39,708 nucleotides of DNA from Spirogloea muscicola (Eukaryota; Streptophyta; Zygnematophyceae; Spirogloeales; Spirogloeaceae): the NCBI GenBank assembly GCA_009602725.1, contig WELB01000001.1:1657556-1697263 (forward strand). Direction: 5' to 3'. The position numbers and the translations under genes were made by a program. The first letter of the stretch is position 1; each line of letters opens with the position of its first letter. The notes beneath the pieces are model-generated. The model was given only the letters and a program-made list of their open reading frames with translations. It was not told the origin of the DNA and did no database searches. Below are positions 1 through 39,708 of the stretch, piece after piece.

Positions 1-55
1 CGGCGGCGGCGGCGGCGGCTGCGGCGGCGGCGGCGGCGGCTGCCGCGGCTGCCAT
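1..55 (-). repeat. (CGG)n tract; possible start of a leftward gene
   Basis: CGG/CGC triplets run to a CCATGG at 52-57. Read on the minus strand this is an ATG at 55 followed by a continuous run of alanine codons to the window edge, like the alanine-rich first exons of algal genes. On the plus strand the same palindromic CCATGG opens a frame that runs straight into dispersed-repeat sequence, so that reading is unlikely. The protein, if any, lies outside the window. It may equally be a plain 5' UTR triplet repeat. Confidence 0.3.
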
Positions 56-80
56 GGCTGGGGGAAGGAGCTGCAGTGGG

Positions 81-1180
81 GAACACCTGTATGCATCTGG
101 CTGGCAGTTTACAGCCGATTCTTTAATATCAGCAGCCGCATTTCTTTTTTTAGTGGGGCCCTTCCCGGTGGCTCGGTGCCTTTGTGGGTCTTGTGTCCTG
201 CTACCGCATGCATTTGTCTATGTGCCTACAGCGGTCCCAGGCGATTGCTTTGCATCGCCGGGCTGGTCGCGCACTTGCAGCAGCCTCTGGTTTGCGCAGC
301 GGGGTTGCTCTTCCTCCCCTCAGCTCCCTTTGGCTCCGTCATGAACACCTGTGTGCATCAGAAGAAAGTGCTCGCCCATTGAGGATAGGGGCTGGAAAAG
401 CCAGCCCCAAAAAGGATGCACAAAGTACGAGAAGGGGGCCAGGGGAGCGCTAAGAAAAACAAGCACACACAGAAACAAAGCAGCTACGAATCACTCAGAG
501 GGTATTCCAAAATGCACCTGCGCCAGACCAAGGAAGCGAGAGAGAAGGCGCGCGGTGCGCATGGAATGGAAAGTGAGGCCAATTTCAGCCTTACAACTGT
601 CGTGTTACGGGGGGATGTGTGTATTACGAGATGGGGAGGTACGGGGTAACGAGCTAGCTACGGGGGGACACTAGATCTCCCCGAGTGAGCACATGCATAT
701 CTGACAAGCTAAGCTGAGGAGCCGAACCACCATCACGGAAGCCATTAGCCTGGGCTAATGCACGCCCAGACGCTGGTGTATCGCAAGTGCCTGGGAGCGC
801 TGTGGACTCAATGACAGCCGCGTTCTACAGCATGCAACGATGGCTTGCGGGACGCTCGAATGCCCTGAGCTACTCGCCCAACTACGTCGGCGGGCATCGA
901 CATGCAGAGCCAGGCGATGGAGGAGGGAAGAACACTTCGTTCCGTAGCAGCCGTACATGTCCATGGCGCATAGGAAGAAGTGGTCGCCCCCGGGGTGGTT
1001 CTTGTGGTGCCTCTCCTTCCTCTCCACATGATGTGGCTGCTGATATGGGGAAAGCGGCTGTGAAAGCCAGCCAGATGCACACATTAAGGTGTTCATGACG
1101 GAGCCACAGGCTACACAGCCAGGGCGCCCTCGATAGTTGCTCAGGCCGCCTTCCAAAGCCATGCATGAGAGCACACCTGC
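81..1180. mobile_element. Decayed multicopy element, left block
   Basis: A mosaic of segments that recur elsewhere in the window. Positions 81-139 match 26760-26818 at 58 of 59 bases by eye. About 368-499 matches 27372-27508. About 530-600 (GAAGGCGCGCGGTGCGCATG type) matches 27965-28020 and, inverted, 6890-6960. About 685-760 matches 5499-5560 and 28115-28180. An inverted copy of the first segment lies at about 1022-1112. A recurring peptide, QRSQA(I/L)A-H-R, is encoded on the plus strand at about 226-300 and on the minus strand near 755-800. No intact transposase or reverse transcriptase is visible. It is probably a non-autonomous or degraded transposon family of unknown class. Confidence 0.55.
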
Positions 1181-1783
1181 ACTAACGGACTCCCTGCTCG
1201 GCTTGGCCCCTTTTAAGCGAGGACCTCACTGCCGTTGCCACATTGAACAGAGCGCCTATGTGCTACAGACCACTACATTGCCGAGCTGAGCTATTTACCT
1301 TGTCAGTCTGCCAAAGCGTCCTTGACAAGCCATTCACGGGGTATCCAAGGCACCCCTTATTTCAGTCAAGAGCCAGTCCTTTGAATGTGACTTGCCCTAT
1401 CCTGGACAACCCCCTCTTGCTGGCAGCGGTAGTTCTTGTGAGGTGGTAATGCAGAGGGCAACACACTGCGCAGGCATCCAAACATGCTTCTGGGACTGGC
1501 AGGATCGAGCAGTGCTCCTTCGAGACCAAAAGTGAAGAGATATTATTCATCCATATCAAGGGCAGCCCAGGCGACCATCAGGGCTACCTGCAGCTTGTGA
1601 AGGCATCATCTCCTCTTTAACATGCTCATTTGCCACAGCGGAGCATGCTTGGACCTCCCTGGGCCAAGCAAGGAGTGTGCACCGGTGCAGGTTTTGCCTG
1701 CCTGCTCTATACCTCAAAAGAGGCGCATGGCTTGAAGAACGGTACTGCACTTTAGGATGGGCCCAAGACTTGAGGGAAGCTTG
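1181..1783. other. Intergenic, 3' of hexokinase
   Basis: Short frames only, none with recognisable protein motifs. It lies immediately downstream of the hexokinase stop codon and should contain its 3' UTR and polyadenylation site, but I could not place a convincing signal. No tRNA or repeat recognised. Confidence 0.4.
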
Positions 1784-4962
<3,179 letters not shown>

Positions 4963-5360
4963 GGTCGCCGACGCCGCCGCCAAACGCGCCGCCGTGCGCC
5001 GCGAGCCGCAGGCGGGGCAATGCCGAGCTAAGCGAGCGGCGATCGGGAGATCCTACCGCCGCCGCCGCCACTGCCGCTGGTTTCGAGGCGGTGATATGGG
5101 GAGCCCGCGCGAGAGTGAGCGGGCAGGGGCTTTTTGTCTCTCCCCAGCAGCAGCTCAAGCGTGTGACCAGCGCCTCGCCGCGGAGGAGGGGGGAGCACCT
5201 GCCACTTTGGAGGCGGCCGCTCCAAAGTGGCGATCCATGTCGCGGTGCCACATGGCGGACGCGCCGCACGCCGGCTGGCTGGGGCGCCCGCCACGGCCAG
5301 CAGCATTGGCGAGAAAGCGGCCTTCTGCCCGACAAGTGAAGCTTTATCAGCAAGGGCTCG
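4963..5360 (-). promoter_or_regulatory. GC-rich 5' flank of hexokinase with a 29-bp palindrome
   Basis: About 400 bp directly upstream of the hexokinase ATG, very GC-rich, with no supportable frame. At 5202-5230 lies a near-perfect palindrome: arms CCACTTTGGAG and CTCCAAAGTGG around GCGGCCG. It sits about 240 bp before the start codon. No TATA box recognised. The role as promoter is inferred from position only. Confidence 0.4.
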
Positions 5361-6965
5361 CCGATCGAGAAGGAAGGGAGGCCAATTTCTAGGCCACTAC
5401 GTTGTTTAGGCAAAACGAGTGGTGCAAATTCAATGCTACATGAAACGAAGCCCTATGCCAAGGTGGCAAAGTAGCAGTGTGATATTGTTATCCACGGGTG
5501 AGTACATACATTTTCGACAAGCTAACTTGGGGAGCCGGACAGCCGCCACGGAAGCCGGTGGCCTGACTTTGTAGCAGCTCGAGAGAGAAGAATCTTTATC
5601 ATTTGCTAGGCTGGCCTTTCGCCCATCGCCCTCCTTCGTCAGGAGGTCAGCCTGGGGCATACTAGCATCCGCAGGTGTAAGCTGCTATGTTACCGATTGC
5701 GGCGTTTTGCTAGATATGCAGCGCTCCCAAGCGTTGGCCACACATCAGCATGCTGAGCGCGGTCTAAGAGGCCACTGGCTTCCGTAGCGGTGCTCGAGCT
5801 CCCCAAGTTAGCTTGTCAAATCTGTATGTGCTCACTCGTGGATAATACAGTTCTCCTTCAGCTGGTTATTCTGCAGTCACCTTAGCCCCCTTACATAGGG
5901 ATTCGCTTCATGTAGCCCCATTCTTTGCACTAGCTTTTGCCTGCACATGTACTGGGCTTGATTTGGCCTCCCTCACACATCATGCGCACTTTTGGGATGA
6001 AATTTCTTAGTTGAGTAAGGATGCCGGCCTTCTGCAGAGCAGTTCACACCTGGTCCATTGGTGGCTCCCCCGTCGTTCCCTTGGTGCAATAGCTCAACTT
6101 GGCCTTTCAAAGAATGCGCACTGGCTCGACTTGGCTATTTCAATCCATGCGCATTCCAAGGGGTGTTGGGGAGCCTAACCTATGACATCCTTCATTAATG
6201 TCATTGTAGAGGTTCGCTTTGACCAGCCATAACCGTGTGTTCTTTCGGATACTGCCCCTCTTGTTCCCTCAAGTAACGGCGGAGAGGAAGGAATGCCACT
6301 AAAGCTTGATGAGAGCAAATGCAATGGCGCATGTTGGTGGCAGGAATGGGGTGTGCATTGAATGATGGAGGGCCTGACTGGCCAGGTACACAGGCAAGCA
6401 CATTGACAGATGTACATCATCTGCTGCTAAGCTGACCCGCTCAGTAACCACGAGTTAGCACGTAGAGGTCGCTAACTGATGCCCGACCATCGACCCGTCA
6501 ATCACAAGCTCTTGTGCCACCGATTAAGGCTCGACCAGCTTTCTGGTGCAAAGCATGAGCGTGAGCTCGCTGCCAACGGGCTGACACATGACGTTGCAAA
6601 AATGACAAAGGCTGCTGGCATGCCCATTCTGGGCTGGAAGTATATCCTCACGTCGTGCATATCCTAGACTTGCGATGTTCTCAAGTACACTACGAAACCG
6701 GAGGACCCATGCAGCCAAAGGTGTCAATTTGCGGCTGGTAGAAAGTGATCACTGAGGGGTAGTCCTCCGCGGGGGACATCTGCTCACTTGTGGGTACTAA
6801 TGTCACACTGTTACCTTAGCTATAGTAACATAGGGCTTCGTCTCATGTAGCCTTGTTTTTGAGAAGGCTACATGACAACATTCTGCTTGAGAATGTACTG
6901 GCTTGAATTGGCCCTTCCGTTTCATGCGCACCGCGCGCCTTCTCCCTCAGTCAGAGTAGTGCTGC
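5361..6965. mobile_element. Decayed multicopy element, second block with inverted copies
   Basis: Contains the same segments as the blocks at the left edge and at 26670-28460. About 5370-5560 (GGAGGCCAATT and then CAAGCTAACTTGGGGAGC) is in plus orientation. About 5785-5850 (GAGCTCCCCAAGTTAGCTTG) is the inverted form. About 6890-6960 is the inverted GCGCACCGCGCGCCTTCTC end. The family peptide QRSQALATHQHAERGL is encoded at about 5718-5765 plus. The inverted pair around 5500 and 5845 suggests either a foldback element or two copies inserted head to head. All frames are short and broken. Confidence 0.5.
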
Positions 6966-7724
6966 AGCCTTCTCTGCTTTGCACTTCCCACTGCGTTTCC
7001 AGCAATGTGGGTCGATGCTGGACTCTTGTACGTCTCCGTCACGACCACATTGACCAAAGCTCATGGGCCTCCGCCAGGTTGTACACCTACAATGTCTAAG
7101 GTGCGACGGTGATGGCATCCCTGAGGGTGGGAGGGGGAGACTGGAGGTCGGAGGGCAAGAAGAGGGCGTTTGGGAGCTATCGTGCTCTGTTACAATGATT
7201 GGATACATTAATAAACCAGACCAGCAGTGATCATTGTTGGAAAACACCTCTCGTTGGCCAACTGATTGAGCAACTAGGTGCAACACCGAGGTGGAGTAAG
7301 GCTGAATGAATACCCAGAACATTTGAAGCACAAACGCATGAATCTCTGTATGTGTATGTGTAACGAGCACAAGCATTTAGAGCTTCATAAGCTCCAATTG
7401 TTCAACATTGTTCTTCTTGTGTGATTAGCCGATTTGATGTTTGTCAGATCAATCTTTCTGGGCAATCGTCTATATCTTCTCTTGTGGTCAAGGGATGGCC
7501 AGCTACTTTGCATGTACTAAAATGATTGACTTTATGCACAAGCGTATCAGAACCAGGCTACGGCGCGAAATGTTCAAACGACCCTACACCTTGTCACTCC
7601 TTGTCATGGAACGATATGACCCACGCCTCAATCGGGAGGTTAGGCCGAAACAGGTGGGGGGCCTGCTGTGGTGTCCTGCTTGTTTTTTGCTCATTGGGAA
7701 CCCCCCCGCTGGGGAGTTGGTGGG
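6966..7724. other. Intergenic between element block and U2 gene
   Basis: The longest frame (7441-7749 plus) starts with MSDQSFWAIVY and resembles nothing I know. Its 3' end overlaps the U2 gene antisense, so I do not call it. Should hold the 3' processing signal of U2 just below 7725. Nothing else recognised. Confidence 0.35.
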
Positions 7725-7919
7725 TGGGGTGTGCCCTCCCCGGAAGTAGTGCAATACCGGGGCGACGCTGGCGGGCCCGAGCAGCAAGCTACCCCTGTGG
7801 GTCCCGCCCCCCCGAAAAATTAGATTAATATCATGTGACCCGATGGGTCACGTATCAGATATTAAACTGATAAGAACAGATACTACACTTGATCTTAGCC
7901 AAAAGGCCGAGAAAGGTAT
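7725..7919 (-). ncRNA. U2: U2 spliceosomal snRNA
   Basis: On the minus strand the sequence starts ATACCTTTCTCGGCCTTTTG and continues through the near-invariant U2 5' half, including GTGTAGTATCTGTTCTTATC with the GUAGUA branch-point recognition element. It then has the stem II region, a Sm-type site (AATTTTTCG) and a 3' stem-loop IV closed by CCCCGG/CCGGGG with the loop TATTGCACTACTT. Length is about 195 nt, normal for U2; the 3' end is estimated from stem IV. It pairs with the intron branch site in pre-mRNA splicing. Conserved parts look intact, so it is probably a functional copy. Confidence 0.95.
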
Positions 7920-7942
7920 ATTTGTGCCTTGCAAGCGGGGGG

Positions 7943-7994
7943 TTTAAGTAGTGGTTGGGTTGGGTGGTGCGTTGCCCGCTCCGCGACATGGGAT
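7943..7994 (-). promoter_or_regulatory. Plant-like snRNA promoter (USE and TATA) of U2
   Basis: On the minus strand ATCCCATGTCG (7994-7984) matches the plant upstream sequence element RTCCCACATCG at 9 of 11 positions. A TATA-like TACTTAAA lies at 7950-7943, about 25-30 nt before the U2 5' end. The gap between the two is 33 nt, the spacing known for plant RNA polymerase II snRNA genes (polymerase III genes have about 10 fewer). Confidence 0.5.
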
Positions 7995-7999
7995 TAAAC

Positions 8000-8780
8000 G
8001 GCGGGCTGTGGAGTTCCAAGATCCACGACCTTGACGTGCTTTAGAACACGGGCGAACGCTACGGCGTACATCCCTGTATAACGTGTACATCCAAGAAGCG
8101 AGTCTCTTACCTTTAAGCGGAGGCTGGAATTGTGGCGGCGCGCGCCCCGAGGGGTATCCCCACCCGTCCATCTTGAGTCGAGGAGAAGATTTATCCCACG
8201 GCGTCCGTCATAAGTACCGCGGCTATTCTAACGCGTCATGCCGCTTCCTCGGCATTTCTAGCTTCATCTTCTGAGGAAACAGATACCAATTTTCGGAACC
8301 GTCAGCACGTCTTGAGCACGGGCCAGGCGGCGGGGGAGGGCCGTCACTGGCGCGCCGCCGTGGCCACGTCGGCATCTAGGGCGTCGGCGTCGACGCGACA
8401 GAGCGGGCGTGCCCCGTCGGATTCGCGTCGGCGTCCCGTCGGTGGTCCCGGCTGCGACGTCCTCGTCGCGTCCCGGCCCGAAAGGCGGCTGGGTCGTCCC
8501 CCGGCGCCGGGATGCCCTAACTCGTCGGCCCTTGACCTTAGGAATCCAGAACTCCGGCTGCCAAGAGGGTGGGGAGAAGAGGGAATGCCGCGTCCGCCGC
8601 CCCCGCCGCGGGCCGGGCTTCCGGGAAGCTGGGGTAGCGGCCGCCAGGTGGCCCGCCGCACGCGGAGCCCGAAAAGGGGGTCCCGCCGAAAAATCCACGA
8701 CTCCGCAGATCGGAGGCGGATGATCGATGGCGCCCCGCAGACTTCTCGCCAGTGGCTCCCGCTCCGACATACTCATGAAC
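8000..8780. other. GC-rich unexplained segment upstream of U2
   Basis: Several hundred bases, very GC-rich from 8290 on. Open frames exist on both strands but consist of Arg, Pro, Gly and Ala, as GC bias alone would give, and lack domain motifs. On the minus strand about 8710-8670 shows a short CTCCG/CGGAG stem followed by GATTTTTCGG, which resembles the Sm-site area of the neighbouring U2 gene. I could not match it to U1, U4, U5, U6, U3, SRP or RNase P RNA. Confidence 0.3.
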
Positions 8781-8980
8781 TACGCCCGCTGTGGGCACCT
8801 GGCCGGCCGTTCACAGTCCATTGTCAGATTGTTTTTGGGCATTCTGTCACAGCCCTCAGCCCCGTTGTGAGAGCTATTTTCTTCCTTTCCTCCGCGCGCC
8901 TTCCCATCAACAGCCTCTCTTTGGACATCGGCAGCCACGTTACTTCTCATTCCCCATACCAGGGCCTGTCTTACCCCCTG

Positions 8981-9020
8981 CCGCCGTCGCCGCCGCCGCC
9001 GCCGCCGGTTGCGCCCGCAA

Positions 9021-9050
<30 letters not shown>
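8981..9050 (+). repeat. (CCG)n/(CGG)n inverted repeat before NC-domain start codon
   Basis: A CCG tract, then GGTTGCGCCCGCAACGCCGG, then a CGG tract that stops two bases before the ATG at 9052. The two tracts and the inner TTGCG/CGCAA are complementary, so the 5' UTR can fold into a long GC hairpin reaching the start codon. A further (CCG)n tract begins intron 1 at about 9150-9185. Confidence 0.7.
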
Positions 9051-9051
<1 letters not shown>

Positions 9052-9151
9052 ATGGGCCTGCTGTCGAACCGCGTCGCGGAGGCGGACTTGGCGCCCGGCG
9101 ACCACATCTACTCGTGGCGCCGGGGCTACCTGTACGCCCACCACGGTGAGC

Positions 9152-9185
<34 letters not shown>

Positions 9186-10457
9186 AAATCTCTTGCGTGG
9201 AGTATGTAGCGAGCCTATGTATAGAGGACAATGAAGCGCACCAGAACCCGCGGTTTCGCTTGTGCAGCCGCCAGCACGCTCGCTGGCAATGATGCTGGCA
9301 TGACCGCCGCCTCAAAGATAGCCGTTTTGCTCTTGGTAGCCGCTTGGCTGTCGTTTGCCGCCACAGCAGGAGTGGCTGCCAGAGGCGAGCAAGCAGCGCA
9401 GCGTAGCGGGCCTGCACAGGATGCGCCGCAACTGTTGCCGGCGCCGCCCAACACTCGCCTTCCTGGTCATGGACCTCACTGCGTTAAGCGCGCACTGGTT
9501 TCATAGGGATCTATGTTGGCGGCGGCCGCGTGATTCACTTCACGCGCGGGCGGGACCGCGAGCTGGGCACCGGCACGCGCCTGGACGTCATGTTCGCCAG
9601 CTCCGCGCCGCCGGCGGCCGAGAACGCCATGTGCGCCGCCTGTGGCCTGCACGGCCTGAGCCACGGCGTCGTCGACTCCTGCCTCGCCTGCTTCCTCTCC
9701 GGCTGCCCGCTCTACCGCTACGCCTACTCGGCCGACGTCCTCAGCTTCCTGGGCAAGCGCGGCGGCACCTGCTCGCTCACGGCGGCGCACGGTGCGGAGG
9801 CCACCGTGCGCCGCGCGCGCTGCCTCCTCGCCCACGGCTTCGGCGAGTACCAGCTGTTTGACAACAACTGCGAGGACTTTGCCGTCTACTGCAAGACGGA
9901 GCTCCTGGTGCTGCCGGACCGCACGCGGCTCGGCGGCAGCGCCCAGGCGGCGTCCATCATCGGCGCCTTCCACTCTGCGGCGCTGTCCGCGCCCGCCCGC
10001 ATGCTCACCGCCTCTGGCCCCGCCGTGTCGCTCGCCCTCGTCGCCGGCTTCTACTACTGGGGAAGGTCTGCTCTCACCCATACATTTTAACCCATTTTCC
10101 TCCGAGGCTATTGCTGATGCAATGCTATCTGCTTAGAGAATGCAATCCTTAATTTCACACATTGAGGTGGCATATCTCCTGACGGCCAGTTGCTGCTGCC
10201 CCCCACCCGTCTGCCACAGAGTTGCGCACGACATAGGTGTGCGGAAGGATGCTGTGCGGCTGCCGGTGGAGGAGCTGGTCGAGAACCTCAAGCTTGCCCA
10301 GCACTCGGCCCAGGAGGCGGCCGCCCTCCGCGTGGTCGGCACAGCCGCGGCCCTGCTGGCCACCGAGGCTCGCCAGGTGTACCTCCTTGACGCCCCTCCG
10401 GCTTGTCCGCCACATTCCAACAACGTGGATTTGACCACCGAGCTGGCCACTGCATAG
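9052..10457 (+). CDS. NC/LRAT-domain protein (H-box/NlpC-P60 superfamily)
   Basis: Three exons (9052-9145, 9507-10065, 10220-10457) keep phase and give 296 residues. The fold is a circularly permuted NlpC/P60 thiol acyltransferase or hydrolase like LRAT and the plant NC-domain proteins, which act on lipid acyl chains or are of unknown substrate. The catalytic set is intact: first His in GYLYAHHGIYVGGG, second in RVIHF, and the Cys in FDNNCEDFAVYCKTE. The exon 1/2 junction falls inside the HHG motif. A hydrophobic stretch near residues 207-222 (PAVSLALVAGFYYWG) is a likely membrane segment, as in many members. The Cys-rich insert (MCAACGLHGLSHGVVDSCLA) is also typical of plant members. It converges with the amidotransferase fusion gene. 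Real substrate unknown. Confidence 0.85.
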
Positions 10458-10597
10458 GAGATCTAACATGTGCACACCTGCAAGGAAATTGCACATTATG
10501 TGGCACTTTGACAAGCTTATCTCAAGGCTTTCTAAGGTTTACATGGGTCACTTCTTAAGGTGGTCATGACGCTTGACGCACACGATCTGCAATATTG

Positions 10598-10602
10598 TGT
10601 AA
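10598..10602 (+). terminator. TGTAA polyadenylation signal candidate
   Basis: TGTAA lies about 140 nt after the NC-domain stop codon. TGTAA is the usual green-algal polyadenylation signal, so this is a reasonable candidate 3' end, but the pentamer is short and chance occurrence is possible. Confidence 0.35.
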
Positions 10603-11329
10603 ATACTTACAACCCAGCAAAGTTGCAGAGTGGACATTTTGGTACCGTGATGCCGCTGACTCTAGCCGGCTGCCATTTTCTTTGTTTGAACAGTAGACCA
10701 TTTTCCAGCTTATTGTTTGGGGTATGTTGCCCCCTGCTTTCACTGGATAAGCAGTAGTGTTAGAGATATTCCTACGAACTGACTATAGAGAGAAGAAATA
10801 TGTTTGCCATGCAGTGATGCATATGCAAATTCCTTCCTAGATCACTTCTTCGTGAACATGATGCACATGTTTTACTGGCAGAGTGTAACAGGTGTTTCAA
10901 CTAACGTTATCAGCTTTTGCATGAGAGCTCATGCAAAAGCTGCACAAGCAGGAGACGGAAGCTACATCAGTTTCATGCATGGTCTTGGTTTCATGCTTCA
11001 GAAGCGTGGCGCAAGGTTCCCGGATGCTAAGTGCAGGCATAGGTATACTCGTTAGGAGGCTGGGGCACGCATTGCATGTGCCAAATTCAGAACAATTTTA
11101 CAGAAGCGGCACAACCAGGCAGCAAAGAGGCTAAGCTTGGAGAATGTCAAGCAAGGTGGATGCTACACCCAGATACACTGAGCTTGTCCGATAAAATGGG
11201 GAAGCCGCTAGGCAGAATGGGGGTGGGTCAGGATGGCTACACCCTCGTCCGAAGCTGCCCTGCCGATGTATGATCGACAAGTTGCTGGTTTGAGGGGCGA
11301 GTTTCATGAAGAATTTGCAACTAGATGCA
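10603..11329. other. Convergent intergenic region with a 32-bp palindrome
   Basis: Lies between the 3' ends of the NC-domain gene and the fusion gene. It contains a palindrome at 10911-10942 with 15-bp perfect arms (CAGCTTTTGCATGAG and its complement) separated by AG. Frames here are below 90 codons and unrecognised. TTACA at about 11098 could be the reversed TGTAA signal of the minus-strand gene. Confidence 0.4.
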
Positions 11330-14300
11330 TCAAGATGTACCTAAAGCATACAAGAGGTCTCTGATGACCTCCTTGCCTCTCACAAAGTTCATCCACCGAA
11401 GCCTCTCGTTCTGCACAAGCAGAGAGAGGTGCACTGAAGCAGGTGAGAAGACAGTAACGGCCCTTGCAGCAGTTCTTAAAACTAACACTAACAATCAACA
11501 GTAGCTACATAGTCGTCCTAATGGTGTTGCGTGGCATAAAGTACATGAGGTGCCGCATGATCAGTCGCTTGACTGATTGGTAGCTGCAGAGCTGGTGCAC
11601 CCAGCACTTTCTCCAAGAATGGCAACACCGGCAAAGTGCCGCCTTCTCTCACATACCTGCAGCAGGACACATGCAAGACCTTGAGACTGCAAGACATGTA
11701 AGGTGTGCTTATCAGATAATTTGGTTGGACGATGGTGTGGATCAACACTTCTCTTGTCATTACCACCGAGTTGGAGCATTGCACAAACTTTCTGTTACTT
11801 GCCAGACTAGCTACTTGTGATACATGTCATACATACAAAATGGTACTATATGTCAAGACCAAAGTGCTAGATAACCAGACCAAGACCAAGTTAACATCTG
11901 CTAGAACCTGTGACAGGTGCAAGACCCAAGGTTACATACATAGGCCGCATCCCCCACTGCTTCTCGATGGCCTTCTCAGCAGTTTTGTAAAAATGACAAT
12001 TAGGATCAGCCAACCACCTGTCAGATTGTGCAAGCGCAGATTTTGTGTCAAGCACGCCAGCACATTCTGCACTTCACATCTCACAAAAAGAGGGTGAGCT
12101 TAACCCCTGCTTCTCCTGAAGGAAGCTTCTAAACTGATGCAAAGTCAATTCTCTTGGAGAGGTATGTTGTGACTAAGACTTGCTCAGTGTATCTGCTTTG
12201 CTGGTGAGTCAAGAAAGTTGCAGCCTAGACACCAACAGAGAAGAACTATCTTCAGCTTCGGACTGAAAAGCCAGATGGGAACTTGCTTTCTAGCTGTAAA
12301 CAATGAGAATGAGCACTACTCCAAGACCAGATTGAACACATCACTCACCAGTCTCCAACGTGAGCGACTCTGACGTTGATCTTGTTGCCAACTGACCGCA
12401 ACTTTGCAAATTCATGACTAATGTGACCTCGGAACTTGTCCACGAGCCTCTCTGGGTTCTGGTCGGGCACATGTCTGATACAGACCTGAAAGCACCACAA
12501 CAAAAGCCTCCAGGCATGAAGGACAGAAGCAAATAGGGCACGCATCTTTCTTTGAGCTCGCGATAAATTTTCACTGCCTGTGCAAATCCTGTGTCACAAG
12601 CATGGCCGTCTAAAGCAGCACTACCAAAAATGATGTCGCTATTCTCCCTTATTGGCAAACATGACTGTGCTTAGGAGGTACCAATCTCCAAAAACCTTGA
12701 CCGAGAGACGCACCCGGGCTGTGCAGCTCCTTGGAATGACCGACCATCCATGTGCAGCTGAATCAATGCCAGTTATGCTGAGTGACGGGTTTCGCCACCT
12801 ATTTAGCAGGACATCTTTCGGAGAGGAGGCTGCTAGAGCTCGTAATCCACTTGCAACCTGCGCTGGCCAGATGCAGGTGCAAGCCAGTGAGACGAGCTTT
12901 CACAAACTGGCCGAGGGAGTGGACTATTCTCACTCCAGCATGAAGCATCTGCTTCAGAATGAGGAAGAGTGTAGGAGTACAACTGCATAGTGTAATTGAC
13001 CTTGTAGTCTTCGACTTGAAAGGACAGCTCCTCATAGAGCGCTGCTTCCTCATCATCTAGAGGCTTTACGTCATCATAGAAGCCTGGAACAAATAAAGCA
13101 CACACTCCACCACTCCGTCATACCAGAAAGAAATTCAAGTGGACCTCGAAAGCATACTGAAAGCAGTATCAAGCAGCATCTGCAGGCACAAAATCACTGC
13201 CTTAGCAAAGCTTCAAAAGGACCATATAAGCACACCTGGAATGAGGATCATATTGTTGGAGTCAACAAGGTGAGAGAGGACAGTCACAAGGTCATTCATG
13301 GGCTCGGAGAAAGCTCCTCCATCTGTGCCAGAATGAAGGTCCTTCGCAGGCCCGTTGACCTCTACTTCGAGGCAGATTAAACCCCTCATGCCATATGTCA
13401 AGCAAGGGTACTCATTGCTGCAGGTTGGGCAAAACATACTTTGAGGATACATAAGTGGCAACACATACTTTGAGACAAGTGGCAGATGAGCCTTTCTGTG
13501 GTGCTCTGTAGTCTGGGTTCCGTAAGCAAGGTCATGCATGACGCATGTTATGCAGCAAGCCACTGCCAGACTTGCGGGTGCTCAAAGATATTACTATCGC
13601 AGATCTGTGCATTTTGAATACTGCTGCAGCACAAAGAGTTACTCACTTGAACCAGGAGCCACTGGCCGACAGGATGAAACCCGTGCCCTCAAACCACTCA
13701 AGGTTAGCTTGCACAGCCTCTCTAAAGCCCTGCACACAAGTGTAGACCAGCCTGTGATGCTGAGCAGCTGGTTCCACCCCAACTAACCTCTGAGTGCAGT
13801 ACAAGGGAACAAGTACAAGTGGGAAACCCAAGAAGACCTTAAGGTGATGGTGCTGTCAAGTTTACGAACATTGATTCTAGTAGTGGCTTCCTTCAACAAG
13901 TACGAGCATGGACAAGGCTGTCATACATATAACCTGGCTAATCTAGACTGTCACCTGCGAGCCGCTTTCCTGCATGCCATCAATGATGAAGATAACATTC
14001 GCCTTCAACTCTCCACTTGTCACTAGCTCCTGAGAAGAGCAGACAGATGATTCATGTCTCTGAAGGATCTACACTGTGAACACGCTTTTGCACATTGATT
14101 CAGCAAGTACCATTGGGCGACAGGCAAGAACTCAAAACCACACACAAATGAGCTCTGCACTGTTGCTCTGCTTATCAATGGAAGCGCGACTAAGAGGACA
14201 GGCCCACGACACTGATAAAACTATCATGAAATGCCAGGTCTTACTTTTACAGCAAAGATGGAAGCAACCAAGGGCCCCTTGCTATCAGAGACCCCTCTTC

Positions 14301-15089
14301 CATGTAAATAGCCATCAATTGCAGTAACATCAAACGGATCTGTGGTCCACTTGTCCTCGGCAACTTCCGCAACATCGTAGTGTCCACAGATGGCTACGGT
14401 CAGCTTGCTTGGATCCTGGCCCCCAGCGCCGCATGCTTGACAAAGGATTACGTATGTTTGGCTGTGAATGCTTGAGCTTGCAATTGTAAGTCAGCAGCCA
14501 AGCAAGACCACATGCAAACAAAAGCTACAGACCGCAGCACAAAGATCGACTTGACTTCTGCCAATGCGAACCTCCTAGACTGACCTGTACAATGCGGCCA
14601 AAGACAACTGGATTGGTATTTTCTACTGTGACCACAAGTTTAGCTTCTGCGCCAAGGTCTTCTAGTAGGCCCATGAGGTACTTTGCCCCCTTCCATGCCT
14701 AGTCAGACAGTACACACAAGCGCAATATGAGCTTCAGCTCATGCATCTCAACATGTGCAACACAATCACTAAAAGTATGTGACGATATCTTGTAGTGTCA
14801 ACTCCATGCCAAGTAAGAGAATCGTAAGCCAGCACCGCAATTTAGTACAAACGGTTGATACATCTGCTGCTGTGAACATGCCTGGCTACACAGCGACAGT
14901 GATGACCTGGGAAGTCACCAGAGCAGTTGCGGAATACATGACTCTGTGTCATGCACATAATATCATGATGATCTATCATACCCGATCTTGAGCAGACTTG
15001 GACTTGTCTGTACTGAATGTGCGGATGCGGACAAACTTTCTCAGCTTCTCCTCCATGAGAGCATGCTCTTCTCGACTCCCACTTGTGCA
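11330..15089 (-). other. M20 (Dug2-like) domain segment of the fusion, degenerate site
   Basis: Exons 10-21 encode a carnosinase/CNDP2-like M20 fold: DPSKLTVAICGHYDV (His924, Asp926), GRGVSDSKGP (Asp956), the dimerisation-domain His in KDLHSGTDGG, RWRNPSLSITGID, YVREGGTLPVLPFLEK, and the final NERLRWMNFVRGKEV. Compared with the family motifs MEESGS, SDNYW and DDGAH (human CNDP2 Glu166/Glu167, Asp195, His445), this protein reads MQESGS, SASGSW and TDHAAPH. The general-base Glu is Gln989, the metal Asp is Ser1017, and the C-terminal metal His is Ala1265. Peptidase activity is therefore unlikely; a scaffold role beside the amidotransferase is my inference. Confidence 0.75.
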
Positions 15090-18000
15090 CTGAGCAGCAA
15101 CAAGTACCCACTATCAGCAAGTCTGATGCAGCCAAATCTGCGAGAATATCAGGTCTATGAGTAGCCTAATAATTGCAATGATGGCCCACCAACAATTATG
15201 CAATGTCCACCCAAACAAGTTGGGGCAGACCTGGGATATTAAAGGCACACACCTAAGTGTTAACACTAGGACTTGGATTGATGACAAACTTACACCTCTC
15301 TGTAAAGTTCAAGTTTCACCAGCTGACAAACAATACCTGGCTACGAATGGTCTTGGGTGTTGGTGGGCCAAGACAAGAAGTGATGTCAGTCACGCCAACC
15401 TCCCAATATCGCACTAACCCGTCGCTGCCAGAGAGGCAGTGCACAGAAACCCATCAAGCCCAATGATGTGGCCGCTAGAGTCTTTTGGGTTACTCTTATG
15501 CTGCATTAAGTGCTAGTCAACAGCAGAAATCTCATTCTCCAAGTGTATTTTCACAACTAACAGCAGACTAGTCAAGTGGCCCATGTAAGTACCTAGAGCC
15601 AGTGAGGACACCATCCGCAGTGCAAGCGATGGAAAGAAAATTGGAGCCCTCGTAGAGAAAAATGCGCAAACATTCATACGTTACCAGGCTCCACATCCTG
15701 CCACAATGGAACTCAGGCTTCTGAGACTGATGCGAAGGACCAACAGCTGTCTGGTGACCTCACTGCAAGTTCCTTAAAAGTATTATGCATTTACATGACT
15801 GAAGGCTTCCTAGTTATATCTTCTGCAGTGCAAGAAAACATAATGCCTAATCGATTTTGGTTTAAGCTTTGGACAGTGTCTTCAATGTCAATTCAGAGGG
15901 AATAGTCAGGGAACCACTTGTGCCAGCTTGCAACGCTCAATCACCACAATCATCAGTGCATCTCGCTGGCCAAATAGAGTAAGCATCACCTTACAGTCTG
16001 GTCCACTGAAGCACTGTAAAACTCATCTCGCGATCCTGAACAGTGCATGAGCGATATGGGACTGGACACTTAATGTGCAATCTGCCTATGCTATGCAATG
16101 CAATTTGTCAACAAGCTTGCAAATAAGCTAAATCAAAGTAGCATCTGAGAGAGATGTAAAGGAGACCACTCTTTCAGGATAGAGGGTGTAAAATATAACA
16201 AAGGAATTTCCAATGTAGGAGAGAAAGACTTGCTGAAATCGGGAAATATCATACACTCACCAATAGCAAGGCCAAGGACGTCATCTGAGTGTCCTGTAAT
16301 AGTAGTGATGCAAGAGAGAGTGGCCAGGTCCCATACTCTGATGGTGTTGTCCCTTGAGCCTGCTCAGACCGAGTAAATGCCTTGAGAATCACAGCTTTGC
16401 ATACCACAATCAAGAATAGAGACATTAGTCAGAAGCGACAATAAGTCACCTTCATCCTGCTTTTGCTACAGTGCAAGGATTGAGACATAGTCAACAATAT
16501 CATTCAAACAATTCTTAACAAATATCCTGACCACTGAGGAGGCGCCCATCGCTTCTCTCGGCTTCCTGGATGGCTGCCAGGGCCATGACACCCCCTTTGT
16601 GACCATGTAATGTAGCAACACAGCAAGCAGTGGCTAAACTCCACACCTGCACATGCAAGTCTTGAATGGAATGAAGAGTGTCCCTCAGCTTAGTCGCTCG
16701 TGACTGGCAATTCTGTACAATGACATGGAGAGCCATTGCTTCAATCGAAGGCATAAGGCAATGCTAGGGATTTGCCCGCATTTTACGCCATGCTGACCTT
16801 GACAAAACCATCGCCAGCCCCACTGCAGAGGAAGGGGTTGCACATCACAAGTGCATACACCCGGCTGCAGTGACCCATCCTCTCAGTGTCAGTCAGAACC
16901 AGCGTCGGCTCTGTGCTTGTACACGACGATTCAGGGAGCCACCGAGGACGTAAAGGAGATGTGCCTGATGACCTCTGCCCTTCACTGTAAGAGGTCAAAG
17001 GCTCTGCAAGTACAAGCTGAGCGCCGGCCTTGTTGAAGAAGGCCTCCCTTTCATGGGGAGGAATGGTCATGGATCCCACCTTCTCTAGTAGAGGGTGGAT
17101 TTTGGCAGAGTTCCATCTTTCCAAATTACCGAGTACAGGCGTCTCTTCGTGTCCATTAGGCAACGCTGTGCTCTCAGCATTGACAGGCAGAACGGGGCTC
17201 ACAAATGTCTTCGACCTCTCAAGCTCCTGATCTGCTTTGACTACCTGTGCATGGCTGTGACTCCCCTGTATCCGACCAATACCACTAGCAGTCTGACTTA
17301 CATTAGTGCTCGACTGAAGCGCGCAGTCCCCATTCTCTCTTGGACTTTTTGCTGCTTCATCTAGCACCTCAGTGGAGTCTCCCTGCAGTGGTGCAGACGA
17401 GCTGGAAGCTCCACTGATTTGGCCAGGTCTGTCAGCCCCTCTGGCGACAACCTCCTTGGTAGTGACGCCCCTGCGATTGCAGCGTATGATGGACGTGCCG
17501 GCTGGGCCAGCCACTGCTCGTCCCTGCGCAAGTGCCAGCGCGAACACGTCCCCGTCCGAGTGCCTGAGGCTTGAGAGCAGCTTGAAGGATGCCATGTCCC
17601 AGATCTTCACGACCCTGGTGCTCGAGCTGTACAGGAGTCCATTGTGGACGTTCAGCGAGAAGATGGTCTGACTATGGCCATTCAGCTCCTTCACGCAGCG
17701 GAACTCCTTGAGGTCGTACAGCCAGATGACGCCTTCCTGTGAGCCCGAGACGACCTTCTTGCCATCGACCGCCAGCGCCAGCACGGGCGATCCATGCCCA
17801 GTCATGGTGTGACGAGGAGAGGTCACGAGAGGCACATCTGCAGGTGGAAGAATTGCCCCAGGCTCCTTCTTAAGTGAGATCTTCAATGAGGTGGAAGAGC
17901 AGCTTGCGAGGGCCTTGAAACTGCGAGATATGTCCCGCTGCACTGCAGGTGGCGCTCCTATTGGTACCAATATGAGGTCGACGAATTCTCCCTTGAAGCG

Positions 18001-19684
18001 AGTCATGACCACCATGGTGTTGCGGGGAACCTGCAAACAACACCACGACAGGATGAGATGAGCAAGAGCTAGCCAGACCAATGGGCAACCTCCAATACTG
18101 TCATGGCTTTGTTGTTGACTGCGTGGTCTCTACCAACTGCAGCTTACGTACCATGCAACTCAGTTGTGGTGGCCTCTAGAGGGACAAGTGGTATGTCTCA
18201 GACCTGTATCCAATCAGCACTCTCATCTGTGAGAGGCTCTGATGCAACGATTCCAAGAAGGCCACGTCGGTCTGAGTATTTTACGAAGTACTCATTGCTC
18301 TTCCTGTTCGCACACTCGAACTTGGAGCCAGAAGCATAATACAAAGAGGCCCCTGGTTCCCCAACAATATTGGTGTAACGGGTTGAGACGACTGTCTTTC
18401 CATCAGAAACGACAAAGTTCAATAGGCTTTCCTCCTGACCAAGGCCAGCCTCTGAACATATGCGATTTATGAGGTCGATTGTCGCGTTCATCTTTGCCAC
18501 CAACTCCTCTGCCAATCGCACATAACGCTGTCAGCCTACAAGCCGAAGCTCTGACTTCGCTCTGACTGCGAGACAGCACAATGTCAACTAGTGAAAGTAA
18601 GAAGAGAAGCAGTACTGGCCTTTTCACACTGCTGCAAATCTGACAAGAAGCTGCTGCGGCTTCTAGATGTCAGACTCTTGCCTGACAGTGTCTAGAGAGC
18701 TCAAACTTCCTCACACCCACTCTGCTGAGAGACACTACTTAAGGAACAATTCACACTTACCAGGTGGGAGCTCAATCATAACATCATCGATGTTGTTGAG
18801 GAAGAGCGCAAAACAGATGCCCGAGTCAGACTCAAAGCTGGGACACTGCTCATAAACATCATCACGGAGTGTATCTAAGAGCCGACGCCGGACGAGGTTG
18901 AAGCCCCCCACACCACCGTTGTGCATCCATAAGTACCTCCCGCAGACAAAGGGCTGCAGCAAACACACTTCTACACGTTAGTACCCTGACAATTTGCTGC
19001 AGTTCCCTGTCCATCTAGGCACACCGTCACGTGGTTATCTTGGGCTAGAACCTGACTTATTTCCATGCAGCACCCACTCTGACAGATAAGTCCTATGCCT
19101 TGAACCTTCAAAGTAGTTGCAGGTACAAACAGCTGGGCTTCTACTTCTGACACATGAACAATGTGCTGCCATGGGCGCATTGCTGCGTGCAACTTCCAAG
19201 CCTGCTTCTACATGCACGCTGTTATTCGTGCACGAAACTCTTGCATAATAGCAGCCCAAGAGAAGGCCCTGAATCAGAGCCCCAAAGGGCTGCGACAAAT
19301 ACACCCCTCCTGACTTGCTCAAGTGCAGCAAGTGGCCAAGCGGCGGGGCCTCACCTGGCAATTGGAGTCGCTTACGGGGATGCCCGGGTAGGCGGCGCGG
19401 ACGTGCGCGAAGATGAGCGGCGAGACGATCTTGTTGGCCAGGCGCTCGAGGTTGCGGTTGTTCCACGCGGGCTGGATGGACGAGAACATGCAGGGCGTTG
19501 GGTCGCCATGCTGCCGCGCCTCGGGCGAGTACCAGCCGATGCCGAAGCCGTCGCCATTGAGGTACCCGTGGCCCGTCAGCCGCTCCTTGGCGTCGTACGA
19601 CTGCCGCGTGAGCGAGCGCGAGGGCTTGGTCACCAGGTCCGCCAACAGGCAGGGCGTGCCGAGATACGCCATGAAGCGGCACAT
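11330..19684 (-). CDS. Dug3-Dug2 fusion: class II amidotransferase + WD40 + M20 domain
   Basis: Predicted glutathione gamma-glutamyl-bond cleaving enzyme, by homology with the yeast Dug2-Dug3 complex, in one polypeptide of 1293 residues. Twenty-one phase-consistent exons: 19355-19684, 18761-18953, 18204-18508, 16798-18030, 16532-16646, 16261-16359, 15990-16035, 15593-15697, 15337-15424, 14982-15089, 14585-14698, 14245-14415, 13955-14029, 13647-13729, 13236-13417, 13001-13083, 12714-12857, 12349-12485, 11940-12017, 11545-11656, 11330-11410. Residues 1 to about 320 are a class II GATase: nucleophile Cys2 (MCRFMAYLG), GDGFGIGWY, FAHVRAA, YLWMHNGG, ending ADWIQ/VPRNTMVV. WD40 repeats follow at about 345-480 and 660-838 (VKIWDM, RVWDL, RMWSL, RYWEV) around a low-complexity linker. 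Residues 839-1293 are an M20 domain with GHYD and GRGVSDSKGP, but with active-site losses (Q989, S1017, A1265). Shares its upstream region with GrpE. Domain identity is firm; substrate is inferred. Confidence 0.88.
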
Positions 19685-20406
19685 GGCGGCGGCGGGCCCG
19701 TCGCGGGCCCCGCGGCCGCGGAGGATTCGCCCGGCGCCCCGTCAGAGCTCGGCGCGTAGCTCCACGGCGATCTCATGTGCGGCTGCGGGGGCCAGCGCAG
19801 GCGCCCCCGGTGGCGGCTGCTGGCCAGGATCGCTGGGGCCACAATATGGAAGCCGGAGGGCCGTCCCGAGTCCGTCAGCTTGGCGCCGCTCAGCCAGCGC
19901 CGTCGCCGAGAGCCTCAGCTGCGGAGGGCCGCGGGCGCCGCGCCCGCGCAGCCAGGGCCGCCGCCGTCTCCGCCGCGGCAGCTGCAATGCCCCGGCGCCA
20001 TGGANCGTCGTCACGGAGTCTAACGTAACCGGCTAGTCACCGTTGGCCCCCGGTCCCTGTCGGACGCCGCCGTGGCGCCGAGTCGTGGCAGCGCCAGGTC
20101 CGACGTGGCGTCCCACGTGGAGTCTACGTGGAGGTCTAGAACCCCCTCAAAACCCCCCCACGCTACCGCTCCATGCACCAGCCCGAGCTGCCACACAGCT
20201 CCTGGAGAAGCTCGCGGCCCCCTCCCTCCAGCTCGCGCTCTGGGCGCCCACCAGACGCCATCGCCCCGGGGCAAGCCCCTCTGCTCTGCGCTCCAGCTGC
20301 CGCTCGCCCACGTCTCGGCGCACCAGCGCGGCTCCACTCGGCTCGCTGCCTCCGCAGTCTCTGAGCCCACGTCGGAGCCGCCGCCGGCGTTGCCACAGTG
20401 GTCGCC
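19685..20406. promoter_or_regulatory. Bidirectional promoter between fusion gene and GrpE, with G-box
   Basis: A 722-bp divergent intergenic region between start codons at 19684 (minus) and 20407 (plus). It is GC-rich and carries a CACGTG G-box at 20114-20119 flanked by two further ACGT cores (about 20103 and 20126), typical bZIP/bHLH targets in plants and algae. I saw no clear heat-shock element or TATA box. A single N at 20005 marks unresolved sequence. Long open frames here (for example near 19413-20036 plus) are GC-driven and overlap the first fusion exon antisense. Confidence 0.5.
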
Positions 20407-22257
20407 ATGGCCGCTCCGGGCCGGCTGGCCCGCTCGCTCCTGTGGCGGGGCTGCTGCCGGCTGGCCGCCCCGCTGGCCGAGGCCTCGCCGGCGGCGCCGC
20501 AACCGCTTCCGGCCCGCACGTTGCGGCTCACGCCTTCACCACCTTTTTGGCGACCCCAGGTGCAGCTCATTCCCCACGATGTTTTTTCAGTGGCGCAAGC
20601 TGCGCCACGCGCTTTGCATACCACTGTGCTGTGTGATCGCATGTTCGGTCGTGCGTAGCCATTCAAGCACCTGAGATCCTGATCCCATGGGCGTCCGTGG
20701 AAGCTGGCCTGGCTCCGGCACCGCTGACTTGTGTCGCACGCATCCGCGTCGGGGTGCCGAAGGCTGGAACTCGTGCTGCAGCGGCGCTGCCGCTTCTAGA
20801 CGAGCCGCTGCGGGGCTGGCGCTCGGCTCTGCACACGGCGGGCTTCTCTACAGAGGGGTCAGCTGGCAGCGGAGCCCCCAAGGAGGGCGGCGCTGGGGCT
20901 AGCCCGCATGAGCAACGTCCAGTGGAAGGTGCGCACACGACGCCGGACATGGAGCAGGAGAGGGTGGAAGAGGGGGCTGGAGAGGCTGAGGGGGAGGCAG
21001 GGCCGCAGGACGGAAGCGCGGCAGCCCCGCCGCCGAGCTTCACGTTCATGGGCCGCGAGATCTCACAGCAGCTGACTAAGGAGGATCTCATCGTCACGCT
21101 AGGCGAAGCGGACGCGCTCCTCAAGGTGCGCCGTTGCCTTGACAGCAGTACTGCTACCTCTGGAGTCGAGCACTCGTACTGCGCGAGCCAAGCTCGATTG
21201 TCTGACTCTCAGAATGCTCATGTGCTTGCTTAAGCAACGCAGCTGCAGTGCGCACCATGCTCACCCACGGGCCCTGTGCCTGACTGCGTCATAAGCGCCC
21301 CGGCCTGCATGGTGCAGGTGAAAGACGAGCAGCTCCAGAAGCTCAAGGACACCCTTCTGCGACTGTATGAGGAGATGGAGGACTTGCGCAACCGCACGAA
21401 GCGCGAGATGGAGCTGACTAAGAAGTATGCTATCCAGGTGTGGAGGTCGGCGCCCTAACGGCTAACCATCTTCTTGTGCGGTCAGCTAGCAGCCTTGTCT
21501 CGACAAGGCATTGGTAATACTGGGTTTAATGTTACCAATGGTGTTACCACCTCACCGTGTGGCTCCAACTCAGGACTTTTCGAAGGCTCTGCTGGACGTT
21601 GCTGACAACCTGAGCCGGGCTAAGGAGACAGTGCCAGCGGACCAGCTCAAGGATGGGCTGCCACTGGAGGAGGAGCAAAAGTCTGTGAAGCTACTCAAGT
21701 CCCTCTACCTGGGCGTGGACATGACCGAGAAGCAGCTGCTGCAGGTCGTGCCTTGCCGGCTCAGGCTCGCTGCAGAGGGGTCTTGCCATGTATTGATGGA
21801 GTGACGGTGCTTGCAACTTGGGTTGGCTGCTGATCTGAAGCCCTCTGTGGTCATGGCTGTGGCCCCACCACTTTCAGGTCTTCTTGAGATTTGGCATCTC
21901 CCGCTTTGTGCCGCTTGGCGAGCCCTTTGATCCACACTTGCACAATGCACTATTTGAGATCGACGATCCGACCAAAGTCCCAGGCATGGTTGCCCATGTA
22001 ATCAAGGTGCTGCAGACGGGACCCCTTTACAAACTGCTGCGTCGGTGCTGGTTTGTTGAGGTGCAGGCTTTGTTTCTTTACTTGTTGTCTTCTGCGTTGG
22101 TGAGAGCTGCTCAAGCACTCGTATACTCCTTGCATCAAGCCTGGCAAGTTGTCCAGCTCTTACCTTTGCCGGCATTGCATTGCAGCCTGGATACACGCTG
22201 GGGGACCGCGTGCTCCGTGCGGCAGATGTGGGGATCGTCAGGAAGCATGAAAGCTGA
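20407..22257 (+). CDS. GRPE: GrpE nucleotide exchange factor, mitochondrial (Mge1-like)
   Basis: Nucleotide exchange factor that releases ADP from Hsp70 (DnaK-type) in the organelle. Six exons with matching phase: 20407-20559, 20676-21125, 21318-21437, 21574-21744, 21878-22006, 22186-22257, about 364 residues. The N-terminus (MAAPGRLARSLLWRG) is Arg/Ala-rich without acids, fitting a mitochondrial presequence; residues about 90-170 are an acidic low-complexity stretch. The GrpE core follows: coiled-coil helix (RNRTKREMELTKKYAIQDFS with ALLDVADNLSRA), the MTEKQLLQVFLRFGI turn, and the beta domain with FDPHLHNALFEI, PGYTLGDRVLRAADVGIV. Length exceeds bacterial GrpE (about 200) because of the presequence and acidic spacer. 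The exon 2 acceptor (20674-20675) is the least certain. ATG 20407 has a good GCC-ATGG context. Confidence 0.9.
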
Positions 22258-23105
22258 GGGGCAGGGTGCTCGATTCCAGTTGGGAAGCCATTTGGGATGC
22301 CAGTTGCGCATCTTTAGAAGGACAGTCAGCTGCCAGCTGCCAACTGGCCTCACAAGTTCACTTCACCAGCTTCTCTGGCTCTTCAGGGGCCATCATTCCT
22401 CCTTGTTCACCTGAAGGAAAGGGATTACAGCGTAGTCAGAGTTGGTAAAGAAGGTAAGCCGGCAGGCGGAGCAGTATAGTAACATTAGGCAGCACGTGGA
22501 TGCTGTGAGGATGACACCCAGTCTGTCAGGCACCCACAGTTTAAGTTTTGACACCCTGCAGGCTCCTCATTCTTTTGAAGTTGTACAGCCGGCTACAACA
22601 AGCTCTTGCATGTTCCTCCATCTAGCTCTGCAGAGGTGTCCACGCTCTTCTGTGTCTGCTTGATGGTACCAGTGCGCATAGGAGTTACGACACCCCAAAG
22701 TGCTATGCATGATGACGCAACTCCTCTTGCCTGCGCTACTGCCCATGCCACTCTGTTGCAAGCTCCAAGCCGCTGACAGTGGCTGACTTTCGCATCTAGG
22801 ATTGGTCAGTGGCAGATGCCGCCCTGAAAGTGGTAGGCGCCAGGTCCATCATTCGGATACAGTTGGAACTATCTCTTGAGATACATGCCATGTTCATTAT
22901 CACCAGAAGTCATATTGCGCTCACTGAGTAGTAGAAGGTGCAAATGGACAAGCCTTGCATCGCGCTTATTGAGAAGTAGAATCTGCAGATGAACGAGCTT
23001 TGTAGTGGTGCAATGGTGGCATCCCGGCAAAGCATGCCGCTATTTTTCAATGTTTGAACAGCGTGTCACATCTAAGGGTCGACAGTGTGCTGAGCTACAT
23101 CTAAG
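22258..23105. other. Intergenic between convergent GrpE and amylase-like genes
   Basis: Holds both 3' UTRs. No supportable frame. At 22915-23005 there are two adjacent imperfect copies of a 45-46 bp unit beginning (T)GCGCT-A-TGAG-AGTAGAA. No RNA gene recognised. Confidence 0.4.
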
Positions 23106-26100
23106 TCAAGCCAATTTGCATTTCTGCCAGATGCAGAAATCCTGCCCTGATGCCGCGACCTCCCACTCAGGACCTGCATAGGCTTGCAGAAGATGAGCTA
23201 CAGTCTGGCTTAATCAAAGGCAATGCATGTGCATCCTAGCTTTAAGGACGTTACTCAAGTTCGCATACTTTTAACAGCAGAGGATCTCACAATAGGTGCT
23301 TTAAGTGTATCAGTATTCTTCTACCTGGTTCTGTTCCACGCATATCAAATGAAGGCCCAATCTTCACAATGACACCCTGAAAGGCATCCTGCTTGTTGAC
23401 ATTGTCTCCAACTCTAGCAACATAAAGGTCTGGATGACACGTCAATATCTTCACTCCACTTCGTGCATGAAGCTTGTTACGATGCCTGATCTGAACGAGT
23501 GGCACAATCTCGTCCTGCAAGCAAGCAGAAGGTCTGGGTTAGCAGACAAATAATGTAATGTTGTACAATAAGACATGACAGAAAATACGAACGTTGCATG
23601 CCAATAAGCAGCTGCCTAACAAGTCATGCTATTTTCTGTCATGTTATGCCACAATGTGCCACAAGAGCCATGACTGACCTTCAACTTCCAGTCATACAAG
23701 TGATCCCAAAACACACAGGGGGTGCCTGGGTGCGTGAGAATGTATGCATACCTGCATTACAGATGATTTGTGGTCAGCGAAGCAGCACTGACATGAACAG
23801 TGACTTACTTCTACAGTATTTTCGAGATTCAATAAATTTAACGGATTTCATAGTTAAGCACAAAGAATGACAAAACCTGGCACAATTGTTTCGAAGTCTA
23901 CTTGGATGTGCTAATACAACAGCAGTGTAATTGCAGAGAGTGATGCTATTCAGTACAAGTCCTTGATCTTGTAATGCGACTCTTGCGCAAACAGCAGCAC
24001 GACAGTGTGGGGCACCATTTGCTGCTAGTAGTGCATGCTACAGACTGGCAAGACATGCCTCCCACTGACAGCCAAAGGATACCTCAAGAACCTCAACAAA
24101 TTACCCTCTCATCACGCCCCATGCAGGGAAGGGCCAATGTTGTGGTACTGATCCAGTGGAGTGGTTGTCAACAAAGGTCACAGCCTGCAGTGGGCCAATG
24201 CATAAGTCCCAGCTGAGAGCAGCTGTATCTCAGACTGGGACCCTGCAGATGTTGAGCTCCTTCCAGGTCTGTCTGGTAGAAGACAGACCTTGCCAGGCCA
24301 CCACCCTATAACACCAGGAGGTCGCCCTTTGGGATCAATCAACCTCCAGTACTCGCAGCGATCCACAGCTTGCTGCAGTATACCCTGGGGCAATACAGAT
24401 ACCTGTCTGATGTGAGCTCAACATAATCAAAACTCCAATGAGCCCGCTCAAGACCAGCCCTTTCATGCCTTTTTGACACAAGTGCGAGCAGACCTTGGTA
24501 GTGTAGTCAAAAACTGAAGCTGTGCCTCTTGTAGCCTTCACCCAATTGCAAAGTTCCTGCCTATGTTGATCTGCAGGCCAACATTGCAAATCTACATCAG
24601 GGTCACATCATGTGACTGGAGCTGCTGCTGTAAAGACCTTTCAGATTTCATCTTCTCTCTTCAGTGTCCTCCCACACTTTTGGGTCGGTGACTGATATAT
24701 CAATCAGTTAATGTGCTTAAGTTTTTGCAGGTGTGTCAGATCTGACCTTGGTCATACTCTAGTTGGGGACCATTGTACCGCATGTTATTCCACACATCTC
24801 CCAAGGCGTACGCTGGAGAAGTTGCTTGACAATACCTACAGGGGTTGCCACAGATTCCAAAATTCACACAATAACTCAATTTCAGATCCCTGCTTATGAG
24901 ACGTAATCAGATTGTGCCATTTAGCTGTTAGACATGGCTGTCGGTGCTTGTCAGCTCTGAGAGCCACAAAGGAAGCCTGCTAAATGCTAACGTCTGTGCA
25001 ATCTGCCTCCAATACCAGCGCAGGCAACGGGCTTGGTTGCAATCGGTCTCACATGTACACAGCAATTGGATCAAAGGCCTTGGCCAAATCAAAGCACCAT
25101 GCCTGCCAGATTGTGACATTGAGGTTTGTCAGACAAGGGGATCAGCACTTGAGGCTTTCGCTTTTGTAGTGATAGATGCCATTGATGCACAAAATCATGG
25201 ATGCAGCTATATTGCCAACAATGAGGTACTGCTTGCAAGCCCTTACATCAAAACCCACAGTCTTCCTCAGCCACGCGAGCCAGCCGCTAGCATCACTGTG
25301 AACGATGGGATCAGAATGATCTATCACAGTGTGCGTCCCAAAGGCCTCTCCTTGCTTATCCTCCAAGGTCTCAGGCGGCTTGCCACTACCTTGTAAGCAG
25401 GATTCCCAGTCGAAGTTCTGACCAGGCAAATGCAACGGAGAGTCCTCATAAGGCAGGTCAGTATGATTGCACCTTGTAGAGTCCGATGAGAAGAGACTCT
25501 CCAAAACGATCTGTGTATGTTGAGCTGGTGAAGCTTGGCTTACCTCGTCCCATGTGTGTGCAGCTTGTTTCCATATCAGGTGGTCATCTGGTAGTTGGTT
25601 GTTATGTCTGTTTATAACAAGTTCTACACATGCTCGGACCCGTTGTTTGTGTAACTTGGAAAGGAGGGACCTCAGGTGCTCTTCTGATCCATAAGCAGTA
25701 TTGAGATCATAATATTTGGTTGGTGCAAAACCTGCACATAGCTGTCCTTTGAGAATGACACGAAGTCATGCAATGCATTCTGAGAAGGCAGTAGGCAAGC
25801 ATGTCCGTTAGAGGCAAACAAGCAAGACGAGGACCCACCCTGAGTATCCGAGGAGACACAGCATGGGGGAAGGATGAAATCAGTGAAGCCACAAGCAGCC
25901 AGATCGTCCACTGCATCCTCCAGGACCTGAGGACGGGGCGAGCAGATCACATCACATCAGATCACCTGCTTTGAGCAGATGCAAGCCAAGGTGTAAAGCA
26001 GCATGGTCAAGAGAGCAATCCTGGCACTCACAGCGTAGAAGCTCTTCCCGTGATGGTTGTGTATGCTGGAAGCCCAAGAGAAAGTTTGCAGCAGGCAGAC

Positions 26101-26418
26101 TGTCTCGGTCATCGTCTCGTCGTCCACTGGCAGATGTGGCTCGGTTGTCCTATGATCCGCAGCCTGCGCAGCGTCTATCGCAGTGCAGTAGCACAAAGAG
26201 GACTTCTGCTGCGGCCTTCCAAGCGGTATAGCTTTAGATGTCGTGGTGGTGGTACTTGTAGATGTGCTTGTCGCAGTGCGTTTGCCCTTACATGACCTCG
26301 CTGAACACTTGAGCCCGGTTTGGAGGGGCTGAGGCCATGATGCTAGCTGTGTCAGGAAGCTCTGAACTTGACGAGCGCCTGCAGCTGCAGCTGGTGCCAT
26401 TGGTTTGATCGCAGACAT
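23106..26418 (-). CDS. Plant-type alpha-amylase homologue (GH13), degenerate catalytic motifs
   Basis: Homologue of plant starch-hydrolysing alpha-amylase, about 549 residues from 12 phase-matched exons: 26032-26418, 25839-25926, 25544-25731, 25247-25510, 25053-25102, 24747-24835, 24494-24570, 24289-24384, 24105-24184, 23679-23751, 23325-23514, 23106-23173. The N-terminal 100 residues are Ser/Thr/Ala-rich and transit-peptide-like, suggesting plastid targeting. Family landmarks are clear: [86 protein letters not shown], and a C-terminal domain with [15 protein letters not shown] and KIGPSFD. The catalytic motifs are altered: ADIVINH reads VELVINR (Glu195, Arg200), WRLDF reads WCFDL (Cys312), VAEVW reads LGDVW (Asp339), FVDNHDTGS reads FVDNHSTGS (Ser422); the nucleophile Asp314 remains. 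Probably catalytically impaired. Confidence 0.85.
23573..23644. repeat. 15-bp inverted repeat in an amylase-like gene intron
   Basis: ACATGACAGAAAATA at 23573-23587 is the exact complement of 23630-23644, with a 42-nt loop, inside the intron 23515-23678. It could form a hairpin in the pre-mRNA or be the relic of a foldback insertion. Confidence 0.6.
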
Positions 26419-26669
26419 GCTCGCCGCTGCCGATCGTCGCTCATGGCCCGAGCAGGCGAGGCCTTGTCCAGCACAAGGCCGACGCCGGCCGGCGGCGGCA
26501 GCGGCGGCGCGGCGGCAGGCGGGGCGGGCGCGACGGAGTACAAGGATCACCGCTGCGACGTACCGCTGCCACTACACTGAGACCAGTGGGAAGGCCCCTC
26601 GGACTGTATTCATTTTCCCCCTTAGCCAGCTCAATACCCAGTTAATAGAACATTTGTAAGGCTAGTATT
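26419..26669. other. 5' flank of the amylase-like gene
   Basis: Short GC-rich stretch directly upstream of ATG 26418 with GGC triplets at about 26485-26515, then AT-richer sequence. It probably contains the promoter and 5' UTR. No recognisable motif found, and the dispersed-repeat block begins at about 26670. Confidence 0.35.
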
Positions 26670-28460
26670 GGCCTCCCTTTCAATTTCAGGCGCACCGCGC
26701 GCGCCTTCTCTTCTCCCTTCTACTTTTCGCCCTGTCTGCCTAGCCTTTGGCTCCGTCATGAACACCTGTATGCATCTGGCTGGCAGTTTACAGCCGATTT
26801 TTTAATATCAGCAGCCGCTTCTCTCTCCCTGGGCTGGCCAATCACAGCCATCGCCCTCTACTGGAAGAGTTCTATCTTCTCCCCGGCTGGCTCTCGGAAA
26901 CATAGGAATAAGTTGGGCAAAGGGGGCAAGAGAAGAAGTGGCTCTCCCAATGGGGCAAAGGGCTGTGACAAGCCAGCCCGAAAAGAACTGACAAAGGTTC
27001 GAAGGGGCCAAATGACGGTGGGGCCTAAAACCCCTGGTTCCCTTGGCCCCCTTATCGAACTTTGTTCGTACTTTTTTGAGCTGGCTTTTCCAGCCCCTAT
27101 TCTCAATGGGCGAGCACTATCTCTGAAACGCTACGCAGCAACAAAGGGACCTGAAGATGCTATGTCAGAACGGGGGAGGATGGACCACTCAGTAGTTACG
27201 AGTGAGGAGCCTCGAGTCCGACAGACTAGCTGCTATATGGGCAAGGGCTGTGAACAGCCAGCCGGAAAAAATTGACGAGGACCGAAGGGGCCAAAAAGCG
27301 CCGCTTTCTCAAAGCTTTCCCGGTAGGATGATCACTTAGTAACCTCTAGTGAGGAGCCGCAGATCAGAAAGAGAAGGGCTCGCCCATTGTGGATAGGGGC
27401 TGGAAAAAGCCAGCCCAAAAAAGAATGAACGAAGAACGAGAAGGGCCCAGGGGAAGCACTAAGATAAACAAGCACAACATGAAACTAAGCAGCTACGAAG
27501 CACTCAGTAACCCCTGCTAAGCAGCCTCCAGGTCAGAGATACTGGGTTCCTGGAAGCGGGTCCCCTGGCCAGAGCCAGAGGCAGCAGCAAGGGCTCTTTC
27601 GGCACGCAGGTGCAGCGCGCGGGCCATGGACCTCTGCAGCGAGACGGCCATGCGCATGTGATACACCTGCGCTAGCGACCAGGCTGCATGGAAGTCCACC
27701 GCCTCCCCATGGAAGCGGCGGACGATGACGTGACGTGAGAGCTGGTTGAGCAGCTCGAGCCACCGAGCGTCCATCGTCCCGTGCTTGTCAATGGCAGGCG
27801 GGTAGAACTCATCATCCCGCGGGTGCGTACTTGAGCTCCTTGGCCCGAGCGGCGCAGGCTACCGCATACCCAGCCTTGGTGGCCCTCTGGGCTGGATGTG
27901 AGCGGTCATAGGGGTCAGAAAGAGGAGCAGCCAGAAAGCAATGGTGGCGGTGGGTGTGAAAGAGAGAGAGAGAGAAGGCGCGCGGGGCGCATGAATTGAA
28001 AGGGAGGCCAATTCAAGCCAATACATTGTTCAGGCAGAGTCGAGTGCAGACTAAACAATGCTACATAATACGGAGACCTAATCTAAGGTACCTAAGTTGA
28101 CATTAGTACCCACGGGTGAGCACAAACAAATCTGACAAGCTAACTTGGGGAGCTGGAGCGCCGCCACGAAAGCCGGAGGCCTGACTTAGAGCGCGCCCTG
28201 CACGTTGATGAAGAGCCAATGCTTGCGAGCGCAAATTGAGAGAAAGCGAACCTGGGACACCGTCGCCACGAGAAAGCCAGCTACCGTCTAGCTGTGTGGT
28301 TTTGGCGCCTTTCGGCCCTTTGGACCTTGTTCGCTCTCCCGCATTCATGCGCACCGCGCGCCTTGTCTCCCTGGCCTGGGCTGGCTTTTCACAGGCCCCC
28401 CGCCCCACATGGCCTCCCCATTTCTTAATACACACGTTTTCCCTTGTGGGAGTGCTCACT
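26670..28460. mobile_element. Decayed multicopy element, right block
   Basis: The largest collection of family segments in the window. The GCGCACCGCGCGCGCCTTCTC end lies inverted at about 26672-26715 and again at 28335-28375, and in plus orientation at about 27965-28020. The 59-bp segment 26760-26818 matches 81-139. The segment with GGGGCTGGAAAAGCCAGC appears inverted at about 27028-27117 and direct at 27372-27508, forming an inverted pair about 260 bp apart. About 28115-28180 matches 685-760 and 5499-5560. The minus strand carries the best-preserved family reading frame (27517 upward). Pieces are nested or rearranged, so element boundaries and target-site duplications could not be fixed. Confidence 0.55.
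27517..27960 (-). pseudogene. Broken reading frame of the repeat family, unknown protein
   Basis: A minus-strand frame ending at 27517 reads MDARWLELLNQLSRHVIV, then VDFHAAWSLAQVYHM, then SLQRSMARALHLRAERALAA. Upstream (27830-27960) a different frame reads SDPYDRSHPAQRATKAGYAV and AARAKELKYAP, and stops at a double TGA. Shifting one base near 27830 joins it to DDEFYPPAIDKHG and the lower frame, so this looks like one coding region broken by a frameshift. Its QRS-A-ALH-RAERALA part recurs at four other places in the window. I do not recognise the family; no transposase, integrase or reverse transcriptase motif is seen. Confidence 0.45.
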
Positions 28461-28564
28461 GCTTTCTGTCTAGGTGAACTCCCGTCTGCGATCCATAGCG
28501 GCTGGCTGGACCGACCTCCACTGCAGTGGCGGCCGGGCCGCCTGCGCCGGCCGCGGCCTCCCCG

Positions 28565-28600
28565 TCGCCGCCGCCGCCGCCGCCGCCGCCGTCGCCGCGC
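28565..28600 (+). repeat. (GCC)n tract in COG8 5' UTR
   Basis: A run of GCC triplets with one GTC ends four bases before the COG8 ATG at 28605, like the CCG tract before the NC-domain gene. Likely 5' UTR. Confidence 0.7.
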
Positions 28601-28604
28601 CGCG

Positions 28605-31600
28605 ATGGAGGCGCGCGCTGCCTCTGGCGCCGAGGCCGGAGGCTCGCCACAGGACGAGCTCCAGGATGCCTACCTCTCCGAGCTCCTCTCCTACAGCCTC
28701 GAGCACCTGAGCAAGGTTTGCCTGCTGACATCGACGGGCCCCCGGCTATTGCAACTGGTCATGCTGCCGGTCCCCGCCTACTCTTCTCCTTGGCTCAACC
28801 AGACTTGTCGTCCACGAGAGATATTTCATTTTAGAGCGCGGTCTATCTGGCCGACTTACCAGCCCCTTGGCCTGATCGCGGCAACCTCCAAGGCACAATG
28901 TAGAGCCTGGGTTCGTGGATCCCGTCTCTTCCAGACCCAGCCCGCCTGGTTGGCTCAACTCAAGCGTCGAACGGCCTGGACATCGTCGAATACATGTGTA
29001 GCGTAACATGGCAAGCCCTTGCGAAGTACCAGAGTGATCCAGGCCAAGCAGTATTTGCACCCTTTGCTGGTGTCTGGAGGGTGTCTGTACAGCTATGTTG
29101 CTTATGAAACTGTATGTTAACCTGTTGGCTTTTCAACCTAGATATCCACTTCTGCATCTCTGAGCTGCAGAGCCTTTCCTTATTAGGTTCCTGCCACTGG
29201 CAGGATGTCAGAAACGGCTGTGCCAGCAGGGTCCTCGGTGTCGATCAGGACATTGTCATCGTGCATGATAGCTACATTGCATTCTCAACCAGCCCCGTAG
29301 CCCTTCAAGAATTGAATCAGGTTCCAGAGATTGTGTTTGATACTCTTGATGTCCCCTGAATAGAGCTAGCTGTGTTGACCTACTCAGGAACCAGAGCTCC
29401 TGAGAACTGAGGCAGAGCGAATTCAACGACAGATGCAGGAAGTTGCAATAGGCCATTACCGGGCCTTCATTGCTGCAGCTGAAGCTGTGCAGTCTATACG
29501 AAAAGAGATAGCTAAAGTGGACCTGCACTTAGAGTCGCTGGTGAGTACTCAGAACTGGAGCTTATTTTGGTGGTCAAGGCTGGCATGTGGCATGCTTTGG
29601 CCTGGCTGTGGACCTCTGCTTCTGGTTTCCAGACACAAGCATCATATTTGAAGTGCATTCTCTGATTGAGTCTGTTTACATGCCATTTCTTTGTTGTTGC
29701 TTGGTGAGCGGTCACCTCACGAGCATTTGTCCTTGACGTTCCAGTGGAGCTGCTGTTTCTCTGTCTTTGTCATACGATGCTAATAGGGATGTCAACTTCT
29801 GCAGATCCAGGAGGTGCCAAAGCTGACAAATGGTTGCAATCAATTTATGGAGGACGCTCAGAACATAGTAGAGAAACGGAGGCTCAACAGGACAACGCTG
29901 GCAACGCAGCCAACCTTGTTGGACCTTTTGGAAATACCACAGTTGATGGACACGTGAGCTTCTGCTGTCCGGCTTAGTTCTCTTATTTATGCACTCCACT
30001 CCTCAACTTCACAGTGAAGATCAGTAGAAGCATCATGGCATTAAGGCCTCTTCTTTGTGTGGCTGTGGAGTTCTCCATAGGCTGTACTTAGGTATACAGT
30101 ATGCAGCAGTAGCTGGATCACCCGCAACATATGAGGTGTATGGCTCAGTTGTCGTGATGTGCTGAGACTTACATACGCTGACAGGTGTGTCCGAAATGGG
30201 AACTATGATGAGGCTCTGGATTTGGAGGCATTTGTCTCGAAGCTGGCCACGATGCACGCAAAGTACGTATATCCTATTCCGACTCCCCTATCTTGCATGA
30301 TGATGTAAGACTGCAGATGACTATTGCCTCTGACGAGTTACTAGCGATTGACTTCAACGTCCCCAGGCTCCCCGTTATCCAAGCTTTGGCAGAAGAAGTT
30401 CGACAGATTACGCAGTCAATGTTGTCACAACTACTACAGAGATTGAGATCAAGCATCCAGGTAGCTTAGTATCCTTCAAAATGTGCGACTGCTACATTGC
30501 AAGTGGCACGATCTGCGGCAGTTGCTAGTCGTGCTCGCTTAGACAGATGAAATTAGATAAATGCTGACATCGTAGACAGCGGGGCCCACTCAAAACACGA
30601 TAGATCAATTGGTTTGGCTGCCAGTTTGTCATGGAGCCTGCATGACAAAGCATTAGCTCACACTCTGTCGTACTTGTGCAGCTCCCAGAGTGTCTTCGAG
30701 TCATTGGCTATTTGAGAAGACTTGCTGTATTCACAGAGCATGAGATGAGATTGCAGGTACTTTGCATGATGACCCATACCAGCTGATATTTAGGAGAATA
30801 CTTTCTGTATGATAGGAGGAATATTATAAAGCAACGTGCTTCTCACATGACGGGCTTTATTCTTATCAATAATGTTGACTACCTTTACTCGACTAGAGTG
30901 CTCCCAATGTGCCAGAAGAATGACTCTGAGTATACCTGCCATGCCTGCATATGTCTTCTTGTTGTGCACAGTTCTTGAGGTGTCGAGAGGCTTGGTTGAC
31001 AGACATTGTTGAGGAGCTTGACAAAAGCAGTCCATATGACTACTTGAAGAGAATGACAGATAGCCACAGGGTCCACCTCTTCGACGTGGTGATGCAGTAC
31101 AGAGCAATCTTCTCAGATGACACCTCTGGGCTAGAGGAACGGGGCGATGGCGGCCTCATATATAGTTGGGCCATGCACAGAATCACTTCCTATCTCTCCG
31201 TCTTGAAAGCTGTCCTTCCGAAGATTACGGATGGGGGATCTTTGGCCAGCGTTTTGGAGCATTGCATGGTGAGGACATGACACGTTTGCCTAGACAACGT
31301 GGCCATCTGAAGCAGTTCTGAACATTATGGTTTACTACTTGACATGGTGCTAGTCGGCTATCTGACATGATGAGCCTCCAATACACCTTCCGAGCACCAT
31401 CGCGCTTCCACTTATGACATATTGCTCACACAATGAGCTCATTGTGAGGGTCTTGCATTTGCAGTATTGTGGAATGAGCCTTGGGAGAGTTGGCCTTGAC
31501 TTCCGGGGCTTGCTTCCTCCACTCTTCGAAGCGTAAGTTGCCAGCCTGTGACTTGGTACCTGGCATTAGCTGTCATATGAGCAAATGCTCACAACAAATG

Positions 31601-33165
31601 TTCTCCGCACAGGCGCTTTATATTCCTCTGACAGGTATGACTTTGTGCACAGGTGTATGCGGGACTTGTTCGTGCGATGCCTTGGTGCTGCTCTGGAAAA
31701 TTCTCAGGTGTGTGCCTACTCTGCAACAGACTCAGCTGCAGGCACTGGTTGCCAAAGTCCTGACTGAATGACAATGTTGCAAGCCTCAATATTCAAGCCG
31801 CTGTCATCAGCCCTACATATGAGTGGACTGCATGTACTAGAAAGCAATGCGGTGAAGCATTGTGGGATGTGTATATTGCAGCAAGTTCTAGATTCACATC
31901 GCTGGATACCCTTGCCAGCCATGGGGTCTGGGCTGCGCTCGTCTGCTGGCAATGACTCTTCTGACGACGTTGCCCCACCCTACTCTTTGATGGAGCACCC
32001 TCCCTTAGCTGCATTTGTCAATGGTGAAATCAATAGCCCCTGCCCTTTCAAGCCTTCGTCATGTAATTATGCCTGCTTGTCTTCATAATACCATCCTCCT
32101 ACATGTAACCTAGAGCCACAGCGCCCTTGTAAGACCTGCACAGTTGACTTTACATTCGTACACTGATAGGAAGTAGCATCTGCACATTTCAATGAAATCG
32201 ACAAAAATGAAGTTGCTTGTTAGCCTTGTCTTTTGACCGTCTGCAGGTGTGCTTGCTGCATTGAATGAGCTGAGGCATTGTGCCCCCACAGCATTGAGAG
32301 GACAATTAGCAAAGGAGCTGCAGAAGACCCTGGAGAATGTGTCCTTCTCCCTTGTGCGATATCATCAGACTCAGATCCTCCGAGAACCTGAGCAGCAGCT
32401 CTTCTCATCCACTTGCCGGGCTTTTGTGGAGGTGCTTGCCAGAACACCTCTTTTGGCCAGTCTCACATCTGTGTGTGCTTGGATCTCAGATTATTGTAGC
32501 ACGTATGTGCACTTGGATCTCTGTCTATTGAATATGTGAGTCGTGGATAACTATTGCAGCCTACAGTTGCAGATCCTGCTGAGGCGGCAGCTGTGTTTTC
32601 CTTATCACTGACTTAGTCTTTTGCTCCGTGCTTGGCATTCATGCACTGCTTCCAGGTAGCTTGTCCATATGTGATTCTGTGCTTCTCAAGGTGCTACCCT
32701 GGTGCACAGACGCTGCTGGACACAGGCGCCATCTCTCAGCCCGTGCAGAAGTTGATCCAGGCCAGTCTTCCACCCCAAGCCGCTGACAAGGACAGGCAGC
32801 ATAGGCAGGAGGCTGCGCAGCAGAGTGCGGCAACGAGCAGCAATAGCCTTGGCAGTGGCCAGAATGGGAGCGAGGTCCAAGAGGCAGATGGCACTGGCCA
32901 CTACAGGAGAGATGCCGACAGCGGATCAGCTGAAAATGGGCACAGAGGGCAGGACAGTAGCACGGACGGAGTCGCTGCGAGTTTGCCCACAGAGCTGCAA
33001 GAAACGGCCGGGGCAACAAGGGCTGATTTGGGCGGGACTGCCAATCACCTCACATTAGGCAAGCTGCCTGTGAAGCTGGGTGGACCTTTTCCAGCCATGC
33101 CGGCCGCAAAGCCCCCACCTGCTGCTCCCCGGCCGAGGTCCGCTCAGGTGGTCACAAGGAGCTAG
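28605..33165 (+). CDS. COG8: Conserved oligomeric Golgi complex subunit 8
   Basis: Lobe B subunit of the COG tethering complex that guides vesicles in retrograde transport within the Golgi. Twelve exons keep phase: 28605-28715, 29388-29540, 29805-29953, 30185-30262, 30367-30460, 30682-30756, 30972-31268, 31465-31532, 31635-31707, 31882-32023, 32247-32431, 32656-33165, giving 644 residues. Recognisable COG8 stretches include [153 protein letters not shown] and CFSRCYPGA. The N-terminal coiled coil is present. The last about 120 residues (after QKLIQASL) are low-complexity and Pro/Ser/Gln-rich, ending [11 protein letters not shown], beyond the conserved core. Exon boundaries inside 31707-32023 are slightly less certain. 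Confidence 0.93.
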
Positions 33166-34591
33166 CAGTGGGCCACCAAGCTGAGGTGACCTCTCCGCAG
33201 CTTCTAACTCCAGCGATGTGTGAGGTCCTTCTACCAAGTCTTTGGGAGAGCCCATGACAGTTGGACTGCGGGTTCAGCCGGTGTGTACCTCTGCCAACAA
33301 GCAGAAGACTATACTTCGTATCCCTATTCTTTCTCTCCGCCCTCCGATATGTTGAGAGCTCCTTCACGTTCTTTTTGGCTTGAACAACATTACAATCCAA
33401 ACGTCATCATTAATCATGCAGCGTCACAGAGACTGAGGACGCACATCGTTATGTGGTTGAGGATGTCTGTTACGCAGCTTGGATGGGGGAGTGAATCAAT
33501 CCTCAGTGATGCGGCTCTGAGACCATTCGTCATGCAAAAAGCATTAATGTGAAGTTCTACATGGATGACAGTTGCTTAGAAACAGGGACACATTTTGGAG
33601 GTTGTCACTTGAGATCCTGATGCGTTATTGTCGTTAAGCACGCGAATGTGCTCCTGCGCTACTTACATGCCCCTTGATTGATGGCGATGTCAGCACCACC
33701 GTTGACAGCCATGTACTCGTCCGTGGGATACTGGTTTGGCCTGTCAGTTCTTCCGGTTTCTTAGCAAACCTGCTGTCCTTGTTGCTCAAGCATTACCGAT
33801 TTGGAACCTGAATCTGGGCCTACAACATGGGCCTGAGACCTCAGACCCTGAAAGGCAGGCCCCAGATATCGAAGCATGCAGTGACCACCAATGATGCCAT
33901 CAATGATGCCATTATCAGGTACTCGTGTGGGCAGTGATCCTTGGTTCAGGCAAGAACCGGCCCAAAGGTGGAGCTCTGTATCTACCTGTCTCAACATGGA
34001 CCTCGTGCTCATTGATACTCGATACTCGATACTGAGGGCCTTGGTTCTTGACCCTCCCCACTCCACAGTCACTAAGATAGCATGCTTCTGGACGGTCCGG
34101 CAAGAGCACGAAGTTGCCACAAGAGCTGCGCCTGTCTCTGCGGACCCCAAGTGTAGTTGCTCGACAAAATAGAGTGCCCAGCACCAGCGCCACCAGAGAG
34201 TGCTGCCGGTCCTGGAGTTGGTCAGTCCGGGCCGTCTTTACCACACAATCTTCAAGGAGCGAGACCGCAGGCCCGCGCTGCTGTCACTTGGCGCACTGGG
34301 ATGAGAGTTCACTCAGAATCTGGTGCTAGTTACCAGGCCGGCGTGCGCCACAGCAATCGCCATCGCTGCGTGGCACCTGGGCAAATCCTCCCTCGAGGAA
34401 CAGCGCGAAGCAGGACTTTGTTGGGCAGGCTTGCACTTCCAGCCTACGATTGTGGACGCTTTGGATGACCAATTGCTGCGCAGGTCGATCGCGTCTGCAC
34501 TGGTGGGGTCCAGCTTGACGCCGGCTCACTGCATAGCTGACCTGGTGAGAGGGAGACGCTGATCTTGGCGGGCCGGCTCAGAGGGCCCAGC
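33166..34591. other. Intergenic between COG8 and the HITL-motif gene
   Basis: Several frames of 80-130 codons (for example minus 33761-34150 and plus 34323-34562) show no recognisable motif. The plus frame near 34330-34540 (ACATAIAIAAWHLGKSSLEE) has coding-like composition and could be a fragment or an unmodelled upstream exon. Small tandem duplications occur: TGATGCCATCAA at about 33890-33915 and GATACTC at about 34015-34032. No RNA gene seen. Confidence 0.35.
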
Positions 34592-36432
34592 ATGGCGGCT
34601 GCCACACAGCAATTAGTGGAGGATGCGGTTGTGGGGATTGACGAGAAGCCGTTGTCAGTGCCACCGGCGCTGCCCCTGCCTCTGCCAGCGGCGACCACGC
34701 CGCGGGGCCTGCTGCAGGACCTCATCTCCCGCACCCGCGCCTGCTGGTACCAGCCGGTGGAGTTCTTCGTGGCGTGGCAGGGCGTTCTCACAGTCATCTA
34801 TCAGGGCATCCCACCAGCCTTTGAGGAGGTACGTGCTTGATAAGCGGAGAAGAGCATTTAGGGATTAGGTTTTAGACGCAGGGGTTTAGGGTTCAGGGTT
34901 TAGGGTTTAAGTACAGACCTCTGGGAGGTTGGCTGTGCATGCACTGCCACTACGTCAAGCACAATACGCCTCCTAGTAGCAGTCACTATCAGAGATGCTA
35001 CATCACTGGTTTGTGGAAAGAGATCTATAAGTAGGGTTTAAGCAGTAGGGAGTACTATGACTTAGTTTTAGTGTCTATACTTCATGCAGAGTCAGTCAAT
35101 GCAGGCCGCCACGGCATTTGGCAGCTCTTAAGGGTCTGCAACTGTTGATCACTGGTACATGCACTGCTCTTTACACGCCGTCTCCTGAGCTGCCTGAGCT
35201 GCCGCGCAGCTCAAGGTGGCAATTGAGGGGCTGTCACCCGCGGTCGTGCGCGAGAATCCCGGCTCCAAGTGGCCCAAGACCAGCCTGGCCTGCCTGCGCG
35301 ACGGAGCCCGGTTGAGCCCGCATCAGCTCGTAGCACTGCGACACATCTGCAGGCAAGCTCCGCCGGCTCTCAGCTGCGTAGATTGTACCCTTTCTGTGGT
35401 AAGCTAACCGTCCAGGGTGGTTCGGTCCGAGGCAGCATGTCACTGCATGTCACCACAATCTGAGAATCAGTACAACAGCCAGCACCAAGAGACCAGTGAC
35501 TACAGTTCACTCAGATTTTGGTCCACTAAACTACGGGCGGTCAAGCCGTTGGGAGTACAGCCACCGCACGAATGGCACATGCAGGCCTTCAAAAAGTGGC
35601 TGAGCTCAAGCTGTGATCTGAGGTGTGAGCTGTTGATAGAGGATGGTCAAACAGCTCAAAGCTTGACCCTGTAGGCCTTCAGTCAATGCCTAGCCGTAGA
35701 CAGTCCTTGTCTAAACACCTTGTCACAAAAGTCGATCTTGCAACTCGCATGTACAAATGATTGTCATTACATAGTTAGTTGCGCCTTAGCTGACAATGGC
35801 CATAAGTAAGCTGTGCCGGAACCAACGACTTTGATTGCGGCCGTCCAAATCTGTCGCAGCGAGGAAAATGCAGCTCTTGCAGTGACCCCGCCGATCCTTG
35901 TGGACAACCTGTCGGTGGTCACCTATGAGAGCTGCTGCCTAGACCGCACGCTGGTCGTGGCTGATGTAGCGCTGGCGCTGCCGGCGGACCCCCACCCACC
36001 CACGACAGCGCAGCAGGAGGCTGTGCGTGCTGTTGCGGATGAGTTCGCCCCCGCCAACCTCGACAACTATTGGTTTCACGCAAGCAAGGACGGTGAGCCA
36101 GCGCTTCTCAAGCAGCTTACGCTAGAGCGTAAGCACTAGATAATTGAGGAGAGCTGCACGGAATGACAAGATAAAATCCATAGTGGTCGACGACTTCAAC
36201 GATTTAGTGAAGTTGCACGTTAAGCTCACAATGCCACGGTTGTCCACTTTGCACAGGCAACCGTTCGCAGCACTACCGGGCGCCCAAGCTGGGGTCCACC
36301 GTCGTGCACTTTCTCCGCCACAGTCCTCCGGCCTTGGCGCGGTTCCGTGCGCGCGTGGATGGCGTGCTGCCTGGCATGTACGACTGGTTTTCTGAGGGCA
36401 CGCTACACATTACTCTTCGAGCAATCACGTGA
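34592..36432 (+). CDS. Uncharacterised conserved protein with C-terminal HITL motif
   Basis: Four exons with consistent phase (34592-34828, 35210-35352, 35860-36092, 36257-36432) give 262 residues. The second intron needs a GC donor (AG/GCAAGC). Readable conserved-looking blocks are WYQPVEFFVAWQGVLTVIYQ, LKVAIEGLSPAVVRENPGS, KWPKTSLACLRDGARLSPHQ, NLDNYWFHASKDGNRSQHYR, APKLGSTVVHFLRHSP and the terminal MYDWFSEGTLHITLRAI. The last resembles the H-x-T-x signature of 2H phosphoesterases, but only one such motif is visible. I recall similar unnamed plant and algal proteins, possibly plastidic, but cannot name a function. The exact 3' end (TGA 36430-36432) may be altered by another intron. Intron 1 contains telomere-like repeats. 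Confidence 0.65.
34855..34911 (+). repeat. Interstitial TTTAGGG-type telomeric repeats
   Basis: Within intron 1 of the HITL-motif gene: TTTAGGGATTAGG, then GGGTTTAGGGTTCAGGG and TTTAGGGTTTAAG. These are perfect and degenerate copies of the plant-type telomere heptamer TTTAGGG. One further AGGGTTTAAG lies at about 35033. Consistent with a telomere-repair insertion or scattered telo-box motifs. Confidence 0.75.
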
Positions 36433-37731
36433 CACAGCCTGGCCGCTTCTTAGCGAGGCCCTGGAGGCAGAACCTTCTAATGGGCTGTTGATGGGTCCAA
36501 AAGACAATCAGCAATCAGCTGCTTGTCCGAGTTCCATTGTTGAGAGCAGCGAATCACCTGACTTGTGCATTACCCTCACATTGTGTGCCTGTCTTCCTTC
36601 AACTGCCTGGCCCCTGCTTGTGTACTGCACTGTTAGTTCATCGAGTAAGAAAACGAGCTGCTCGATTACACTTGCATGTGGTTTGGGAGCACCGCACCAA
36701 GCAATTCCTCAAAGTTGCTGCATAAGCTCAGTATGTGCATCACTTGCAGGCTGTGATTAAGAAAAAGTCGTCAGATTATCCACCTCTGGTCAGCTTGAGA
36801 GCGTGCAGGTTGTCATTACCTTAGTGGATGACATCTATAAAAGTCATGTGGTGATGAGGCACCACAGGGGAAGCGGGTAAGGAGGAAGCATAACTGTATG
36901 TAAGCGTATCTGCATGTGAGTATCTCTTACCTCTTACCTCGTCGCAGCTGCACTTGCATCATTCACTTCACATGAAAGCAGCCGGGCACAGGGTGCAAGA
37001 GAAAATATGAGTATGTGACCTTTAATGAGAATGAATAAAGAATGTCTCTAGTCTATGTCTCCTATTTCTAAGTACATGTACAAAATGCGTCCAGTTCGCC
37101 TCTATGAGGGGCCAGCAGGTCATGAGTCCAACAGGTAAATCTTGCGCTTCAATAAAAGCACATACTGGTGGACGAAACCCCTTTCCCAAGCTTGGACGTC
37201 CTAAGAAAGCCGAAAGCAGTAGTAGCTGCTGCCAGCATGCTCTTGCGCCCGAAAGTTTGGGTGTGTATTTGCAGGGACAGCATCAGCCGTGTCCTGCACC
37301 TGTCTTGGCAGGTACTTGCTCCGAGCCACAGATGGCCCAGCTATGCTGCACGCCAGGAGTCTGTGCCGGGTGCTGGAGGCCGGTGCCAATCAAAAACTTT
37401 CTCAGGAGCAGTAATTGACTTTGCAGCTACCGCCAAGCGCGAGGCGGCCCTCGCAAGCAACGTAGTCGAGCCACCCATCAGGGCCTTGCTCCTGCCCACC
37501 GTTAAGCGGGTGCTCGCCCGTCGCCGCCGGAGCCATGCTCTGCCAAGGCTGGCCACTCCCCTTGTACCTACAAAATCAGAGATTGAGAATTTATTGCTCA
37601 AGGGTCAACATTAGGCAGCGATTTTAGGAGTGGAAACGGCGTTAGTTTGTGGGGTATCTGCGAGCCTTCTGCCGTACAAACCTAATTTTAATTAGTGGCA
37701 TCGCAGTCAGGCAAGAGCCGGCCAGCAGGTC
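36433..37731. other. Intergenic between convergent HITL-motif and fucosyltransferase-like genes
   Basis: Expected to hold two 3' UTRs. A plus-strand frame at about 37168-37614 has a moderately coding-like end (PPIRALLLPTVKRVLARRRR), but no start, splice context or motif I can defend, so it is not called. Nothing else recognised. Confidence 0.35.
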
Positions 37732-39708
37732 TCACCCGCTCTTGCACTGGAGCCCCGCAACACGTTGGTCCTTGAGCAGCTCCTCTACAAGTGCGTCATC
37801 GAATGCGCGCTGCAAGGCTTCACTGCGACTGTCCTCGCCTCCTTCGCCGCCCTCACTGTCCGTGGCAATGGCTGACTGCCAGCCGGCACCAAACTCCACA
37901 GCCCGACGGAGTGCCATGCGCGCACGCCAGACTGCCAGGCTCCAGCTCGACTGCCCGCTTCCCAAGAACGCGGCTGCACGCTTTGCCACCTCCTGCTCCA
38001 GCAGCGAGACCAGGTGGTTGCCAGGCTGCATGCGGCGGCAGCAACAGCAGCAGCGTCAAGAGGGTCAGACCAGCTATATTCATTGCTGCATTTGAGGTCG
38101 GCGACAGACAAGGCCACACTGATCGGAGACTGCACAGCTGATGGAGTGCAATGGACCTGGAAATTTTCGCGATCGAGGCCAAAGAGGGTGCCGATCTGCA
38201 GAAGGTCCGGTGTGGAGCCGTCTGGGAAGCACGGCAGCGATGGGCAGCGCCAGAGTCCGGCAACGGCAAGGCCTCGTTCCCGCAGAGTCAACACCACCTG
38301 CCACGTGGCTCGCAGCTGGAAGCATCAGGGACAGCGTGCCAGTGTCTGTTAGGAGGTGGCGCTAGAGAGAAGAGCAATGCAGCTCAGGGTCGGCCAACGC
38401 AGCCCACTCTGGCGACCAAGTCGCAGCGGCCGCGGCCGGGTAGCCAGCCATCAGTGGCAATGTAGACGGCGGTGACGTTGTTGCCAGCTGCTGCGTCGAC
38501 GATCGCGTCCACCAGGTCCGGCACCGTCACGAGAACCCCAGCATGATGGGATCCTGTGGACGGCGAATTGGTGTGACCACGCAAACTGCTGCCAGTCAGT
38601 GGTGAGACATGCAACATGGCCATCACCCAAGTGCCGGAGCCATGAGGATGTCAGCAGCTGCATGCTTCTGACGGCCTGACGTGCCTGGTTGACAGCCCTC
38701 GTGGTCGGCGAGGTCAGTCCACGTCACGTTCGCGGGATGCGACGTCGGATCGTTGGTGTTGCTGCCATCCTCGCAGCGCCCGAAGCAAAGGCCCTGCCCA
38801 TCGCCTGTGCACTCCGCCTCGTTGAAGCGCCAGTGCACTGCGCAGCAAGACGAGGGAGGAGGTGAGATTGTGATACTTCGTTCACTTGACATTCGAAGCT
38901 TCAACAATGTTTTGACTTGTACATGCACACGCACTACATGCTCACATTGGGGGGTTCAATTCAGTATAGTTTAGCGGGAGCCTTGAGATGGCTTTCATAC
39001 ACAGCATGAGGGAAGGGGTTGGAGGGAGGAGGGCATGCCGCTGGAGGCCAAGAGCCAGCTTTTGTTTGAGGAGGAAAGGAAAGTGGGGAAACGAGAGGCA
39101 GGCAGGTGTCGCGACCGCCGCACGCACACACGCTACATGCTTGCCTGCGAGGAAGGCGGTGCTGGCCCCGAAGACCTGGTCGCAGAGGCGCTGCGCGGCG
39201 CGGCTGATGGGCCGCGCGGGGGCGAGAAAGGGCGCGACGGCCAGGTAGGCCCCGCGCCACCGCAGGCCCGGGAAGATGCCCAGCAGCGCCGCGCAGCGCT
39301 CCGGCCGGCCGCCCATGGCCGCCATGACGTCTGCCGGGGAGGTCCAGCGGAGGAAGGCCCAGTTGAGCCGCAGCTGGTGCAAGAGGATGAGAGAGAGGAG
39401 GTAGGAATTGAAATGTGATCAGGTGATTATGAAGGAGAGAGATAAGTTGCAAGGAGGACACTGGCAGGAGGCTGGACACGAGGCGTGGCGGCGGCTGCCT
39501 AACTGACCGTGGAGCGGGCGAGGCTGGCAGGCCGCCACGGCGGCAGCGCCGGGCGCTTGGTGCGCTTGCGCATCTGCCAGACGCCGTCGGCGGTGGCGTT
39601 GCAGCGGGCGAGGCAGGCGGCGACGCTGGCGACGCGCACGAAGCGCGCGAGCCGCCGCAGGTCGTACCGCTCCCCGACCTCGTACCCATAGTGGCCGTCC
39701 CACCAGCC
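37732..39708 (-). CDS. O-fucosyltransferase-like protein (GT65/GT68-like), 5' truncated by window
   Basis: Likely GDP-fucose-dependent glycosyltransferase of the secretory pathway, resembling plant O-fucosyltransferase family proteins. The 5' end lies beyond the right edge. Exons supported: 39508 to >39708, 39145-39373 (leaving by a GC donor), about 38600-38837, about 38418-38560, 38157-38297 and 37732-38025. Visible parts are WWDGHYGYEVGERYDL, LNWAFLRWTSPADVMAAM, the donor-sugar-type HxR in AVHWRFNEAEC, ADGQ-like GDGQGLCFGRCEDG, VTVPDLVDAIVDAA, VTAVYIATDGW, LRERGLAVAGLWRCPS, and the C-terminal LVSLLEQEVAKRAAAFLGSG, which matches the family's final donor-binding region. The two central exon edges are not resolved. 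The C-terminus ends QRVAGLQCKSG after an acidic loop. Confidence 0.7.

Follow-up and report, generated by a model that had tools for sequence, protein, structure and literature searches.

One gene of Spirogloea muscicola joins a class II glutamine amidotransferase, a WD40 propeller and an M20 peptidase-like domain

The minus strand of the window, by which we mean the whole stretch of 39,708 nucleotides analysed here, raises the question of whether a single algal gene encodes what yeast assembles from separate polypeptides. Dug3 is a glutamine amidotransferase (GATase), and Dug2 comprises a WD40 and an M20 part. For positions 11330-19684 the first-pass annotation had described a fusion of all three in the order GATase-WD40-M20. 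Rebuilding of the gene model from the sequence gave 21 exons and 20 introns, which encode a chain of 1293 residues without internal stops. The ATG-TGC start lies at 19684, and the stop codon ends at 11330. All 20 introns of this copy are of the GT-AG type and keep the phase, and the exon junctions at 18204, 15337 and 14982 were also reproduced. The Met-Cys start is supported by an in-frame stop located 19-21 codons 5′ of the ATG in each of three gene copies, and the order of the domains leaves Cys2 at the N-terminus, as had been pointed out.

A Pfam search with the 1293-residue model matched GATase_4, WD40, Peptidase_M20 and M20_dimer. Exon 4 comprises the end of the GATase, a linker, WD40 blades 1-3, an insert and the first part of blade 4. 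The motif VPRNTMVV (aa 277-284) resides in the same uninterrupted exon (18030-16798) as the first WD40 repeats, which agrees with the initial description. The coordinates of the features are compiled in Table 1.

Table 1. Features of the fusion gene (positions in the window)
Feature	Residues	Positions	Strand	Basis
Whole coding span, GATase-WD40-M20		11330..19684	minus	rebuilt model and two further copies; exon lengths equal, no exon indels
Class II glutamine amidotransferase domain	1-301	17956..19684	minus	exons 1-3 and start of exon 4; GATase_4, 3mdn
Codon of Cys2, predicted to be the N-terminal nucleophile once Met is cleaved off	2	19679..19681	minus	sequence, bacterial rows
Exon 4	277-687	16798..18030	minus	open throughout; length equal in 3/3 copies
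WD40 blades 1-3 (blade 3 degenerate)	351-480	17419..17808	minus	Pfam WD40-type models; blade count and limits by eye
Fast-evolving insert within the propeller	about 481-661	16876..17418	minus	dN/dS; limits by eye
WD40 blades 4-7 (exons 4-9)	662-820	15391..16875	minus	Pfam WD40; blade count and limits by eye
M20 peptidase-like domain and M20_dimer lid	851-1293	11333..15053	minus	exons 10-21; Pfam, PDB 2zof
Gln989, catalytic Glu replaced	989	13970..13972	minus	alignment to bacterial and PDB relatives
Ser1017, metal-binding Asp replaced	1017	13661..13663	minus	alignment to bacterial and PDB relatives
Ala1265, metal-binding His replaced	1265	11551..11553	minus	alignment to bacterial and PDB relatives

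Two more copies of the gene (C64 and C10) were found on other contigs. Each of them consists of 1293 codons without internal stop, and the lengths of all 21 exons are equal in the three copies. The three pairwise comparisons disclosed no indel event (0, 0 and 0) within the 3882 coding bases, while 77, 77 and 80 events were counted in the approximately 4300 intron bases. A GC donor was seen in one of the 60 introns, namely intron 1 of C64. All three copies are fused; an unfused locus was not found in the genome, 36 of 90 candidates having been scored in one of the searches. A profile search of the genome with Pfam GATase_4 yielded no match despite the presence of the gene, which marks the limit of searching exon by exon. 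Comparison of the copies gave dN/dS values of 0.010-0.027 for the GATase and 0.020-0.027 for the M20 part. Purifying selection acts strongly on the two end domains, and for aa 481-665 inside the propeller values of 0.41-0.47 were obtained. The exon model, the Pfam domains and the further copies confirmed that the fusion in a single gene is real, far beyond chance.

The GATase part reached 45.3 bits with Pfam GATase_4 (cut-off 23) and matched PDB 3mdn with an E value of 2.4e-32; the four PDB sequences listed for it include no Dug2 or Dug3 structure. Cys occupies the Cys2 column in seven of seven bacterial rows, of which the fragment L008 is doubtful. The residues C2, R96, N122-G123 and D153, which we take from the literature on class II GATases to be catalytic, are identical in all six full-length bacterial rows, two of the columns being absent from L008. 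Judged by this alignment, the catalytic residues of the GATase are kept. The Marinimicrobia sequences L005-L007 and L039 (G082) exhibit 38-41% identity over nearly the whole GATase and share its catalytic residues. The bacterial class II GATases, however, are stand-alone proteins. Inspection by eye of the neighbours of L005 and L007 revealed no M20 gene, and an annotated M20 gene was likewise absent from the two plasmid neighbourhoods examined, out of 34 plasmid records with a match. Among 148 sampled genomes of one phylum, four contained GATase matches and 24 contained M20 matches at the thresholds used, but none contained both. Viral contigs yielded no relative of the GATase or of the WD40-M20 part.

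The M20 part scored 67.6 bits with Peptidase_M20 and 37.1 bits with M20_dimer. Its closest PDB relatives are CN2 dipeptidase, yeast DUG1 and carnosinase (2zof, 4ruh, 4g1p, 3dlj; E values from 1.1e-70 to 1.2e-84, the latter for 2zof), which have the M20 fold and the lid in common with it; no Dug2 or Dug3 structure is among the 22 PDB sequences listed for this part. In contrast to the algal protein, whose centre is altered, the four structures carry Glu, Asp and His in the alignments shown at the positions of Gln989, Ser1017 and Ala1265. These replacements are present in all three copies and had gone unremarked in the first-pass annotation. Among 27 bacterial relatives, column 989 is occupied by Glu in all, column 1017 by Asp in 26 (L033 has Ala) and column 1265 by His in 21, the other six rows stopping before this column. 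His924, Asp926, Asp956, Glu990 and His1050 are kept, but none of the copies possesses the catalytic Glu and the full set of metal ligands of an active M20 metallopeptidase. The fusion is not alone in having an altered centre: six of the 27 bacterial relatives lack other residues there, namely the first His, the bridging Asp and the lid His. The six (L027-L032) constitute a group of their own in which three centre columns hold Met, Asn and Leu/Ile; their extracted pieces end before the last metal His. In all algal copies, His1263 lies two positions away from Ala1265, where the metal His is lost, and might still serve.

We concluded that the M20 domain is probably catalytically dead and acts as a scaffold or dimeriser. 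A scaffold role is suggested because the centre is altered in three of three copies, yet purifying selection on the domain is as strong as on the GATase. The M20 domain of Dug2 is reportedly devoid of peptidase activity. We consider it fairly likely that the gene product corresponds, as a single chain, to the (Dug2p-Dug3p)2 glutathione amidase of fungi, the orthology to Dug2/Dug3 resting on domain architecture. Cys2 would be the nucleophile with which the GATase at the N-terminus opens the gamma-glutamyl linkage in glutathione or in similar gamma-glutamyl peptides, and the products of this step would be glutamate and Cys-Gly. The WD40 propeller, which is said to be the Dug3p-binding part of yeast Dug2p, would be joined covalently to the GATase, and the M20 domain would most likely serve as a dimerising, substrate-orienting scaffold. 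The expected enzyme would be a homodimer of one polypeptide instead of a two-by-two assembly. A different enzyme, a peptidase, would then hydrolyse Cys-Gly; 22 of the 25 M20 matches in the genome lie outside the three fusion copies, and a close DUG1-like paralogue was not found at E values up to 1.

The algal chain has the domain types GATase, WD40 and M20 in common with the yeast complex and, according to Pfam, the WD40-then-M20 order of Dug2. However, it is the product of one gene and one frame, whereas the yeast complex assembles from separate polypeptides, being composed of two different proteins (PMC7617739). Thus, the algal protein may work like (Dug2p-Dug3p)2 but is not that complex. 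Plant glutathione breakdown is described, in the accessible part of PMC8464934, as proceeding by two routes, one through cytosolic ChaC cyclotransferases and the other through GGT of the apoplast and vacuole. The DUG route is presented as fungal in the available portions of PMC9012958 and PMC6508711, and orthologues of the degradosome were reported for Euglena by BLAST in a passage of PMC6351624. A GATase-WD40-M20 fusion or a green-algal DUG route was not found described in the literature searched, which was partly available as excerpts, and the fusion is not mentioned in the accessible parts of PMC12653102 and PMC3731230 or in the reference list entry of PMC10853773, nor did a term search of papers on domain fusions bring it up. 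It had been supposed that a glutathione-degrading enzyme of one polypeptide would be undescribed in a green alga. This stood for a one-chain amidase of the DUG type, no example of which was found in the literature searched, but not in its general form, as GGT and ChaC are known single-chain enzymes. The novelty would lie in a DUG-type amidase that consists of a single chain; cleavage of glutathione by one chain is not new in itself. Since GGT and ChaC domain matches are present in the genome, the alga would not strictly require an additional route for glutathione. We regard the chances as evenly balanced that the green lineage has a third glutathione-degrading route in the form of a single covalent enzyme, in which tight selection would preserve a dead peptidase as dimer scaffold for a glutamine-amidotransferase amidase and the complex would be supplied in one chain. 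If true, the occurrence of this DUG-type enzyme among green algae would change the view of the origin of the pathway. The natural fusion would lock the complex at a 1:1 stoichiometry and, being a single chain, would lend itself to structural and kinetic studies of the cooperation of GATase, WD40 propeller and altered M20 domain.

Other functions of the chain have to be weighed. It may be an amidase or transferase of gamma-glutamyl dipeptides or conjugates with glutathione as a minor substrate, which we regard as unlikely. The yeast Dug2p-Dug3p enzyme also cleaves gamma-Glu-Met (PMC7617739) and, according to the part of PMC6508711 available, transfers the gamma-glutamyl group to valine and Val-Gly; the conserved catalytic residues of the GATase, however, are compatible with either substrate.

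Unlikely too, in our opinion, is a role of the GATase in ergothioneine synthesis as an EgtC-like gamma-glutamyl hydrolase, for which the WD40 and M20 parts would form an accessory scaffold. EgtC belongs to the same superfamily of GATases with N-terminal Cys and performs gamma-glutamyl amide chemistry, and no other NCBIfam family was matched by this part of the chain at E values up to 0.001. Moreover, exons of PF10017 (EgtD-type) occur at three places in the genome, and at the one PF10017 locus examined an FGE-sulfatase (EgtB-type) domain lies on the same strand. The scores of 169.0 and 174.4 bits, on the other hand, are below the curated cut-off of TIGR03442 (at least 218.65), and membership of this family was rejected; the one Marinimicrobia relative scored (199) fell short of it too. 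EgtC proteins (4zfj, 4zfk, 4zfl) are stand-alone, while the algal GATase is fused, and the WD40-M20 fusion points toward Dug2. Fungal fused EgtD-EgtB enzymes use cysteine and do not need EgtC, which also counts against such a role.

To return to the one-chain glutathione amidase, it is highly improbable that its M20 part has remained a working metallopeptidase that splits Cys-Gly, so that the chain does both steps. The strong conservation of the domain with its five kept centre residues, the nearby His1263 and the missing DUG1-like paralogue would fit, but the exchange of the catalytic Glu and of two metal ligands in every copy led us to reject this reading.

Scarcely credible is an artefact of gene model or assembly that unites two or three adjacent genes: intron 9 at the WD40-M20 join could in principle contain a gene end and harbors the motif TGTAA in two copies, but its length (247 bases) is within the range of the other introns (134-401), so that separate genes at this join were rejected for want of support, the agreement of three contigs exon by exon rejects a chimera, and the GATase-WD40 join within one exon makes an artefact very unlikely. 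TGTAA is a green-algal polyadenylation motif and was looked for as a sign of early gene ends. It occurs seven times per copy, at one place common to all three copies (exon 7) and at three places common to two of them (introns 9, 12 and 20).

The exon model of the fusion gene was built by hand on the minus strand of positions 10800-20300 from reading frames, GT-AG sites and homology patterns, with the junction coordinates of the first-pass annotation already known, and was scored afterwards. The scripted model comprises 21 exons, 20 GT-AG introns and 3882 coding bases with a single terminal stop, and encodes 1293 residues. Exon count, length and junctions (18204, 16798, 15337, 14982) agreed with those proposed before. 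As also claimed previously, exon 4 holds both the end of the GATase and the start of the WD40 repeats, and since both share this exon, the GATase-WD40 join needs no splicing. This arrangement is identical in three contigs.

A domain search of the 1293-residue model, as foreseen in the first-pass annotation, gave GATase_4, WD40, Peptidase_M20 and M20_dimer above the Pfam cut-offs, and GATase_6 slightly below (26.0 vs 27). EgtC, the rival family for the GATase part, was its NCBIfam match, under the EgtC cut-off; the closest PDB entry was 3mdn (2.4e-32), with EgtC next. For the M20 part, the best NCBIfam model was dipeptidase PRK08201 (216.1 bits, under the cut-off of 441), and the closest PDB entry was CN2 2zof (1.2e-84), yeast DUG1 4g1p reaching 7.2e-78. 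Seven WD40 blades were counted by eye; blade 3 is degenerate, and an insert of about 180 residues comes after it.

With the fusion protein as query, scoring of 36 out of 90 first-look candidates in the alga's own genome (153 Mb in 471 contigs) yielded 51 matches, all confined to the window copy and two further copies, C64 and C10. Alignment of the three regions revealed equal lengths of all 21 exons and an unbroken frame. Identity to the window copy was 0.91-0.99 in exons and 0.76-0.97 in introns. None of the three pairwise comparisons disclosed an indel event in the exons (3882 bases), while the introns exhibited 77, 77 and 80 (4279-4398 aligned bases). The sole splice-site difference was a GC donor for GT at intron 1 of the C64 copy. 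The stretch preceding the start codon (19685-20300) was 94-96% identical between copies over about 615 aligned bases, exceeding the intron level of about 83-84%, and is thus likely a conserved promoter or 5' leader. Matches of GGT and PF10017 (EgtD-type) were, like the fusion gene, found at three diverged places, but those of RbcS (intron-split, taken as nuclear, and consistent with an alga of the green lineage) at four and those of ChaC, covering only the first part of the domain, at two. Together with a coding dS of 0.165-0.183 among the fusion gene copies, the genes in three diverged places suggest a genome with three subgenomes.

The catalytic GATase residues C2, R96, N122-G123 and D153 matched all six bacterial rows of full length; in L008, a fragment that forms the seventh row, R96 and D153 fall in gaps and the Cys is doubtful. 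To study the M20 centre, all 27 bacterial M20 matches were aligned with the three algal copies, with residue roles as in the M20 literature. The catalytic Glu was present in 27/27 relatives vs Gln989 in the alga, the metal Asp in 26 (Ala in L033) vs Ser1017, and the metal His in 21, with six rows unread, vs Ala1265. Glu, Asp and His also stand at these columns in the four PDB alignments shown. The adjacent metal Glu was retained in all relatives and the alga, and the first metal His and the bridging Asp in 21/27 and likewise in the alga. Loss of the metal His is to be read with the caveat that His1263, two residues from Ala1265, occurs in all three algal copies. In six bacterial rows (L027-L032), the first metal His is replaced by Met, the bridging Asp by Asn and the lid His by Leu/Ile, but the catalytic Glu and metal Asp are kept; judged from the alignment, these rows are a group differing at the M20 centre in another way. 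By these counts, changes at the centre should not be treated as unique; yet the catalytic Glu was Glu in every relative examined.

Selection was assessed by Nei-Gojobori dN/dS across the three copy pairs. The GATase and M20 end domains are tightly held and the insert between the WD40 blades is loose, with values about 17 to 42 times theirs when compared pair by pair.

Regions of the fusion protein and their dN/dS ranges among the three copy pairs
Region	Residues	Window positions	dN/dS
GATase	1-300		0.010-0.027
WD40 blades 1-3			0.032-0.174
Insert between WD40 blades	481-665	16864-17418	0.414-0.468
WD40 blades 4-7			0.099-0.111
M20	851-1293		0.020-0.027
Whole fusion protein			0.087-0.110

The comparisons of the predicted coding sequences established a fused gene with a retained GATase centre and an altered M20 centre, both under strong selection. 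Kaur 2012 reportedly found Dug2p to be without peptidase activity, Dug3p to be bound by the WD40 of Dug2p, and the M20 part of Dug2p to dimerise. In the most likely mode of action of the algal protein, the GATase would cleave the glutathione gamma-glutamyl bond, the WD40 part would hold the GATase to the M20 body, and the M20 lid domain would form a homodimer. Dug2p and Dug3p of yeast are described as a single cytoplasmic complex converting glutathione to glutamate and Cys-Gly (PMC7617739, PMC6508711, PMC13398684). The DUG route is presented as fungal (PMC9012958, PMC6508711) and plant glutathione catabolism as two routes (PMC8464934), and contigs for degradosome orthologues are reported from Euglena (PMC6351624). 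No report of a GATase-WD40-M20 fusion was found in the literature searched; the architecture may already be present, unremarked, in eukaryotic sequence databases.

Among GTDB genomes, Marinimicrobia harbored a full-length stand-alone GATase at three loci (38-40% identity); at another locus, the match covered 40 residues. Across 148 sampled genomes of one bacterial phylum, four had a GATase match and 24 an M20 match, no genome being in both lists. GATase matches were also present in 34 plasmid records.

In the alga's own genome, a search that may miss weak exon matches turned up neither a GATase nor a WD40-M20 locus in unfused form. No close DUG1-like paralogue emerged with the M20 part as query (E up to 1), but 22 of the 25 Pfam M20 matches lie outside the fusion copies. 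The one PF10017 locus inspected, L046 (G000 C3:195600-205400, minus strand), combines a histidine methyltransferase (95.4 bits) with an FGE-sulfatase domain (84.7 bits) in the same orientation and is, by its domains, a probable EgtD-EgtB (Egt1-type) ergothioneine locus. Within the window, an open frame on the plus strand (9488-10090) contains an LRAT-type acyltransferase domain (59.8 bits), and another on the minus strand (25142-25765) weakly resembles alpha-amylase (16.2 bits, under the cut-off of 22).
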